DNA of 64,000 nt from Chitinophaga pinensis (GTDB lineage: Bacteria; Bacteroidota; Bacteroidia; Flavobacteriales_D; Crocinitomicaceae), in NCBI GenBank assembly GCA_945902745.1, contig CAMDNE010000001.1, positions 310,001 to 374,000 of the forward strand, given 5' to 3'. Position numbers and translations under genes: made by a program. Positions within the stretch are counted from its first letter, which is position 1; each line of letters opens with the position of its first letter. Below are positions 1 to 64,000 of this stretch, piece by piece. The notes below the pieces were generated by a model. It was not told the origin of the DNA and did not search any database. It worked only from the letters and a program-made list of their open reading frames with translations.

Positions 1-1
1 T

Positions 2-3000
2 TTGGTTTGTAGAATAGAAAATCGTGATTCCAAAACGAAAAAAGATCAGCCGTTTATTGATAGTTTGGTTGTGTTTAAAACAAGTGGAACATACGATCCA
101 GTTTTAAAAAAATGGGATGGATTAGGAGGAAACATAACCTGGGAAAAAGTTGGTTTATCAAAGAATGAAACTTTTGCAACACTAAAAAAATATGATGTTT
201 CCTGCAAGACGCCTAATCTTTCAGCTGATTCAGTTGCTTTAACCACAAAATATTTCTCTAAACCAATTTTAGGTCAATTAACAGATCGTGCATTTACAAT
301 AAACCGCGAAGAAGATAAAGTTTTTCCGCAATTTCTATCTTATGAAAAAAGATTAAGAATTAAAAGCATAAAAGAAAATGTTGATTATGATGGAGGCTTC
401 ACAATGCAAGGAGCAAGTTTTGTTGGAATGGGAACACCCTTGGATCCAGCCAAAATTTTAATCTATCGAAACAATGTTGTTTTTATTAAAGTGAGTGCAC
501 AATTTATTTACATCTCTCCTACCAAAATTTCCAGTAATAATGCTGCCACGTCTCTTTATTTTAATACGGGAGATTCAATCACACACGGAGGGTTGCAATT
601 TGGTTATGATTTAGATAAAAAAATGATCGAATTGAGTCGTACCTTAACTGGAAATGGAATGTCGCCTTTTCATGATTCATACCATATGGTTGATATTTTT
701 GTTCCTAAAATCACCTGGAAGGTTGATGAACAAGATATCTATTACACGTATGATTTTGGGACTTCGCAAGAACAAAGAATTGCAAATTTCGAATCAAAAA
801 GTTATTTTGACGAGCGTCTTTATGATAAATTACAAGGGTTGGAACCTGTTCACCCATTGGCAGCAATCTCAAAATATTGTTATAAATATGATGAATATAT
901 CATAAACGAAGGAAAGGCTGCGACGGCTTTAGGGAAGACAATAGAACAAGTGAAGCCATTGTTAATTGAATTATCAAGTTTGGGTTTCATTAATTATGAT
1001 TTAGAAACAAAAATGATTACAGTTAATCCAAAGCTCGATAATTTTGTTTTGGGTAAGGCAGGTAAAAAAGATTATGACAATATCGTTTTTACTTCAGATT
1101 TGAGACCGAAAGAGTTAAAAGGGTTTTCAGAAGAACAAATTAAAGGAGATCCAAATTTACAAGCATTAAAGGAACTATTTAGAAAACAGACAGAAGATCG
1201 AAGATTAATGACCTATTTTGGAAAAATGAATTTAGGAACGTTGGAGATTGATATGAATGCAGTTGATAAAGTGAAAATTTCAGATATTCAAAATACAACA
1301 GTTTTTCCTGAAGCTAGTCGTGTCATTTTGAAAGAGAATAGAAATTTTGATTTTAGTGGTTGGATCAATGCGGGTAAAATGGAAATTAACACCTATTCTG
1401 CAAATTTTAATTATAGAGATTATAAATTTAACATCTTGAAATCAGGAGAATCAATCTTTAGGGTTAGACCCTTACAACCAACGGATGGAACAAAGCCAAT
1501 TCCTATGGTGAGTAACATAAATGGAATTAAAGGTGAACTTTTTGTTGACAGTCCTACAAATCGCTCTGGTAATGATAAAATCATTAAAGATTTCCCGAAA
1601 TTAAAATCTTCAAAACCGTCATTTGTATATTATAATGCAAAGTCTATTTTCAGAGGCGTTTATGATAGTACTCGTTTTTATTATACGGTAGCACCTTTTG
1701 ATATGGATAGTTTAGATGATTTTAGTGAAAAAACATTGCGTTTTAAAGGTGAGCTTACTTCAGCAGGTATTTTTCCTAAAATCACGGAAGATATTAAAAT
1801 TATGGCTGATTATTCTTTTGGCTTTGCTACTCAAGCACCAGCTGGTGGGTATGAATTTTATGGCGTTGGTGCAAAATATGAAAATAAAATTGTCCTTTCA
1901 AACAATGGACTGCAGGGTGCAGGGGTTATAAATTTTGTTGAATCAACTTCTACTTCTAAAGCATTGAATTTCTTACCTGATTCAACAATTGGATTGGCAC
2001 AATTTGTAAATCGACCAATTGAAATAGGAGTTGAATTCCCAGATGTTAACTCTGAAGAAGCTTTTATAACGTATGTTCCTAAGCAAAATTATTTACGCGC
2101 CCAATCAACACCTAAAAGTGATTTGTTGTTTTTTAAAGGTGAAGCAAAATTGAGAGGCCAGGCAATTGTAACGCCAAAAGGAATGAGGGGCAATGGTTTG
2201 ATGACATTTAAAACTGCAACAACGGTTTCTGATGATTATAACTTTAAACGTTGGGATATTGATGCAGATACATCAGGTTTTTCATTGAAGAATTCGTTTG
2301 CTGAAGAAGGAGAAGATCCAATGGCCTTCCAAGCAGAAAATGTTGAAGCGCATATTTCATTTAAAGAAAGAATGGGAGAATTTAAATCAAATAGAGGTTC
2401 TTCACAAGTAAACTTTCCTGTAAATCAATATATCTGTAGAATGGATAAATTTTCATGGTTCATGGATTATGCTGAATTGCAATTGGAGAAATCAGGCGAA
2501 AAAGACATTACTATTGATACAGATATGGATTTAGTTGGACCGAATTTCTTTTCAGTTCACCCAGACCAAGATTCACTTCAATTTAGAGCGCCTAAAGCAA
2601 AATATGATTTGAAATTAAGAACAATATTTTGTGAAAAAGTGGAGTATTTAGAAATTGCAGATGCTCGGATTTATCCTGATAGTATGAAAGTGGTTATACA
2701 AAAAAAGGCTAGAATGGAGCCTTTTGTGAATGCCAAAATTGTTGCGAATTATATTACAAAATACCATACGTTTACCAATGCAAATGTTGAAGTGACTGCG
2801 AAAAGGGCTTATTCTGGAAGTGGTGAATACCCTTATTATGATAAAGACAGCGTGTTAACATATTTTCAAATGAAAAAAATCACGTTAGATACGGCTTATC
2901 AAACATACGCAAGTGGTGTGATTGATGAGAAAGCAGGTTTTAAATTGAGTTCAGAATTCGATTATTATGGTAAAGTAGCAATCTTAGCTTCAAACCCATT

Positions 3001-4090
3001 AATTAATTTTGAAGGTGCGACACGAATAAATCATGGATGCGAAAAGTTCGATAAAACATGGATGAGTTTTAGTGCGCCAATTGATCCGAAAAATATACAG
3101 ATACCTGTTTCTGCGAAAATGAAGAACTTAAATGGTGAAGCAATTTCTGCTGGTATTGTTTGGCGCAATTCAAGAGATACGGATAGTATAAAATTGTACC
3201 CAACTTTCTTGTCGCAATTAGCCGATGTAAATGACCCAATTGTGATGACGGCTAGTGGTTATCTTCAATATAATATGGCTGCAAAAGAGTTTCAAATAGC
3301 TTCAAAAGAAAAGTTGTTAAACAGATCAGAAAAAGGAAACTTTTTGGCGCTTCATACAGAAAGTTGTTCATTAAACGGTCAAGGTGTTGTAAACTTAGGA
3401 ATGGATTATGGCGACGTTGTTGTCGATGCAGTCGGTGTTGTTAATTACAACCAAGAATCTGGGGCAACTTCTATGAACCTGACAGCAAGGTTTAACATGG
3501 CAATTGATAAAGGAGTAATGGAAGATGTTGCAATGCGAATTAATGCTGTTGAAGGATTAAAACCAATGGATTTTAATTCGACAACTTTTGAAGAAGCTTT
3601 AGTTGAATGGACAGATCTTAAAACGGCGGATAGAATTAAATCTGATTATACGATAAAAGGTGAAATTAAAAAATTGCCAGAGCAAATAGAAACGGCTATT
3701 ACAGTAACTGGATTGAGATTAACTTCGTATGATAAAATGTCGTCTCAAGAAAAAGGACTTATCACAAATGTTGAATCTGCTGTACTTGTTAATATATTTG
3801 AAAAGCCAATAATGAAATATGTACCTATGAGAGCTTTCTTCCAACAGATTTATTCTGAAAATGGAGGTGACCGATTTGGATTGCAAATTGATATTCCTGG
3901 AGGAAGAGATTACTACTTCGATTATGCAATGACCAAAAAGGAGGGTGATATGAGAATTGTTTCTGGTGATGCAGATTTTAATACTGCCGTAAATGCAATC
4001 AAAGAAGAGAAACGTAAAACAAAGAATTTTAAATTTGAATCAACTTCGGCACAAGTTTATTTGAGTAAATTCTTAAGATTATTTGAATAG
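2..4090 (+). CDS. very large protein of unknown function, 5' end missing
   Basis: The reading frame is open from the window edge, so the N terminus lies upstream; the first TTG is not a believable start. At least 1362 residues are present. I recognise no family. The sequence is rich in short beta-type stretches with many Tyr, Phe, Asp and Lys residues, and I see no membrane helix in the visible part. This suits a soluble or envelope-associated beta-rich protein, but that is inference. The stop is followed 2 bases later by plsY, so the two genes are probably co-transcribed. Coding is convincing from the length and from AT-rich codon use matching its neighbours. Confidence 0.85.
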   Translation: MVCRIENRDSKTKKDQPFIDSLVVFKTSGTYDPVLKKWDGLGGNITWEKVGLSKNETFATLKKYDVSCKTPNLSADSVALTTKYFSKPILGQLTDRAFTINREEDKVFPQFLSYEKRLRIKSIKENVDYDGGFTMQGASFVGMGTPLDPAKILIYRNNVVFIKVSAQFIYISPTKISSNNAATSLYFNTGDSITHGGLQFGYDLDKKMIELSRTLTGNGMSPFHDSYHMVDIFVPKITWKVDEQDIYYTYDFGTSQEQRIANFESKSYFDERLYDKLQGLEPVHPLAAISKYCYKYDEYIINEGKAATALGKTIEQVKPLLIELSSLGFINYDLETKMITVNPKLDNFVLGKAGKKDYDNIVFTSDLRPKELKGFSEEQIKGDPNLQALKELFRKQTEDRRLMTYFGKMNLGTLEIDMNAVDKVKISDIQNTTVFPEASRVILKENRNFDFSGWINAGKMEINTYSANFNYRDYKFNILKSGESIFRVRPLQPTDGTKPIPMVSNINGIKGELFVDSPTNRSGNDKIIKDFPKLKSSKPSFVYYNAKSIFRGVYDSTRFYYTVAPFDMDSLDDFSEKTLRFKGELTSAGIFPKITEDIKIMADYSFGFATQAPAGGYEFYGVGAKYENKIVLSNNGLQGAGVINFVESTSTSKALNFLPDSTIGLAQFVNRPIEIGVEFPDVNSEEAFITYVPKQNYLRAQSTPKSDLLFFKGEAKLRGQAIVTPKGMRGNGLMTFKTATTVSDDYNFKRWDIDADTSGFSLKNSFAEEGEDPMAFQAENVEAHISFKERMGEFKSNRGSSQVNFPVNQYICRMDKFSWFMDYAELQLEKSGEKDITIDTDMDLVGPNFFSVHPDQDSLQFRAPKAKYDLKLRTIFCEKVEYLEIADARIYPDSMKVVIQKKARMEPFVNAKIVANYITKYHTFTNANVEVTAKRAYSGSGEYPYYDKDSVLTYFQMKKITLDTAYQTYASGVIDEKAGFKLSSEFDYYGKVAILASNPLINFEGATRINHGCEKFDKTWMSFSAPIDPKNIQIPVSAKMKNLNGEAISAGIVWRNSRDTDSIKLYPTFLSQLADVNDPIVMTASGYLQYNMAAKEFQIASKEKLLNRSEKGNFLALHTESCSLNGQGVVNLGMDYGDVVVDAVGVVNYNQESGATSMNLTARFNMAIDKGVMEDVAMRINAVEGLKPMDFNSTTFEEALVEWTDLKTADRIKSDYTIKGEIKKLPEQIETAITVTGLRLTSYDKMSSQEKGLITNVESAVLVNIFEKPIMKYVPMRAFFQQIYSENGGDRFGLQIDIPGGRDYYFDYAMTKKEGDMRIVSGDADFNTAVNAIKEEKRKTKNFKFESTSAQVYLSKFLRLFE

Positions 4091-4092
4091 GA

Positions 4093-4719
4093 ATGGATTA
4101 TATAATTTTTTCACTTGTTGCATATCTTTTAGGGTCAATCCCATCAGCTGTTTGGGTTGGTAAAGCGTGGTACGATATTGATGTACGTGAACATGGAAGC
4201 AAAAATGCAGGAGCAACAAATACCTTTAGAGTTTTGGGTAAGAAACCTGGAATTGTAGTGCTGTCAATTGATATTGTAAAAGGGGCTTTAGCCACGTTTT
4301 TACCCGTAATTGTTTTAAATTCGACTTTAAGAATCGAAAATGAACATGTTATTCAAATTCAAATATTAGCAGCGATCTTCGCGGTTATTGGACATGTTTT
4401 TCCAGTCTTCGCGCAATTTAAAGGAGGGAAAGGGGTTGCAACATCTTTAGGTGTTATAATTGGATTGCAGCCATTAGCAGCATTAATTTGTGTGTCACTT
4501 TTTTTAATAATTTTTATTCTTTTTCAGTATGTATCATTGGGAGCAATAGTTGCTGCTTTATCATTTCCATTAATTATCAGATACATTATTCAAGAGGATT
4601 CTAATTGGCTATTTAGCTTCAGTGTTTTATTAAGTTTTCTAGTCGTTTTTGCACATAGAAAAAATATTGGAAGGTTGGTGAAGGGCGAAGAGGCGAAGAT
4701 GAACCTTTTTAAGAAGTAA
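4093..4719 (+). CDS. plsY: glycerol-3-phosphate acyltransferase PlsY
   Basis: PlsY is an inner-membrane enzyme that moves an acyl group from acyl-phosphate to glycerol 3-phosphate, the first step of phospholipid synthesis. The 208-residue length is normal. The three cytoplasmic PlsY motifs are visible: GSIPSAVW near residue 14, GSKNAGATNTFRVLG near residue 35, and GHVFPVFAQFKGGKGVATS near residue 98. About five hydrophobic helices lie between them. The gene starts 2 bases after the preceding stop, so it probably shares that transcript. The family call is secure. Confidence 0.97.
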   Translation: MDYIIFSLVAYLLGSIPSAVWVGKAWYDIDVREHGSKNAGATNTFRVLGKKPGIVVLSIDIVKGALATFLPVIVLNSTLRIENEHVIQIQILAAIFAVIGHVFPVFAQFKGGKGVATSLGVIIGLQPLAALICVSLFLIIFILFQYVSLGAIVAALSFPLIIRYIIQEDSNWLFSFSVLLSFLVVFAHRKNIGRLVKGEEAKMNLFKK

Positions 4720-4765
4720 ACGTACTATTCCATTGGTATTAAATAGTGTACAGTTTTAAATTTAA

Positions 4766-7700
4766 GTGAACATTCAAAAAAATAGAATATTTCTCTTACT
4801 TTTTATCTTTTTTCCGTTTTTATATAGCGCGCAAACAGAGGTAGAAATGAAGGCGCAAGCAGATAAACTGTTCGATTCGGAACAATATCTGAGTGCAACT
4901 CCATTGTATTTACGTTTGTTGTCACTGCAGCCAAGAGAAGTTGCATATAATTATAAATACGGAACATGCCTTTTATATAACTCCAATAATAAACAAGAGG
5001 CAATTAAATATTTATCATTTGCCGTAAACGATCCTGCCATTTCTCCTGATGCGTATTATTTTTTAGGAAGAGCGTTGCATTTAAATTATCAGTTCAACGA
5101 AGCGATAAAACAGTATACAAAATATTTGGAAAAAAGTCCAAATGGAAATAAGGTAAAAGACGCAGAAAGAGAAATTCAAATGTGCCAAAATGGAAAGCGT
5201 TTGATGACAACCATTACCGATATCATTGTTTCTGAGAAAAAAGAAATAACAACAGATAAATTTTTTCGTGTATATGATTTACAAGATATCGGTGGAGATC
5301 TTCTTGTTACAGCAGATTTTCAAACAAAATTAGATAAGAAAAATAACCATATTCCTTTAGTTCATTTTCCTCAAAATGCTTCATTAATCTACTATTCAAG
5401 TTACGGTGACAATGGAAATACTGGAAAAGATATATATGTCAGAAGAAAATTACCTGATGGAACTTGGGGTATGCCTCAGCAAATTCAAGGAAATGTAAAT
5501 ACGGCTTTTGATGAAGATTTCCCATATATGCATCCAGATGGGAATTATTTGTATTTCTCGTCTAAAGGTCACAATTCAATGGGTGGATACGATGTCTTTA
5601 GAAGTAAGTTTGATGTTGACAACAATTCATTTGGTCCGCCCGAGAACATGGATTTTGCCGTTTCATCCCCTGATGATGATCTATTTTATGTTGTCGATTC
5701 TTTAAATAAAAACGCCTATTTTGCCTCAGCTCGACAAAGTGAATTAGGTAAATTATTTGTGTACAAGGTGAATGTTGATAGAGTCCCATTGCAATTAGCA
5801 GTTGTGAAGGGGAATTTCCTCTCTGAAATAGATCCAAAAATTAAGAAAATAAACTTTGAGATAAGAGATTATGCAAATGGTGAAGTCATTGGTAAATTCA
5901 ATTCAAATGATAAAGCTGTGTACTTGATAACCTTTCCTAAAGGAGGGAAATATGAGTACAATATGAAAATTGAGGGAAGTATTCAAGAATTTAAATTCAT
6001 CGTTTCAATTCCATTCATGAAAGAGTTTAAACCTCTTAAGCAAAAAATCATCCATACAATGGAAGAAGGGCGAGAGGTTGTGAAAATTGTTAATTTATTT
6101 GATGAAGAAGTTGATGATCCAGCCGCTGTTTTAGCCGAAGTAATAAAGATGCGTTCAAATTTAAATGTCAATGTTGAAGAATTTGACATGAATGAAGTTG
6201 AAAAAGATAAAATCAATAAAGAAATTTTAGATGATTTAGGACTAGGTGATTTGCTGCTTGTAGAAGTCTCGGATGTGTTAAATAAACAATTGAAAAGAGG
6301 CGCCGAAAACAATAATTTGATTAATAATATTGGGAATAATATTAATAATTTGGTTGTAGAGAATTCAGTTGAATTCATCGCTTTAGAAGAACAGATTAAA
6401 AATAAAGTTGCAGAAGCGAATAAAACTCAAAATCAAGAAAATAAATACATCCTTCTCAAGGAAGCAGAATCCCTTATTCTTAAGCAAGCGGAACTTAAGA
6501 AATACTCAAAGGATTTATTGCATTTGAATGATTCGATTAAAGAAGTACTCTCAAAATCAACTAGTGGTGCTGATCAGCAGAAATTATTGTCGGTTAGTCA
6601 ACAATTTGATCAATTGTACAAATCTGGAAATGAAAAGGAAGCTGTTCAATTAATAGTAGAAAACAAAACTTTTCTTCAAGATATTTTGAAAGATAATTCG
6701 ACCGAATTAATACAGAATTTAGTCGATAAGGTAGTAAAGTATGATGAAGAGATTAGCAGTTTAAAAGGAAAAGTTGACGGTTATAATAAAGATGTTAAAA
6801 CACTTGAAATTGAAATTCAATCGCTTCAAAACGCAATTGGTGCAGCTAAGAAAAAGGATGTTCCAGCGTTAGAGCAAAAAATAGCTGAAAAGCAAGAAGA
6901 AATTAAGCTGATTAAAGAAGAACTAGGTAATCTTCAAAGAATAATCGATAGAAAAAGTCAGGAGAAATTTTTGGTTAATAAACAAATCCAAATTTTACAA
7001 GATGCTATTTCTAATAAATCAATTGCTGTTGTAACGAAAGAAAAAGCTGCAAAAGCATTAGCAGAAACAGAGAAAACTAATTCTAATACATTAACTGCTT
7101 ATGTGAGTCAACAAATTGTTGCGCTTGAAAAGGAGGACCCAACTTTAAAAGAAAGAATTGTTGTTGCATCAGGATTAAAAGCAACTAATATTATTGAAGA
7201 ATACAAAACATCGTCAAAAGGAATTCAAGATGACCCTTCTTTGTCTAAAGAAGATAAAATGTACAAACAACTTTTAAATGATCGAAATACCTATAAAATA
7301 TTGGATAAGCGATTAGCGGAAATTGAAAAATCACTTATTGACAATAAATTCGATGAAAATCTAAATAAAGAAAAGCAAGAAATTATTAATTATCAAAAAG
7401 AGTTGGAAGTATTGATTTCCAATCGTGAAAAACAAGTTGAAGCTTTATTGTCGCAAAATGGAACAGGTGATCGTGATGAATTAATTCAAACGATACAACC
7501 CGGTTATGAAGCTGAAAGGAAATCAATTGAAGCGAATGTTAATTTAAATGAAACGGAAAAGCTTCAAGAGTTGAATAATGAAGATGAAAAACTTGTAGCT
7601 GCCATTGACAAGGAACTTAAAGTCGTTTCGACTGAATTAGGGAAAAATCCTAGCGATAAAACGCTTCAAAACAAAAAACAAGCTTTGATTCAAATCAAGC

Positions 7701-10700
7701 AAAATACGAATGCGATAATTACACAACGCAACACCGAAATAGATGCTGCTACGAATACGAACGAAACACCGAATATTGAGAGAATTGTTGCGCAAATAGA
7801 TCCAACTATCACATCTCGAAAAGAACAAATTTCAGCAAATAATTCCCTTTCAGAAAAGGAGAAATTACAAGCGTTAAACAAGGAAGACGAGAAATTTCTG
7901 GTTGCTGTTGACAAAGAATTAAAAACGGTTTCAGCGCAATTAGCTAAGAATCCAGCGGATAAGACGTTACAAGAAAAACAACAAGCGTTAACTGAAGTTA
8001 AAGCAACAACGCAGGAATCAATTTCAGAAAGAAACACGGAATTAATTGCTAAAACGAATACGAACGAAACACCGAATGTGAAGGAAATTGTTGCGCAAAT
8101 AGATCCAACTATCACATCTCGAAAAGAACAAATTTCAGCAAATAATTCCCTTTCAGAAAAGGAGAAATTACAAGCGTTAAACAAGGAAGACGAGAAATTC
8201 TTGGTTGCTGTTGACAAAGAATTAAAAACGGTTTCAGAGCAATTAGCGAAGAATCCAGCGGATAAGACGTTACAAGGAAAACAACAAGCGTTGTCTGAAA
8301 TTAAAGCAACAACGCAGGAATCAATTTCAGAAAGAAATACGGAATTAATTGCTACAACGAATACGAACGAAACACCTAATGTTAAGGAAATTGTTGCGCA
8401 ATTAGATCCAACGTATGATGACAAAATTGAAGAAGTAAAAGCCGACAATGATTTAACCAATGAGGAGCAACTTAAAGCAATCAATGAAATTGATAAAACG
8501 TTGATTGAGAAAATTGATGAAGAATTAAATCAAGTCAATGAAAAATTGGATGCAGAGCCTAGCAATGAGGTTTTAATTAACAACAGAACAGCTTTGGTTG
8601 AGTTGAAAGCAACAAAAGAAAACGACATTAAGGATAGAGAAGAGCAAATTTCGAGTGCTTCAACAAGTGAATCTTCGAGTGAAGTAACCAATGCATTAAT
8701 TGAGAAAATTCAACCTGGATTTGCGAAAGAAGTTTCAACCATAAATAATAACACTGAACTAAGTTCAGATGAGAAAATGTCGCAACTTCAGTTAAAAGAT
8801 CAAAAGTTGATGACAGCAATTGATGCTAAATTAGTTGCACTAGAGAAACAATTGGTGAAACAACCGAATAATGAATCTTTGCAAGAAGAAAAGAAGAAAT
8901 TGTTAGAATTGAAATCGTTGATTGAGTCACGAATGGAAGAACGTGTTCAACTGATGGAAAGCAAGTCGAATGTTGAATTAACGGCTGAAAGTCTCGCAGA
9001 ACAAAAGAATATTCTTCGCAATAAAATTGACCCATCGTATATTTCTAAAAGAGAAAGCATTGCAAAAAGCAACGATTCTGACTTGAAAAAGAAAAATGCT
9101 GAATTAAAATTAGAACAACAGTTATTAGAAAAAATTCAAGCAGAAACAACAATTGCTCAAAAAGTAGTGGATAAAGATCCGTTTAATGTTGCTGCTAAAT
9201 CCAAATTGACCGTTTTGGCTGAATTGAAAAAAGAAACGCAGAACAATATTAATAGCATCAATGGAGATGTCGTTGCACTTAAAAATGGTCAACCAATCAA
9301 CTCTGTTACTGAGCAAGAAAAACAGGCTACAATCAACGATTTATCTGAAGAATATGTTGCTAACGTAACGGAAATTGAAAATTCAACGGAAATTTCTGAA
9401 AAAGAAAAGGCACAACAATTAATTGACGAAGAAAAAGCACTGTTGAATGCTGTTGAAGAGAAGAAACAAGATGTTGAAGGACAATTAGTAAAAGATCCTG
9501 GCAACCAAACGTTGTTAAAGGAACAAGCAGTTTTAGCGCAAATCGAAAAAGATATTCAAGAAAAAGTAGCTCAAAATGAAGCTGTTGTAAATTCTATTGA
9601 ACCTGCTGTTTTTGTTTCCAAACAAGAGAAAGAGGAAATCATTAATCGCTTAAATGAAACTTATTTCAGTGATGTGAAAGCTATTGAGCAAAGTAATCAA
9701 ACTGCTTTGGAAAAACTCGAACAGATACAATTACTAGATCAAAAATTATTAGGAAAAGTTTACGACCAGCTTGAAAATATTGAGAATCAATTGATGGAAG
9801 ATCCTTCTTCTATTGAATTGAAAAAAGAACAAGAAATTTTAAATACATTGAGTGAAGAACTTGATAAGAAAATTGAAAATCGTCAAATTGAGATTGCCCA
9901 AAAAACTGTCAATTCAACTATTACGAATGAAGTAAAAGAAGCAGCAATTAATAAAATTGATCCTTCTTATTTCAAGAATATCGAAGCTATTAATCAATTG
10001 GATAGTAATGAATCTGAAAAAAATCAAAAACTCCTGAATGAAGAAATTTCTCTTTTATCTAAAGTAAACAATGAGTTGTTCGCCATAGAAGAGGCGTTAA
10101 TGAACAATCCAGATGATCAAGTGAAAATTGAAGAAAGAAAAAAATTGGAAGCAATTCGTTCTGATTTACAAGCTTCAATTGAACAATTGAACGAACAAAA
10201 AAATCAGTTATCTTCTGAAACAACCGTTACAGCGCAACAAAAAATAGCTAAAATAGAGGAGATAGACGCTTCTTATATTTCTCAAAAGGAATCTATCGAA
10301 GGAAATAATAATCTTTCAATTAAAGAAAAGGCGCAACAATTATTGAGACTAGAAAATGATTTCTTGGATAAAGCAACAACAGAGAAAATCAAGATTCAAG
10401 AACAATTGAATCAATTGCCAAATAATAATTTATTGAAACAGGAATTGGCTGTTCTAGAAGCAATTCTATTTGAAACGGAAAAGAGTATTTCAGCGCATAA
10501 AAATGTATTGAACAATACAAATGATTCAGTTGATAATAAAATTGATAAAGAACAAATTGTTGACGACATTTTACCAGATTACACTTCCAGAAAAGAGGAA
10601 TTGGCCAACTCAAAAATGGTTGAAAATATCAAAATTGTTGAGCAAATCAAATTAGAAAATGAATTGTTGACAAAACTTCAATTGGAAGAAAAGAGTTTGA

Positions 10701-13700
10701 ATAAACTGTTAGACAAGAATCCAACGGACGAAAAAAATCAACAGAAATTAGCAGCTGTAAAAGATTTGATTGTTAGTCAGCAAGTGGCGATTTCTGAATT
10801 AACCGCTCGAAATGAGGAGTTGAATGCGCAAATTAAAGCAACTGAAATTATTTCGAAAGCGGATGTAAACTATGGAACTGATATCGAAAAACTAAAAGCC
10901 TCAACATCTGATACGAAGAATTCTGATTTAGCTGAACGAGAAGTCATTCATCAAGAAAGAATTGCAACTCAAATAGCCGCGAATGAAAAGATTCTTGCTA
11001 AAAAGAATAATCCAGAAATACTTGCTGCAAATGAAGTGTTAAAAAAAGAAGTGATTCTGAGTAAAGAAAATGAGCAGAATTATAGAGCTGGAAATGAAGA
11101 TTTGGTTGAAAATAACGTCAATCAAACAGCATTTGTAAATAACTTGAGAGAAGATTTATTGCAAGGAAATAGCGCTGCAATGACGGAAGAATTTAAAACG
11201 ATCGAGGAGCTCAAACAACAGGATGCCGTTCTTGCAAACTATGAAAAAGCACTTTCAACTCAGATTTCTGAAAAGTCAGCGGAATTAGAAATTGATTCTG
11301 AAAATGAAGCGTTGAAAGAAGAAGTAAGTTGGATGAAAGAAGAATTGACAAACGTTCAAGAAAGACGTCGTCAATGGAAAATTTCAATTGGTGAATTGGA
11401 GAAAATTGCCAATGAAGATCCAACGAATGAAGGGAATGAATTCAATGATCCGTTATTAACTGAATTGACTCAAAAGGAGAATAAATTACAAAGTGATTTA
11501 ACGAATCCGGAATTGACACAAAAAGAAAAGCAAGTCATTCAAAAAGAAATAAATCAAGTTCAAAAAGAGCAAACGACGCAAGAAAATAAATTGATTACAA
11601 CTGAGATTGCAAACAAAGAAAAAGTAATTGAAGCGCAAACCAAGGAATTGAAAGCTGGTTCGACATTAAATACTGAAACAAAATTAACTTCTGGAACGGC
11701 CATTGCGCAACAAGAATCTTTGTCAAAAGAAGTTCAAAGCATCGTTAAGGAAGCACAAGAAACGAAAAGTGTAGAAGAAAAGAATTACTTGTTGAATACG
11801 GCTTTGGAAAAGGAAAAACAAGCGAACGCTATTATAAAGGAGGCAATAATTGAAAATAAAATCCAGCAATTAGAAGAAGAGAACAACATCACTTCGTTGG
11901 AAACGCAAGTTACGTTAGAAGAAAAGAAACGTCGTTTTTCAATTCAAGTTGGCGAGCTTACAAGAATAATCAAGGAATTGGATACTGAAATTTCAAGTGC
12001 TAAAGGAAAAGAATTACTGGCTTTGAAAGAACAACGAGCGGATAAAGTGCAACAAAGAACGTTGGTTCAACAACAATTAGAAGCTATTGATACGCGCCTT
12101 GCTCAATATGAAAAAACAGCATCAACGACTGATCCTGAAGCAATGAAAAATACAGTTTCTTATGTTGAAGAACAGGAAATTGCTGCATCAGAGGAATACA
12201 AGAATTATGAGGACAAGGCAAGACCAGCATTGGAAGTTGAAAAACAAATCGCTAATTTAGATGCTCAATTGAATGAGGTGAAATCAATTACGAAAGAATT
12301 GATTAAGAATAGTATTGATAATCCATCTGAAGAAAATCAAGCGAATCTTCAATTGAATATTGAAAAAATCAAACAAATGGAAGCAGATAAACAGACGCTT
12401 CTAAGTGAGTTAAAAGTGAAACAACAAATTGCAAAGGAAGCTTTGCCAGCGAATACAGAAGAAGCAATGAAAATGCAAAATCTTGTGGAAAGAGGAATTT
12501 TACCAATCAAACGATTGGCTGTCATTGCGGCGTTGGTTCCACTTCCAGCGAATGGGTTGGAGATTAAGGCTGAAGGAACAAATACGTATTCTGCTGCAAA
12601 ACCAATTCCTGTTGACGTTAAAAATCCTACTGGTTTAGTTTACCGTGTTCAAGTTGGTGCATTTGCGAAACCTATTCCTCAAGATTTATTCAAAGAATTC
12701 AATCCAGTATCTGGTGAAAAATTGAACAATGGTGTCACTCGTTACATGGCTGGTTATTTCAACAACAGTAAGAAAGTAATTGAGGTGAGGGATCAAATCA
12801 AAGGATTAGGATATGCGGATGCTTTTGCTGTAGCTTATTGCGATGGAAAACGAATTTCATTGGCTGAAGCACGAATTTTAGAAGCGAATGGTGAATGTGT
12901 TGCAAAAGGTGAGAATGAATTAATTCTTGAGATGGCTGCAAATACTGCTATCACGATGGGATTGGAAGACACTTTAAAGAAAGTCAAAGTTGACGAGTTG
13001 TCTTATAACAAAGCTCCAGGAGCGGTGAATGCTGAACCAATTGAAAAGCATTTAGGGTTGTTCTTTACTGTTCAAATTGGTGTTTACAACAAACCTGTGA
13101 ACGCAAATACGGTGAATAACATCAGTCCTTTGATGACAGTAAGATTGCCAAATGGTCAAATCCGTTATTCTACAGGAATGTTTACTTCAATTGATAATGC
13201 ACGACCTAAGAAACTTGAGGTAATTGATAAAGGCGTGAAAGATGCATTTATCACAGCTTATTATAAAGCAGAGCGGATTACCTTGGCTGAAGCTCAAAAA
13301 TTATTAGATGGTAACGGAGACGCTATTTTAGAGCAGAATATAGTACTTCCAGTTGTCTTTGAGCCAGTTAATCCGATTAAAGTAATTATTCCAGACGAAC
13401 CGGTTATTGAAAACAAAATTGAGCGTGTTCAAATTGTCACTAAAAAGACCTTTGATGAATTTCCTCGTGAAGTATTGAATCGTTATAATAGTCACGGAAG
13501 CTTCTATTATGATGAAACAGATAAACGTGTGAAATCAGCAATCGCGAATTCAAAAGATGAATTACCACAAGTTTATAATTTCAAAGATGATGTTGATACG
13601 CTTTATATAATGGAAGCGCTGGACGAGTCTTCAACTATTATATCAGTGAAATTTGAAAGCAAAAGTTTACAGGGTGATTTCATCGATTGGCTATTACGTT

Positions 13701-13867
13701 ACAATTATAGAAGAGAATTTATCCAATCTGAAGAAGTTATAGAATTACGGATTTATAGAATTCCAGATGTAAAAATGGAAGAATTACAATTGAAATTAGA
13801 ATTATTTGGTTTAACTTGGTCTAAGGTTACTGAGACAGAACAAGAACTTGAATTAGAAGAAAAATAA
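4766..13867 (+). CDS. giant envelope protein: TPR + PD40 repeats, long coiled-coil repeat region, two SPOR domains
   Basis: This 3033-residue protein appears to start at a GTG (4766), which is directly followed by a signal peptide ending near SAQT; no in-frame ATG precedes it. Residues about 20-150 look like TPR repeats and about 190-290 like PD40/WD40-like propeller blades (YYSS, DIYV, GYDVFRSKF), as in PorE-type proteins. There is no OmpA domain. Residues about 890-2130 form roughly twelve units of about 100 residues rich in Lys, Glu, Gln and Leu, each starting near an I-D-P-S/T-Y-like motif; this should be extended coiled coil. More coiled coil follows to about 2500. Two SPOR-like domains (YRVQVGAF near 2625, FTVQIGVYN near 2767) suggest peptidoglycan binding. 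The last 150 residues form an unassigned domain. clpS follows after 1 base. A role as an envelope spacer or scaffold is inference. Confidence 0.9.
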   Translation: MNIQKNRIFLLLFIFFPFLYSAQTEVEMKAQADKLFDSEQYLSATPLYLRLLSLQPREVAYNYKYGTCLLYNSNNKQEAIKYLSFAVNDPAISPDAYYFLGRALHLNYQFNEAIKQYTKYLEKSPNGNKVKDAEREIQMCQNGKRLMTTITDIIVSEKKEITTDKFFRVYDLQDIGGDLLVTADFQTKLDKKNNHIPLVHFPQNASLIYYSSYGDNGNTGKDIYVRRKLPDGTWGMPQQIQGNVNTAFDEDFPYMHPDGNYLYFSSKGHNSMGGYDVFRSKFDVDNNSFGPPENMDFAVSSPDDDLFYVVDSLNKNAYFASARQSELGKLFVYKVNVDRVPLQLAVVKGNFLSEIDPKIKKINFEIRDYANGEVIGKFNSNDKAVYLITFPKGGKYEYNMKIEGSIQEFKFIVSIPFMKEFKPLKQKIIHTMEEGREVVKIVNLFDEEVDDPAAVLAEVIKMRSNLNVNVEEFDMNEVEKDKINKEILDDLGLGDLLLVEVSDVLNKQLKRGAENNNLINNIGNNINNLVVENSVEFIALEEQIKNKVAEANKTQNQENKYILLKEAESLILKQAELKKYSKDLLHLNDSIKEVLSKSTSGADQQKLLSVSQQFDQLYKSGNEKEAVQLIVENKTFLQDILKDNSTELIQNLVDKVVKYDEEISSLKGKVDGYNKDVKTLEIEIQSLQNAIGAAKKKDVPALEQKIAEKQEEIKLIKEELGNLQRIIDRKSQEKFLVNKQIQILQDAISNKSIAVVTKEKAAKALAETEKTNSNTLTAYVSQQIVALEKEDPTLKERIVVASGLKATNIIEEYKTSSKGIQDDPSLSKEDKMYKQLLNDRNTYKILDKRLAEIEKSLIDNKFDENLNKEKQEIINYQKELEVLISNREKQVEALLSQNGTGDRDELIQTIQPGYEAERKSIEANVNLNETEKLQELNNEDEKLVAAIDKELKVVSTELGKNPSDKTLQNKKQALIQIKQNTNAIITQRNTEIDAATNTNETPNIERIVAQIDPTITSRKEQISANNSLSEKEKLQALNKEDEKFLVAVDKELKTVSAQLAKNPADKTLQEKQQALTEVKATTQESISERNTELIAKTNTNETPNVKEIVAQIDPTITSRKEQISANNSLSEKEKLQALNKEDEKFLVAVDKELKTVSEQLAKNPADKTLQGKQQALSEIKATTQESISERNTELIATTNTNETPNVKEIVAQLDPTYDDKIEEVKADNDLTNEEQLKAINEIDKTLIEKIDEELNQVNEKLDAEPSNEVLINNRTALVELKATKENDIKDREEQISSASTSESSSEVTNALIEKIQPGFAKEVSTINNNTELSSDEKMSQLQLKDQKLMTAIDAKLVALEKQLVKQPNNESLQEEKKKLLELKSLIESRMEERVQLMESKSNVELTAESLAEQKNILRNKIDPSYISKRESIAKSNDSDLKKKNAELKLEQQLLEKIQAETTIAQKVVDKDPFNVAAKSKLTVLAELKKETQNNINSINGDVVALKNGQPINSVTEQEKQATINDLSEEYVANVTEIENSTEISEKEKAQQLIDEEKALLNAVEEKKQDVEGQLVKDPGNQTLLKEQAVLAQIEKDIQEKVAQNEAVVNSIEPAVFVSKQEKEEIINRLNETYFSDVKAIEQSNQTALEKLEQIQLLDQKLLGKVYDQLENIENQLMEDPSSIELKKEQEILNTLSEELDKKIENRQIEIAQKTVNSTITNEVKEAAINKIDPSYFKNIEAINQLDSNESEKNQKLLNEEISLLSKVNNELFAIEEALMNNPDDQVKIEERKKLEAIRSDLQASIEQLNEQKNQLSSETTVTAQQKIAKIEEIDASYISQKESIEGNNNLSIKEKAQQLLRLENDFLDKATTEKIKIQEQLNQLPNNNLLKQELAVLEAILFETEKSISAHKNVLNNTNDSVDNKIDKEQIVDDILPDYTSRKEELANSKMVENIKIVEQIKLENELLTKLQLEEKSLNKLLDKNPTDEKNQQKLAAVKDLIVSQQVAISELTARNEELNAQIKATEIISKADVNYGTDIEKLKASTSDTKNSDLAEREVIHQERIATQIAANEKILAKKNNPEILAANEVLKKEVILSKENEQNYRAGNEDLVENNVNQTAFVNNLREDLLQGNSAAMTEEFKTIEELKQQDAVLANYEKALSTQISEKSAELEIDSENEALKEEVSWMKEELTNVQERRRQWKISIGELEKIANEDPTNEGNEFNDPLLTELTQKENKLQSDLTNPELTQKEKQVIQKEINQVQKEQTTQENKLITTEIANKEKVIEAQTKELKAGSTLNTETKLTSGTAIAQQESLSKEVQSIVKEAQETKSVEEKNYLLNTALEKEKQANAIIKEAIIENKIQQLEEENNITSLETQVTLEEKKRRFSIQVGELTRIIKELDTEISSAKGKELLALKEQRADKVQQRTLVQQQLEAIDTRLAQYEKTASTTDPEAMKNTVSYVEEQEIAASEEYKNYEDKARPALEVEKQIANLDAQLNEVKSITKELIKNSIDNPSEENQANLQLNIEKIKQMEADKQTLLSELKVKQQIAKEALPANTEEAMKMQNLVERGILPIKRLAVIAALVPLPANGLEIKAEGTNTYSAAKPIPVDVKNPTGLVYRVQVGAFAKPIPQDLFKEFNPVSGEKLNNGVTRYMAGYFNNSKKVIEVRDQIKGLGYADAFAVAYCDGKRISLAEARILEANGECVAKGENELILEMAANTAITMGLEDTLKKVKVDELSYNKAPGAVNAEPIEKHLGLFFTVQIGVYNKPVNANTVNNISPLMTVRLPNGQIRYSTGMFTSIDNARPKKLEVIDKGVKDAFITAYYKAERITLAEAQKLLDGNGDAILEQNIVLPVVFEPVNPIKVIIPDEPVIENKIERVQIVTKKTFDEFPREVLNRYNSHGSFYYDETDKRVKSAIANSKDELPQVYNFKDDVDTLYIMEALDESSTIISVKFESKSLQGDFIDWLLRYNYRREFIQSEEVIELRIYRIPDVKMEELQLKLELFGLTWSKVTETEQELELEEK
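7751..8397 (+). repeat. near-identical 303-bp tandem repeat inside the giant coiled-coil gene
   Basis: The string acgaatacgaacgaaacacc begins at 7751, 8054 and (with one change) 8357, an exact spacing of 303 bp or 101 codons. Two complete units and the start of a third are almost identical at DNA level, while flanking units of the same protein repeat (from about 7448 and on to about 11150) have diverged. Recent duplication or gene conversion is the likely cause. Confidence 0.92.
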
Positions 13868-13868
13868 A

Positions 13869-14141
13869 ATGACACAAACGGAAGAGGAATTTGATGTAGA
13901 CGTTTTGGAATTGTTGGTTGATAAAAAGGATTTAATCATTTACAACGACGATTACAATACATTTGAACACGTAATAGAATCACTAATTAAAGTATGTGAA
14001 CACAACCCAATTCAAGCTGAACAATGCACGTATATCATTCACCACAATGGTAAATGTCAGGTGAAAAGAGGGGAGTATGAACTTCTTGAACCACTATGTA
14101 CTGCATTGCTAGACAGAGGAATTAGCGCAGAGATTGAATAA
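13869..14141 (+). CDS. clpS: ATP-dependent Clp protease adaptor ClpS
   Basis: ClpS binds the N domain of ClpA/ClpC and delivers N-degron substrates to the Clp protease in the cytoplasm. The 90-residue protein has the usual ClpS core: IYNDDYNTFEHVIESL near residues 28-43, with the D-D-x-x-T/F element of the N-degron pocket, then C-T-x-I-H-x-x-G-K near residues 57-67, and an AEIE ending. The start ATG lies 1 base after the stop of the giant gene, so clpS is probably read from the same message. The acidic N-terminal extension is typical. Confidence 0.95.
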   Translation: MTQTEEEFDVDVLELLVDKKDLIIYNDDYNTFEHVIESLIKVCEHNPIQAEQCTYIIHHNGKCQVKRGEYELLEPLCTALLDRGISAEIE

Positions 14142-14156
14142 AATCAAAATTTTATA

Positions 14157-14186
14157 TTGCAAAAAAGAAAAAACGCTGTATCTTTG
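14157..14186 (+). promoter_or_regulatory. Bacteroidota-type promoter for tRNA-Arg
   Basis: TTG at 14157-14159 is followed after 19 bases by TATCTTTG at 14179-14186, matching the Bacteroidota sigma consensus TTG-N19-TAnnTTTG. The tRNA begins 11 bases further on. Confidence 0.7.
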
Positions 14187-14197
14187 CAGCCACAAAA

Positions 14198-14271
14198 GGC
14201 TTCGTAGCTCAACTGAATAGAGCACTACATTACGGCTGTAGAGGTTTTAGGTTTGAATCCTAACGAGGTCA
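14198..14271 (+). tRNA. tRNA-Arg(ACG)
   Basis: A full cloverleaf can be folded: acceptor ggcttcg with cgaggtc (two G-U pairs), D stem gctc/gagc, anticodon stem ctaca/tgtag with loop ttacggc giving anticodon ACG, a five-base variable loop, and T stem ttagg/cctaa around tttgaat. CCA is not encoded. The 3' end is repeated at 14422-14438, so this tRNA is the likely integration target for the downstream island. Confidence 0.93.
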
Positions 14272-14438
14272 CTAAAGGAACCCCGACTTATTTAAGTCGG
14301 GGTTTTTCATTTTACAGCGCGTTCAAAATGCATTTTGATAAGCGAAGGAAAATGAAAAACCCATAACTGCGATAGCAGTTTGGGGTTCTATGCTTGTTAT
14401 GAACAAAACGCTGGGATATTAAATCCTAACGAGGTCAC
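14256..14438 (+). repeat. 17-bp direct repeat of the tRNA-Arg 3' end (putative attachment site)
   Basis: aatcctaacgaggtcac occurs at 14256-14272, inside the tRNA, and again exactly at 14422-14438. Short perfect repeats of a tRNA 3' end are the usual footprint of tyrosine-recombinase integration. The 149 bases between the copies hold two hairpins (14281-14302 and about 14358-14386) but no gene, as if a small piece of an earlier element or its excision scar remains. Confidence 0.75.
14281..14307 (+). terminator. rho-independent terminator after tRNA-Arg
   Basis: ccccgactt (14281-14289) pairs perfectly with aagtcgggg (14294-14302) over a 4-base loop, followed by a T run. Confidence 0.88.
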
Positions 14439-14690
14439 AAAAACAAAGTGAGAGTGAAAAGCGAGAGCGATTCACCCCACTTTGTTTTTCTTCGCTCTAA
14501 CACTCATTCTCGCTCTTAACATGGAATTTTTGGATTATTCCCCTTATATAGGTGATAATAAAGCTAAGAATTGTTTTTCGCAACAAATAAACTACTTGAT
14601 TTCATGGAACTGTACGAAATCATTATACCGCTCAAGGATCGGTTGCTTGATCTGCATCTTTACTATATTTGAATAAAGTATAGAAAGACC
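14439..14690. other. gene-free stretch with inverted repeats before the island genes
   Basis: aaaaacaaagtg (14439-14450) and cactttgttttt (14478-14489) form a strong stem with further complementarity in the loop region (agcgagagcg against cgctct elements). No believable gene is seen between here and 14691; a 64-codon frame at 14482-14676 overlaps the hairpin and is not supported. Confidence 0.6.
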
Positions 14691-15383
14691 ATGCAAGTAA
14701 TTACCTACAATAAGCAAACCGATACTGATCTACTCTGCGAATACCTAGAGAAAGGACCTCTTTTACTGGAACTTAACAGTGTTTTTGCTGTGATAGCTCT
14801 ACCGAATCAGTCTGGAGTAGAGATGATCAATCGCGTCAAGAACAGGCTGCCCGGTAAGGCATACGGTGGATTGATCGCGGACTACAAAGGTTTTATTCTA
14901 GCTTCCTTGTTGAACGTTGAGGAAAAGCAAATCATACTGACTGATGAATTGGCAGCATTATTCACCAATTGCTTTATCCGATTACCGTGGCAAGAAGATC
15001 ACGCATCAAAAGGGATGACCATGCACGGGATGTTTCAGGGTTTAATTTTATCGGAACCTTTCAATTCTTTTGCCGGATCAATGGAGCAGAAAATAAAACA
15101 ACAGGAAAATACGTCACCTGACTTGAAATGGTTGATCTGCTCGAGCGCTAATATGAGCGGCGATCCAATGGGATCGATCATTCAGTTTGAAAAAGCCCTG
15201 CAATTCGGAAAGGACCGAGGGATTGAATATATGATCACATTTTCAGGGTTTCCCGAATTACCGGAAAAAGGTTCCTTCCCCATATTTTCTTTCACGGAAG
15301 GCCTATTTCGAATTGAACGACACGGACCAGGAGCAGAAAATATCAAGAACGTTCTCTTAGGTAGAGGCTTATTTCAGGAATAA
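14691..15383 (+). CDS. YrdC/Sua5-like domain protein
   Basis: This protein has 230 residues. The layout fits the YrdC/Sua5/YciO fold: an N-terminal strand region (LLLELNSVFAVIAL), then V-K-N-R-L-P-G-K-A-Y near residue 49, resembling the nucleotide-binding K-x-R of the family, and S-S-A-N-M-S-G near residue 153, matching the conserved S-x-N signature. Family members make threonylcarbamoyl-adenylate for tRNA t6A or serve carbamoyl transfer in maturation and natural-product enzymes. The island location and higher G+C suggest a specialised paralogue rather than the housekeeping tsaC, which is inference. Its 3' end overlaps the convergent MmgE/PrpD gene by 15 bases. Confidence 0.7.
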   Translation: MQVITYNKQTDTDLLCEYLEKGPLLLELNSVFAVIALPNQSGVEMINRVKNRLPGKAYGGLIADYKGFILASLLNVEEKQIILTDELAALFTNCFIRLPWQEDHASKGMTMHGMFQGLILSEPFNSFAGSMEQKIKQQENTSPDLKWLICSSANMSGDPMGSIIQFEKALQFGKDRGIEYMITFSGFPELPEKGSFPIFSFTEGLFRIERHGPGAENIKNVLLGRGLFQE

Positions 15384-16775
15384 GATGCTTTTGAATGCTT
15401 CAAAATTATCCCGAAGCTCTATCTCATCGATTAAGTTAATAAGCGCACGACTATCATGATCCCCGATGGATACACGGGAACATTCCAAGAACTTTGCTGT
15501 CAATTGCTCGGCTGTCATGGGCGTTTTCCAATGGCCCGGCCAACTGTCAGATAAATTGTTTACGCCATTTTCGAGTTCTATTCGAACAATCATAGCACCG
15601 AAATCGGGAGCAATGGTGGGTTCAAGAATCAATTTAATTCGATCAAGGTATTCCTGTATTTGCGCGGAAGCCAACTTCTCATTGTTGTAGCTCTCAGAAG
15701 TTATCTCACCGTCCAACAAGGCTAATGCAACATTGAACTGAAAGCTGAATCGAGCCTCGTCAGCATCTTTCGGGAATGGTCGGTCACAATATTTGAAAAC
15801 AGGTGCTGTTATTTTTATCCAACCCTTCTCGTGCGTCTCAGTATGAAGTTGCAATGCCGCATTTATAGCCACTTGCATTGCGGTGTGTGCGGGCCATTTT
15901 TTAAACGCAAATCCTGGACTGGTAAAGCAAGACAACTCTTTCATGCCATTGAGGACCTCCGAAAAGTTGAAATGTGCACCGCCGAAGACTTGTCCCCATC
16001 CACTACCCGTTTCAAGGATCGCGGAAGATGCCGTGAGTCCGTGACGGGTCAAAAGAGCGGCCTCTAATCCAGATCGTGCGGCATTCCCGCAGTGAGTTGC
16101 CTTTGTCATTGTTCCAATATTCCCGGATATCCCCGAAGACCTGCTGGCAGCATAACCCAGTGCCATCATACATTCCTCCTGATTCAATCCGATTGCGATT
16201 GATGAGGCCAAGGCGCTTCCCATGGTGCCCACAGTACCGGGTGGATGAAAGCCCTGTTTCTCGAAAGGGAAATGATGCTGGTCTCTTGCAGCCGTTGCAT
16301 CATCTGTTTTTGCTCCAATACGCAAACTCGCCTCGAATTGAATACCGGCAATAAACGCTTTAAGAAATGTTTCTCCACTTATATTGTAAGCCTGTGCAAT
16401 TGAAACAAGCGGTGCAAGGACGGGTGAAACGGCATGGGTCGGCGGCAGGAACATGGGTTCGAAATCCATTGCATGAATAGCACATCCGTAGATAAAAGCT
16501 GAATCTGGCAGATTACATTTCAATTTATGACCGATCACTTTGACCCCAGATTGATTTTCAAATTCTTTCAGATAGGACACCAAAATTTTTACCGTACTGT
16601 GTTCTAAACCCACCAGAAGTACACCTATTCCATCAAGGATCATTCGTTTTGCAATAGTCAGGGTCTTCTTATCAATCGCCTGAATGTCCAATCTATAGGC
16701 GCTTGCTACCAATTCCGCTGTTACATTCCCAGAGGGGTGACCATTCGATGTTTCGTGATTATTAGAATAACTCAT
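15369..16775 (-). CDS. MmgE/PrpD family protein
   Basis: At 468 residues the protein has the normal length of the MmgE/PrpD family, which includes 2-methylcitrate dehydratase and cis-aconitate decarboxylase. Supporting stretches are the N-terminal helical start (AKRMILDGIGVLLVG), F-I-Y-G-x-A-I-H-A-M-D-F-E, P-P-T-H-A-V-S-P-V-L-A-P, and H-P-P-G-T-V-G-T-M-G-S-A near residue 175. Substrate cannot be read from sequence; a branched tri- or dicarboxylate is likely. The start ATG lies inside the truncated integrase frame, so the gene's upstream region was created by that truncation. G+C is high compared with the chromosome. Confidence 0.9.
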   Translation of the reverse strand: MSYSNNHETSNGHPSGNVTAELVASAYRLDIQAIDKKTLTIAKRMILDGIGVLLVGLEHSTVKILVSYLKEFENQSGVKVIGHKLKCNLPDSAFIYGCAIHAMDFEPMFLPPTHAVSPVLAPLVSIAQAYNISGETFLKAFIAGIQFEASLRIGAKTDDATAARDQHHFPFEKQGFHPPGTVGTMGSALASSIAIGLNQEECMMALGYAASRSSGISGNIGTMTKATHCGNAARSGLEAALLTRHGLTASSAILETGSGWGQVFGGAHFNFSEVLNGMKELSCFTSPGFAFKKWPAHTAMQVAINAALQLHTETHEKGWIKITAPVFKYCDRPFPKDADEARFSFQFNVALALLDGEITSESYNNEKLASAQIQEYLDRIKLILEPTIAPDFGAMIVRIELENGVNNLSDSWPGHWKTPMTAEQLTAKFLECSRVSIGDHDSRALINLIDEIELRDNFEAFKSILFLK

Positions 16776-16784
16776 GACGGACTG

Positions 16785-17202
16785 CGATTATTGAAAATAC
16801 ATTACCAAGCTCACATTTCACAATTTTCAGCTTGCGGTATGTTCCGATCTTATATGTTGCCAAAAGGTTTTCAATGTTCTTCTGAGCAAACTGGAAGAAG
16901 TCATGTTTACAGCGATCTTTAACTTGTTTAAAGGAATGTTCGTTGATTGTTCTTTCTTCAAGGGCAAGGTCAAGGGTTTCTGCTTCTGCCTTTTTCTTGC
17001 TGATGAGTGCGTTCATCCGCACAGAGTTGTTCGGATTGTTCTTTTTGACGAGCTGTTCTTTTTCATGCCATTCGTTCTCTTGTAACTTGATGCCTAGGTA
17101 CATGAATTTGATTTTGCGGTCTTTTATGGCGCGAATATAAAGAGGGTAGGAACCATCTTCATTTTGTTTGAGCTTTTTAAGCAGTATTTTTATTGTTACC
17201 AT
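16785..17202 (-). pseudogene. tyrosine recombinase (integrase), N-terminal fragment only
   Basis: The frame starts at ATG 17202 (MVTIKILLKKLK) and carries the arm-type DNA-binding domain of Bacteroidota phage/ICE integrases (G-S-Y-P-L-Y-I-R, with the I-x-L-x-E-N-E-W-like element LGIKLQENEW) and the start of the SAM-like core-binding domain (GTYRKLKIVKCEL). Similarity stops near 16790, where the frame runs into the MmgE/PrpD start and ends at 16762. The whole catalytic domain (R-H-R-Y) is missing. It is an island integrase remnant and cannot recombine DNA. Confidence 0.82.
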
Positions 17203-17206
17203 GTTG

Positions 17207-18057
17207 CTAAGATACATCATAGGTACAATATAGGTTCAACAAATGATACTTTTTCTTGCTTTTAGAGTAAACAAGACCAGCATGATTCAATGCTTCAACT
17301 GTCCAATTGTTAAAGGATATAATTGATTTAGCAGAATCAATAAAAAATTTGGCTTTATCAGGATAATTTAATTCATAGTAAATACCAGATAAATTGGTAA
17401 TCAATGTAAAGGTTGTTAATGAATCATTTTTCTGAATTAGATCCAAAGCTTTATGATAATCAACGGCAGATTTAAATAACTCACCTTGCTCTTACAATGA
17501 ATTTGCATTATTCGTATAATAAATAAGTTCTAAACGACTTGAATCAACAAATGGAAGGGCTTTTTTGAGTATTAAATTGTATTTATTAACACTATCAAAC
17601 ATTTTCAAATCTTGGTAGTAATTGGATAGAGTTGCGGCCGGATAGCCTTTTAAACTATAATTCTTTTTGTTTTTCGAATAGTTTAAAGTGAATTCAGCAA
17701 AGAGAAAAGCAGGTTTTGACACCTTAGCATTGTATAGTTCAACATTTATTGATTTTAGCTGTTTTAACGGGACTTGTTGTGTCTTTGAAAATAAATTTGC
17801 TGAATTCTTAACCAGCCACTCGTCAATTTCGTTTTGATTGTTGAATTGAGTGGAAACAATTTTCAAAATGTAATCCCATTTTTCAATCGATGTTTTCGAA
17901 TCATAATGTGTCTGCGCACTTGTTGCATTAAACGTTATGGTAGCTTGAGATTTTTCTTTAATTGATTCTTGACAACCAAAAAGTAAAAAAACAGTATAAA
18001 CTGAGTTGCCTTAAATGAGTTCCATGCAAAAGCCATTTTTGAAGATTATTTTTCATT
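17207..18057 (-). pseudogene. broken TPR-type lipoprotein or sensor gene
   Basis: Two frames, 17492-17866 and 17207-17446, read as one protein if an in-frame TAA at about 17492 is ignored: NNANSL, stop, then EQGELFKSAVDYHKALDLIQ. The helical pattern (NYYQDLKMFDSVNKYN, LSGIYYELNYPDKAKFF) fits TPR repeats of the kind found in Bacteroidota TPR-histidine kinases. Upstream, F-L-L-F-G-C-Q-E is a lipobox-like sequence, but an ATG at about 18056 (MKNNLQKWLL) is one base out of frame. With one stop, one probable frameshift and a lost C-terminal part, the gene is dead. Confidence 0.65.
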
Positions 18058-18303
18058 TTAAATTCAGTAATGTTAAACTCTTTTTTTAAATTGTCTCAAA
18101 AAAAATGTCCTGTTAATGAAGCAAGTTATTTGCAAAAATATTTAAATGATTTTTGCCTTAAAAACAATAGAAGATATTTAGGCGAAAAAGTAGACAGGCT
18201 AATAATTGCAGCTGTTTCATATGTTTGGTACAAATTACTGGTAAAGTTTACGATATGCATTTAATTAATAGTAAACTTGCATTTTGCTTAAAAGAGAATT
18301 ACG

Positions 18304-18894
18304 ATGCAATTTTGCGAATTTCCCTTCAATGAAACGATTATACTGGAAGATGACCGCGTGCTATTGCGGCCACTAAAAGCAGATGATTTCAACGCGCTTC
18401 TAAAGTATGTTCAGAATGAACCTGAACTGTTCAGATTTGCGCTTACTCCGATGCGTACAGAAGAAGATCTAAAGAAATACATCTCTCATGCTTTTTTTCA
18501 ACACAAGGAAAAAATCGAATATCCATTTGTAGTAATCGACAAAATTACCGATAAAATTGCAGGAACTACCCGATTTTATCTCATAAACAAAGCACACAAG
18601 TGGTTAGCAATAGGTTACACTTGGATTGGAAGCGAATTCCAACGGACAGGTTTGAATCGTTCAATGAAAGCTTTGATGATACACTATTCGTTGGTCGATC
18701 TGGGTTTCGAACGGGTTGAATTCAGATTAGATTCCGAAAATAAAAGAAGCGCGCAATCACTGGAAGCAATTGGAGCACTTAAAGAGGGAGAATTGCGCAG
18801 CCAAATATACAGAGCGGATGGCACCAGAAGAAACACACTCATATATTCAATACTGAAAAGTGATTTAACAAATGCTAAGCAATCACAGAGCTAA
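18304..18894 (+). CDS. GNAT family N-acetyltransferase (RimJ/RimL type)
   Basis: The 196-residue protein follows the RimL-like GNAT pattern: V-L-L-R-P-L-K-A-D-D-F near residue 19, I-A-G-T-T-R-F-Y-L-I in the core strands, then G-Y-T-W-I-G-x-E-F-Q-R-T-G-L-N, which replaces the usual acetyl-CoA-binding Q/R-x-x-G-x-G/A loop, and F-R-L-D-S-E-N-K-R-S near residue 144. The product would acetylate an amino group of a protein, peptide or small molecule. It stands 128 bases before the HDO operon on the same strand, but the operon has its own promoter, so a shared role is possible and unproven. Confidence 0.88.
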   Translation: MQFCEFPFNETIILEDDRVLLRPLKADDFNALLKYVQNEPELFRFALTPMRTEEDLKKYISHAFFQHKEKIEYPFVVIDKITDKIAGTTRFYLINKAHKWLAIGYTWIGSEFQRTGLNRSMKALMIHYSLVDLGFERVEFRLDSENKRSAQSLEAIGALKEGELRSQIYRADGTRRNTLIYSILKSDLTNAKQSQS

Positions 18895-18960
18895 TTAGCA
18901 ACCTGTATTAACTGTACTTTATACCTGTGTTATGTTTTTCTTCTAAAAGCAATTAAAATA

Positions 18961-18991
18961 TTGGTATTTTTATTTTTTTGCATTAATTTTG
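18961..18991 (+). promoter_or_regulatory. promoter of the HDO-cupin-methyltransferase-dioxygenase operon
   Basis: TTG at 18961-18963, a 20-base spacer and TAATTTTG at 18984-18991 match the Bacteroidota consensus. The expected start point lies about 25 bases before the ATG at 19023. The island operon is therefore equipped with a promoter its host can read. Confidence 0.68.
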
Positions 18992-19022
18992 TCCGCGAAA
19001 CTAATCACGAAAAACAACCTAA

Positions 19023-19760
19023 ATGGAAATCTTAGTAAACGAGGCACTGAACCATCGTGCCGTCAATCATCCTTATCTTAAGGCCCTTGCAAACGGAGAA
19101 TTTGAAAACATGGAAGCAGTTCTGAAAGACTTTGCATCCCAATATGGTTTCTACAGTGCTTGGTTCCCTCGCTACCTTACGGGTGTGATATCACAATTGG
19201 AGAACCCGGAGTTCAGAATTCATCTACTTGATAATTTATCCGAAGAAAGCGGTCATTTGCACGAAGAAGATATGGTTGCGGTGCGCGAACTTGGCATCAA
19301 AGACGAGTGGGTGCAAGGAGTTCCTCATCCACAGTTATTTAAGCGTTTCCAGCACGCTATGGGAGTTGATGCAGATGCACTTCCCGGAATAGAGGTTGAG
19401 ATCTGGAGAGACTCATTTCTTTCTTTGATCCAGGGTGGAAGTCCTATTTCCGCAGTTGGAGCGATCGGACTTGGAACGGAATCAATTGTTAAATACATCT
19501 ACAGGGATATTATTAAGTCAATCGAAGAACATACAACGCTTAGTTTGGAAGAGTATGTGTTTTTCCCGCTTCATACAGAGGTAGATGATGAACACGGACT
19601 TATTTTATTGGATATCGCGGAAAAAATGGCGTCACAAAGTGCTGAGGATGAAAGAGAATTGAGAAAAGGAATGCTTAAGGCACTGAATTTAAGAGCAGCT
19701 TACTGGGATGATATGTATGAAAGAGCAAAAGTGATCAGTAAGCAAAACCAAATGGCATGA
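19023..19760 (+). CDS. heme-oxygenase-like diiron oxidase (HDO; TenA/PqqC/CADD fold)
   Basis: The 245-residue all-helical protein has the metal-ligand pattern of heme-oxygenase-like diiron oxidases: E75 and H78 in SEESGHLHE, E153 in LGTES, and H184, D188 and H191 in HTEVDDEHG. The H-x3-D-x2-H spacing equals that known for CADD, and E75-x2-H78 that of UndA. Such enzymes use O2 for N-oxygenation, C-C cleavage or desaturation (SznF, BesC, UndA). The substrate cannot be deduced. The gene overlaps the cupin by ATGA, so the two are translationally coupled. A simple TenA thiaminase is unlikely because the iron ligands are complete. Confidence 0.85.
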   Translation: MEILVNEALNHRAVNHPYLKALANGEFENMEAVLKDFASQYGFYSAWFPRYLTGVISQLENPEFRIHLLDNLSEESGHLHEEDMVAVRELGIKDEWVQGVPHPQLFKRFQHAMGVDADALPGIEVEIWRDSFLSLIQGGSPISAVGAIGLGTESIVKYIYRDIIKSIEEHTTLSLEEYVFFPLHTEVDDEHGLILLDIAEKMASQSAEDERELRKGMLKALNLRAAYWDDMYERAKVISKQNQMA

Positions 19761-20536
19761 ATCCATTATTCATAAAAACTGTCAAAGCCAACCGGATTGC
19801 ACCTGAAGAGCATGAATCGATAGGGAAATCTCTTGATAAATTGGAACATTCGATCAAAAACAAACTTGTTCCGGACGCACTAGAGTTATTGCCTTCTACG
19901 AATTCATTGTACGTTTATTCTTTGGGGTCCGAAGATCAAAAAAAGGAGGTTCTCGAATTCATTAATTGGTATCGAAATCCGGAAGAGGATTATAAGGGGT
20001 CGGAAAGACTTAATATAATTGTCGGTGGATTTTTTGGTGATCTTCAACTTGGTCGTATTGGTGAAATGCTTGATCGAATAAGTCTTCAGCGCTCACTGAC
20101 CAATGTAAATGAATCCCGTGAATTGGTTTCAAGAATCAACGACAGTGCACTCAAAGGATTGTACAACAACAAAGTTGATTCTCTTAATATCGACTTCTCG
20201 GTCTCTGTGCTACCATTTGATTTGGAGGTTCTAGATCCTAGAATTGTTACAGTTCAACCCGGTAAAGCAAATGAAATGCACCGTCATGCTCATGAAACCG
20301 TTTTCATATTTCTGAAAGGAAAAGGGAAAGTATTGGTAGATGATTACGAAAATGAAGTTGCTCCAGGTGATTTTGCCTTCATACCAAGATGGTGCAACCA
20401 CCAGTCAGTGAATATTGGAACAGAGGAGCTAGTATTCCTAGCTATCGCTGATTTTGGACTTACAGGAAAATCTTTTGTAGGCAATTATATGAAAACAGCC
20501 AGAATGAAGGCTGTTTTAAATTATTTTAAAAAATGA
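19757..20536 (+). CDS. cupin-domain protein with about 150-residue N-terminal extension
   Basis: Residues about 160-235 form a cupin: G-K-A-N-E-M-H-R-H-A-H-E (H175, H177, H179, E180) and, after G-D-F-A-F-I-P, H215 in C-N-H-Q-S-V-N, giving a probable His-rich iron site. The N-terminal 150 residues are helical and unassigned. ATGA overlaps join it to the HDO gene upstream and the methyltransferase downstream. In SznF an HDO domain and a cupin domain are fused and act in sequence; here the same two folds are adjacent separate proteins. Shared chemistry is a hypothesis, since cupins are very diverse. Confidence 0.82.
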   Translation: MNPLFIKTVKANRIAPEEHESIGKSLDKLEHSIKNKLVPDALELLPSTNSLYVYSLGSEDQKKEVLEFINWYRNPEEDYKGSERLNIIVGGFFGDLQLGRIGEMLDRISLQRSLTNVNESRELVSRINDSALKGLYNNKVDSLNIDFSVSVLPFDLEVLDPRIVTVQPGKANEMHRHAHETVFIFLKGKGKVLVDDYENEVAPGDFAFIPRWCNHQSVNIGTEELVFLAIADFGLTGKSFVGNYMKTARMKAVLNYFKK

Positions 20537-21282
20537 ATACAAAAGAACTATATGACTCTCAGGCGCGTGAGTGGTCAAGGAATGAGCCTATGCTACTGTC
20601 CGACTACTCAGCGCGACCTTTTGTAATCGACATGTGTAAACCGTTTGCCGGACTAAGGATTCTAGATGCAGGCTGTGGAGAAGGATACGTAGGCAGACAA
20701 TTTGCGGCAGGAGGGGCTCTTCATGTTCATGGCATCGATATTTCGGGAAAAATGATAGGAGAGGCTGAAACTGCCAAAATCAGTTCAGGGCTCAACAATC
20801 TTTCTTACATTGTCGGTGATATCCGTGAAGTTGATTTTAGTAGTGAAGAACCATATGACCTCTTTATCGGAATGTTTCTTTTCAACTATCTCAATGTGGA
20901 AGAGACACATCAGGTTATGAAAAAAGCATTTGAACTTATTAAACCCGGAGGACATTTCGTGTTTTCAGTGCCACATCCTTTTCTGGCCTTTTTAAAGAAG
21001 GATAAGTACCCTTTCTATTTCACACCAAGTGGCGGATACTTTTCAGGTAGAAATATTTTATTCCCCGGCGAGATCTGGAGAAGAGACGGTGTTTCAGTTG
21101 GTGTGCAATGCGTACATAAAACGTTTGAAGACTATTTTACTGGTCTCAAAAATGCCGGGTTTACATCGATGCCTGAAGTATATGAATTAAAGATAGGCCA
21201 AGAACACATTGATTTAGACCCATCGTTTTTCGGGCCGTTGAAGGATCTTCCTTTGCATGTCGCATTTAAAGTAAGCCGTTAA
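20533..21282 (+). CDS. class I SAM-dependent methyltransferase
   Basis: The 249-residue protein has the S-adenosylmethionine site I-L-D-A-G-C-G-E-G-Y-V-G (motif I, about residue 43), the acidic H-G-I-D-I-S-G end of strand 2, and the later F-E-L-I-K-P-G-G-H-F-V-F-S-V-P-H-P stretch common in small-molecule methyltransferases. It overlaps the cupin by ATGA and ends 3 bases before the dioxygenase gene. The methyl acceptor is unknown; O-, N- and C-methylation are all possible. Confidence 0.92.
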   Translation: MNTKELYDSQAREWSRNEPMLLSDYSARPFVIDMCKPFAGLRILDAGCGEGYVGRQFAAGGALHVHGIDISGKMIGEAETAKISSGLNNLSYIVGDIREVDFSSEEPYDLFIGMFLFNYLNVEETHQVMKKAFELIKPGGHFVFSVPHPFLAFLKKDKYPFYFTPSGGYFSGRNILFPGEIWRRDGVSVGVQCVHKTFEDYFTGLKNAGFTSMPEVYELKIGQEHIDLDPSFFGPLKDLPLHVAFKVSR

Positions 21283-21285
21283 ACG

Positions 21286-22254
21286 ATGAGAAAACAGGGA
21301 TCCCTGTCCGAATTGAATTGGAAATTAAAACCTTATCCATCGGATTATGTTTTGTTCCCTGATGAAGAACTATGTGCTATTGCAGAAGGCTTTACAGGTA
21401 ATGAGATGCAAGATCTGCTGGATAACCCAAATAAATTCGGGATAGAAATACCTGCTGCAATCACAAATACAATCATATCCAAAATTAAATCCTACCCTTG
21501 TTTCACGTTAATCAGGTGTGATTCTTCACTGCCAGATGAAACACTTAGGTGCATATATGCATTGTATAGCAAAGCTATTGGCTCCTTGAATGATCGTTAT
21601 GGATATTTTTTTGATGTAGTTGATCAGGGTTTGGACTACACCAAAGAAGCTATTCCTGTTTCCAAAACGAAGGCTTCAACCGGCTATCATACGGACAGTA
21701 CTGCTAAAGAGTATCTTCCTGATATTGTTGGTTTGCTGTGTCTTCATCCGGCGGAGGTTGGTGGTGATTCATTACTCACAAATGCAGCGGATCTTTATTC
21801 ATTTCTAATGAAAGAGGAACCCGCTGCTGTTGCCGAAATGGAAAAGCCTATCAAGAGAGATGTGATAACTCCGGGGACAGTAAATAATATTGAAGCGATT
21901 ACTTCAAATACATTTCCTATATTTTCTTTCCCAGAAGAAGGCTTTACATTCCGCTACATGCGCTATTGGATCGAAACAGCTTTTCTAAAAACGGAAGAAG
22001 AAATACCACAGGAATTATTGAAAGGTCTAGATGCAACGGATCACTTCTTTTCCGTTCCTGAAAACAATGTGCAATTCAGAATGAAAAGAGGAGATATTCT
22101 TTTCGCGAACAACAGGATCCTCTGCCATAATCGAACTGCATTTGAAAATGATGCTCATTCGAGTAAGCGGACCATGGTTCGAGCATGGATCAATTTTGAT
22201 GTGGAAACAAATAAAAGTGCATCAATCTTGAATAAGGATAATTTAAAACAATAG
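21286..22254 (+). CDS. TauD/TfdA-like Fe(II)/2-oxoglutarate-type dioxygenase
   Basis: The 322-residue protein fits the TauD/clavaminate-synthase-like group. The iron triad can be read as H and D in G-Y-H-T-D-S-T and the distal H in L-C-H-N-R-T-A-F; R in K-R-T-M-V-R-A-W fits the 2-oxoglutarate-binding arginine. G-G-D-S-L-L-T-N-A is also typical. It would hydroxylate, desaturate or cyclise a small molecule with O2 and 2-oxoglutarate. It is the third non-heme-iron-type protein in this operon. The downstream reductase starts 7 bases after the stop. Confidence 0.9.
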   Translation: MRKQGSLSELNWKLKPYPSDYVLFPDEELCAIAEGFTGNEMQDLLDNPNKFGIEIPAAITNTIISKIKSYPCFTLIRCDSSLPDETLRCIYALYSKAIGSLNDRYGYFFDVVDQGLDYTKEAIPVSKTKASTGYHTDSTAKEYLPDIVGLLCLHPAEVGGDSLLTNAADLYSFLMKEEPAAVAEMEKPIKRDVITPGTVNNIEAITSNTFPIFSFPEEGFTFRYMRYWIETAFLKTEEEIPQELLKGLDATDHFFSVPENNVQFRMKRGDILFANNRILCHNRTAFENDAHSSKRTMVRAWINFDVETNKSASILNKDNLKQ

Positions 22255-22261
22255 GAATAAT

Positions 22262-23332
22262 TTGAATATTACACTAAAAAATAATTCCTCAAGCAGGGAG
22301 ATTAGCGGATTTCATTCTTTGAGAGTAATTTCCGTTCGTCATATTACCGCTGATTCCGTAATGATCAGTTTCGAAATACCGGAGGAAGTAAAATCCTTTT
22401 ACAGTTTCAAACCGGGTCAACACATTGAATTGATGTTGTATGAAAACAATGAAGAACTTCGTCGAACATATTCTATCTGCAGTGGTGTAAATGAACCATT
22501 GTCTATTGGAGTTAAGGCCTTGAAAAGCGGTAAAGTTTCTTCTTTTCTGAACAGCGCAATTTCTGTGGGAGATGAAATGCTGGTTTCGCAGCCAAGAGGA
22601 TCCTTTGTATTGAATCCAGCAGCCAAGAACATTGCGTTCTTTGGAGCGGGGAGCGGAATCACCCCCTTATTATCAATGTTGAAGGCATGTGCTAATATGT
22701 CCATATACTCAACTCTGATCTATGGTAACAAGCAAGAATCGTCTATCATGTTCCGAGATGAAATTGATGGAATGTTAGCTGATAAGGTGTATCATTTTTT
22801 AAGCGGTGAAAAAAAAGAAGGATTTGCTTATGGTCGTATAACTAATGAGACTATTTCCGAATTGATATTGAAAGATTGTTCCATTTTAGATTCCGATGAC
22901 TTTTACATCTGCGGGCCTGAAACAATGATAGCAGATGTTCGTGAAATACTCCAAAAATTCGGGGTGTCCCAGGATAAGATACATTTTGAATATTTCAGTG
23001 CTCCTGTTGAAAAAGAGAATTCTGACCAAACTAATATCCCTACTTTTACAGGAAATTGTAAGGTTCAGGTAAAACTCGAGGGCGATAAGTTCCAATTTGA
23101 TGTTGTATCTGACGGTCCCGTATTATTAGAAGCAGCGAGAAAGGCTGGTTTAGACGCACCTTTCTCATGTAAAACGGGAATTTGCGGGTCCTGTAGAGCG
23201 AAAATTAAAAATGGAACAGTGTCAATGAAAGCAAATTACGCCTTAACAGCTGAAGAAGTGGAACAAGGATACATTTTAACTTGTCAAGCACAACCTACTT
23301 GCAGCGACCTATCGATCAGTTTTGATGATTAA
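22262..23332 (+). CDS. PaaE-like ferredoxin-NAD(P)H reductase with C-terminal 2Fe-2S domain
   Basis: The 356-residue protein moves electrons from NAD(P)H through FAD to a plant-type 2Fe-2S cluster. Seen are the FAD-binding R-R-T-Y-S-I-C-S, the nucleotide-binding F-F-G-A-G-S-G-I-T-P-L, Y-I-C-G-P-E-T-M, and the cluster ligands in C-K-T-G-I-C-G-S-C with the fourth Cys in I-L-T-C-Q-A. TTG at 22262 is the start that keeps the whole FAD domain; the first in-frame ATG is about 34 codons in. It is well placed to feed electrons to the HDO, since diiron oxidases need a reductant. Confidence 0.9.
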   Translation: MNITLKNNSSSREISGFHSLRVISVRHITADSVMISFEIPEEVKSFYSFKPGQHIELMLYENNEELRRTYSICSGVNEPLSIGVKALKSGKVSSFLNSAISVGDEMLVSQPRGSFVLNPAAKNIAFFGAGSGITPLLSMLKACANMSIYSTLIYGNKQESSIMFRDEIDGMLADKVYHFLSGEKKEGFAYGRITNETISELILKDCSILDSDDFYICGPETMIADVREILQKFGVSQDKIHFEYFSAPVEKENSDQTNIPTFTGNCKVQVKLEGDKFQFDVVSDGPVLLEAARKAGLDAPFSCKTGICGSCRAKIKNGTVSMKANYALTAEEVEQGYILTCQAQPTCSDLSISFDD

Positions 23333-23432
23333 TTGTGACCAAGGGAAAATTAAGCGAATTTATGATCAAATAGAAAAAACTAAATGCCCTTCCTTTTCGA
23401 AAAAGGGTTAAAAATTTGTAGCGGATATTTCC

Positions 23433-23497
23433 CTTACAGATACAAAAAAGAAGACTTTTTGCTGAAATGAAAAATCATCTGTAAGAACGCAGTCTTC
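23433..23497 (+). promoter_or_regulatory. possible H-type pseudoknot in the leader of the CitE-MaoC gene
   Basis: cttacagat (23433-23441) pairs with atctgtaag (23477-23485), and gaagact (23450-23456) pairs with agtcttc (23491-23497). The two perfect stems of 9 and 7 bp interlock in the order of an H-type pseudoknot with loops of 8, 20 and 5 bases. It ends 36 bases before the ATG at 23534. It could be a cis-acting RNA or a chance arrangement; no known riboswitch class is recognised. Confidence 0.35.
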
Positions 23498-23533
23498 AAA
23501 TTTTCGATGTACACAATTAAAAACAGTATATAA

Positions 23534-25537
23534 ATGAAACCACTAATCCAGCAAACAGCTGAAAAAACCAAAAATGATGTTAAAATCAGCGCAAACTATT
23601 CCAGAAGTTTTCTATTTGTGCCATCACATCTCAAAAACGCATTCATTAGAGTGCATGAATGGAATCTTCCCGATGTCTTAATATTTGACCTCGAGGATAG
23701 CTGCCCCCTGCATCTTAAGGCAATAGGAAGACAGAATCTCACCGAAAACTTTGATATGCTCACCGAACTACCATCCAAAAAATTACTGCGAATCAATCAT
23801 GTTAGTGAATGGGATGAGTTCAATAAAGACCTGGCCATCCTCTCTCAAGGTGCTTTTCAAGGAGTAATGCTTCCCATGATCCAATCTGCAGGTGACCTGG
23901 ACTTGACAATCAAAGAGATTGATGAAGCTTGTTCAGGATTGCCTGAAATGGAGATCCATGTGCTGATTGAAACTCCTTCCGGACTTGCAAATATCGAACA
24001 GATCGCATCCTTCAGCCCTCGATTGGTTTCCCTTTGCCTTGGTTCCTATGACCTATTTGCGGCTTGGAATGCAGATCATACGGCAGATAAACTGTTCAGC
24101 GTAAAACAAAAATTGGTTAACACGGCTAAAGCTTATAATCTTCTCGCTATTGACACACCATTCATTGATGTTCATGATTATGCCGGATTCTTCCGACATT
24201 GCAAGAACAGTCTAGCTTTAGGAATGGATGGATCAATATTAATACATCCCGACCATGTTTCAATATTAAACAGGCAATTCTCCATAACCCATAAAGAATT
24301 TCTTGAAATGAAAGAAACCGTTGAAAAATACGAGGGTGGCTGTGCTATTCAAAATGGAAAGTTTATCGGACCACCAGTTATAAAACGTATAAAGAGCGAA
24401 ATGAAAAAAGAACAATTGAAACCAAGAAAACATCATAGCAGTTTGACACCAAAGACAATAAAGTACGGGCTTGACCTAGAAAATGTGAATATAGGGATGA
24501 TTATAACATGCCCTTATGAATTAACCATTGATGACTCATGGATCACCTCCTGGCACAGCCTTATTCCAAGTGGAAATTATATAGAAACAAGTCGGACCTT
24601 TGCGCAATCTGCCGGACTGAAAGACAGGATAATTCCATTTTCATCGATTCTGAATCTGACGCTTTGTATGGCTGTCGAACCTTTCTCAGAAACGTGCCTT
24701 CTACATTTGGGAATGGAGGATGTGAGATATGAAGCCCCTGCCTACCCGGGTGATACCTTTAATTGTTATATTCTGATCGAAGACGTTCGAAACACCAGTG
24801 ATGGAAAACGTTGTGTCGTTTCAAGTCAACATGTTCTGGTTAACCAAGGAGGGGAAAGGGTACTATCTTTCCAACGGAAAACACTCTTTCCGAGAATTCA
24901 AACAAGTGCTCAACACTCACCGGATTCATCAGGCCTTAGCAAGCTAATCCATACCAAAAATGAAGCATGGGAAATATCTAATACTGCTGGTCTTTTCAAC
25001 TCGGGACGAACATCTGCTGCTTCCTATGATTCAGGGGAACTCATACTTCATGATGCCATGAGGACGATTGGTAAAAGTGAAAATCTGGCATTTTCAACTC
25101 TTTACAGAAATACTCATCCGATCCATTTTAACTACATGCGATTCAAGCCCGAAGAGATCATCGTTTGTGGTGGATTCGTTATGGCAATTGTATTAGGAAA
25201 TACAATGAAGGACTTCAAGCAAGTGATTGGTCAGAAAATTCATAATTGTTCCCATTTGAATACGGTTACTCCAGAAGACAATATAAGCTCAGTGTCATAC
25301 ATATATAACAAATCCGTATCGGACAAATTGGAAACAATTCAAATAGTAACACTTGGCTTGATCGAAGTGGATCCGGTAAAAAATCTAATAGAACAAGAGT
25401 GGCCTGCTGAAATATTTTCAAGCTCCACCCCGAAACCAGCGGAATTTGAAAAGCTATTGAAAGACTCTTTTCCAGATCTTTTCCACAAGGTCTGTATTCA
25501 CATCCATTGGGAAGTCACACGGATTCTGGAAGATTAA
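23534..25537 (+). CDS. fusion of a CitE/HpcH-type lyase and a MaoC-like double-hotdog hydratase
   Basis: The protein has 667 residues. Residues about 25-290 are a CitE/HpcH lyase: R-S-F-L-F-V-P, D-L-E-D-S near 52, M-L-P-M-I-Q-S, I-E-T-P-S-G-L near 145, L-G-S-Y-D-L, and I-H-P-D-H near 237. Residues about 310-645 are two hotdog domains; the second has N-T-H-P-I-H-F-N-Y near 527, close to the MaoC hydratase loop. The parts resemble citramalyl-CoA or beta-methylmalyl-CoA lyase plus mesaconyl- or itaconyl-CoA hydratase, two successive steps. A bifunctional enzyme for a branched C5 acyl-CoA is the simplest reading. It is separated from the operon by 201 bases, so it may be regulated on its own. Confidence 0.85.
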   Translation: MKPLIQQTAEKTKNDVKISANYSRSFLFVPSHLKNAFIRVHEWNLPDVLIFDLEDSCPLHLKAIGRQNLTENFDMLTELPSKKLLRINHVSEWDEFNKDLAILSQGAFQGVMLPMIQSAGDLDLTIKEIDEACSGLPEMEIHVLIETPSGLANIEQIASFSPRLVSLCLGSYDLFAAWNADHTADKLFSVKQKLVNTAKAYNLLAIDTPFIDVHDYAGFFRHCKNSLALGMDGSILIHPDHVSILNRQFSITHKEFLEMKETVEKYEGGCAIQNGKFIGPPVIKRIKSEMKKEQLKPRKHHSSLTPKTIKYGLDLENVNIGMIITCPYELTIDDSWITSWHSLIPSGNYIETSRTFAQSAGLKDRIIPFSSILNLTLCMAVEPFSETCLLHLGMEDVRYEAPAYPGDTFNCYILIEDVRNTSDGKRCVVSSQHVLVNQGGERVLSFQRKTLFPRIQTSAQHSPDSSGLSKLIHTKNEAWEISNTAGLFNSGRTSAASYDSGELILHDAMRTIGKSENLAFSTLYRNTHPIHFNYMRFKPEEIIVCGGFVMAIVLGNTMKDFKQVIGQKIHNCSHLNTVTPEDNISSVSYIYNKSVSDKLETIQIVTLGLIEVDPVKNLIEQEWPAEIFSSSTPKPAEFEKLLKDSFPDLFHKVCIHIHWEVTRILED

Positions 25538-25873
25538 CAGCTACAGCATTCAAGAAATACCAAATACTGACTGATCTCGGAATCGAATAACAGATTTCGG
25601 GATTAGTTAATTTGTGGAGGAGTAAGATCTGCTGCAATAGTGAGATAAATCCGGTATATGCGTTTTGAGGACTAAACCCCAATCCTTCAAAATAATCCTC
25701 AAAGAGGTAAAACGAAAAACCTTGACAAACCAAACCTCAACAACAAAAGGAAAGAATCCACATCACGTTTGTGACTTTTTCAGTTTCAAAATTTGTGAAT
25801 GGTAGGTTTGAGTTTGCGAATAGCTACCAACATTAGACCAAACCCACCTAACTTTTGTCAAAATAATTTTAAA
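25538..25873. other. gene-free stretch between the island cluster and the IS element
   Basis: No supported gene, RNA or terminator is seen. Weak complementarity between ggtaggtttgagttt (about 25801) and aaacccacc (about 25844) is the only structure noticed. Confidence 0.5.
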
Positions 25874-27277
25874 AACACTAGTGTCCGATAAAACTTTTTA
25901 AAAAAGCGGGATTTCCCGCAAAGGATTTCCCGCTTTAATGTAATTTGGTTTTCCCGAACTAAATTACATGAATAAAAGTAGCTACTTTTTTGGACAGTCC
26001 GTTTTCGGACAGCTGATTTCTTTACTTGATTTGAATAAAATCAAAACGATTAGCAAAAAACACATGTCGGATTACTATGTCAAGAAGTTTGATACTTCAG
26101 ATCACTTAGTGAGCATGCTATTTTCCACGTTTGCCAATTGCACCTCGTTGCGTGAAGTAGCTGCATCAATGCTAGGTTTAAAAGGGAAAGTGAATCATTT
26201 TCAGTTAAAGCATATTCCATACAGAAGCACATTGAGTGATGCAAATAAACGCAGAAGCCATTTAGTGTTCCAGGATGTGTATTATTCATTGCTCAAAGAA
26301 TACCACTCAGTTATCTCGGACAGCCGACAGACGTATGCTTGGGAAAACCGCTTAGAAATCATTGATTCGAGTACCATATCACTGTTTAAAGACATTTTGA
26401 GTTGTGTTGGCAGGAAATCTAACAATGGAAAAAGAAAGGGTGGAATCAAAGTGCATACACAAATCAATTTACAAGATCGCGTGCCGAAGCTTATTTGGTT
26501 TTCTGCTGCCACAACACACGATAAACAATTTTTGAAGCACGTTGAACTAGAGAAAGGTAGAATAGCTGTGTTTGACAAGGGATACAACGACTACAAAACT
26601 TTTGATGAGTTCAACGAGAGTGGAATTTTCTTTGTCACACGTTTAAAATCTAATGCTTCATATGAATCGGTCAAAGAAAATGACATTCCCTCATACATTG
26701 ATGATGGTGTACTAAAAGATGAAGTGATACGTGTTGATGTCAAAGAAAACGGGGCTTATCTTAAAACTATAGAACTCAGAAAAGTCGCTTACTGGGACGA
26801 TGAAAACAAGCGCTGCTTTGAGTTTCTTACCAACCTGCACGGCATGAATGCGGGCCATATTGCATTGATTTACAAGAAACGATGGCAAATAGAACTCCTG
26901 TTCAAACAGCTCAAACAGAACTTCCCGTTAAAGTTTTTCCTTGGCGACAATGAAAATGCCATCAAAATACAGATCTGGTGTGCGCTCATCGTTAACCTTC
27001 TGCTGACCGTAATACAGAAGAAAATCAAGCGTAAATGGGCTTTCTCTAACCTCGCTAGCTTCTGTAGACTGCACTTGTTCAACTACATTCATTTGACCAA
27101 ATTTCTTGAAAACCCCAAGAAAGACTGGCTCAAAGAATACGACGCTCAACTTCAATTTAAATTTAGTAGTTCTTAAAAAGGGGGGCTTACTTTTGAAATC
27201 GAGACAGCAGCACAAGTAAAATCAAGGCTTTCAGACTACAAATTGATTAATTTGTATTTTTATCGGACAGTAGTGTT
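25874..27277 (+). mobile_element. IS4-type insertion sequence, complete
   Basis: The terminal inverted repeats are 20 bp with one mismatch: aacactagtgtccgataaaa at the left end and the complement of ttttatcggacagtagtgtt at the right end (27258-27277). A single transposase gene fills the element. A hairpin, aaagcggga (25903-25911) with tcccgcttt (25928-25936), lies between the left end and the transposase and may limit read-through translation. I could not define a clean target-site duplication. Confidence 0.85.
25968..27176 (+). CDS. IS4 family transposase (DUF4372 N terminus)
   Basis: The 402-residue DDE transposase carries out cut-and-paste movement of the element. The N-terminal region (FFGQSVFGQLISLLD, then S-T-L-S-D-A-N-K-R) is the DUF4372-like part of Bacteroidota IS4 enzymes. 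The catalytic core shows D in I-I-D-S-S-T-I, D in V-F-D-K-G-Y, and the Y-R-E-K-type signature as Y-K-K-R-W-Q-I-E-L-L-F-K. No frameshift is visible, so it could be active. Confidence 0.93.
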   Translation: MNKSSYFFGQSVFGQLISLLDLNKIKTISKKHMSDYYVKKFDTSDHLVSMLFSTFANCTSLREVAASMLGLKGKVNHFQLKHIPYRSTLSDANKRRSHLVFQDVYYSLLKEYHSVISDSRQTYAWENRLEIIDSSTISLFKDILSCVGRKSNNGKRKGGIKVHTQINLQDRVPKLIWFSAATTHDKQFLKHVELEKGRIAVFDKGYNDYKTFDEFNESGIFFVTRLKSNASYESVKENDIPSYIDDGVLKDEVIRVDVKENGAYLKTIELRKVAYWDDENKRCFEFLTNLHGMNAGHIALIYKKRWQIELLFKQLKQNFPLKFFLGDNENAIKIQIWCALIVNLLLTVIQKKIKRKWAFSNLASFCRLHLFNYIHLTKFLENPKKDWLKEYDAQLQFKFSSS

Positions 27278-27348
27278 ATAAAATAGTTCCTGATTTCTTC
27301 CTTAAAACGCGCACATCTTTGTTCTAAAAGCATTGTTTTGAGTGATGA

Positions 27349-27440
27349 AAAGGAGAGGTAGAATTTTAATTTAATCACAAATTAAGAATCCTCTTTGGTT
27401 GATTCAATTTCCAATTAAATTAAAATTCTACCTCTCCTTT
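27349..27440. repeat. 27-bp perfect inverted repeat
   Basis: Bases 27349-27375 and 27414-27440 are perfect reverse complements (arm begins aaaggagaggtagaatttt) around a 38-base centre. The stem is too long for a normal terminator. It lies 72 bases beyond the IS right end and ends 66 bases short of the glycosyltransferase stop codon. A small non-autonomous element or a large bidirectional terminator are both possible. Confidence 0.75.
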
Positions 27441-27506
27441 CAAAAAAGACAATCTAACTTAGAAGACTCGCTAAAAAAATTAAAAAAAAAATCGGGAAGT
27501 AACTGC

Positions 27507-28157
27507 TTAAGAATTGATTGAATTTGATTTTTTAATGGTTGCACAAATACTGTTTGGAATATTTCTGTGATAAACATACGTTCTTAGATCAACTTTTTTT
27601 ACACGAAACAGAATCGTTGCTTTTTCGTAAAAATCAGCGTCAGCAGCAAAGCCACTTTTGAATGAAATACTGGTAAATACTTTTTTGAGTCCGAACAATG
27701 TTCCAAATAAGATCGCATCATCAAGGTGGATGAGTTTTGTTAGGTCATTTTTATCAGGAACATAATAATCATCAATGGAGTCAACGATTGTTTCAGTTGT
27801 CGAACATACCAAATCTAAGTTGTTTACCGCTTGCAGACAAGCGCTCAAATGATTCGGTTTATATTCATCATCACTATCAATAATGGTTATGTATTCACCT
27901 AAACTATATAAAACACCACGATTGATTGATGCTGATTGACCTCTATTACTGTGTCGGATATAGACTATTTTATCTTCATATTTTTCAACATATTGCATTA
28001 AAGAATCACGATCAACATCCTTACTGCCATCATCAATAATGATAAGCTCAAAATCTTGAAAATCCTGTTTTAAGACGGAATCAATTGCTCTTTTCGTGTA
28101 CGTATAATTGGTATTAAAAACGGTCATTATTACCGATATTTTTACGTGTCTAAACAT
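27507..28157 (-). CDS. glycosyltransferase family 2
   Basis: At 216 residues this is a short GT-A fold enzyme that adds a sugar from a nucleotide sugar, probably in surface polysaccharide or glycoprotein assembly. The start is classical: K-I-S-V-I-M-T-V-F-N near residue 5, R-A-I-D-S-V-L-K-Q-D-F, L-I-I-I-D-D-G-S-K-D and the metal-binding I-D-S-D-D-E-Y near residue 93. It lacks membrane helices. No glycan gene cluster surrounds it. AT-rich codon use matches the chromosome, so the island has ended before this point. Confidence 0.92.
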   Translation of the reverse strand: MFRHVKISVIMTVFNTNYTYTKRAIDSVLKQDFQDFELIIIDDGSKDVDRDSLMQYVEKYEDKIVYIRHSNRGQSASINRGVLYSLGEYITIIDSDDEYKPNHLSACLQAVNNLDLVCSTTETIVDSIDDYYVPDKNDLTKLIHLDDAILFGTLFGLKKVFTSISFKSGFAADADFYEKATILFRVKKVDLRTYVYHRNIPNSICATIKKSNSINS

Positions 28158-28387
28158 AATTTATTGAGTATTTGCTGTTGCTTAAAAAATGTATAAACAG
28201 GAAGTTTTTTTTTCTTCATTCGTAATAACATTTCTGCGAAGCTATTGTTTTTTAGATTCCAACTAATTTTTAATATTATTTAAATTCAAGTCGTATTTAT
28301 CTTAATAAGATTTCTTTTTCGCGAAGATTAATCAGAACCAATGACCAAATTTTTTGTTCAATGTATAGAAACGTTTAAATTTAAACT

Positions 28388-29005
28388 ATGAAACTGTTTT
28401 GCTTGCCCTTATTTTTCATCTCGTATTTTTCATTTGCTCAACCTTTGTTGGAATTTAATAATGATCGAGAACAAATTAATAAAAAACTAATGATTGGCTT
28501 AGGTTCGTGGGCTACTGCTAATTTTATTGCAAGTGGAATAGGTTGGGCGACAGTTCCAAAAGGTGAAGCCCGTTATTTTCATCAAATGAATGTGATGTGG
28601 AATACCGTCAATATTGGTTTGGCAATTCCAGGATATATAAAAGCAAAAAAGTCTAGCTCAACCTTAACTTTTGCTGAGTCTATTAGAAAAGAGCACCAAA
28701 CAGAAAAGATTTTTTTAATTAACACGGGAATTGATATTGGATATATGGCAAGTGGTTTAATTCTTCGCAGCGAGGCCAAATCCAATGTGGAAAAACGCGC
28801 TCAATTTAATGGTTACGGGAATAGTATGCTGATGCAGGGAGGATTTTTGTTTTTATTCGATTTGACAGCTTATGCGATCCATAATCGTCATTCAAAAAAG
28901 TCACTGGATAATTTATTGAATTCAATTGAAATGACCAATAACGGAATTGGCTTAAAATGGCATTTGGAACCTAAACTATTTTCAAGAAATCAATTGCTGT
29001 TGTAG
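28388..29005 (+). CDS. exported or membrane protein of unknown function
   Basis: The 205-residue protein begins with a signal peptide (MKLFCLPLFFISYFSFAQ) and continues with three or four hydrophobic segments around residues 35-50, 75-90, 120-135 and 150-165. The pattern (small helical membrane protein with G-x-G-x-W and N-T-x-x-x-G-L) resembles uncharacterised Bacteroidota proteins, but I cannot assign a family with certainty. It stands alone between divergent neighbours. Confidence 0.75.
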   Translation: MKLFCLPLFFISYFSFAQPLLEFNNDREQINKKLMIGLGSWATANFIASGIGWATVPKGEARYFHQMNVMWNTVNIGLAIPGYIKAKKSSSTLTFAESIRKEHQTEKIFLINTGIDIGYMASGLILRSEAKSNVEKRAQFNGYGNSMLMQGGFLFLFDLTAYAIHNRHSKKSLDNLLNSIEMTNNGIGLKWHLEPKLFSRNQLLL

Positions 29006-29101
29006 GAATAAAAAAAGATGAACGACTAACATAGTAACGATACGCTGCAAAACTATTTTCTATCTTTCAGCGCGCAAGTCAGTATACATTGTTTCAAAAG
29101 C

Positions 29102-29287
29102 TTATCCTTTCTTCCAAAATTGCCACCATTTTGTAACTTCTGACAATGAGTCATCTTCGTTAAAGCGATTAACTTTTTTCGGTTCATCTCCAAAACCTTT
29201 TTCTCTCCATTGACCATTAGTGGATCGAACCCAAATTTTATCAATTCCTAATAAGGTTAATTCTACAGGTGCGTTATTTGCTTCCAT
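29102..29287 (-). CDS. small conserved-looking protein, 61 residues
   Basis: The sequence starts MEANNAPVELTLLGIDKIWV and ends in WWQFWKKG. It has a mixed, soluble composition and no signal peptide or known motif. The gene-like codon pattern and sensible ATG suggest a real small protein; function is unknown. The longer overlapping frame at 29053-29244 on the same strand is rejected because its composition is unlike a protein. Confidence 0.55.
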   Translation of the reverse strand: MEANNAPVELTLLGIDKIWVRSTNGQWREKGFGDEPKKVNRFNEDDSLSEVTKWWQFWKKG

Positions 29288-29610
29288 GATTTGTTTTTTT
29301 ATCTATTTTCAAGCAAGATAAACTGTAAATCATTGGTAAACAAATATATAGCGTATTGATTATCATAAAGGTATCACGGGAGACTAAATGATACGTCATA
29401 CCGATAATTTGGAATTTAAACCCCTTAAGTTCTTGATTTTCAAATGGTATGTTTTTTTAAAGCTTATACCAAAAACGTGATGTGTTAAAATCAGTTGAAG
29501 AACCAATAGATGAATTAGCCTGATTAATACAAGTACGTCAAGGGAAGTCGATACGCCTATTCTCCTATTGATTTCTTTAAACAATAGTAGTACTTTTATG
29601 TTATTTAAGC
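29288..29610. other. gene-free stretch before the ABC operon
   Basis: No supported gene or RNA. A minus-strand stretch near 29470-29520 reads S-T-D-F-N-T-S, faintly like a PorP/SprF C terminus, but it is broken by stops and too short to call. Confidence 0.4.
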
Positions 29611-30525
29611 ATGGAAGGTGAAACGATAATCAAAGTAGAACATTTGGCCAAACGTTTTGGTACGTTTGAAGCGGTGAAGGACGTTTCTTTCAGTGTGAGC
29701 AGGGGAGATGTGTTTGGTTTTCTTGGTCCGAATGGTGCTGGAAAAAGTACAACAATACGCTGTCTTTTATCCTTGATTACGCCAGATGCCGGATCAATCG
29801 AATTATTTGGAAAGTCATTTAAAAATAACCGAACGGCAATTTTATCGAACATTGGCAGCATCATTGAAAAACCCGATTTTTATAAATATTTATCTGCACA
29901 GAAGAACCTAGAAATCTTTGCGCGTGTTTCAGGAGCGGATGTTTCGAAAAAGGAAATTCAGGAGATGCTTGAATTTGTTGGATTGGGCGATCGTGGTAAA
30001 CATAAATTAGGTGGTTTCTCCCACGGAATGAAACAACGTTTAGGCATTGCACAGACACTTTTACACAAACCTGATTTGATTATTTTAGACGAACCAACAA
30101 CTGGTTTGGATCCGCAAGGAATCGTTGAAATTCGTAATTTGATTTTACGACTCAAAAATGAACAAAACAAAACAATTCTTTTGTCTTCTCATCAATTGTC
30201 GGAAATAGAATTGATAGCTAACCGCATGGTAATTATCAACCAAGGTCGTTCCATTGTGGAAGGAAGCGTAACCGAATTATTGAATACGCAAGAATTGCTA
30301 GTACGCATTGAAGTGGACAATGCACGTGCTACTGCCGAACTCCTGCAAAAGGCATATCCAGAAGCGATTTTTAAAATCAATTCCGAAAGCGAATTAGAAG
30401 TTACGTTCGTCAAAGAGTTGGTTCCTGAACTCGCTCGTCTGTTGGTTAGCAACAATATAAATGTGCACGCCATCGAGCCAACACGTAAACTAGAGGATTA
30501 TTTCATGAAAATAATACAAGCATAA
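29611..30525 (+). CDS. ABC transporter ATP-binding protein
   Basis: The 304-residue ATPase has all the motifs of an ABC exporter of the CcmA/NatA type: Walker A G-P-N-G-A-G-K-S-T, signature L-G-G-F-S-H-G-M-K-Q-R, Walker B D-L-I-I-L-D-E-P-T-T-G-L-D, and the switch His in L-L-S-S-H. It powers the permease that starts 1 base after its stop. The C-terminal 80 residues are the usual accessory domain. The transported substrate is unknown. Confidence 0.96.
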   Translation: MEGETIIKVEHLAKRFGTFEAVKDVSFSVSRGDVFGFLGPNGAGKSTTIRCLLSLITPDAGSIELFGKSFKNNRTAILSNIGSIIEKPDFYKYLSAQKNLEIFARVSGADVSKKEIQEMLEFVGLGDRGKHKLGGFSHGMKQRLGIAQTLLHKPDLIILDEPTTGLDPQGIVEIRNLILRLKNEQNKTILLSSHQLSEIELIANRMVIINQGRSIVEGSVTELLNTQELLVRIEVDNARATAELLQKAYPEAIFKINSESELEVTFVKELVPELARLLVSNNINVHAIEPTRKLEDYFMKIIQA

Positions 30526-30526
30526 G

Positions 30527-31369
30527 ATGTTACTTAAAAATACATACAACGAGTTTATTAAAATACTTTCGAAACCTCGAAGTTATTTAGGAATCGGCGC
30601 TTTGACCTTGCTTGTCGGAATAATCATTTTTGCAATGAAAGCAGATGGTAAGTCAATCATTTCATTTGTCACTTCGACTTTCGAACAGAGTTTGACGTTC
30701 AATGGGGATGTTTTGAATGGCAACCTAATCGCCTTCATTATTTTGCAAATGCTGATTGTGCACATTCCTTTATTGGTCGCTTTGGTTACAGGGGATCTCA
30801 TCTCCGGTGAAGCAGCAATGGGGACAATTCGAATGTTGGCGACAAAACCAATCTCGCGCACCAACATTGTTTTATCTAAATTCATTGCTGGTGCGATGTA
30901 CACACTTTTCTTGACAATTTGGCTGGGCTTTTTAGCTTTGTTCGTTTCACGTCAAATCTTTGGAACGGGTGATTTAATTGTTCTCAACAGCGATGGCTTG
31001 GTAATCTTGCAAGATGCCGATATTTTATGGCGCTATGGACTTGGGTTCTGTGTTGCGTTCTTGGCTCTTTTGACGGTTTCAACACTTTCCATTACCTTAT
31101 CTGCTTTTGCAGAAAATTCAATTGGACCAATTGTCTCCACGATGGCGATTATAATTTTATTCACGATTATAGGAAGTTTGGATGTTACCGTTTTCGACAA
31201 CATTAAACCCTATCTTTTTACGACACACATGGCGTCCTGGCGCAGTTTCTTTGAAGATCCAGTTCCTTTTTCTTCGATCATCCAATCGATTGTCATTCTC
31301 GTTGTGCACAACGTCGTTCTGGTAGCAATTGCGATATATAAATTCAATAAAAAAGACATTACATCCTGA
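30527..31369 (+). CDS. ABC transporter permease (ABC-2 type)
   Basis: At 280 residues with about six membrane helices, it has a large extracytoplasmic loop after the first helix and the segment L-I-S-G-E-A-A-M-G-T-I-R-M-L-A-T-K-P-I-S-R near residue 85, typical of ABC-2 permeases. It pairs with the ATPase immediately upstream and overlaps the LolA-like gene by 1 base, so all three form one operon. Confidence 0.92.
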   Translation: MLLKNTYNEFIKILSKPRSYLGIGALTLLVGIIIFAMKADGKSIISFVTSTFEQSLTFNGDVLNGNLIAFIILQMLIVHIPLLVALVTGDLISGEAAMGTIRMLATKPISRTNIVLSKFIAGAMYTLFLTIWLGFLALFVSRQIFGTGDLIVLNSDGLVILQDADILWRYGLGFCVAFLALLTVSTLSITLSAFAENSIGPIVSTMAIIILFTIIGSLDVTVFDNIKPYLFTTHMASWRSFFEDPVPFSSIIQSIVILVVHNVVLVAIAIYKFNKKDITS

Positions 31370-32055
31370 TGAAAAACTTCCTTACCCTCTTAATCATCGC
31401 AATTCAATTTGGCGTAACATCCCAAGAAGCGGATGATATTCTAAGCAAAGTTGTAACAAAACTGAATACGGTGAAAGATTATACGGTGACTGCTAATGTG
31501 AAAGCAAACATTCCAATGATCAAGATCTTACCTTCTAAAGCGACTATCTATTTCAAGCAGAAAGATAAGTTCAAAGTAGTTTCGAAAGGGATTGTCATCT
31601 TACCAAAACAAGGATTCACAGAAATAAATACGTTTCTAGCAAATAAGAAATCATATATAGCAGTTGCAGGAGACACTTCGAAAATTGGTGGCGTAATGAC
31701 CAAATTAATTACCGTTATTCCAAATGGAGAAAGCAGTGAAATTGTTCTTGCAAAATTATGGATCGACACAAAACGTTCGGTTATTATGAAATCACAAATC
31801 ACAACCAAAAGTAATGGATCCGTGAACACGACGTATACGTATGGTGATAAAGTGAGTTTTGGTTTACCAAGTCAATTGGTTTTCGAGATTGACGTCAAAG
31901 CATTTAAACTTCCGAAAAGTGTTGCTGCAGATATCAATAAAACCACAACTGATAAAAAAGTTAAACCCAATAGCAAAGGGATTATTACTATAACGCTGAC
32001 GGATTACAAAGTCAATACAGGTTTGAGTGATGCGCTTTTCACGAAAAAGAAATAA
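31369..32055 (+). CDS. LolA-like outer-membrane lipoprotein-carrier family protein
   Basis: The 228-residue protein has a signal peptide and a LolA/LolB-like body: A-D-D-I-L-S-K-V-V-T-K-L-N-T-V-K-D-Y near residue 22, then strands such as A-T-I-Y-F-K-Q-K-D-K-F-K-V and an N-terminal helix pattern usual for these periplasmic lipid carriers. Overlap with the ABC permease (TGATG) suggests the three proteins move or process one lipidic cargo, which is inference. Confidence 0.75.
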   Translation: MKNFLTLLIIAIQFGVTSQEADDILSKVVTKLNTVKDYTVTANVKANIPMIKILPSKATIYFKQKDKFKVVSKGIVILPKQGFTEINTFLANKKSYIAVAGDTSKIGGVMTKLITVIPNGESSEIVLAKLWIDTKRSVIMKSQITTKSNGSVNTTYTYGDKVSFGLPSQLVFEIDVKAFKLPKSVAADINKTTTDKKVKPNSKGIITITLTDYKVNTGLSDALFTKKK

Positions 32056-32076
32056 CTATCGAAGGTTGTCGACGGT

Positions 32077-32136
32077 CATTGAGCTAGACTCCCCTGAGGC
32101 TGCTGAGCTTGTCGAAGTAATCGATGGGTCGAGATG
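32077..32136. repeat. dispersed repeat related to the one flanking the BRO gene
   Basis: The stretch starting cattgagctagactcccctg and ending gggtcgagatg matches, with an extra internal segment, the inverted repeats at 53130-53171 and 54111-54152. It sits between two convergent genes, the typical location for a REP-like element. Confidence 0.7.
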
Positions 32137-32138
32137 TT

Positions 32139-33635
32139 TCATATCCCTTTCAATAAATTATCATAAAGGTCATTAAACGACATTCCATTCGCTGTTCTTC
32201 GCTTCGATAATTGTTTCAAATCTACCAGCGCCCACAAGACAAATTCCATTAAAAAGGGCATGTCAATCGCGGCAACGTTTGGTTGATATTTCAGAATAAG
32301 TTTCTTCAAAGGTTCAATGTCATTCAATGCAGAGGCATAAGATTCTTGATCCATTTCATCTTCCAATTCAAATGAATCTGCTTCAAAAAACCAAGTTAAT
32401 ACTGCATCATATGGTGTCTCTTGATCTGGCTTTTTGAGCTTTTCAATTTTTGGGAAATAGGTCAAGAATAGTGTTTTCGTTGCTTCACTGATTAAATGAT
32501 TAGCAACGAAAGATGTTCCTTCCTGCTCTCCTTCATAAACAAGTTCTACTTTTCCTGTGATAGAAGGAATCATTCCAATCAAATCACTGAAGCGAACAGT
32601 TGTTTCCTTCTCATCGTTCAAGATTGCTCTTCGTTCTGCAGTACTTACCAAATTTTCGTATGCTGTGATACTCATTCGTGCACTGACACCACTTTTATGG
32701 TCGATGTATTCACTTTCGCGTGCTTCAAATGCTATTTGTTCCAAAATATCTTTTGCCAACTCAGGAACATAAACGTTAAAATGACGATTTTCCAATTTGT
32801 CAGATTCTTGGGTTGTGATTGTCTTTGCTGTTTTAATATCAGCTGAATAATGCGTTAATATTTGTGAGCCAATTCTATCTTTTAACGGGGTAACAATACT
32901 TCCTCTATTGGTGTAATCTTCTGGATTTGCTGTAAACACGAATTGAAGATCCAATGGAAGTCGTAATTTAAAACCACGAATTTGTATATCGCCTTCCTCT
33001 AAAATATTGAACAAAGCAACTTGAATGCGCGCTTGTAAATCCGGTAATTCATTGATTACAAAAATACAACGGTTCGCACGAGGAATCATTCCAAAATGCA
33101 ACACGCGTTCATCCGAATAATTTAACTTTAAATTAGCTGCTTTTATTGGGTCAATATCTCCAATTAAGTCCGCAATTGTAACATCTGGCGTAGCTAATTT
33201 TTCAAAAAAGCGATCCGAACGGTGCATCCAAACGATTGGTGTTTCATCTCCTTTTTCAGCAATTAAATCACGCGCAAAGCGGCTAATTGGATTGAATGGA
33301 TCATCGTTCATTTCACTACCAGAAACAACAGGAATATATTCATCTAACAAATTCACCATCAAACGGGCGATACGCGTTTTCCCTTGTCCACGCAATCCCA
33401 ATAAATTGATGTTGTGTTTCGAAAGGATTGCACGCTCTAGTTGTGGAATAACTGTTTGTTCATATCCATGCATCCCGGGAAAAGTTGTATCACCAGATTT
33501 AAGTGCTGCAATTAAGTTATCGCGAAGTTCTGTTTTAATACTTTTGGAAGTGTATCCTGCTGCTTTTAAAGCGCCAAATGTGTTGATTGTTGTATTCATC
33601 GGTTCAGTTGATTCGTTTTTTTCTGTTTGTTTCAT
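32139..33635 (-). CDS. MoxR/magnesium-chelatase-like AAA+ ATPase
   Basis: The 498-residue ATPase has Walker A as G-L-R-G-Q-G-K-T-R near residue 79, Walker B as C-I-F-V-I-N-E-L near residue 189, and sensor stretch F-V-F-T-A-N-P-E-D-Y. It overlaps the upstream VWA gene by 32 bases. MoxR-VWA pairs act as chaperones that insert metals or assemble complexes, as ChlI-ChlD do in magnesium chelatase. No chlorophyll genes are seen, so a chaperone role is more likely. A later start at M-N-T-T-I-N is possible. Confidence 0.9.
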   Translation of the reverse strand: MKQTEKNESTEPMNTTINTFGALKAAGYTSKSIKTELRDNLIAALKSGDTTFPGMHGYEQTVIPQLERAILSKHNINLLGLRGQGKTRIARLMVNLLDEYIPVVSGSEMNDDPFNPISRFARDLIAEKGDETPIVWMHRSDRFFEKLATPDVTIADLIGDIDPIKAANLKLNYSDERVLHFGMIPRANRCIFVINELPDLQARIQVALFNILEEGDIQIRGFKLRLPLDLQFVFTANPEDYTNRGSIVTPLKDRIGSQILTHYSADIKTAKTITTQESDKLENRHFNVYVPELAKDILEQIAFEARESEYIDHKSGVSARMSITAYENLVSTAERRAILNDEKETTVRFSDLIGMIPSITGKVELVYEGEQEGTSFVANHLISEATKTLFLTYFPKIEKLKKPDQETPYDAVLTWFFEADSFELEDEMDQESYASALNDIEPLKKLILKYQPNVAAIDMPFLMEFVLWALVDLKQLSKRRTANGMSFNDLYDNLLKGI

Positions 33636-34713
33636 AATCGTGAAAAATCATTTCACCTAGTCCTTTTAATCCGGTATAAAATGCTTTTCCTTTATTTGAT
33701 TTTGTAAATTCTTCCACGAAAGATTGCAAATAGGGATCTTGTGCAATCATAAATGTGGTAATTGGAATGTGCATTTTACGCGCTTGAGCTGCCATGTTGT
33801 AACACTTTTCGACAATCACGTCATCCAAACCATTGCTGTTTTTGTAATATTGACCATCTGGCAAACGAAGGCAACTTGGCTTTCCATCAGTGATCATAAA
33901 TATTTGTTTGTTGGTGTTGCGTCTTCTGCGCAGAATATCCATTGCCAATTCCAAACCTGCAACGGTGTTGGTATGATAAGGACCAACTTGAAGATATGGG
34001 AGGTCTTTAATCTTGATCGGCCATGCATCGTTTCCAAAAACAATAACATCCAAGGTATCTTTTGGATAGGAAGTTGTAATCAGTTCAGCAAGTGCCATCG
34101 CAACTTTTTTAGCAGGTGTAATTCTGTCCTCACCATATAAAATCATGCTGTGACTGATATCAATCATCAAAACCGTACTCATTTGCGATTTGTGGTGCGT
34201 ATCCTCAACAACTAAATCTTGTTCGGTTAATCTAAAATCACCAATTCCATTATTTATTTGTGCGTTCTTTAAACTTTCAGTGATGGAGATATTTTCGATA
34301 GAATCACCGAATTGAAAATCACGAAACTCTCCGGTTGCTTCATCACCTTGACCACTTTTTTTGGATTTATGATTTCCTGCTCCACTTTTCTTTATTTTCC
34401 CGAAGATTTGATCGAGTGCATTTTTGCGCAAAACGCGTTCTGTTTTTGCTGTAATAGATAATTGACCTTTTCCATCAGGTTCAATTTCTTCGCGCAAATA
34501 GCCTTTCTTCTTCAAATCCTCGATGAAATCATCCATCGTATAGTCATCTGTCGTTAATGAATATTCTTTATCGAGAACATTTAGCCAATCAAGCGCTTCG
34601 TCAACGTCTCCAGATGTGTGCGTGATGAGCTCACTGAATATATCAAACAATTTATCAAATGGTGTTTGTTCAGGTGCTTCGTATGGTGTAAATACATAAC
34701 CGGATCGTGGCAT
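33604..34713 (-). CDS. von Willebrand factor A domain protein, partner of the MoxR ATPase
   Basis: The protein has 369 residues. The C-terminal half (from about 180) is a VWA domain with the metal-ion site D-I-S-H-S-M (variant of D-x-S-x-S), and I-T-D-G-K-P-S-C as the later Asp loop. The N-terminal half is charged and helical. Known pairs of this kind place the VWA protein as the metal-binding partner of the AAA+ ring. The overlap with the ATPase gene supports a fixed complex. Confidence 0.9.
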   Translation of the reverse strand: MPRSGYVFTPYEAPEQTPFDKLFDIFSELITHTSGDVDEALDWLNVLDKEYSLTTDDYTMDDFIEDLKKKGYLREEIEPDGKGQLSITAKTERVLRKNALDQIFGKIKKSGAGNHKSKKSGQGDEATGEFRDFQFGDSIENISITESLKNAQINNGIGDFRLTEQDLVVEDTHHKSQMSTVLMIDISHSMILYGEDRITPAKKVAMALAELITTSYPKDTLDVIVFGNDAWPIKIKDLPYLQVGPYHTNTVAGLELAMDILRRRRNTNKQIFMITDGKPSCLRLPDGQYYKNSNGLDDVIVEKCYNMAAQARKMHIPITTFMIAQDPYLQSFVEEFTKSNKGKAFYTGLKGLGEMIFHDYETNRKKRIN

Positions 34714-34994
34714 GAATGGAATTTATTATTAAGAACAACAAGATAGCTAAAAAGTTTTGTGTCGGACACAATTTTATCTTTCAAAAACTGCCAAATTTTT
34801 ATAAATCGTTTGCTTTTTCAGTATTATGAGCAGTATCTTTTTGAAGTCGTTCACGCAAAGAACCCTTTAACAATTGAGAATAATTGTTTTATAAACTTGT
34901 CTGCAAATAATTTCCAAAATAATTAAATGTTGACGAAATTACATTCAGCTTTGGGTTTAGGATACCAAGAGGTTGCAATGTGTTGAAACAGTAT

Positions 34995-36035
34995 TTACCA
35001 AAAACTAGGCGATCTGGAAAATACAAAAAACGGATTCGGATTTTGGAATTTTAAATAAATTTCAGATCCTCCAAAACCATTTGAGGCAGTTCGTAAACTA
35101 GAGGTGTTAAAATCATATGAATAACCAATAGATAAACCTGCTATTTCGATTTCAATACTAGGTGAAAAAGCATCTCCAAGACGATAGTAGCCACCAAAAC
35201 CAATTGCAAAACCTTTTACATTACCGGTGTATTTAGATCCATCTTTCACTAAATAACGGAACATCATCCCAAGATTAATTTCTCGCATTGGTCCTTGAAA
35301 AATTGCATTAATTCGTGGTCGTAAAGCCAATTTAGAATACCCTGTAGCCCAATGCATATTCGCATGAAAAACAAATTTAGAATACATTTTTTCACTCGTA
35401 CCATAATAACTTTCCAATTCTGGACGCGCCAAATGATGATACGCAATACCAACTTGTGCTTTTACTTTATCAAAAGATGAAATAGTTGATGCTGCAGTTC
35501 CATAAGCCCACATTGCACCAACACCAAAATCCATATAAGATTTGTTTTCAAAAATATAACTTTCATTGGATGGCAAAGTTGGATCATAAGCTTGTCCATT
35601 GAATTGGGCATCCCATTGCAAATTACCTGGAGCAATTGTTCTTTGTGCCCAACCTCCAGTCAAACCAACAGAAAATGTATTATTTTTATCTAAAAGTAGC
35701 ACTGTGGAAACGGTCAAATCTATTTTTGTTGTCCCAAAATTAGTTGTTCCCGCAACATCACGATATAGAGATAATCCAGCCCCCATATATGCATTTCGCC
35801 ACTTATTTTTAAACAGTGTACCATCTGTGGAAAAAGAAAAAGTACGGTATGGACTAGAAATTGAACCCCATTGAGTTTTGTAGTTAGTTGATGCTCTAAA
35901 AGTTCCTTCAAAAACGCCTGCAGCACCAGGATTTAAAACCATTGGAGCAGCATTAAACATCGTGAAATGAATGTCTTGAGATCTTCCGATTAACCCAATA
36001 AATAAAACGGAAAGAAGTGTTAAGGTAGCTTTCAT
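34995..36035 (-). CDS. PorP/SprF family type IX secretion outer-membrane protein
   Basis: The 346-residue protein has a signal peptide and the family's opening pattern after it: Q-D-I-H-F-T-M-F-N-A-A-P-M-V-L-N-P-G-A-A-G. The rest alternates as a beta-barrel (RASTNYKTQW, AYMGAGLSLYRD, IGYSYDFNTS). PorP/SprF proteins attach T9SS type B cargo with a CHU_C tail to the cell surface. It lies 2 bases after such a cargo gene, and the two are surely paired. Confidence 0.95.
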   Translation of the reverse strand: MKATLTLLSVLFIGLIGRSQDIHFTMFNAAPMVLNPGAAGVFEGTFRASTNYKTQWGSISSPYRTFSFSTDGTLFKNKWRNAYMGAGLSLYRDVAGTTNFGTTKIDLTVSTVLLLDKNNTFSVGLTGGWAQRTIAPGNLQWDAQFNGQAYDPTLPSNESYIFENKSYMDFGVGAMWAYGTAASTISSFDKVKAQVGIAYHHLARPELESYYGTSEKMYSKFVFHANMHWATGYSKLALRPRINAIFQGPMREINLGMMFRYLVKDGSKYTGNVKGFAIGFGGYYRLGDAFSPSIEIEIAGLSIGYSYDFNTSSLRTASNGFGGSEIYLKFQNPNPFFVFSRSPSFW

Positions 36036-36037
36036 AT

Positions 36038-39000
36038 TTATCGAATTAAAGTTACATCACCTTTTTTACTAACTGTTGAACCGTCTTTAAAGACGACATC
36101 AACGTAGTAAACAAAAACGGCAGGATTGACTTTTTTACCTCTGAAATTTCCATCCCAGCCATCTTCTAAATTAGTGGATTCAAATACCTTTTCTCCCCAA
36201 CGATCAAAAACAACAAAATGCATATTAACAATTCCTTTTCCTCGTACATATAATACATCATTATCAGAATCGCCATTCGGAGAGAATATATTTGGGATGA
36301 AAACAACTAAGTCGTATAAAACGGTAATGGTGACTTCATCTGTTGCATAACAGCCATTATCTTCCACTGTAATAGTGTAAGTAATTGTTTCTTGTGGTGT
36401 GGAAATTGGATTCAAACATGAACTGCAATCCAACCATGTTGACGGTGACCATGAAAAAGTCACTGCTGAACTTGTAGAAATTAAATCTACAGGAGATCCT
36501 AATCGAATTGTCGTATCTGCAATTGTTGAAACTGTTGGCGTCGCAGTAACATCTATTTGAATTGTTTGAGCATCACCGCATATTCCAGATATCGTGTAGG
36601 TTATCGGATTCATTCCGATATTCGCAATTGATGGGTCAAACAATCCTGTCGCTGAAACGCCAGTTCCTGACCAAGTTCCTCCACTGTTAACCGTTTGAAG
36701 TTGATAAGGGGAATCGTATTGACAAAATGGTCCAGCAGCAGTAATTGATGCATCTGCGTCATCTAATATCGAATAATTATAAAGAAAGGTAGCTGCACAA
36801 AGTCCAGATGTTGTGTATATGATACCATATGCGCCAGCTCCTGATGCTGCAATATCGACCTCTCCTGTTGAAGCGTTAATGATTCCGCCGCCTGTCATCG
36901 TGAAAATTCCGCCAAGCGTTCCCGTTATGGTTGCAACTGGGTTTACATCATTTGTACAATTTGTTGAGGAAGGCATTGTAAATGTTGCGTTATCTGCAGG
37001 ATTTACAGTTGCAATAACTTGCGCTGTAAAAACTCCACAAGAAGAAGTTATCGTATACACATATGTTCCGGAAGGATCTATTGCAGGGTTAAATAATCCT
37101 GTCCCTGAAGATAATGCTGGCGACCAAACTCCGCCAATATTTGGTGTTCCTCCAAGTTGAGCAAAAAGATTAGAGGATGGATCGTTTGAACAAAAGGTAA
37201 TTGACCCATTTGTCCCTGGATTTGAATTGGAAGCAATTGTTACAATTACCGTTGAACTCGCTGTTCCGCATAAATTCGTTACAGAATAGGTATAAGTTCC
37301 CGCTGCATCAACCGCAGGATTGAAAATCCCTGAACCTGAAGCCATAGACGGTGACCATAATCCTCCAACAGCAGGTGTTCCTCCTAATTGAGTAAATAAA
37401 TTGGAAACTGGATCAGTAGAACAAAAAGAAATTGAACCATTTGTTCCTGAATTAGGCAATGGATTCATCGTAACGTTTGTTGTGATAATAGAATCGCATC
37501 CCGCAAGTGTAAGTATCGAACTAATATGTGAAGTGTTAGCAGTAATAACTGCCGTCGTTCCATCTGGGTATGTGATTGATGTATTTTGACATGCCGTTAT
37601 ATTACTAGTAATTGCATAAACGGAATTCATTGTTACGTTTGTTGTGATGATTGAATCACATCCTGCTATAGTCAACAAATTGGAGACATGTGAAGTATTT
37701 GCAGTAATAACTGTCGTTGTTCCATCTGGGTATGTGATCGATGAATTTTGACAAGCTGCTACATTACTTGTTATTGCATAAGTTGGATTCATGGTTACGT
37801 TTGTCGTGATGATTGAATCACAACCTGCAATAGTTAATAAATTGGAGACATGTGAAGTATTTGCAGATATTACAGCAGATGTTCCATCAGGGTAATTAAC
37901 AGTTGAATTTTGACAAGCTGTTACATTACTTGTTATTGCATAAGTTGGATTCATTGTTACGTTTGTCGTGATGATTGAATCACATCCAGCAACAGTTAAT
38001 AAATTTGAAACGTGTGAAGTATTCGCAGATATTACAGCAGATGTTCCGTCAGGGTAATTAACAGTTGAATTTTGACAAGCAGTAACTGCAATTGTAGAAC
38101 TAAAAACAGGGTTAATTGTTACCGTAATTGCCGCAACTGAAAAACACGTTGCATCCGTTAATGTTTCAAGTCTAACGTAATAAGTTCCTGATGCACTTGC
38201 AATATTACTTATTGGACTTGTGGCAGCATTTGCATTGGCTAAAGTTGAATAAAATGTTGCATTTCCAGGATTTGAAGCAACGTTTATTGCCGTATTCAAA
38301 TTGACCGTATTTGGCGAACAAGCAGTTAAATTATTGATTACAAGAGTAGGAGGTGTGCAAACCGGGAAAGAGCAAACTCCACTTATTCCAGTAAGAACTT
38401 GATAACTATACCAAGTTCGGTTGGCTGTGTTATAGATCCAAAATAACCCGTTTGCCCAAGAAGTTCTAAAAGATACGTTTGTAACAGCAGTTGCGGGTAA
38501 TTGAGACATTCCATTGTACGCTCCTGTTGCCTTATTGATAAAATATACTCGTTTCAAAACATAATCTAAAAGGGCATATTCGTGTGCTAAACAATCCGTA
38601 TAACAGATTGTATTATCGTTTAAGTTTCCCAAAGCAACTGGTAAACCAGTAATTGCTAGCGAACCGATTAGCGCATTCGTTGTTCTGTTTCTGCGCATAA
38701 TTGCTCCTGCATTGTAATAAACGATCTCATTGTCTGCACAATTGTAATCCCCATTCGATTGAGCGGTAGGCTGATTCATTCCTGCGAAAATTGAAATACC
38801 CGTATTCAAAGCATAACCAGAAGCATTGAGGTTGTATTTCCATATTCCACCAGTATTGTATCCATTACTTTCTAATTGATTGGTATTGGGATTCCACCAC
38901 ATCCCACGCATATCAAATCCAGTATTTGTTTGGAATAATGGTGCTCCTGTAGCCGAAAATGTTTCTAAAGGAAAACCAGTATTCCCTGCAATTGCAGCAT

Positions 39001-39259
39001 AATATAAACTCAAGGTTGGATTGAAACCAACACCTGTAGCATTTGTTCCTCCGCCTTGCACGTAAGTTAATGTAATTCCAGGAACAGCGTTCGCGACAAC
39101 TGTGCATTGAGCTTGACTATTCCAATTGTTTAGAAATAGCAAACTAATCGTTAAAAAACAAAGTCTAATTGCTGTTTGAATACTTTTTGAAGAGATCTTA
39201 ACAATTCTAAAGTTCAAAAAAAGCTGACTTTCCCTCTGGTTTAGTATAGGTGTTTTCAT
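36038..39259 (-). CDS. T9SS type B cargo: repeat-containing surface protein with CHU_C gliding-motility C-terminal domain
   Basis: The 1073-residue protein has a signal peptide with a long positively charged start ending at SQAQ. The N-terminal 320 residues look like a propeller or fibre head. Residues about 390-605 are four 54-residue repeats built on A-C-Q-N-S-x-V/I-x-Y-P-D-G-T and A-G-C-D-S-I-I-T-T-N-V. Two further repeats with Q-L-G-G-T-P and G-G-x-W-S-P follow. The last 90 residues (I-P-N-I-F-S-P-N-G-D, F-D-R-W-G-E-K-V-F, G-W-D-G) are the CHU_C sorting domain. An adhesin is likely. Confidence 0.94.
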   Translation of the reverse strand: MKTPILNQRESQLFLNFRIVKISSKSIQTAIRLCFLTISLLFLNNWNSQAQCTVVANAVPGITLTYVQGGGTNATGVGFNPTLSLYYAAIAGNTGFPLETFSATGAPLFQTNTGFDMRGMWWNPNTNQLESNGYNTGGIWKYNLNASGYALNTGISIFAGMNQPTAQSNGDYNCADNEIVYYNAGAIMRRNRTTNALIGSLAITGLPVALGNLNDNTICYTDCLAHEYALLDYVLKRVYFINKATGAYNGMSQLPATAVTNVSFRTSWANGLFWIYNTANRTWYSYQVLTGISGVCSFPVCTPPTLVINNLTACSPNTVNLNTAINVASNPGNATFYSTLANANAATSPISNIASASGTYYVRLETLTDATCFSVAAITVTINPVFSSTIAVTACQNSTVNYPDGTSAVISANTSHVSNLLTVAGCDSIITTNVTMNPTYAITSNVTACQNSTVNYPDGTSAVISANTSHVSNLLTIAGCDSIITTNVTMNPTYAITSNVAACQNSSITYPDGTTTVITANTSHVSNLLTIAGCDSIITTNVTMNSVYAITSNITACQNTSITYPDGTTAVITANTSHISSILTLAGCDSIITTNVTMNPLPNSGTNGSISFCSTDPVSNLFTQLGGTPAVGGLWSPSMASGSGIFNPAVDAAGTYTYSVTNLCGTASSTVIVTIASNSNPGTNGSITFCSNDPSSNLFAQLGGTPNIGGVWSPALSSGTGLFNPAIDPSGTYVYTITSSCGVFTAQVIATVNPADNATFTMPSSTNCTNDVNPVATITGTLGGIFTMTGGGIINASTGEVDIAASGAGAYGIIYTTSGLCAATFLYNYSILDDADASITAAGPFCQYDSPYQLQTVNSGGTWSGTGVSATGLFDPSIANIGMNPITYTISGICGDAQTIQIDVTATPTVSTIADTTIRLGSPVDLISTSSAVTFSWSPSTWLDCSSCLNPISTPQETITYTITVEDNGCYATDEVTITVLYDLVVFIPNIFSPNGDSDNDVLYVRGKGIVNMHFVVFDRWGEKVFESTNLEDGWDGNFRGKKVNPAVFVYYVDVVFKDGSTVSKKGDVTLIR
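37446..38093 (-). repeat. four tandem 162-bp coding repeats in the CHU_C cargo gene
   Basis: The string acagttgaattttgacaagc begins at 37899 and 38061, exactly 162 bp apart, and related units precede it. Two units are nearly identical and two are diverged, which fits repeat expansion in a surface adhesin. Confidence 0.85.
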
Positions 39260-39281
39260 TGCGTAGTAATAGTAATAGATT

Positions 39282-39289
39282 CAAATGTA
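39282..39289 (-). promoter_or_regulatory. possible -7 box of the CHU_C/PorP operon
   Basis: On the minus strand TACATTTG fits TAnnTTTG and lies 22 bases before the ATG. A clear TTG partner was not found at the expected distance. Confidence 0.4.
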
Positions 39290-39470
39290 GCAAAAAGTAA
39301 ATTAATTACACTAACTGTTTTATAATTAAGGCGATGATGATAAAAAGAATTTATTAATTGAAAATTTCAAACCCAAACGTTATTTATTCGTTAGTTTTTC
39401 ATTCATATTTTATTTTTTCAAAAGGATGAATTACTTTTAGAAAAATAATCATCCATTAATACGGAATCAA

Positions 39471-40559
39471 ATGACTTCAACGAAAACATTAAACAAAAAT
39501 CTTACATTATCAATTAGAATAATTTTGTCTTTTTTGTTTCTTTTATCCGCAGTTGCAAAATTATATCCTTCACCTTATTTTGCCTTAACAACATTTGAAA
39601 TAAAACAATTGTTACCAATGGGGTTTAGTGAAGTTACAGCGGCTTATTTCTCGCGAACTTTAATCGGTTGTGAATTGGCATTAGGAATTTTATTAATGCA
39701 AGCTCATTATTACAGAAGATTGGTTTTGCCAATGTCGTTCTTAATCTTATTTATATTTTCCGCACATTTGTCCTACGATATTCTGACCAATGGTAACGCT
39801 GGAAATTGTGGATGTTTTGGATCATTATTACCGATGTCACCGTTACAAGCATTGATAAAAAACATCATTGCTATGGGATTAATTGGATTGTTATATGTTA
39901 AATCAGATAAATTAAAAGATAAAATGAATTTCTCATTCTTAACATCGATTACGTTTGCCAGTATTTTGGCAGTTTACCTTGTTGGACCATTAAGAAAGGT
40001 TCAAACTACAATGCAAGATCAACCTCAAATTGAATTGAATGACGACAGTAATAATTCAACTTCAGCAATTGATACGGTTCAAGTGAAAGTTATAGACAAC
40101 ACACCAATCAAAGAAATCAAAGTAGAAGAAGTAGTTGCTAAAATTGATGAACCTAAAAAGAAAAAATCGGGCTTCAATAATTTCTTTCCGGACATTGATA
40201 AAGGGAAAAAAGTACTATGCTTTTTTGCGCCAGGTTGTGACCATTGTAAAGAAACAGCAAAAGAGTTGACACAATTGAAAAAACAAATTGCCGATTTCCC
40301 AGAAATTAAAATTGTATTTATGGATGAAGAACCTGAATTAATTCCTGATTTCTTCACCTTCGCAGGTGGCAAATATCCATATCAAATAGCGGATGTTGCT
40401 GCATTTTGGAAGAGTTTAGGTTCAACAAAAGATACACCAGGCGTATTTTACTTATGGAATGGTAACATCATGAAAGAATATGATGGCATCAACGATAAGA
40501 AATTCAAAATGGCTGAATTTAAAACAATTGTTACCAAGACCTACAAAGAATTAAAATAG
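39471..40559 (+). CDS. MauE/DoxX-like membrane protein fused to a thioredoxin-like domain
   Basis: At 362 residues, the first 145 contain four membrane helices with the MauE-type motif N-C-G-C-F-G near residue 107. After a linker, residues about 235-360 form a thioredoxin-like domain with the redox site C-D-H-C in F-F-A-P-G-C-D-H-C-K and the cis-Pro stretch D-T-P-G-V-F-Y. The layout suggests electron passage across the membrane to a periplasmic or cytoplasmic dithiol protein, as in VKOR or DsbB-DsbA pairs. The side of the thioredoxin domain is not certain. Confidence 0.88.
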   Translation: MTSTKTLNKNLTLSIRIILSFLFLLSAVAKLYPSPYFALTTFEIKQLLPMGFSEVTAAYFSRTLIGCELALGILLMQAHYYRRLVLPMSFLILFIFSAHLSYDILTNGNAGNCGCFGSLLPMSPLQALIKNIIAMGLIGLLYVKSDKLKDKMNFSFLTSITFASILAVYLVGPLRKVQTTMQDQPQIELNDDSNNSTSAIDTVQVKVIDNTPIKEIKVEEVVAKIDEPKKKKSGFNNFFPDIDKGKKVLCFFAPGCDHCKETAKELTQLKKQIADFPEIKIVFMDEEPELIPDFFTFAGGKYPYQIADVAAFWKSLGSTKDTPGVFYLWNGNIMKEYDGINDKKFKMAEFKTIVTKTYKELK

Positions 40560-40580
40560 AAATAAGATTTTCCATTTAGA

Positions 40581-40612
40581 GGCGCTCAACCATTATGTTT
40601 AGCGCCTTTTTT
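40581..40612 (+). terminator. rho-independent terminator
   Basis: ggcgct (40581-40586) pairs with agcgcc (40601-40606), followed by six T residues, directly downstream of the MauE-thioredoxin gene. Confidence 0.85.
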
Positions 40613-40797
40613 GTGCTTTGTATTTTGAATTCCCTTAATTATTTAAAAATTCAATTTAACTTTTTTTAAGTTTTATAAAAAGTAAATAATGTGGAGATGG
40701 TATCATTCTTGCCAAAGCAGTTTTAACTTTTGGAATTCATTTTTGGACTTTTTAGTTTAAAATAAATCCTATCTTTAATTTTTTTAAAATTAACAAC

Positions 40798-41049
40798 ATG
40801 AAAAATCTTATTCTATTAGTAACCATTTTTTTAACTAGTGAAATCTTCGCTCAAAGTACGTTAATAGAGTATAATTTTCATGACGAAACGTATGTGTTTT
40901 ATAAAATTACTAGAAATGGTAAAAAAGTTGAAACAAAAAAACCATTTGGTTATACTGGAGAATTCGCAAAAGAATTTCGTTACAAATATGAAAGCCGAAT
41001 TTTAAAGCGAAAAGAAAATTGGGTAGTAAAACCTGAAGCTTTAAACTAA
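40798..41049 (+). CDS. small secreted protein of unknown function
   Basis: The 83-residue protein has a clear signal peptide ending in S-E-I-F-A-Q. The mature part is basic and rich in Lys, Tyr and Phe, with no Cys or known motif. A TATCTTTA box at 40770-40777 is a reasonable promoter element. Unknown function. Confidence 0.65.
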   Translation: MKNLILLVTIFLTSEIFAQSTLIEYNFHDETYVFYKITRNGKKVETKKPFGYTGEFAKEFRYKYESRILKRKENWVVKPEALN

Positions 41050-41055
41050 TAAAAA

Positions 41056-41898
41056 TTATTTACTAGAATCTTTCATCTTTCTAACTTCATCAAGCACCAA
41101 ATTTATGCGACGATCAATTACACCAACTTTTCTTAATCGATCTTGTTTGACAAGAATATCCTCGCAAAAAACGATGTTTTCTAGTAGCAATTTTTCCTTT
41201 TCAAGTTTAGTAATACTTGTCAAACATGTAATTGGATATAGAAAGTAGCGTTCCACCAAATCTTTTAACCCATTTCCTTGAGGGAAATCCCAACTTAATA
41301 ATTTTATTCCACTACAATTTGCATATTGTAGAGCATCAGGTGAAAAACGAGTATTCGTAACAACCCATCCTTCTATTTTTTTTGAAGAAATTTCTGGACG
41401 AAGAATCCATTGGGAATGGACATCTCGAAACCTTGAGTGGAAGTATAGGGAAACTTTCACATCACTTTGTTTTCCTTGTAAACTGTGAAATTTGCACTCT
41501 ACTAACAAATGTTCTTTTTCTGTTGTTGCCAACACATCAACTTCGTGCGTTACACACGTTCCTTGAACAATTGTTCCAACCTTCACACCATATCCTTGTC
41601 TTTTATATAATTCAGCAATGTATTTTTCAAAAGGAAAACCAGAAGGTCCTAATTCCATTATTGCCGTTTTTAATTGATATTTTGCGGCTACATGTTTTGA
41701 GGTTTTCTTCAATAATGCAAAGGCCCATTTATATATTTTTTTTGTTGAAATTCCTTGCTGCAAACGCGGTGTAATATCTTCAACGACTTGGTTGATTTGG
41801 ATTTCGTTTGCACCTGAATTACGCAATGATTGACGCAATTTTTCAAATGAAAAAACAACTTCCTTTCCTGAAGCTTTTGTAATAATTAAGTCTTCCAT
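41056..41898 (-). CDS. ATP-cone domain fused to an Mrr-like restriction endonuclease domain
   Basis: Residues 1-95 of this 280-residue protein form an ATP-cone (I-T-K-A-S-G-K-E-V-V-F-S-F-E-K-L, as in NrdR and ribonucleotide reductase). Residues about 105-215 form a PD-(D/E)xK nuclease of Mrr type, with E-V-D-V-L-A and L-L-V-E-C-K-F-H as the catalytic D and E-x-K. The C-terminal 65 residues are helical and unassigned. Nucleotide binding may gate DNA cleavage. It has no methylase partner nearby. Confidence 0.85.
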   Translation of the reverse strand: MEDLIITKASGKEVVFSFEKLRQSLRNSGANEIQINQVVEDITPRLQQGISTKKIYKWAFALLKKTSKHVAAKYQLKTAIMELGPSGFPFEKYIAELYKRQGYGVKVGTIVQGTCVTHEVDVLATTEKEHLLVECKFHSLQGKQSDVKVSLYFHSRFRDVHSQWILRPEISSKKIEGWVVTNTRFSPDALQYANCSGIKLLSWDFPQGNGLKDLVERYFLYPITCLTSITKLEKEKLLLENIVFCEDILVKQDRLRKVGVIDRRINLVLDEVRKMKDSSK

Positions 41899-42057
41899 TT
41901 TTAAAGATTCATTTGTTGACTAAGTTAATGATTTTGTCTTCTTTGAGTTTAATAAATAAAAATATATCGTTTAAAAAATGTGAATTAATTAACTTTTTAG
42001 GATGTGAAATTGGATGATAATTTAAATACATTTGAACGTTATTCTAAAACCACCAAA

Positions 42058-42753
42058 ATGAAATTCAAACTTTTCGTAATCTCAATTTTTATCATAAATA
42101 GCAGTATATATGCACAACTTGATCCTTTTTATTTAGGAATATATACCAATGAAGCACAAACCGAAAGTTACAATATCAATTTTATCCCGGATGAAGGAAT
42201 AGAAGCTAAAGATTGTTTTCTATTTTCATTTACAAAAATGGCTAATGGCAAAAACATTAGCGTAACAAAAGGTGTTGGATATTGTGAATCAGAAACTGAA
42301 CATATTGAAATTCGACTTGAGAACTCAACAATACCATTGGAAGCAGATTTTACTATCGATTCAAAAGGTTCAAAAGTCTTGACGATTCATCACAACGATG
42401 GGAAAATTGGCGTTTATACAGAATTAGTTGAAATTATTGAAAGCGATGAAACTTTTGCAGATAAAATATATGCTAGAAAGGACGGTTCCGAAATTTTAGT
42501 TTCACATAATTACGATGGTGCTGGTTTTCTATTCACAATTTATGGAAAAACAACTGACAAGTGTATTGTAAATGAAATTAGTGGAACTGTAACACCAATC
42601 AATTCAGATCAAACACTTTTTGAGTTTAAATCTGGTGCAGGTCGCATTATTTTTAAATTGAGCGACAAAAATATGACTATTACTGAAGAGAATATTATAA
42701 ACACAAATGGTTCCACATGCATTTCATGGACTGGTGATTATTTGTTGAAATGA
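42058..42753 (+). CDS. secreted protein of unknown function
   Basis: I choose ATG 42058, which starts a signal peptide (MKFKLFVISIFI to YAQ); the in-frame GTG at 42004 would place 18 hydrophilic residues in front of it. The mature part of about 210 residues is beta-rich and acidic, with no recognised motif. Both neighbours are on the opposite strand, so it is transcribed alone. Confidence 0.75.
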   Translation: MKFKLFVISIFIINSSIYAQLDPFYLGIYTNEAQTESYNINFIPDEGIEAKDCFLFSFTKMANGKNISVTKGVGYCESETEHIEIRLENSTIPLEADFTIDSKGSKVLTIHHNDGKIGVYTELVEIIESDETFADKIYARKDGSEILVSHNYDGAGFLFTIYGKTTDKCIVNEISGTVTPINSDQTLFEFKSGAGRIIFKLSDKNMTITEENIINTNGSTCISWTGDYLLK

Positions 42754-42769
42754 ATTTAGAGTTGTAGCA

Positions 42770-43711
42770 CTATTCATCAAAATATAAGAAATAAAAAACT
42801 TCTACATTGTCTAAATAGGTTCCGTCAAACCCAGCATCGATTATCTTCTTTGTGTACGAATCGTCGTTGCCATAAATGATGTTTTTCCAATCTTTTTTCC
42901 AGAATTTCACCCATATTTCTTCAGCGTAATCATCATATTGTTTAGCTAGCCATCTAGGGTGATGCAATTTCCAGTCTTCTTTCCAGTAATACCTGTATTT
43001 TTCTGCAGCACCGATATTCATGTAGGAAATAATCAATCTTTTCCCTCCATTTAATTTTGTTTTAAGAGAATTAATTTCAGCTGCTGTGAATAGTTGACCA
43101 CCATAAAAAGCATCAATTATCACAACATCAAAATTGGTTTGTTGAATGGCTGTTAGAAATGAATTTTTATCTGGAAAATTAGAATCTGAGATGAGGTACA
43201 AATAATTTTTTGCTTGACTTAAAGTTGTGATGTCTAATGAATTTTCATTTGGTGCAACAGTAGGAATAAGTTTGTAATCGTAATTTGCTGATAATCTGGG
43301 GAAACCAAGAAAACCAGCGTCGGTATTGTATTGCAATGCTTGAGAATAATCAGAATCAGTCGTTAAATAGTCTGCAACGAAAACCGGAATTCTTGCTTTC
43401 GCTTTCAATAACATATTTAACCTGTAATCATCAGGTGCAAATGCACCATTGTAAAAAATTTCTTCAACTCCAATTCCGTCAATTGCTGCTATTAAATCAT
43501 CGTCTAACGCTTCTTCACCGTCGATATTTTTAAATAAAAGTTCTTCACCATTTTGAGGAATCAAAATGAAATCACTTTTCAACCCTCTGGAATAGTTGCT
43601 CAATTCAATGATGAATTCTTGCATTTTTATTCCTGCATTGGTGCTTCTTTTCTCTTTCCCACAGGCTCCTAAAAGAATTGAAATGGTAAGAAATGGAATA
43701 ATTGATTTCAT
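42770..43711 (-). CDS. GH114-like endo-alpha-1,4-polygalactosaminidase family lipoprotein
   Basis: The 313-residue protein has a lipobox (L-L-G-A-C-G-K). The body fits the TM-barrel glycosidase group GH114/TM1410: V-I-I-D-A-F-Y-G-G, L-I-I-S-Y-M-N-I-G-A-A-E near residue 216, H-P-R-W-L-A, and I-I-D-A-G-F-D-G-T-Y-L-D-N-V near the C terminus, where the acidic residues should lie. Members cut galactosamine-containing polysaccharides such as Pel or related exopolymers. Substrate is not readable from sequence. Confidence 0.85.
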   Translation of the reverse strand: MKSIIPFLTISILLGACGKEKRSTNAGIKMQEFIIELSNYSRGLKSDFILIPQNGEELLFKNIDGEEALDDDLIAAIDGIGVEEIFYNGAFAPDDYRLNMLLKAKARIPVFVADYLTTDSDYSQALQYNTDAGFLGFPRLSANYDYKLIPTVAPNENSLDITTLSQAKNYLYLISDSNFPDKNSFLTAIQQTNFDVVIIDAFYGGQLFTAAEINSLKTKLNGGKRLIISYMNIGAAEKYRYYWKEDWKLHHPRWLAKQYDDYAEEIWVKFWKKDWKNIIYGNDDSYTKKIIDAGFDGTYLDNVEVFYFLYFDE

Positions 43712-43832
43712 ATAATAGCGTTTAGTAAATGAACATTTTAATAAATATAGTCAACAATTAATTTATCTATCCATTAATAGTATCGTTAATATTTGATTAA
43801 TATTGTCTTAATATTAAACAAGTGAGAATTTC

Positions 43833-45668
43833 ATGAAAATTGGTTTTTTCGTATTATTATTTCCTTTCATCTATTTCCTGATTGATTTATACGTTCGATT
43901 TGATTTAATTCGTTTGTATTCAGCTTGGCAATTGTTGTATTATGGAATTTCGGTCATTGTTTCAACGTTGTTTTTTATTGTTGGGATTTTGATTTTAAAT
44001 AAAATAAAGCAGCGAAAAATTTTATATACTAGCTTTTTGATATTGTTCTGTTTGAGCCTCGTTTTGTCAATCCTTGGCTCTTATGTTTTCTTTTATTTCA
44101 ATGGTTTTTTTCCCAATTATTACACCTATGCTTATTTCAAAAATGAGCCACAAAGTGCTTTCTTTTTATTAAAAGACACCATCAAATTTCAAGATGTTGT
44201 AATTTTTACTTTGATTTATTCTAGCTTGGTTGTGTATTTCAGAATGCTTTCAAGAAGTATAATTAATTGGAATTCAAACAGAAAGATCATTCTAGGTGCT
44301 ATTGCTTTTGTTGGTCTTTTTTCTTTATTGGTTGTTAAAATCAAGAAATACGACCAATGTCTGATGGTTGACACCAATTTTTATGCAGCTGTATCAAGTC
44401 AACTCTTAAATTGGGATAAAAGTCGCACGTATCAAGGGGAAGGATTGGGATTTAGGACGCCTTTTAAAATGGAGCAATCCAAAGAAAACGTTGATTTTAA
44501 TATCATCGTTGTTGTTCTAGAAAGTATGCGCAAACAGAACTTAGGCGTTTACGGCTATTCACGTAATACGACACCTAATTTAAGTGCATTCCAAAAAGCC
44601 CATCCTGAAGAATTTTTTGTTTTCGAACATCCATATACCGTTTCAACGACCACGATGTTGGCAGTGCCGGCAATCTTAACTGGAATTGCACCTTATCAAA
44701 AACCAGATATATTTTACAAACAACCGATTGTATGGGATTATAGCAGTATTTTAAATTATAATACGTTTTTTATTTCGTCTCAAAACATGAATTGGTACCG
44801 GTTTGACAGGTATTATTCAAAGGAGAAATTGAATCATTATTGGTCGCAAGAAAAAAGTCATCATCCATTTTTTAATGATTTGGGTATTGATGACAAATAC
44901 ACCATCAACCATTTGGATTCATTGTTTAACGTAAAAGATGAAAAACCATTTTTTGGTGTTGTACAATTAAATTCCACCCATTATCCATATACCGTTTCTC
45001 CTCCTTTTTTAAAATGGAAGGGAACCTATGTTGACGATTATGACAATGCAATTTTGTATCAAGACCATGTACTGAATAAGTTGATGCTACAATTAAAACG
45101 ATCTGGTAAGTTGGAAAATACAGTGGTACTTTTTACTAGTGATCACGGCGAATCATTAAAAGATCATAACAATATTGGTCACGTTGATAGTTATTATGCA
45201 GAAACCATTTCGGTTCCTTTAATGGTTTATTTACCCAAATCAATTAGTTCAAAAATGAATATGAAAGCATTCAAAAAGAACCTTTCACAAACAACGTCCA
45301 ACATTGATATAGCGCCAACAATAATTGAATTGTTGGGATTGGAAAAGCGAGCTGATGTGATGGAGATTTCTAAAAACTTCACGGGGCAAAGTTTGTTCAA
45401 ACCAATTTCGGCTAATAGAACGCTCATTACGATGAATAATAACGAAGTCGTACATTTCAAAGTTGGATTGTCGATTATCAAGAATAATTTGCATTATATC
45501 TACCGCATGAACATCGTTCCAAATAGAGCTGAATTGTATGATATTAAAAAAGATAAGAAAGAAGCGAAAAATTTAATCAATGCAATTTCTAAAATTCGTT
45601 TGGAGAAGTTAATTTCTAATTTCAATGAATACGAGGTTTGCAAGAAGTATTTACCACAAGTTCAATAA
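43833..45668 (+). CDS. sulfatase-fold membrane transferase (LTA synthase/EptA-like)
   Basis: At 611 residues, about five membrane helices occupy the first 175, and the rest is an alkaline-phosphatase-type domain outside the membrane. V-V-V-L-E-S-M-R near residue 226 gives the first metal-binding Glu, S-T-T-T-M-L near residue 272 the nucleophile Thr, and F-T-S-D-H-G-E-S and I-G-H-V-D the later metal ligands. Such enzymes move phosphoethanolamine or phosphoglycerol onto lipid A or surface polymers. The exact donor is unknown. Confidence 0.88.
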   Translation: MKIGFFVLLFPFIYFLIDLYVRFDLIRLYSAWQLLYYGISVIVSTLFFIVGILILNKIKQRKILYTSFLILFCLSLVLSILGSYVFFYFNGFFPNYYTYAYFKNEPQSAFFLLKDTIKFQDVVIFTLIYSSLVVYFRMLSRSIINWNSNRKIILGAIAFVGLFSLLVVKIKKYDQCLMVDTNFYAAVSSQLLNWDKSRTYQGEGLGFRTPFKMEQSKENVDFNIIVVVLESMRKQNLGVYGYSRNTTPNLSAFQKAHPEEFFVFEHPYTVSTTTMLAVPAILTGIAPYQKPDIFYKQPIVWDYSSILNYNTFFISSQNMNWYRFDRYYSKEKLNHYWSQEKSHHPFFNDLGIDDKYTINHLDSLFNVKDEKPFFGVVQLNSTHYPYTVSPPFLKWKGTYVDDYDNAILYQDHVLNKLMLQLKRSGKLENTVVLFTSDHGESLKDHNNIGHVDSYYAETISVPLMVYLPKSISSKMNMKAFKKNLSQTTSNIDIAPTIIELLGLEKRADVMEISKNFTGQSLFKPISANRTLITMNNNEVVHFKVGLSIIKNNLHYIYRMNIVPNRAELYDIKKDKKEAKNLINAISKIRLEKLISNFNEYEVCKKYLPQVQ

Positions 45669-45679
45669 ATAGTTTTTTA

Positions 45680-45764
45680 GCCACAGATGCACAGATTAAA
45701 AAGGAATTAAAACTAATTTAAAAACAGTAGAAATGGTTTTTAAAGTAATCTGAGCATCTGTGGC
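45680..45764. repeat. hairpin repeat, copy 1
   Basis: gccacagatgcacagatta (45680-45698) and taatctgagcatctgtggc (45746-45764) are inverted copies with one mismatch, around a 47-base AT-rich centre. The same arms recur at 45904-46003 and 46143-46242. Confidence 0.85.
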
Positions 45765-45781
45765 AAATTATATTCGCATTA

Positions 45782-45903
45782 ACAATTATTTCAGATCATT
45801 CATGTTGATCAATTGCTGAATTCTCAATTGATTGTTCACATCCCAAATTTCTAATGTAACATTGATTCCAGGAGCCTTCCAATCGATGTTGATCAGGCCA
45901 ATA
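45782..45903 (-). pseudogene. duplicated 3' tail of the PhoD gene, copy A
   Basis: This stretch repeats the last about 38 codons and stop of the gene ending at 46264, with few changes (shared string ttctcaattgattgttcaca at 45821 and 46299). It has no start and lies between hairpin copies 1 and 2. Confidence 0.85.
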
Positions 45904-46003
45904 GCCACAGATGCACAGATTAAAAAATGATAATTAATAAAACAAAAAAACACAAGAAATATTTTTTACTCTAATCTTTTAAATTAATCTGTGCATCTGT
46001 GGC
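45904..46003. repeat. hairpin repeat, copy 2
   Basis: gccacagatgcacagatta (45904-45922) pairs perfectly with taatctgtgcatctgtggc (45985-46003). Confidence 0.87.
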
Positions 46004-46019
46004 AAACTATTATTGCATT

Positions 46020-46142
46020 AACACCTACTTTAACTCATTCATATTGATCAATTACTGAATTCTCAATTGATTGTTCACATCCCAAATTTCTAATGTAACA
46101 TTGATTTCAAGAGGCTTCCAATCGATGTTGACCAGGCCAATA
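46020..46142 (-). pseudogene. duplicated 3' tail of the PhoD gene, copy B
   Basis: A second, more diverged copy of the same gene tail; the shared string begins at 46060, 239 bases from both the copy A position (45821) and the gene's own (46299). Confidence 0.83.
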
Positions 46143-46242
46143 GCCACAGATGCACAGATTAAAATATGATCATTAACAAAACAAAAACACACAAGGAATA
46201 TTTTTTACACGAATCTTTTAAAGTAATCTGTGCATCTGTGGC
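46143..46242. repeat. hairpin repeat, copy 3
   Basis: gccacagatgcacagatta (46143-46161) pairs perfectly with taatctgtgcatctgtggc (46224-46242), 21 bases from the stop of the PhoD gene, where it may also serve as its terminator. Confidence 0.87.
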
Positions 46243-46263
46243 AAACAAGATTCGCATTAACAA

Positions 46264-47292
46264 TTATTTCAGATCATTCATGTTGATCAATTGCTGAATT
46301 CTCAATTGATTGTTCACATCCCAAATTTCTAATGTAACATTGATTCCAGGTGCTTTCCAATCGATTTTGATCAGGCCAAAATGATTTTCCATAATGGCAT
46401 TACCTATTCTGTATTTATTAGGCGTTGCAAATTTCCATTCCTCCGTTAAACCGCTTGCAGTTATGTCGTAAATAGGGTAGGTGCCAGTATCTGTTCGTTT
46501 TGAAAGTTCCGAATAATGCACATCACCAGAGATAAAAAACACACCATTTGCTTTTGTTGAATTAATCAAGTTAAACATGCGTTCTTGTTCTCTCGGGAAA
46601 TTCGCCCACGTTTCATAACCATTGAATTGCGTTGCAAATTGCGTACTTGAACCGATAATTCTCACATCAGCAGGTTTCACTAATTCTGTTTCCAACCATT
46701 TCCATTGCATCTCACCTAAAAAAGTAGAATCGGGTGTTTGAATTGGCGAATAATCTAATTCATATTTATAAAGCGAATCAGTTTTCAAAGAACCGTCATA
46801 CGGCAACAAATCATCTCGAAATGTTCGGTTGTCTAAAAGTATAATTTGAAGTATTTTTCCGTCAACGTGGTAAATATAAGAAGTGTATATTCCTTCGTGT
46901 TTTCTGCGTTCAGAATTCTTTGGTTCATGGAAAAATTTTAAAAATATTTTCTTGGATTCTTTTTTCTTTTCATAATGTCTTCCAACATCGTTCATCCCAT
47001 AATCATGGTCATCCCAAGTTGCAAGAATTGGAGTACTTTCTTTTAATTTTTTGTATTCTGCTTTCTTTCCTAACTTCTTATATTTTTTTTTCATCAAGCC
47101 CATGTTCTTTGTATCGGCGTAAATGTTGTCACCTAAAAAAATAAATAAGTCTGGATGATGCGTTGGAATTAAATTAAAAATAGGAGTTGGTTTATCTTGA
47201 TGAGCACAGGAACCAAAGGCAATTGAAGTGATTGTATCTTGAGAAAAGCATGTGCTAAAACTTACAATAAAAAGTGTGGTTAAAAGTTTCAT
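46264..47292 (-). CDS. PhoD-like alkaline phosphatase D family phosphoesterase
   Basis: At 342 residues with a signal peptide (to TCFSQ), it should act in the periplasm or outside. The metallophosphatase pattern is clear: F-G-S-C-A near residue 26, F-L-G-D-N-I-Y-A-D near residue 52, T-W-D-D-H-D-Y-G near residue 91, and S-G-D-V-H-Y-S-E near residue 254. It releases phosphate from phosphodiesters or monoesters with a metal pair. Its 3' end has been copied twice downstream. Confidence 0.94.
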   Translation of the reverse strand: MKLLTTLFIVSFSTCFSQDTITSIAFGSCAHQDKPTPIFNLIPTHHPDLFIFLGDNIYADTKNMGLMKKKYKKLGKKAEYKKLKESTPILATWDDHDYGMNDVGRHYEKKKESKKIFLKFFHEPKNSERRKHEGIYTSYIYHVDGKILQIILLDNRTFRDDLLPYDGSLKTDSLYKYELDYSPIQTPDSTFLGEMQWKWLETELVKPADVRIIGSSTQFATQFNGYETWANFPREQERMFNLINSTKANGVFFISGDVHYSELSKRTDTGTYPIYDITASGLTEEWKFATPNKYRIGNAIMENHFGLIKIDWKAPGINVTLEIWDVNNQLRIQQLINMNDLK

Positions 47293-47410
47293 AATCCTAT
47301 TTTTTGATGAAGGTAATTAGAATTTAAGGATGCATTAAAAAAGGGATTAAAAATTAAAGAATTGTTCATTTTAAAATAATTCAAATACATTTACAAAAAA
47401 ATAAAATAGA

Positions 47411-48604
47411 ATGAACTTGTTAAAAGCATTTTACAATATAGGCGTTTATCCGAATCAAGATGCCGCTGAAATTAAGATGGTTAGAACAATTAATCTTTTA
47501 GCAGCCAATACAATCGTTTGCATAATTTTAGCAACCATTTACAGTTATTTTTTTCAAAACAATGAATCAAGTTTATACACATTACTTTCTTTGCCCTTAT
47601 TCGCTAGCGGTATTTGTTTGAATGCAAAAAGAAAAATTTTAATGGCTATCACCATTTTATTTCTTTCTAGTTCTTTTTTACTTGCAATATATTCACTCAG
47701 AACGGGAGAAGATGCATATACACATATGTTATTTGTCTTAAATATTATGGGTCTCTCTTTATTGTATCGAAAGGAGAAAGCGAAACTTTATTTTAATATC
47801 AGTTTATATTTCACAATTGCATGCATTCTATTTGTTTTGATATCTTATAAAATGCATTGGTTCTTAGATTTTATAGATTCTTCACTGATTGCAAAAGAGC
47901 AACGTGAATTGAATTTTTACATTTTATTGGTTTTTGCATTAATTTATTCATTTGTCATTGTTACTAGCTACCGCCTTCAATATAAGCAAATGCAAGATTC
48001 AATAGAAGAACAAACGGTATTACTTGCGGAAGTTAATCACCGCGTTAAAAATAATCTAGCCATAATTATTAGTTTGTTAAACATGCAAAAAAATGCAACT
48101 AATAATTCAGAAACAAAAAATGCATTACAAGATGTTCATGATCGAATCATGTCTATGGCATTGGTGCACCAAAAAATGTATCAAAATAAAAATAAAACAT
48201 CCATTGAATTAGGAAATTTTATCGCTGATTTAGTTGTTGAAATAAGAAACTCTCTTGATTTAAAAGAGAACATTATGTATGAAACAATGATTGATTCAGT
48301 GCGACTTGACGTGTCAATTGCAATTCCTATTGGATTAATATTGAATGAATTAATAACCAATTCGATCAAACATGCTTTTCATGAGGTTGAAAAACCAAAT
48401 ATTTCAATCACGCTTACCAAGAAAGATGGTTTAATTGAATTAGTGATGAAGGATAATGGAATGGGCACAACGCTAGAAAATTTAAATCAGAATACCGGAA
48501 TAGGAATGAGTTTGATTCAATCATTGGTTGATCAAATAGAAGGTAAGTATTCATTTGAAGTAATCAATGGCGTGTCTTTCAAATTGATTTTCCCTTATAA
48601 ATAA
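47411..48604 (+). CDS. membrane sensor histidine kinase, HisKA_2 family
   Basis: The 397-residue protein has about six membrane helices in the first 195 residues. The phosphoacceptor is H in E-V-N-H-R-V-K-N-N-L-A-I near residue 211, the HisKA_2 type. The HATPase domain shows L-N-E-L-I-T-N-S-I-K-H-A-F (N box), D-N-G-M-G (G1) and G-I-G-M-S-L (G2). No response regulator is next to it, as is usual for this family in Bacteroidota. The signal sensed is unknown. Confidence 0.92.
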   Translation: MNLLKAFYNIGVYPNQDAAEIKMVRTINLLAANTIVCIILATIYSYFFQNNESSLYTLLSLPLFASGICLNAKRKILMAITILFLSSSFLLAIYSLRTGEDAYTHMLFVLNIMGLSLLYRKEKAKLYFNISLYFTIACILFVLISYKMHWFLDFIDSSLIAKEQRELNFYILLVFALIYSFVIVTSYRLQYKQMQDSIEEQTVLLAEVNHRVKNNLAIIISLLNMQKNATNNSETKNALQDVHDRIMSMALVHQKMYQNKNKTSIELGNFIADLVVEIRNSLDLKENIMYETMIDSVRLDVSIAIPIGLILNELITNSIKHAFHEVEKPNISITLTKKDGLIELVMKDNGMGTTLENLNQNTGIGMSLIQSLVDQIEGKYSFEVINGVSFKLIFPYK

Positions 48605-48617
48605 GTGTGCTTGCAAT

Positions 48618-49001
48618 ATGACACCAATAAATCTTTGTCCTTGTGGAAGTAATAACAGCTATGCAGCTTGTTGTGAATTAATTATCGATGGAAAGAAAAT
48701 TGCGCAAACAGCTGAAGAATTAATGCGTTCTCGTTATTCTGCTTACGTCGCTGGACAGATTGATTATTTGATTGCGACGACCCATTCATCAACACGAAAG
48801 AATCACCACCGTAAAGACATCGAAAATTGGTCTAAATCCACAAAATGGGTTGGATTAGAAATTGTTCAAGCCACAGATACCATGGTGGAATTTAAAGCCA
48901 ACTTTGAAGGTGAAAATAATTCAATTGAAACACATCATGAAAAATCCACTTTTGTTTTGGAAGGTGGAAAATGGTATTATGTTGATGGGAAGTTTTATTA
49001 A
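48618..49001 (+). CDS. YchJ family SEC-C motif protein
   Basis: The 127-residue protein opens with the SEC-C zinc motif C-P-C-G-S-N-N-S-Y-A-A-C-C and follows with A-E-E-L-M-R-S-R-Y-S-A-Y-V-A-G-Q-I-D-Y-L-I-A-T-T-H, the signature of YchJ/UPF0225. The function of the family is not settled. It starts 13 bases after the histidine kinase stop and may share its transcript. Confidence 0.93.
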   Translation: MTPINLCPCGSNNSYAACCELIIDGKKIAQTAEELMRSRYSAYVAGQIDYLIATTHSSTRKNHHRKDIENWSKSTKWVGLEIVQATDTMVEFKANFEGENNSIETHHEKSTFVLEGGKWYYVDGKFY

Positions 49002-49095
49002 AAACCCACTCATTTTATATTCATACGTAACAATAAATTGTTATAAAGTAGACGATAAAAATCAATTCTATCCAATTTCAATTAATTGATCTTAC

Positions 49096-49103
49096 TATCT
49101 TTG
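49096..49103 (+). promoter_or_regulatory. -7 box that decides the start of the serine hydrolase gene
   Basis: TATCTTTG lies 9 bases before the ATG at 49113. The alternative in-frame TTG at 49086 would sit upstream of this box and is therefore unlikely. Confidence 0.5.
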
Positions 49104-49112
49104 TCGCGGAAA

Positions 49113-50288
49113 ATGAAAAACAACTATTTGCGATATTTCTCTTTTTTTTTGCTGCTCATAGTAGTTTCTTGTACGACTCAACAAGCAAGAAAAAGGGCGG
49201 AATTAAAACGCTTACAACAAAAAGAAGCAATCTCCTATTTACCTGATTTTCCAGCGCCCGATAAAGCAGATCTTAAAACAAAACAAAAGCAAGTTCTTAC
49301 TTTTTATAAAGAAGTACTCGACCCTCAAAATTTCAACGGTCAATTTCTGGTAGCCAAAAATGGGAAAGTACTTTTTATTTGTTCTAAAGGCTATTCGAAT
49401 ATCCGTGAAAAGAAAAAAATGACCTTGAATACGCCTATGCATGTGGCTTCTGTAAGTAAGGTTGCTACAGCTTTGGCTATTTTGAGATTGGTCAGTAAAA
49501 AACAGATTTTCCTCGATTCAGATGTTCGTTGGTATTTACCAGATTTGCCGTATAAAGGAATAACTGTTCGAATGTTATTGAATCACCGCAGTGGAATTCC
49601 ATATTACGGATATTTTACCTTCAAAACATGGCATTTAGGCAAAACATTGTATAATAGAAATGTACTAAAACTATTAAATAAGTATAAGTTCCCGTTGAAC
49701 TTTCCGCCCGACACAAAATTCGCATACAGCAATACGAATTATGCTTTGTTGGCATTGATTATTGAAAAAGTAACCGATCAATCGTTTCCTCAAGCAATGA
49801 AAACGTTGGTTTTCGAACCGTTGAAAATGAAGAATACGTTTATTTTGGATCGTTCAACAGATCTTTCTAAAATCTGCCAATCCTATAACGCTAGCAAACG
49901 GCTAGAGGAATTTGATTATTTGGACGCTGTTTATGGCGACAAAAACATGTATACGACAGCGTTGGATTTATTGCAAATGGATAAAGGAACCTATTCCGAA
50001 AACTTCCTGCCAGATTCATTGCGAAAGCAGATGTTTAAAGGTTATTCATACGAGCATCCAGGAAAAAGTAATTATGGATTAGGAATGCGTTTGAAAGAAG
50101 AAGTGGGGAAGGATACCTATTTTTTTCATTCAGGATGGTGGCACGGGAATACCGCTTGTTATGCCACTTTAAGAAACGATACCATTTGTATTATTGCTTT
50201 GTCTAACGTATATTCGAAGAGGGTTTGGAGCGTAAATCGTTTAGCCATGAATTTCGGGAATTACCCTTTTCAATTTCAGTTTGAATAA
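49113..50288 (+). CDS. beta-lactamase-family serine hydrolase, lipoprotein
   Basis: From ATG 49113 the 391-residue protein begins with a lipoprotein signal (L-L-L-I-V-V-S-C-T). The class C beta-lactamase/DD-peptidase fold is shown by S-V-S-K-V near residue 112 (S-x-x-K nucleophile), Y-S-N-T-N-Y as the Y-x-N motif, and H-S-G-W-W-H-G near the C terminus. Such proteins are often peptidases or esterases in peptidoglycan or peptide recycling, not antibiotic resistance factors. Confidence 0.9.
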   Translation: MKNNYLRYFSFFLLLIVVSCTTQQARKRAELKRLQQKEAISYLPDFPAPDKADLKTKQKQVLTFYKEVLDPQNFNGQFLVAKNGKVLFICSKGYSNIREKKKMTLNTPMHVASVSKVATALAILRLVSKKQIFLDSDVRWYLPDLPYKGITVRMLLNHRSGIPYYGYFTFKTWHLGKTLYNRNVLKLLNKYKFPLNFPPDTKFAYSNTNYALLALIIEKVTDQSFPQAMKTLVFEPLKMKNTFILDRSTDLSKICQSYNASKRLEEFDYLDAVYGDKNMYTTALDLLQMDKGTYSENFLPDSLRKQMFKGYSYEHPGKSNYGLGMRLKEEVGKDTYFFHSGWWHGNTACYATLRNDTICIIALSNVYSKRVWSVNRLAMNFGNYPFQFQFE

Positions 50289-50300
50289 AACTTCCATTAT

Positions 50301-50654
50301 ATGAGTAGACTAATTTCCATGTTGCGTTTGAAATGTCCTAAATGCTCAAAAGGAGATTTATTTGTCACCAAAGGATTGTTTCGGTATTCACGAATGTTGG
50401 ATATGCCAGAGAAATGTTCTTCTTGTGGTCAAGTCTATTGCATCGAACCAGGTTTTTGGTTGGGATCATTGTGGACGAGTTATCCTATTATTATACTCAC
50501 TGAATTACCGTTTCTTTTGTGTGCCTTATTGATTGATTCGGTTAACCCAGCATGGTTTTTTGGAGGAATGTTAATCGCTTTTGTCCTTATTTATCCTGTT
50601 ATGTTGCGCCTTGGTCGATCCATTTGGATTCATTTGAATATTCGGAAACTTTGA
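50301..50654 (+). CDS. DUF983 membrane protein
   Basis: The 117-residue protein has an N-terminal zinc-ribbon-like region (C-P-K-C-S-K-G and C-S-S-C-G-Q-V-Y) followed by two membrane helices and the P-G-F-W-L-G-S element, the DUF983 pattern. Function is not known. It begins 12 bases after the serine hydrolase stop. Confidence 0.9.
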   Translation: MSRLISMLRLKCPKCSKGDLFVTKGLFRYSRMLDMPEKCSSCGQVYCIEPGFWLGSLWTSYPIIILTELPFLLCALLIDSVNPAWFFGGMLIAFVLIYPVMLRLGRSIWIHLNIRKL

Positions 50655-50821
50655 ATTGAGTGTTGAGTGCAAAGTGTTGAGTTAAAAGATCAGAATGGAA
50701 ATCGTTTTTGTCCTTTACAAATAAACTGTTATTTCACTCATAACTCATCGTTCATCACTTTTATCAACTATCAGTTTTCAGATATTAACTTTCATTTACA
50801 AAATATCCGCTCTTTTATGAC

Positions 50822-50829
50822 TACCTTTG
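50822..50829 (+). promoter_or_regulatory. promoter box of the tmRNA gene
   Basis: TACCTTTG matches TAnnTTTG and lies 12 bases before the tmRNA 5' end. The TTG element is not clear. Confidence 0.55.
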
Positions 50830-50841
50830 TACTAGTTCTTT

Positions 50842-51243
50842 GGGGCCGTATTTGGATTTGACAGCGGTAGCGGTTGTCAAGTGTCAGCATGCAGAGGGTT
50901 GTAGTGAACCTCTATAATATCTTGCTGCAAACTATAATTGACAACACGTCATACGCACTTGCTGCTTAATTAACTGAATGTTAATTGGCTTAATCTCTCC
51001 GAAGTATAGTAGGTCAGACAAGTACTCTTTTCAAGCCTCTGCCCATTAGGTTTGATTTTTAAGAGTTCATCATTTTGGGCTGGCAAGCGTAATCATTTTA
51101 AGCACTTGTAAGATTTAAGAATGTAAGCTATGGGTTTGGGTGTTCTTGTCCGTTCCACAGTCGAAAACTAATCAAGAAATAAGCATGTAGAAAGCTTGAA
51201 AATTCATCGTTTGGACGAGGGTTCGAACCCCTCCGGCTCCACA
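50842..51243 (+). ncRNA. ssrA: transfer-messenger RNA (one-piece tmRNA)
   Basis: tmRNA rescues stalled ribosomes and tags their products. The acceptor stem forms from ggggccg at 50842 and cggctcc ending at 51240, with a T arm around ggttcgaacccc. The typical 5' sequence ggggccgtatttggatttga is present. The open tag frame ends in N-T-S-Y-A-L-A-A followed by TAA at about 50966-50968; the resume codon is not certain, but a D-N-T-S-Y-A-L-A-A ending is read. The 3' end is duplicated just downstream. Confidence 0.95.
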
Positions 51244-51510
51244 ATCAGCTATTAAAAAGGAAACAGAAATGGTTCCTTTTTTTGTTTCATAAAATTGCAA
51301 GGAGGGGTGAGAAGCAAGGTGCCGATGTATATTTTCAAGAGAAGAATGATCGTAGAAAATAACCTTCGGTGATCCCCTCCGGCTCCACAATCAGCTATTA
51401 AAAAGGAAACAGAAATGGTTCCTTTTTTTGTTTCATAAAATTGCAATGAGGGGTGAGAAGCAAAATGCCGATGTATATTTTCAAGAGAAGAATGATCGTA
51501 GAAAATAACC
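51228..51510 (+). repeat. 146-bp tandem duplication beginning in the tmRNA 3' end
   Basis: cccctccggctccacaatca begins at 51228, inside the tmRNA, and again at 51374. The copies remain alike for about 135 bases, including the terminator and the string gccgatgtatattttcaaga. Copy 2 has a few changes (caaaatgccg for caaggtgccg). Confidence 0.9.
51255..51285 (+). terminator. terminator of the tmRNA gene
   Basis: aaaaaggaa pairs with ttccttttttt around a short loop. The same hairpin is present again at about 51401-51431 in the duplicated unit. Confidence 0.82.
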
Positions 51511-51907
51511 TTGAGGTTTTCGATGTTTAAAAGTAGTTCGATACACCCATCAATTTTGGATTCAATAGTTAGTAAAGTGTTACTTAATTTATTCAATTCT
51601 CTTGTTGAATTTGTAGTAGATGTTTCGATTTCGATTTAAAGTTTGTACGGATTTATTCATTTTCGAAGAATAGTTTGTAAAGAAAAGGCACAAATCGAAC
51701 TGCTATTCTTTTGGACTTTTTGAATAACAATGAATAGTGAAGATTTAGTTTCCAGATTTAAATGGATTCTGCTTATACTAATGAACACAAAAATGAATAT
51801 CTACGAAAGACCGAAGCTGAAATATCAATTTTTAAATGGATTAAAACTGGGTGTTACAGAAATAGAAGACATCCATCCTTGAACTACAAAACACAAAAGA
51901 GCTTGAA
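51511..51907. other. stretch without a supported gene after the tmRNA repeats
   Basis: A 50-codon frame (51730-51882, MNSEDLVSRFKWILLILM) and a trailing gene-like stretch up to the next gene's stop (reading E-L-E-L-E-Y-G-E-L) could be remnants of a lost gene. Neither has a recognised domain, and they are not called. Confidence 0.35.
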
Positions 51908-52972
51908 TTAGAGTATGGTGAACTTTCCTCGAAATAAGCCTTTTGACGTTAGTATTGAGTACAAATATTCGCCAGTAGGTAAATTATCTTCCTTCAAATG
52001 AATGCTGTTCACGCCTTTTTCCTGGTAGGAAGCTGTGCGCTTCAAAATGGATGTTCCATCTAAACCATAAATAATAAATTCGACTTGAGAAGATTCACCA
52101 AGCGTATAGGATATTGTTCCATCGCTGTTCCCTGGGTTAGGATAGACATCAAGAGTAAAATCATCAACGTTTTCTGAAAGAGCTAAGCTAGAACCTAGAA
52201 AATGAAAAGTAACTGTATTGTTTGACGAATTAGGGACAGCAAGTGTATCATTTAGCGTGTTATAATAAATGTCGGCTGGATTGTTCAATCCTGTGACAAC
52301 AGATCCAAGTGAAACAAATGAATTATCGAACTTGTTAATCGATTGTGTATTCCATGCAGAAACAAAGTAATTCCCTGCCGCATCTTTTCCAATTCCGTCA
52401 CAATTCCCTAAACTCGTTGGGGTAATTGTAGAAACTGTAGAGTCAATTAGACTGACGGCTTTAATTGCGGAACTCGCACCCCAATTAACAAAAATTAGTC
52501 TGTTATTTACTCCGTCGTACCACATACCATTTGGCGTTGAAACCGTATTCGCGACCATTACATTAAAAGCCTCCGTAACGGTATTAATTCTATATATCTG
52601 TTTGGCGGTGAAATCGCTTACAAACAAAAATTGTGAGCCATCACTTGTCACACCATTTAAAAAGGTTGCGCCAACATTGATATTATTTACAAGAGCGCCT
52701 GTCGTTAAATCATAGCTTTTCATCCTGCCACCATCGCAAACCCATAATTTACTACCTAGAATTTCTAATCCAGCAGGACTCGTCACATTAGAAGTAAATA
52801 GAGTTGGTGCTTGTCCTGGAATTACGGATTGAATGCTTTTTACTGCACCCCGATTAGAAACAAGGTATCTTCCGTTGGCAACATCGTATTCCACACTCTC
52901 AGGGCTACTGAAGGATTGCGCGAAAAGAGAAGAAACGGAAAAACAAAAAACGAGCGTAAAAATTGATTTCAT
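51908..52972 (-). CDS. secreted beta-propeller (SMP-30/NHL-like) protein with T9SS type A sorting tail
   Basis: The 354-residue protein has a signal peptide (to LFAQ), about six propeller blades marked by repeated D-G or V-S-D elements (LWVCDGGRMKSYDL, FVSDFTAKQIYRI, FVSAWNTQSINKF), and a C-terminal T9SS tail beginning L-D-V-Y-P-N-P-G and ending in G-K-F-T-I-L. It would be exported through the type IX system. A lactonase or binding role is possible; no catalytic residue can be fixed. Confidence 0.88.
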   Translation of the reverse strand: MKSIFTLVFCFSVSSLFAQSFSSPESVEYDVANGRYLVSNRGAVKSIQSVIPGQAPTLFTSNVTSPAGLEILGSKLWVCDGGRMKSYDLTTGALVNNINVGATFLNGVTSDGSQFLFVSDFTAKQIYRINTVTEAFNVMVANTVSTPNGMWYDGVNNRLIFVNWGASSAIKAVSLIDSTVSTITPTSLGNCDGIGKDAAGNYFVSAWNTQSINKFDNSFVSLGSVVTGLNNPADIYYNTLNDTLAVPNSSNNTVTFHFLGSSLALSENVDDFTLDVYPNPGNSDGTISYTLGESSQVEFIIYGLDGTSILKRTASYQEKGVNSIHLKEDNLPTGEYLYSILTSKGLFRGKFTIL

Positions 52973-53129
52973 GTAATTAATTTAGCTTGATAAAGCTAGT
53001 AATAAACAGTCAATAAGTACAGATTCTTTCTGTTTTTATTAAATCGCGTCTGTAGTTTAATGCTCTACTAGTCGAAGGACATCGAAGGTCATCGAAGAAC
53101 ATTGGAGGTCATCGAAGGAGAACGAAGGT

Positions 53130-53171
53130 CATCGAGCTGGACTCCCCTGAGCTTATCGAAGGGTCGAGATG
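53130..53171 (+). repeat. left inverted repeat flanking the BRO-type gene
   Basis: The 42-base sequence starts catcgagctggactcccctg and is the reverse complement, with two mismatches, of 54111-54152. Just upstream, four short imperfect repeats of the type ggtcatcgaag (53080-53130) look like slipped copies of its end. Confidence 0.88.
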
Positions 53172-53260
53172 CCCGTTTTACATTTTGTTTAGAACTTCAT
53201 TCTTCAAATTTTCAGAGTCAAAAAAGTTTTAGTTAACTTAGAAGTCATAAGAAAAATAGA

Positions 53261-54103
53261 ATGGACAAAAAGGAAGCAATAAAAATATTTGATGAACAAT
53301 CAGTTAGAACACTTTGGGATATTGACCATGAGAAATGGTATATTTCAATAGTTGATGTGATTGCTATTTTGACGGATAGTCCTAATCCTCAAGTTTATTG
53401 GCGTGTTCTGAAAAAACGTTTAAAAGATGAAGGAAATGAAACCGTTACAAATTGTAACGGTTTGAAAATGCAAGCTCCAGATGGAAAAATGCGTTTGACC
53501 GATGTCGCTGATACAGAACAATTATTTCGATTGATCCAATCCATTCCTTCTCCCAAAGCTGAGCCATTTAAAATGTGGTTGGCTCAAGTGGCAGCGGAAC
53601 GATTGGACGAAATGCAGGATCCTGAATTAACCATTGATCGAGCATTGGAAGATTATGTGCGTTTAGGATATTCGGAAAATTGGATCAACCAACGTTTAAA
53701 AAGCATTGAAATTCGTAAAGAACTGACAGATGAATGGAAAAAAAGAGGATTGGAAGAAGGCGTTCAATTTGCAACATTGACTGACATCATTACTAAAACA
53801 TGGTCTGGAAATACCACTAAAGAATATAAAATTCTCAAAGGTTTAAAGAAAGAAAACTTGCGAGACAATATGACGAATACTGAATTGATTTTAAACATGC
53901 TAGCAGAAGCTTCAACCAAAGATATTTCACAGGCAACAAGTCCAGAGACTTTTACGGAAAGCCAAAAAGTTGCGAAGCAAGGTGGAAATGTCGCTAAAGT
54001 TGCTTTGAAAGAACTTGAATCCAAAACCGGCAAAAAAGTGGTGAGTGGGTTAAATGCAAAAGATATGTTGGTTTCAAAAGATCCTAAAAAGTTTAACAAG
54101 TAA
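53261..54103 (+). CDS. BRO/antirepressor-like (Bro-N family) protein
   Basis: The N-terminal 110 residues of this 280-residue protein fit the Bro-N/phage antirepressor fold (I-F-D-E-Q-S-V-R-T-L-W-D, W-Y-I-S-I-V-D-V-I-A-I-L-T-D, Y-W-R-V-L-K-K-R-L, and T-D-V-A-D-T-E-Q-L-F-R-L-I-Q-S-I-P-S-P). The rest is the charged helical region often seen with it in DinD-like Bacteroidota proteins. DNA binding is likely. The gene is bracketed by inverted repeats, so it may travel as a unit. Confidence 0.85.
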   Translation: MDKKEAIKIFDEQSVRTLWDIDHEKWYISIVDVIAILTDSPNPQVYWRVLKKRLKDEGNETVTNCNGLKMQAPDGKMRLTDVADTEQLFRLIQSIPSPKAEPFKMWLAQVAAERLDEMQDPELTIDRALEDYVRLGYSENWINQRLKSIEIRKELTDEWKKRGLEEGVQFATLTDIITKTWSGNTTKEYKILKGLKKENLRDNMTNTELILNMLAEASTKDISQATSPETFTESQKVAKQGGNVAKVALKELESKTGKKVVSGLNAKDMLVSKDPKKFNK

Positions 54104-54110
54104 GCGCTTC

Positions 54111-54152
54111 CATCTCGACCTTTCGATAAACTCAGGGGAGTCCAGCTCGATG
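54111..54152 (-). repeat. right inverted repeat flanking the BRO-type gene
   Basis: The sequence begins catctcgacctttcgataaa, 7 bases after the gene's stop, and pairs with 53130-53171 over 42 bases with two mismatches. Short ggacgtcgaag-like repeats follow it, mirroring the left side. Confidence 0.88.
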
Positions 54153-54322
54153 TCCGCTTATATCTCACGAGGACGTCGAAGGACGTCGAGCGATAGTCGA
54201 GACGCCGATACACTGCATTGTATTTTATTCATAATTTATTAATGTCTTTACCTACATATTCATTAGCATAGAGGACAAAGGCATAAAGTCAATTAAACAG
54301 GATAATCATTTATTTTAACGAT

Positions 54323-54775
54323 TCAAAGTACTTCCTTTTCTTTCACTCTTTTCTTTTCGTGCAATTTTTGAGGAACTTCAATTTGTGTTTTACGTTCAAC
54401 TTTTTTAGATATTAGTTCTTCAAATTGTTCTTCCTTCTTGAATGATTTTTTTACTTTTCTTTTGATTTTATCATACAGCTTTTCTCCTTTTGTTTTGATA
54501 AACCATTTTTCAGGAAATAAGATGAATTTATCATTTAGTTTTTTGACGACATGTTGCTTTCTGCATTTCCGACAGTAATAATAAACTTCTGAGCTCGTAT
54601 TAAATTCTATTCCAATATTTAAGACAACATCACATTTTAATTGAATTACATCCTGCACTATAAATTTTTCAGACTCTTTAAACAAGAGTTGAGGTTTCTT
54701 TTTCTGAGTAAAATCTCGAAGATGAACAGTCATTATAGCCATTGCCTCGTCATTTATTTTCCACTTGTAGCCCAT
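54323..54775 (-). CDS. protein of unknown function with a C-x-x-C element
   Basis: The protein has 150 residues. The middle contains Y-Y-Y-C-R-K-C-R-K-Q-H, perhaps half of a metal site. The C-terminal 60 residues are very basic and helical (K-R-K-V-K-K-S-F-K-K). This could bind nucleic acid, but nothing firmer can be said. The gene is alone between a repeat region and a divergent gene. Confidence 0.6.
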   Translation of the reverse strand: MGYKWKINDEAMAIMTVHLRDFTQKKKPQLLFKESEKFIVQDVIQLKCDVVLNIGIEFNTSSEVYYYCRKCRKQHVVKKLNDKFILFPEKWFIKTKGEKLYDKIKRKVKKSFKKEEQFEELISKKVERKTQIEVPQKLHEKKRVKEKEVL

Positions 54776-54941
54776 TATATTATTTAATTGAGAATTACAC
54801 TATAGTTCAAAAGTAACTAACTTTTGAACTATAAATTTCACCTATTAAGTTTGTCTAATCTAGAATCTGCAACGTTGCACAGAATTTCATTTCAAGGCTA
54901 GTTGTCGGAATTTTGTCTCATAACCAATTAAACTATGAGAT

Positions 54942-55886
54942 ATGAAAAAAAACCAAAACCAAAAAATCAAAACTTTTTACACGGAAAAACAAGTGTGCTT
55001 CGATTCAATTCAAGATCAATCATTTTCACAATCACCGTTAAAACCATTTTTGTTAATGAATCGAATCAAGAGTAGCGAATTTGGATCTGCCTTTGATATT
55101 GTGGATGATTTTTCTCCTTTCAAGCGCGAGGATTTTTTGTCAGCACACACGGAAGAGTATATTGATAATGTTTTTAATAAGACTGGTAATTATGATTCAA
55201 ACAGTTTGCCTTGGTCTGAGAATTTGGTGGAGAGTTTGACCTATACCAATACTTCTATTTATAACGCGATGCGTCACGCCTATTTGAATCCGTCTGATTT
55301 GTGTTTTGCTCCAATTTCTGGAATGCACCACGCGATGCCTAATTCAGGAAGTGGATTTTGCACCTTCTCAGGCCAAGTAATTGCCTCGTTGAAACTATAT
55401 CAAGAATTTGGAGCTGTTGGCGCCTGGTTTGACTTAGATGGCCATTTTGGAAATAGCATTGAAGACACGCGATCGTTCAACCCACTGGTTGATAAGGCGA
55501 TTCCGAAACACTGTAATGTGAATCCAAGGGGCTATGAAGAAACCTATGTTTCGAATTTCGAACAGCACTTGGATTTCATTGGTGAAAAGATAAAAAGGGG
55601 TGAGGTGCATTATGTTGTTTTTGCTCATGGAGCTGATAGCCATATCGACGATGATCTTGGAGGATACTGCAATACGAAAAACTGGGTCAAATGCGCAGAA
55701 TTATTTGCTAAATGGGTGAATGTAATATCAGATGAAATAGGAAGACCTTTACCTGTTACATTAACCTTGTTCGGCGGATACCGAAAAGCGAATTACGATG
55801 CCGTTTTGGATTTGCATATTCAATCGTTGAAAACGTGTTGGGAGATTATTGAGGGGAAGCAAGAAGATGAGAGAAATGCAGCATAG
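54942..55886 (+). CDS. histone-deacetylase-family (acetylpolyamine/acetoin-type) amidohydrolase
   Basis: The 314-residue protein keeps the zinc-site pattern of the HDAC family: the His pair in G-M-H-H-A-M-P, D-L-D-G-H-F-G-N for the first metal ligands, H-G-A-D-S-H-I-D-D-D for the second Asp, and G-G-Y for the transition-state Tyr. Bacterial members remove acetyl groups from polyamines, lysine or acyl-amines. The usual second His in D-x-H-H-G-N is Phe here. The 3' end has a partial copy downstream. Confidence 0.85.
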   Translation: MKKNQNQKIKTFYTEKQVCFDSIQDQSFSQSPLKPFLLMNRIKSSEFGSAFDIVDDFSPFKREDFLSAHTEEYIDNVFNKTGNYDSNSLPWSENLVESLTYTNTSIYNAMRHAYLNPSDLCFAPISGMHHAMPNSGSGFCTFSGQVIASLKLYQEFGAVGAWFDLDGHFGNSIEDTRSFNPLVDKAIPKHCNVNPRGYEETYVSNFEQHLDFIGEKIKRGEVHYVVFAHGADSHIDDDLGGYCNTKNWVKCAELFAKWVNVISDEIGRPLPVTLTLFGGYRKANYDAVLDLHIQSLKTCWEIIEGKQEDERNAA

Positions 55887-55959
55887 TTTTTCCGATCTTT
55901 AAAAAATTACCTATTGTTCCTCAAGCCAAATTCATGGAAGTATTTCTTTTCTTCTATAT

Positions 55960-56001
55960 TTACCGTGAAAACATATTGAAATATAGATCTTTTCACGGTA
56001 A
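55960..56001. repeat. 12-bp inverted repeat between the two copies of the HDAC-gene tail
   Basis: ttaccgtgaaaa (55960-55971) and ttttcacggtaa (55990-56001) are perfect complements over an 18-base loop, and could form a terminator-like hairpin. Confidence 0.75.
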
Positions 56002-56022
56002 ATAGCGTAAATTAATACGGAA

Positions 56023-56155
56023 AATTATGACGCTGTTTTGGATTTGCATATTCAATCTTTGAAAACGTTTTGGGAGATTATTGAAAAGAGGCAAGAAGAT
56101 GAGAGGAATGCAGCGTAGGTTTTTCCGATCTTTAAAAAATTACTTTTTGTTCCTC
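56023..56155 (+). pseudogene. duplicated 3' tail of the HDAC-family gene
   Basis: The segment repeats 55791-55923 at an offset of 232 bases, including the last 31 codons, stop and following ttccgatctttaaaaaatta, with scattered changes. It has no start. Its end overlaps the 3' end of the convergent HAD gene. Confidence 0.88.
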
Positions 56156-56536
56156 AAACCAACTTTCCAATGTTTTCCAATCGACTTGCTGTCCGAATTG
56201 AAGTTGAATATTTGGAATCATAGGTGTTCCAGAAGAAACATCATCGATAAATAATGTGTTGTCTTTTACTGCTTGATCCCAATTCCAATTTGGAGGCATT
56301 ATTTTTAGTGGAGTTTGTTCAGTAATAGGTAGTAAATTCCTGTCAGGATACTGTAAATAGCTGATAGATTCTTGCAATGAACCATCGTTTAAATCGGCAC
56401 GGTAAGTGTTCAAAATAAGCTGATGACCTGCATCTTGCAAGCGTCGTATGACCTTTAAAGCATTTGGATTATCTGCGCCAATTTCAGGGTAGGCGTGTTC
56501 CACAACTGTTCCGTCGAAGTCTAAGTAGATGAGCAT
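56132..56536 (-). CDS. HAD-like hydrolase (FCP1/PNKP-like small phosphatase)
   Basis: ATG 56536 gives a 134-residue protein beginning M-L-I-Y-L-D-F-D-G-T-V-V, where D-x-D-G-T is the HAD nucleophile motif; an upstream TTG would add nine polar residues only. Further HAD elements are I-L-N-T-Y-R-A-D (motif II-like T/S position) and L-F-I-D-D-V (motif IV). It is small and capless. It lies just after the regulator-like gene and probably belongs to the same operon. Confidence 0.8.
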   Translation of the reverse strand: MLIYLDFDGTVVEHAYPEIGADNPNALKVIRRLQDAGHQLILNTYRADLNDGSLQESISYLQYPDRNLLPITEQTPLKIMPPNWNWDQAVKDNTLFIDDVSSGTPMIPNIQLQFGQQVDWKTLESWFEEQKVIF

Positions 56537-56552
56537 AGTTTGTTTTTTATCA

Positions 56553-57728
56553 TTAATTTTCAATCACTTTCACCAATTCACGATTCAAGGAGATTTTATA
56601 TACTTCATTGCGCGCCCCTTCAATTGTATAATATCCTGCAATAGAATCGCCTGCAGTTTGTTTAAATTTAGATCGAATGCGCGTTAATACTTGGTTTATG
56701 TTGCCATCTGTTGGTTGAAGCATTAAATCCACTGCATCTTCGATTAGCGATGGAGTAGAGGCACGGCTAAAACGTTTGTAAAGTTCTAATATTTCTGCTT
56801 TGTGATCCATTAAGTCAACAATTCTGACTCCTTCTAGATGATTTAAGAAAAACAGGAAAAGGGTTTTTTCTTTTGGATTCAAGCGGACTTCCAAATCTCC
56901 TAAATCGACCAAGAAAATACGTTTCATATATCCACGTATTTCTAGTCGACTAGGGCGATTTAAAACGGAAGAGCGTTCTCTGAATAGAATATTGCTACGA
57001 ATTCCATCCATTGTTTCCAGGATTTGATTTAATGCTGTTCGGTTGACGTCGCGTTTTTGAATATAATCCAAACAATCCCCACAAATATCAGCCGTTCGCA
57101 TTTTAAGAACAATTTGTGATTTATGCTCACAAAAATCCATCATACAACCCTTTGGCTGAGCATGCAGTTGTTGACTTAATTCGTAACGATTACGATACAT
57201 CATGATGCGCAGAGTCCAAACAACAACCTCGTAAGCAATGGGGAAACGGGAATCAATTTCAGAGCCGAAGAAACTTGACCAATTCGACGTTTGAATGAAC
57301 ACATTCCGCATCTTTTGATCAACTGATCCAAACCAATTTTTATCGTTTGAGACATCTGTCAGTAAAAACACTAAATCATTTTCAGGGACAGTGTACTTAC
57401 GTCGGTACTTTTCGCAAATTAAAAATAAGTCTTCCCACGTTAATTGAGGCTCTTTAAATGGAAATGTTTTTTCTGAATAATTTCGTTCACTTGGACTTTC
57501 CTCATACAAAGAATAGCTGTTAATATCTTTTTCTTGTCTAAAATCCACTTTTTGAACCTCCTTGAATTGCTCTTCTGATATCCAGTCTTGCTCGTACAAA
57601 AAATTATCCCATTCAAAATCTTCCGATTCATTAAAATTGATCGGTCCTTGAAATTTGTTCAATAAATTCCAAACATTGGTATAAGTCTCCAGGCTTAGTT
57701 CCGATGAGCGAATAAGATGTACGTTCAT
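56553..57728 (-). CDS. protein of unknown function with a regulator-like C-terminal region
   Basis: I choose ATG 57728 (M-N-V-H-L-I-R-S-S), since the longer frame to 57857 would overlap the VWA gene by 107 bases. The 391-residue protein has an acidic, Trp-rich N-terminal half and a C-terminal part that may be a winged-helix or tetracopeptide-like region (E-K-T-L-F-L-F-F-L-N-H-L-E-G-V, N-Q-V-L-T-R-I-R-S-K-F). Cys pairs (C-E-H, C-G-D-C) in the middle may bind metal. Operon with VWA and HAD genes. Confidence 0.65.
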   Translation of the reverse strand: MNVHLIRSSELSLETYTNVWNLLNKFQGPINFNESEDFEWDNFLYEQDWISEEQFKEVQKVDFRQEKDINSYSLYEESPSERNYSEKTFPFKEPQLTWEDLFLICEKYRRKYTVPENDLVFLLTDVSNDKNWFGSVDQKMRNVFIQTSNWSSFFGSEIDSRFPIAYEVVVWTLRIMMYRNRYELSQQLHAQPKGCMMDFCEHKSQIVLKMRTADICGDCLDYIQKRDVNRTALNQILETMDGIRSNILFRERSSVLNRPSRLEIRGYMKRIFLVDLGDLEVRLNPKEKTLFLFFLNHLEGVRIVDLMDHKAEILELYKRFSRASTPSLIEDAVDLMLQPTDGNINQVLTRIRSKFKQTAGDSIAGYYTIEGARNEVYKISLNRELVKVIEN

Positions 57729-57750
57729 TATAAAAGAGGTTTTGTAGTAG

Positions 57751-58410
57751 TTAGGATTTTCTTCGATCCTTTTTATCAAAGATATCAAAAATATTGTTTT
57801 TCGTCTTACCTTCCGCTTTCGAATTTTCATAGAAACGAATGGAATCAGATACATCATCCATCATTCCTGAATAGTCCGATTTACTGAAGGAAATTACGTT
57901 TTCTCTCCGGATATTAAGCATCTGCGACGTGTGAATGGCATCTAAATCTGCACCTAGAAAGCTAAATGTCCATTTTTCAGTTTCGTCTAATTCTTTGATC
58001 ATGCGCGCAATTTCATGATACGTATAAAAACGCGAAGCATTTTCTTCACCATCTGTTATAATTACCATGACCACAGATGCTTCATCGTTCGACAAGGCTG
58101 GTCCAAAATCCGATTTGATTTGATAAATGGATTTACCGATAGCATCGAGCAAAGCCGTTGATCCATTCGGACGAAAAGTGTTTGGATTCATTGGGACTAA
58201 TTGCTCTACTTTACCATTCGAAATGATATTTCTTACTCCTTCGTTGAAAAAAGTTAACGAAACCGTATAATCTTGATCTGGATACGTTTGCTTTAATTCT
58301 TGCAAGGTTTTTACTTGCACGTTAAATCCTTCGACTGCTTGATGTTGCATTCCTGCCATCGATCCACTTTTATCTATTATAAAATGATAGATTGTTTTTT
58401 TGTTTTTCAT
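57751..58410 (-). CDS. von Willebrand factor A domain protein
   Basis: The 219-residue protein is a single VWA domain: F-I-I-D-K-S-G-S-M near residue 11 gives the D-x-S-x-S metal site, and M-V-I-I-T-D-G-E-E-N near residue 116 the later Asp. This minimal form resembles TerY- or YfbK-type VWA proteins. It stands 22 bases upstream of the unknown regulator-like gene, so they are probably partners. Confidence 0.88.
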   Translation of the reverse strand: MKNKKTIYHFIIDKSGSMAGMQHQAVEGFNVQVKTLQELKQTYPDQDYTVSLTFFNEGVRNIISNGKVEQLVPMNPNTFRPNGSTALLDAIGKSIYQIKSDFGPALSNDEASVVMVIITDGEENASRFYTYHEIARMIKELDETEKWTFSFLGADLDAIHTSQMLNIRRENVISFSKSDYSGMMDDVSDSIRFYENSKAEGKTKNNIFDIFDKKDRRKS

Positions 58411-58514
58411 AACGTTTGTTTTTAATGATTATGAAACAAAAGTAGATTGATGATGCGCCGAAATGAATTCTTTGCAACCTTGCAAGAAAACAGAAAGAGG
58501 TTTTTTTCATAACC

Positions 58515-59012
58515 TCATTCAATATATGGCCTGAATTCGCCAATTCCTCTATAATGAACAGCACCTTTTACTCCCTCAAATTGCCAAGATTGATCATTTT
58601 GAAGTCTGAATAATTGCAATGCACGAATAGAAACATCTTTATCTGTATAGATATACATGTCTTTTGGGTCATAACCTATCAAATGTCCAAAATCATATCT
58701 TCCAGCATAATCAATATACCAGTTGTTTTCAATTTTTTGAGTGTCAATTCTCCAAAAATCATAAAGTTTTAATGGATCGTTATCATTAATACACCCAGGA
58801 TCATAATCACCAATCAGTACAAAAGGGTACCAATGATAATCAGGTTCAGTCAATAAGTTGTGTGCATAAACTCCAGCTGGAATTTCAGAATAACTTTTTT
58901 CATTTACTAATAATCCATATTTCTGAATTCCCTCTCTGCAAGCAGGGTGAGATACGTGAAATAAAAAACGATTAGTTTGAATTTTTCTCGGTACAAAAAG
59001 TGCATTTCTCAT
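58515..59012 (-). CDS. protein with an ADP-ribosyltransferase-like opening
   Basis: The 165-residue protein starts R-N-A-L-F-V-P-R, then F-L-F-H-V-S-H-P-A-C-R-E-G-I-Q-K-Y-G-L. This pattern (F/Y-H-x-S, then an I-x-x-x-G-L turn) recalls ART-fold proteins such as Tpt1/KptA or PARP-like toxins, with Y-A-H-N possibly as the second strand. The remaining sequence is acidic and rich in Tyr and Trp. The fold call is a weak inference; the gene itself looks real. Confidence 0.6.
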   Translation of the reverse strand: MRNALFVPRKIQTNRFLFHVSHPACREGIQKYGLLVNEKSYSEIPAGVYAHNLLTEPDYHWYPFVLIGDYDPGCINDNDPLKLYDFWRIDTQKIENNWYIDYAGRYDFGHLIGYDPKDMYIYTDKDVSIRALQLFRLQNDQSWQFEGVKGAVHYRGIGEFRPYIE

Positions 59013-59228
59013 CGGTTAACGTTTTAAACGAGTTAATAATTAACTGAAATCTGCGTGAGAATATTTTAAATATAAAGAAAGATTTTTTAATAACCAAATG
59101 AATAGAAATTATTTCTTGAAATTGGTGCAGTTATTTTTTTTTAATAATTGAAACTGGAAATCAAATTTTTAATTTACTTGAATCGGCTAGTTCATGGTAT
59201 TCACTGTTTTTTGATTTTATATTGAAAA

Positions 59229-59657
59229 TTAATCTCGTATCACAGGAAAGGGATTTTCACCTTGTTCTATTTGTTTTATAGCATCAGACATAAACATATT
59301 ACTTTTTTCTTTTGCGAGGTTAATTTCTTCTGGCGAACTACTCGTATGCCAAGCATAAATCCCATTCTGTTCCAGCCAATCTACTTTCCAGAGAAAACCG
59401 CCATAACGGGTTACCATCGTGAAATCTGTGGAAGTATCTTCTTTTTCATTATAATCGAGGCCCATCTCCTGCAAAGTCCCTGTATCAAACTCATCTGGGT
59501 TCATTCGTGTCAATGAAAATACATCATTATCTTCCTGGTTCAATTCAATATTTGTGAAAATCTTATGTTCCCTGAAAGCCGCACATCCGCCTTTAACTTT
59601 TTGTTCAATGGTTGATTTATTGATGATGAGATTGGCTAAATGAATGTAGGTTGGCAT
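59229..59657 (-). CDS. cytoplasmic protein of unknown function, 142 residues
   Basis: It starts M-P-T-Y-I-H-L-A-N-L-I-I-N-K and contains a rather acidic body with W-K-V-D-W-L-E-Q-N-G-I-Y-A-W-H. No signal peptide, membrane helix or known motif was found. Codon use and composition are those of a genuine protein. Confidence 0.65.
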   Translation of the reverse strand: MPTYIHLANLIINKSTIEQKVKGGCAAFREHKIFTNIELNQEDNDVFSLTRMNPDEFDTGTLQEMGLDYNEKEDTSTDFTMVTRYGGFLWKVDWLEQNGIYAWHTSSSPEEINLAKEKSNMFMSDAIKQIEQGENPFPVIRD

Positions 59658-59877
59658 AAAACGTTGAGTTGTTAAAAAGTGGATTATTATAAAGTGATTT
59701 AGAATGTACTTATCACATGCAATGTAAATTTAGTTTAAATTTTCAATTTATTAAATTTGTTCAAACTAGAAAAGCCACATAGGTTTTGTTTAATTTATTT
59801 AGCTCTGATTGGTAAAAAAAATATTTTATTAAATAATTCCCTTCTCCTATTTGAGGTATATTTATACTACTAAATAA

Positions 59878-59917
59878 CCCGAAAAATCCCGAATAATCCC
59901 TGTTAATCCCGAATAAA
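59878..59917 (+). repeat. four 10-bp tandem repeats
   Basis: The units cccgaaaaat, cccgaataat, ccctgttaat and cccgaataaa follow each other directly. The one-turn spacing would place bound protein on one face of the helix. Confidence 0.72.
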
Positions 59918-59977
59918 TGGACCTTTTATTGTGATTTCTCGTTTTTTCAAAAATGTGATTTTTTAGAATTTGTCTAG

Positions 59978-60020
59978 TTTTCCCGAGTATTCTCGGGATT
60001 CTCGAGAATATCCGGGAAAA
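59978..60020. repeat. imperfect palindrome with 20-base arms
   Basis: ttttcccgagtattctcggg (59978-59997) and ctcgagaatatccgggaaaa (60001-60020) are complementary except for a few bases. It contains the same tcccg core as the 10-bp repeats 60 bases upstream. Confidence 0.72.
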
Positions 60021-60310
60021 GGGTGCTTTTTGAGGTGAAAATTGTTTTTTTTCGAATTAATTTACATAAACGTAAACTTAACCGTTCAATCAATATTTAT
60101 GAAACGATTATTTATTAAAATAACACTTTCATTATGTGGTATTAATATACCATAAAATGAAAATCGTTTTTCAAGTAATTGATTTTTATTTCTAAATGAT
60201 TCTTTCAAGCTAAAGAATTGTTAGATTAGAAGAATAAAAATGTGTCACGATTTTTTTATAAAATATTGATATAATGAAATTATTCGAGGGTTAATAAATA
60301 TTTGAAAAAT

Positions 60311-60454
60311 ATGAAAACAGACAACGAACTTTTAACTGAAATCGCTAATAATACTGGAAAAATCAGAAAATATATTGAAATAGGATTAATCATTTCAGGA
60401 GTTTTTGTATTATTAGGACTAATGTATGCTTTAGGGTTACATAAATTAATTTAA
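60311..60454 (+). CDS. small single-span membrane protein, 47 residues
   Basis: M-K-T-D-N-E-L-L-T-E-I opens a short polar helix, followed by one membrane helix (I-G-L-I-I-S-G-V-F-V-L-L-G-L-M-Y-A) and a short tail H-K-L-I. The frame was translated by hand from 60311 to the TAA at 60452-60454. It lies 138 bases before the kinase fusion on the same strand. A role with it is possible but not shown. Confidence 0.6.
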   Translation: MKTDNELLTEIANNTGKIRKYIEIGLIISGVFVLLGLMYALGLHKLI

Positions 60455-60592
60455 ACCTTTTTTACGAATTACCTAAAATTTCTATAAAACACAGAATTGA
60501 ATGAAGCACTTTGAATTATTAATTTAACTATGCATAATCACTGCACAAGATAATTTCAACTTTGCTGAAACAAAGAAATATAGAAAAGAATT

Positions 60593-63136
60593 ATGAAAAA
60601 TTCAGATAACATGTTGAAGTGGCAAGAGGCCGATAAGAAAATCGAAAGAGTACTAGCAATACTTGGAGGTCACTATGGTATTGTAAATGATAACGAGTAT
60701 ATTATAACTCTATTCTTTTTACTTATTCGTAAGGATGAATTAGATAATGCTGCTGAATACATGGATCATAATGACTTTAAAGTTTTTATGAGTGACATGA
60801 TTGAAGCTGAAATGGACAAGCGCGAGATTTCGGGTACAAGAAGACAATATTGGGAAGAGATCATGACCAATGCCATGCCAATTGTCGAGAAAGTGTTTAA
60901 TGATAAAATTCCGCAAATTTTTCAGACAATTCGTGAGATCGATCAAAAAATCATCGACGAAGATTTTACTTCATTTTTCGATCATGTACTGTTTTTCATT
61001 GGTGAAAAATTTGACAAAAGTGGAAAGATTCACCAATTACCAAAAGAGGTTGTTGAGTTAGTTGAACGTGTTGCTTTTGCAGAATTTGATGAGAATGATA
61101 TTCCTCTTGTTTATAATCCTTACTCAAGGTGTGCTGATTTCGGAGTCTTTTCTAGGAGTTATATGTTTAACGGCCAGGAATCTGAAAAAATGAGCTACTT
61201 CATCGGGATTATGCGAATTTTGGCGCATGATGCTGAAGAAACAACTGCATTACATAACACAAATCCGAAAGTAAATTGGGATGAACAAGAATATGATCTT
61301 ATTCTTTCTTACCCTCCAATTGTAAAATTTAATAACTCTTCGTTTGGTTTAACCAATACTGTGAATAGTCCTGATCATTTTCTTCTAGAGAATGGCATGA
61401 AGAGTTTAAATGTAAAAGGTAAAATGATTCTGCTATTGCCGAATAGTTTTCTTTATGCTTTAGGCTATGAAGCCAAATTGAAAAAGTCTTTGCTCGAGTC
61501 AGATTTTATCGATACCGTCGTAAAGCTTCCTGAGAATTTGTTGAGCAGTACAGCATTGTCATTAAGTTTAGTGGTTTTCTCCAATTATAAAGATGAATTT
61601 AACAAAGGAAAAGTTAGGTTTATCGATGCTTCGAATTGTAAAAAAAGAGATGAAAGAAGACATAGAAATACACTTACTAAGGAAATATATGAATTAATCG
61701 AACAAGAAAATGACACTGATCTAGTTCGTAAAGTTCAGAATACAGTTATTATTGAAAATGATTGTATTTTATTGCCCAACCGTTATTTTGTGAATCAGTA
61801 TGACGGGGTAGCATTAAAAGAATTTACACAGCAAATTAGAACTGTAAATCAAGCGGATACGCAAGGCAAATATATTAGAGTAAGGAATCTATCTGATAAT
61901 TTTTCAGATGCTCGCCTGGATTTAAGTAGTGTGAATGAAGAAGAAATTCCTTCTAGGAGTATCGAAGTAAGAGAATCTGTGCTTTTACTCTCTACTCGAT
62001 GGAAAAATTTCAAAGCTACTTATTTTGAATATTCTGGAGAACCTATTTTCGTGATGCCGGATATCGCAGTTCTGAAAGTGGATGAGTCCATTATGAATAT
62101 TGACTATTTACTTCATGAGCTATTTTCGAATTATGTTCAAGAGCAATATGAGGCGTTCCTTACAGGAGTAACTATACCTTATATTCGAAAGAACGATTTA
62201 ATGTCGATCAAAGTTAAGGCACTACCTTTAGCCGAACAAGAGCTAATTGTTGATTATATATCCGGTGCATTAGAGCCACTTGAGTTAAAGTTAGATGAAA
62301 AAAATAGTTCTGAATTAATCAAGGAAAAGGAACTTTTTCAAGAAATGGCTTCACTGAAGCATACGCTTGGTTCCCCGAGGCAAAACATTCTTTCAGGAGC
62401 TACTTTATTGTTGAAATTTATGGAAGGAAATCATAAATCAATTGATGCATTAAAGGATCACTTCAATGAGATTTATGGCAAGAAAATAACAGATATTCTT
62501 GAATCCATTAAAAAGGATGTAAACTTTATTAGTCAAGTTCTAGAAAGAGGTGAAAACGGACTTATTCTGGAAGAGTTTCCACTAGAATTTATTAGTTTAC
62601 AAGATCTCTACCATTATCTAGATGAAATTGATGACACCAGATATAAGTTTAAAATAAGCGTCATTTTTGCAATCATTCCAAACCTTAAGGATTTTGTAAC
62701 GGATACACATCCGATTGAAGGTGATGCTGGACGAATAATTGAGGAAACAGGAATCAATGGAAATAGGGTATTACTTAGAACCTTATTTGATAACATTCTA
62801 GAGAATGCTAACAAGCATGGTTTTGATGAAAAGGTTGATTCGAATGAAGTGAAAATATTAATAATTCCAATGCCAACTATAGGGGCTTGTAATATTAAGG
62901 TATGGAATAATGGCAAGCCCTTTCCAAAGGGCTATTCGAAAGAGAAATTCATAACAAAGTATTCAACAAAAGATATTGGGACGGGAACCGGTTTGGGCGG
63001 GTACGACATCAATAGAATAGTTCAGTATTTTGGGGGTAGCTGGGTTTTTTCGCATGAAATGGAAGGGGAAGATCAGAGCAATAATCTTGATGACTTTCCA
63101 GTGCAATACGACATAAGTTTCCCAATAGAATTGTAA
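60593..63136 (+). CDS. fusion of degenerate N6-adenine methyltransferase, HsdS-like recognition half and histidine kinase
   Basis: The protein has 847 residues. Residues 1-150 are helical, like the HsdM N terminus. Residues about 150-370 resemble the HsdM/N6-MTase core, including F-N-G-Q-E near 198, but the SAM loop reads Y-S-R-C-A-D-F-G-V-F and motif IV reads L-S-Y-P-P-I instead of N-P-P-F. Residues about 430-560 look like one HsdS half (I-P-Y-I-R-K-N-D-L, L-A-E-Q-E-L-I-V). A linker leads to H590 in S-L-K-H-T-L-G-S, then the HATPase: D-N-I-L-E-N-A-N-K-H-G near 732 and D-I-G-T-G-T-G-L-G-G near 794. It is cytoplasmic. The response regulator starts 11 bases later. A DNA-state sensor is the best reading. 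Confidence 0.85.
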   Translation: MKNSDNMLKWQEADKKIERVLAILGGHYGIVNDNEYIITLFFLLIRKDELDNAAEYMDHNDFKVFMSDMIEAEMDKREISGTRRQYWEEIMTNAMPIVEKVFNDKIPQIFQTIREIDQKIIDEDFTSFFDHVLFFIGEKFDKSGKIHQLPKEVVELVERVAFAEFDENDIPLVYNPYSRCADFGVFSRSYMFNGQESEKMSYFIGIMRILAHDAEETTALHNTNPKVNWDEQEYDLILSYPPIVKFNNSSFGLTNTVNSPDHFLLENGMKSLNVKGKMILLLPNSFLYALGYEAKLKKSLLESDFIDTVVKLPENLLSSTALSLSLVVFSNYKDEFNKGKVRFIDASNCKKRDERRHRNTLTKEIYELIEQENDTDLVRKVQNTVIIENDCILLPNRYFVNQYDGVALKEFTQQIRTVNQADTQGKYIRVRNLSDNFSDARLDLSSVNEEEIPSRSIEVRESVLLLSTRWKNFKATYFEYSGEPIFVMPDIAVLKVDESIMNIDYLLHELFSNYVQEQYEAFLTGVTIPYIRKNDLMSIKVKALPLAEQELIVDYISGALEPLELKLDEKNSSELIKEKELFQEMASLKHTLGSPRQNILSGATLLLKFMEGNHKSIDALKDHFNEIYGKKITDILESIKKDVNFISQVLERGENGLILEEFPLEFISLQDLYHYLDEIDDTRYKFKISVIFAIIPNLKDFVTDTHPIEGDAGRIIEETGINGNRVLLRTLFDNILENANKHGFDEKVDSNEVKILIIPMPTIGACNIKVWNNGKPFPKGYSKEKFITKYSTKDIGTGTGLGGYDINRIVQYFGGSWVFSHEMEGEDQSNNLDDFPVQYDISFPIEL

Positions 63137-63147
63137 ATTAACTTATT

Positions 63148-64000
63148 ATGAATAAAATGATTAAGGTATTATGGTTTGAAGATGAGTATGAGAAAATGGA
63201 CAACTTTCTCATTCAAGCTCGAGGTGAAAACCTAGAGCTTGTTCCGTTTCGTTCTGCGGAAGAAGGAATAGAAGAGTTGCAAAAAAATTATTCGCATTAT
63301 GATGCTGTAATTATGGATGCCAAGTTCTTTTTGTCTAGAGAGCATGAAGCTGGCTCTGAAGAGTTATCTGCATTGGCAAAGACAAAAGCAGCATTAGATG
63401 CTCTTTCCTCAAAGAAAAAGTTTGAAGTTTTCGTTTTCACAGGGCAAGCAAAATTATTCCAAGATTCTTCGTTCGACATGTTTGTGCCAAAGTATTACAA
63501 GAAGGGTGTTGAAGAAGACGTACATAATCTAATTGCTGACATTAAAAAATCAGCGAATAATCAAATCGATACACAAATCCGTCACAAGTTTCAAAGAGTA
63601 TTTGATGTATGTAGTGAAAAATACATTGGTGAAAAGGCAGGCCACGACCTACTTGATATTTTAAAAAATCAAGATTCAATGGATAGTAAAAAGTACTTAA
63701 ATGTTATTCGAAATATCATTGAAGACTTGTTTAAAGCATTTCACAAGTTCGAATTGTTGCCATCTGAGTTTATATCAGGAACTATTGATTTAAATCCAAC
63801 CTGTCGTTTTTTAATCGGAACCGCTGAAAATGGTTTTAAATTAGATGAAGAAGCTAGGTTACCCAAAATAATAGGTCATAACCTTTGGAGCTTGCTTAAT
63901 CACTCTCAAACTGGTTCACATCGAAGTCATATAGATGAACATATTAATACATTGGCTTCAACATTTTTGTTTAATGCACTGACCTTCAAGCTTTTGGATG
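63148..64000 (+). CDS. response regulator with unknown C-terminal domain, 3' end missing
   Basis: The frame is open from ATG 63148 to the window end, at least 284 residues. The receiver domain (1-125) has the acidic pair in L-W-F-E-D-E, phosphoacceptor D in V-I-M-D-A-K, T in F-V-F-T-G-Q and K in V-P-K-Y-Y-K-K. The 3-residue spacing and F-T-G rather than L-T-A mark a divergent receiver. Residues 130-284 are helical with no DNA-binding motif I recognise, so it may be an effector. Its start lies 11 bases after the kinase stop. Confidence 0.88.
   Translation, partial: MNKMIKVLWFEDEYEKMDNFLIQARGENLELVPFRSAEEGIEELQKNYSHYDAVIMDAKFFLSREHEAGSEELSALAKTKAALDALSSKKKFEVFVFTGQAKLFQDSSFDMFVPKYYKKGVEEDVHNLIADIKKSANNQIDTQIRHKFQRVFDVCSEKYIGEKAGHDLLDILKNQDSMDSKKYLNVIRNIIEDLFKAFHKFELLPSEFISGTIDLNPTCRFLIGTAENGFKLDEEARLPKIIGHNLWSLLNHSQTGSHRSHIDEHINTLASTFLFNALTFKLLD

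Follow-up and report, generated by a model that had tools for sequence, protein, structure and literature searches.

The window, a stretch of 64,000 nucleotides, carries on its + strand an ORF with an ATG start (60593..63136) whose 847-residue product unites an HsdM-like methyltransferase with a single HsdS-like recognition domain and a histidine kinase of soluble type, and which we describe as a fusion sensor kinase on the basis of its translation, its Pfam matches, its predicted fold and a family of 34 aligned members. The chain opens with an HsdM-like helical region (aa 1-125, 60593..60967, +), recognised from the helices of the model and from HsdM alignments, in which solved HsdM chains begin to align to the fusion model at about residue 5-14. 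It is followed by a gamma-type N6-methyltransferase domain (aa 126-402, 60968..61798, +), which contains the Pfam match to N6_Mtase (191-399, E 1.4e-20), and by a single HsdS-type target recognition domain, or TRD (aa 403-545, 61799..62227, +), marked by its conservation, by a match to Methylase_S that lies barely above the curated cut-off (465-557, E 1.9e-4) and by the PADLOC type I specificity models (Specificity_I; aa 416-557, E 5.8e-11). Next come a long helix (aa 546-610, 62228..62422, +), present in the AlphaFold2 model and predicted to be an HsdS-type dimerisation helix that continues into the first helix of the kinase, and the ATP-binding catalytic domain of the kinase (aa 691-847, 62663..63133, +), identified by HATPase_c (724-822, E 2.7e-7), by N738 and N772, and by a profile match to solved histidine kinases.

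The AlphaFold2 model of the fusion, computed with 23 sequences as input, has a mean pLDDT of 78.9 and contains the methyltransferase, one recognition domain, the helix 546-610 and the kinase domain, the middle of the helix being of low confidence (about 561-600, with blocks from 561 to 590). Structural comparison aligned the model to type I HsdM chains over ~370 residues with Z scores of 27-33, which together with the N6_Mtase match identifies an HsdM fold, and a profile search of solved structures matched the three parts of the protein to HsdM, to HsdS and to histidine kinases. A type I HsdS has two TRDs and two dimerisation helices, whereas the fusion has only one of each. The best Foldseek match was 7eew_A (E 4.2e-21), the intact, single-chain type I methyltransferase from Vibrio vulnificus YJ016, which aligns to model residues 14-591 with a Z score of 32.5 and an rmsd of 22 A that reflects differing domain placement. 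Both proteins carry a methyltransferase, one TRD and a long helix in one chain; 7eew differs in having 610 modelled residues and no kinase, while the copy in our window (hereafter the home copy) lacks the catalytic Asn. In more general terms, the N-terminal two thirds of the fusion belong to the fold and sequence family of type I HsdM/HsdS, from which the protein is set apart by its kinase, its half HsdS, its unconserved catalytic motif and its coexistence with genuine hsdM and hsdS genes. The three-part architecture had been proposed in a preliminary description made from the sequence alone; ORF, Pfam, PADLOC models and predicted fold all confirm it, and the structure prediction that this description had called for places both the methyltransferase and the TRD fold in the model.

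A chance fusion or a misassembly was considered and is ruled out, since N6_Mtase and HATPase_c occur together in all 23 aligned members scanned (Methylase_S in 15 of the 23) and the identical architecture recurs in at least 30 distinct relatives, this being the number that the 34 aligned sequences represent once genomes found twice are allowed for.

The kinase part has the hallmarks of a sensor kinase. The predicted phospho-accepting histidine, H590 (62360..62362, +), is present in 34/34 aligned sequences, and N738, N772, G774, G800 and G802 in 33/33, the single missing member being cut by a contig end. The histidine lies in a DHp helix, a helical region precedes the ATPase domain in the model, and the profile match to solved kinases extends from the DHp to the catalytic domain (e.g. 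561-811 against 4jas_A). The claim that H590, the N box and the G-box glycines are intact thus holds, with the addition that the Asp of the G1 box is replaced by Asn (N772) in all 33 members, making this a trait of the family.

Eleven bases downstream of the fusion gene starts a gene for a response regulator of 380 aa (63148..64000, continuing to G000:C1:374290, +), truncated by the end of the window at 64000 and composed of a receiver, a helical middle domain and an OB-like C-terminus. No Pfam or PADLOC family matches the home regulator; the model of a close relative, 45% identical to it over the part inside the window, matches receiver domains with a Z score of ~14. The receiver residues D15, D60 and K120 (numbering of the L053 member), which correspond to D12, D57 and K119 at home, are invariant among the 21 regulators aligned, giving the family the Asp/Asp pair, the phospho-Asp and the Lys of a receiver, with D57 (63316..63318, +) as the predicted phospho-accepting aspartate. 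Pfam recognised an S1/CSD-like OB domain at the C-terminus of 4/21 members and no helix-turn-helix in any of the 21. The structure search was dominated by receiver-domain matches and barely probed the middle domain. A profile-profile comparison of this domain with the DUF4145 region of HsdR put an Arg/Glu pair and a His in register (2% probability, E 0.02), and no Pfam match to HEPN/DUF4145 was found there in the 21 members. As a side observation, many of the partner HsdR proteins (home, L047-L070) start with a DUF4145-type helical domain, for which the home HsdR has a Pfam match, and the faint Arg/Glu and Ser-His pattern of the regulator's middle domain may, though this is unproven, resemble that domain.

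Beyond the regulator, and on the same strand, lies a complete type I R-M system in the order hsdR, a NERD-like/TBP-TOTE protein, a TPR protein, a 496-residue protein, hsdM and two tandem hsdS genes. The hsdR gene matches the PADLOC model REase_I with an E value of 8e-212 (L003:7247-10489), and the genuine hsdM carries NPPF. Since the fusion gene sits in a complete type I R-M locus, the link to defence is stronger than had been supposed. With the window ending at 64000, neither the full regulator nor the R-M genes had been visible to the preliminary description. Promoter-like sites upstream occur at chance level, and the Rfam scan gave no family match. Several neighbours deserve mention in their own right. 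Within the R-M locus, the segment L003:10492-14944 (G000:C1:378492-382944) encodes the TBP-TOTE protein, of 1019 aa and with weak NERD and PDC-M16A similarity, as well as the TPR protein, which resembles a TPR/cold-shock-like PADLOC model. The two hsdS genes are both complete (G000:C1:385935-388578, L140) and have short direct repeats between them, which would permit a specificity switch. Just past the R-M locus (G000:C1:391444-398178, L004:3444-10178), three genes match the PADLOC candidate PDC-M27A/B/C (E 1e-73 to 1e-237); a GIY-like gene precedes them, and a similar set lies beside a Marinobacter R-M locus (L106).

The gene pair and its surroundings recur across the 34 loci examined. Wherever the gene after the fusion could be seen, in 32 loci, it is the regulator; the gaps, measured in 22, run from -79 to +52 nt, and most of these pairs overlap or nearly do so. 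Both hsdM and hsdS accompany this cassette in 25 of the 31 loci with enough sequence, the six others being G053, G171, G289, L065, L066 and L071, and hsdR was seen in 21. A WYL gene was found within the fetched flank in 28/34 loci, usually immediately before the fusion; the only one found near the home locus is ~30 kb downstream. The arrangement has its plain form on a Myroides plasmid, with WYL, fusion, regulator, hsdM, hsdS, two other genes and hsdR. Between their hsdS and hsdR genes, the loci L035, L039 and L041 have pairs of genes that to the eye resemble DUF262.

Full-length fusions number 11 in 395 Bacteroidota genomes, with the home genome counted, and 3 on Myroides plasmids; the 80 loci of named genomes contributed 24 more, from Flavobacteriaceae, Chitinophagaceae, Cytophagales, Bacteroidales and others. 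A search for homologues and their neighbours, as proposed earlier, thus recovered a fusion family with R-M genes adjoining in most loci. All relatives belong to the Bacteroidota except one unverified "phage" record from human faeces (Bacteriophage sp., MT835483.1 8382-27398, L133), which carries WYL, fusion, regulator, hsdM, hsdS and hsdR and is probably a bacterial contig. Among the matches listed from 398 genomes of Marinobacter's phylum, none extends to the kinase part, a result that speaks for that phylum alone, and viral contigs yielded only R-M loci with genuine HsdM.

We then turned to the catalytic motifs of the methyltransferase. An active HsdM carries motif IV as (N/D)PP(F/Y/W); the home copy instead reads YPPI within SYPPI (aa 239-243, 61307..61321, +), as the preliminary description had correctly seen. 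Across the family, the motif IV Asn is kept in 16/34 members, 15 of which show NPP(F/Y/W/L), and is otherwise replaced by Thr, Ser, Cys, Tyr, Asp, Phe and others. On a family tree built without motif IV itself, its state changes at least 10 times, indicating that the Asn was lost repeatedly, and the home copy falls among relatives that mostly retain NPPF/Y. The NPPF or NPPY of the partner HsdM is intact in 18/18 proteins checked. Given that H590 is present in every member and the motif IV Asn in fewer than half of them, the alignment indicates that kinase signalling is under constraint in this family and methylation is not. General catalytic death of the family was considered and is ruled out by the 16 members with the Asn, which might still methylate. 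The earlier suggestion that methylation has been lost is therefore probable for the home copy, where the Asn is absent, and does not extend to the family as a rule.

The SAM loop of the home copy reads NPYSRCADFG (aa 175-184, 61115..61144, +), and most relatives in the 34-member alignment have NPFAGLASFG. The cofactor-side residues are well kept, namely the motif II acidic residue E196 (Glu in 32/34), G179 (31/34) and P176 (31/34), and in the home copy the glycine of the loop is replaced by Arg (G179R). An NPFAG loop does not by itself point to decay, because a clade of genuine HsdM also carries it, and of the altered SAM loop noted at the outset only the G179R region appears unusual, the rest corresponding to the loop that is normal for the family. 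With the motif II Glu in 32/34 members and NPFAG as the family norm, cofactor binding by the fusion family may persist. The clade of genuine-looking HsdM (L072-L126) is of some interest in itself: its members, of ~520 aa, have NPFAG instead of DPACGSGG, adjoin hsdS and hsdR, and span many phyla, among them Prevotella-like bacteria, Patescibacteria, Coriobacteria and Idiomarina.

Given that the fusion stands beside genuine R-M genes, we compared pairwise identity matrices from 22 loci by Mantel tests for coevolution. Methyltransferase, recognition domain, kinase and regulator co-vary with each other (rho 0.48-0.72, p 0.001), as do the partner HsdM and HsdS (rho 0.60, p 0.001), while no co-variation was found between the cassette and the partner HsdM/HsdS (rho 0.00-0.16, p 0.08-0.43). 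Clustering at 40% identity divides the partner HsdM proteins into seven groups. A cassette that co-varies internally, does not co-vary with the R-M core and is found with seven HsdM clusters behaves as a movable module that appears to serve many type I systems. The recognition domain is among the best conserved domains of the fusion (mean pairwise identity 0.35), and its K474 is present in 34/34 members. The candidate idea that the fused TRD shares the target site of the operon's HsdS was unsupported (Mantel rho 0.15, p 0.147), the TRD being no closer to the HsdS of its own operon than to those of others (own mean rank 9.6 of 22). Without such closeness or co-variation, the fused TRD is unlikely to read the partner R-M system's own target.

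Sequence and structure prediction show the domain layout, the key residues of kinase and receiver, the pairing of the two genes, their place in an R-M operon and their modular evolution; from these we infer a mechanism whose steps are dimerisation, DNA binding, phosphotransfer, signal and output. This explanation, in which fusion and regulator form a cytoplasmic two-component system that reads DNA and accompanies type I R-M loci, strikes us as evenly balanced between right and wrong; a bolder version, in which the retired methyltransferase/TRD part detects unmodified DNA or DNA-mimicking phage proteins and the phosphorelay switches the restriction enzyme or a back-up defence, is plausible and somewhat less probable. 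The input part would be a repurposed type I methyltransferase, whose HsdM and half-HsdS portions probably dimerise by analogy with half-S type I methyltransferases, and the dimer would bind DNA with the assistance of SAM. Methyl transfer would be optional, and lost in the home copy. Either the binding itself or the condition of the occupied site would then alter the helix 546-610 and turn the autophosphorylation of H590 on or off. The dimer helices of kinase DHp domains are parallel. HsdS-type pairs are joined by antiparallel dimerisation helices (PMC3874165), so that a single helix cannot serve both dimer modes at once. This tells against the proposal, in a stretch where the model is of low confidence; a switch between the antiparallel and the parallel mode would be an attractive way to couple DNA binding to the kinase. 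Also weighing against the proposal are the lack of resemblance between the fused TRD and its operon's HsdS, the 16 members that retain the catalytic Asn and the six loci without hsdM and hsdS nearby. H590 would hand its phosphate on to D57 of the regulator. The effector part of the regulator is helical and OB-like, and its target is probably the R-M complex or nucleic acid: as there is no DNA-binding HTH, interaction with protein or nucleic acid is a likelier output than promoter control. The likeliest purpose would be to tune the neighbouring type I R-M system, or some linked effector, once the cell encounters foreign or unmodified DNA. Taken together, these features suggest that the cell reads DNA via a retired restriction enzyme and relays the result as a phosphate signal.

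Other readings of the same data have to be weighed against this DNA-reading phosphorelay. It is tempting to regard the HsdM and half-HsdS part as a decoy, or guard, which mimics an R-M enzyme so that DNA-mimic anti-restriction proteins of the Ocr or ArdA type bind to it and trigger, through the kinase, a back-up response. Such inhibitors hit type I enzymes regardless of specificity, and a decoy accounts well for a TRD that does not track the partner HsdS; dispensable catalysis and one cassette serving several HsdM classes would also be explained. The structure 7eew, which gave the best match to the model, contains bound Ocr, and Ocr is stated to trigger other defence systems, namely PARIS, Gabija and Zorya II (PMC12255303). 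Yet the invariant K474 and the largely kept SAM loop suit true DNA reading at least equally, and a dedicated killing effector was not recognised in all loci; we consider a decoy improbable, albeit the foremost of these alternatives. Ranked next, and likewise improbable, is a regulatory methyltransferase, active or formerly so, whose kinase monitors the modification of the cell's own DNA, for instance in a new host or after damage, and holds HsdR back as long as self DNA lacks modification, thereby serving R-M dosage or restriction alleviation. The 16 members with the motif IV Asn fit this reading, as does the usual place of the cassette upstream of hsdMSR with a WYL regulator, and type I systems are known to need restriction alleviation, achieved through HsdR proteolysis (cited in PMC12255303). 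However, the Asn is absent from the home copy and 17 others, and the fused TRD, which shows no co-variation with the partner HsdS, cannot be a plain reporter of that system's own sites.

We consider two further readings less likely than these. A degenerate methyltransferase that binds SAM or SAH might report the state of the cofactor, for example when a phage destroys SAM, and phage enzymes that degrade SAM exist. The better preservation of the cofactor-side residues than of the Asn would agree with such a sensor, but the recognition domain, among the best conserved of the protein, would be superfluous, and Arg takes the place of the loop glycine in the home copy; we regard this reading as quite unlikely. 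The least likely by our reckoning, and a very remote one, is that the GHKL domain is an ATP-driven, MORC-like clamp or remodeller, to which the receiver-like gene would contribute a structural partner rather than a phosphate acceptor. GHKL proteins at R-M loci have been described (PMC2292703, PMC8011034), and the G1 box has Asn for Asp. Against it stand the invariant H590 ahead of HATPase_c, as in sensor kinases, the profile matches to solved histidine kinases from the DHp to the catalytic domain, and the receiver Asp and Lys kept in every partner regulator.

As for known systems, Detocs (DtcA/DtcB/DtcC) embodies two-component logic in phage defence and had been mentioned, beside type I restriction enzymes, as known separately. 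Detocs is not known to carry a methyltransferase or TRD input, and the regulator described here has no recognised killing domain; among the PADLOC entries listed, none was named as a Detocs model. A nearer precedent is HEF_HK (PF19191)/Response_reg_2 (PF19192), a two-component-like pair that is enriched near R-M systems and has been proposed to control them (PMC8011034). There, too, a soluble kinase-like gene adjoins a receiver-like gene beside R-M genes; in contrast to the fusion, the HEF_HK kinase has HATPase_c_3 and no HsdM/HsdS, and the pair accompanies mainly type II C5-cytosine methylases (PMC8011034). Neither Pfam family was found in 23 fusions (E up to 0.01) or 21 regulators (E up to 1), and PF19192 had no match in the home genome, the control genomes likewise giving none. 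CapK/CapS and WYL proteins are regulators ahead of immune operons, where a GHKL kinase with its substrate, or WYL, controls expression (PMC13373217). CapK differs in phosphorylating a Ser of a STAS-winged-HTH repressor (PMC13373217), whereas the present pair has His and Asp and no DNA-binding HTH. With the models of MADS, a system that consists of the eight-gene mad1-8 operon, the fusion protein alone scored E 1.6e-10 for mad5 and 6.9e-8 for mad2, about equal to generic type I models. No description of a methyltransferase-TRD-kinase fusion was found in the literature searched, which was largely open-access, in agreement with the initial impression that the combination had not been described. 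We read the pair as a two-component system of type I R-M loci in Bacteroidota in which an R-M enzyme provides the sensor, and HEF_HK/Response_reg_2 is its closest published counterpart.

Little is known about how R-M systems are regulated or how attacks on them are sensed, and the regulators described are mostly transcription factors. A conserved and exchangeable sensor-kinase cassette, derived from an R-M enzyme and sitting in the R-M operon, would join DNA recognition to a phosphorelay and offers a concrete, testable candidate; if the proposal is true, it would be a two-component system whose ligand is the modification state of DNA or an anti-restriction attack. Annotations as "N-6 DNA methylase", for example on the Myroides plasmids, may conceal proteins that are not functionally methylases. 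Elsewhere in the window, an ORF of 3033 residues (4766-13867) contains near-identical repeats of ~100 residues in its middle.
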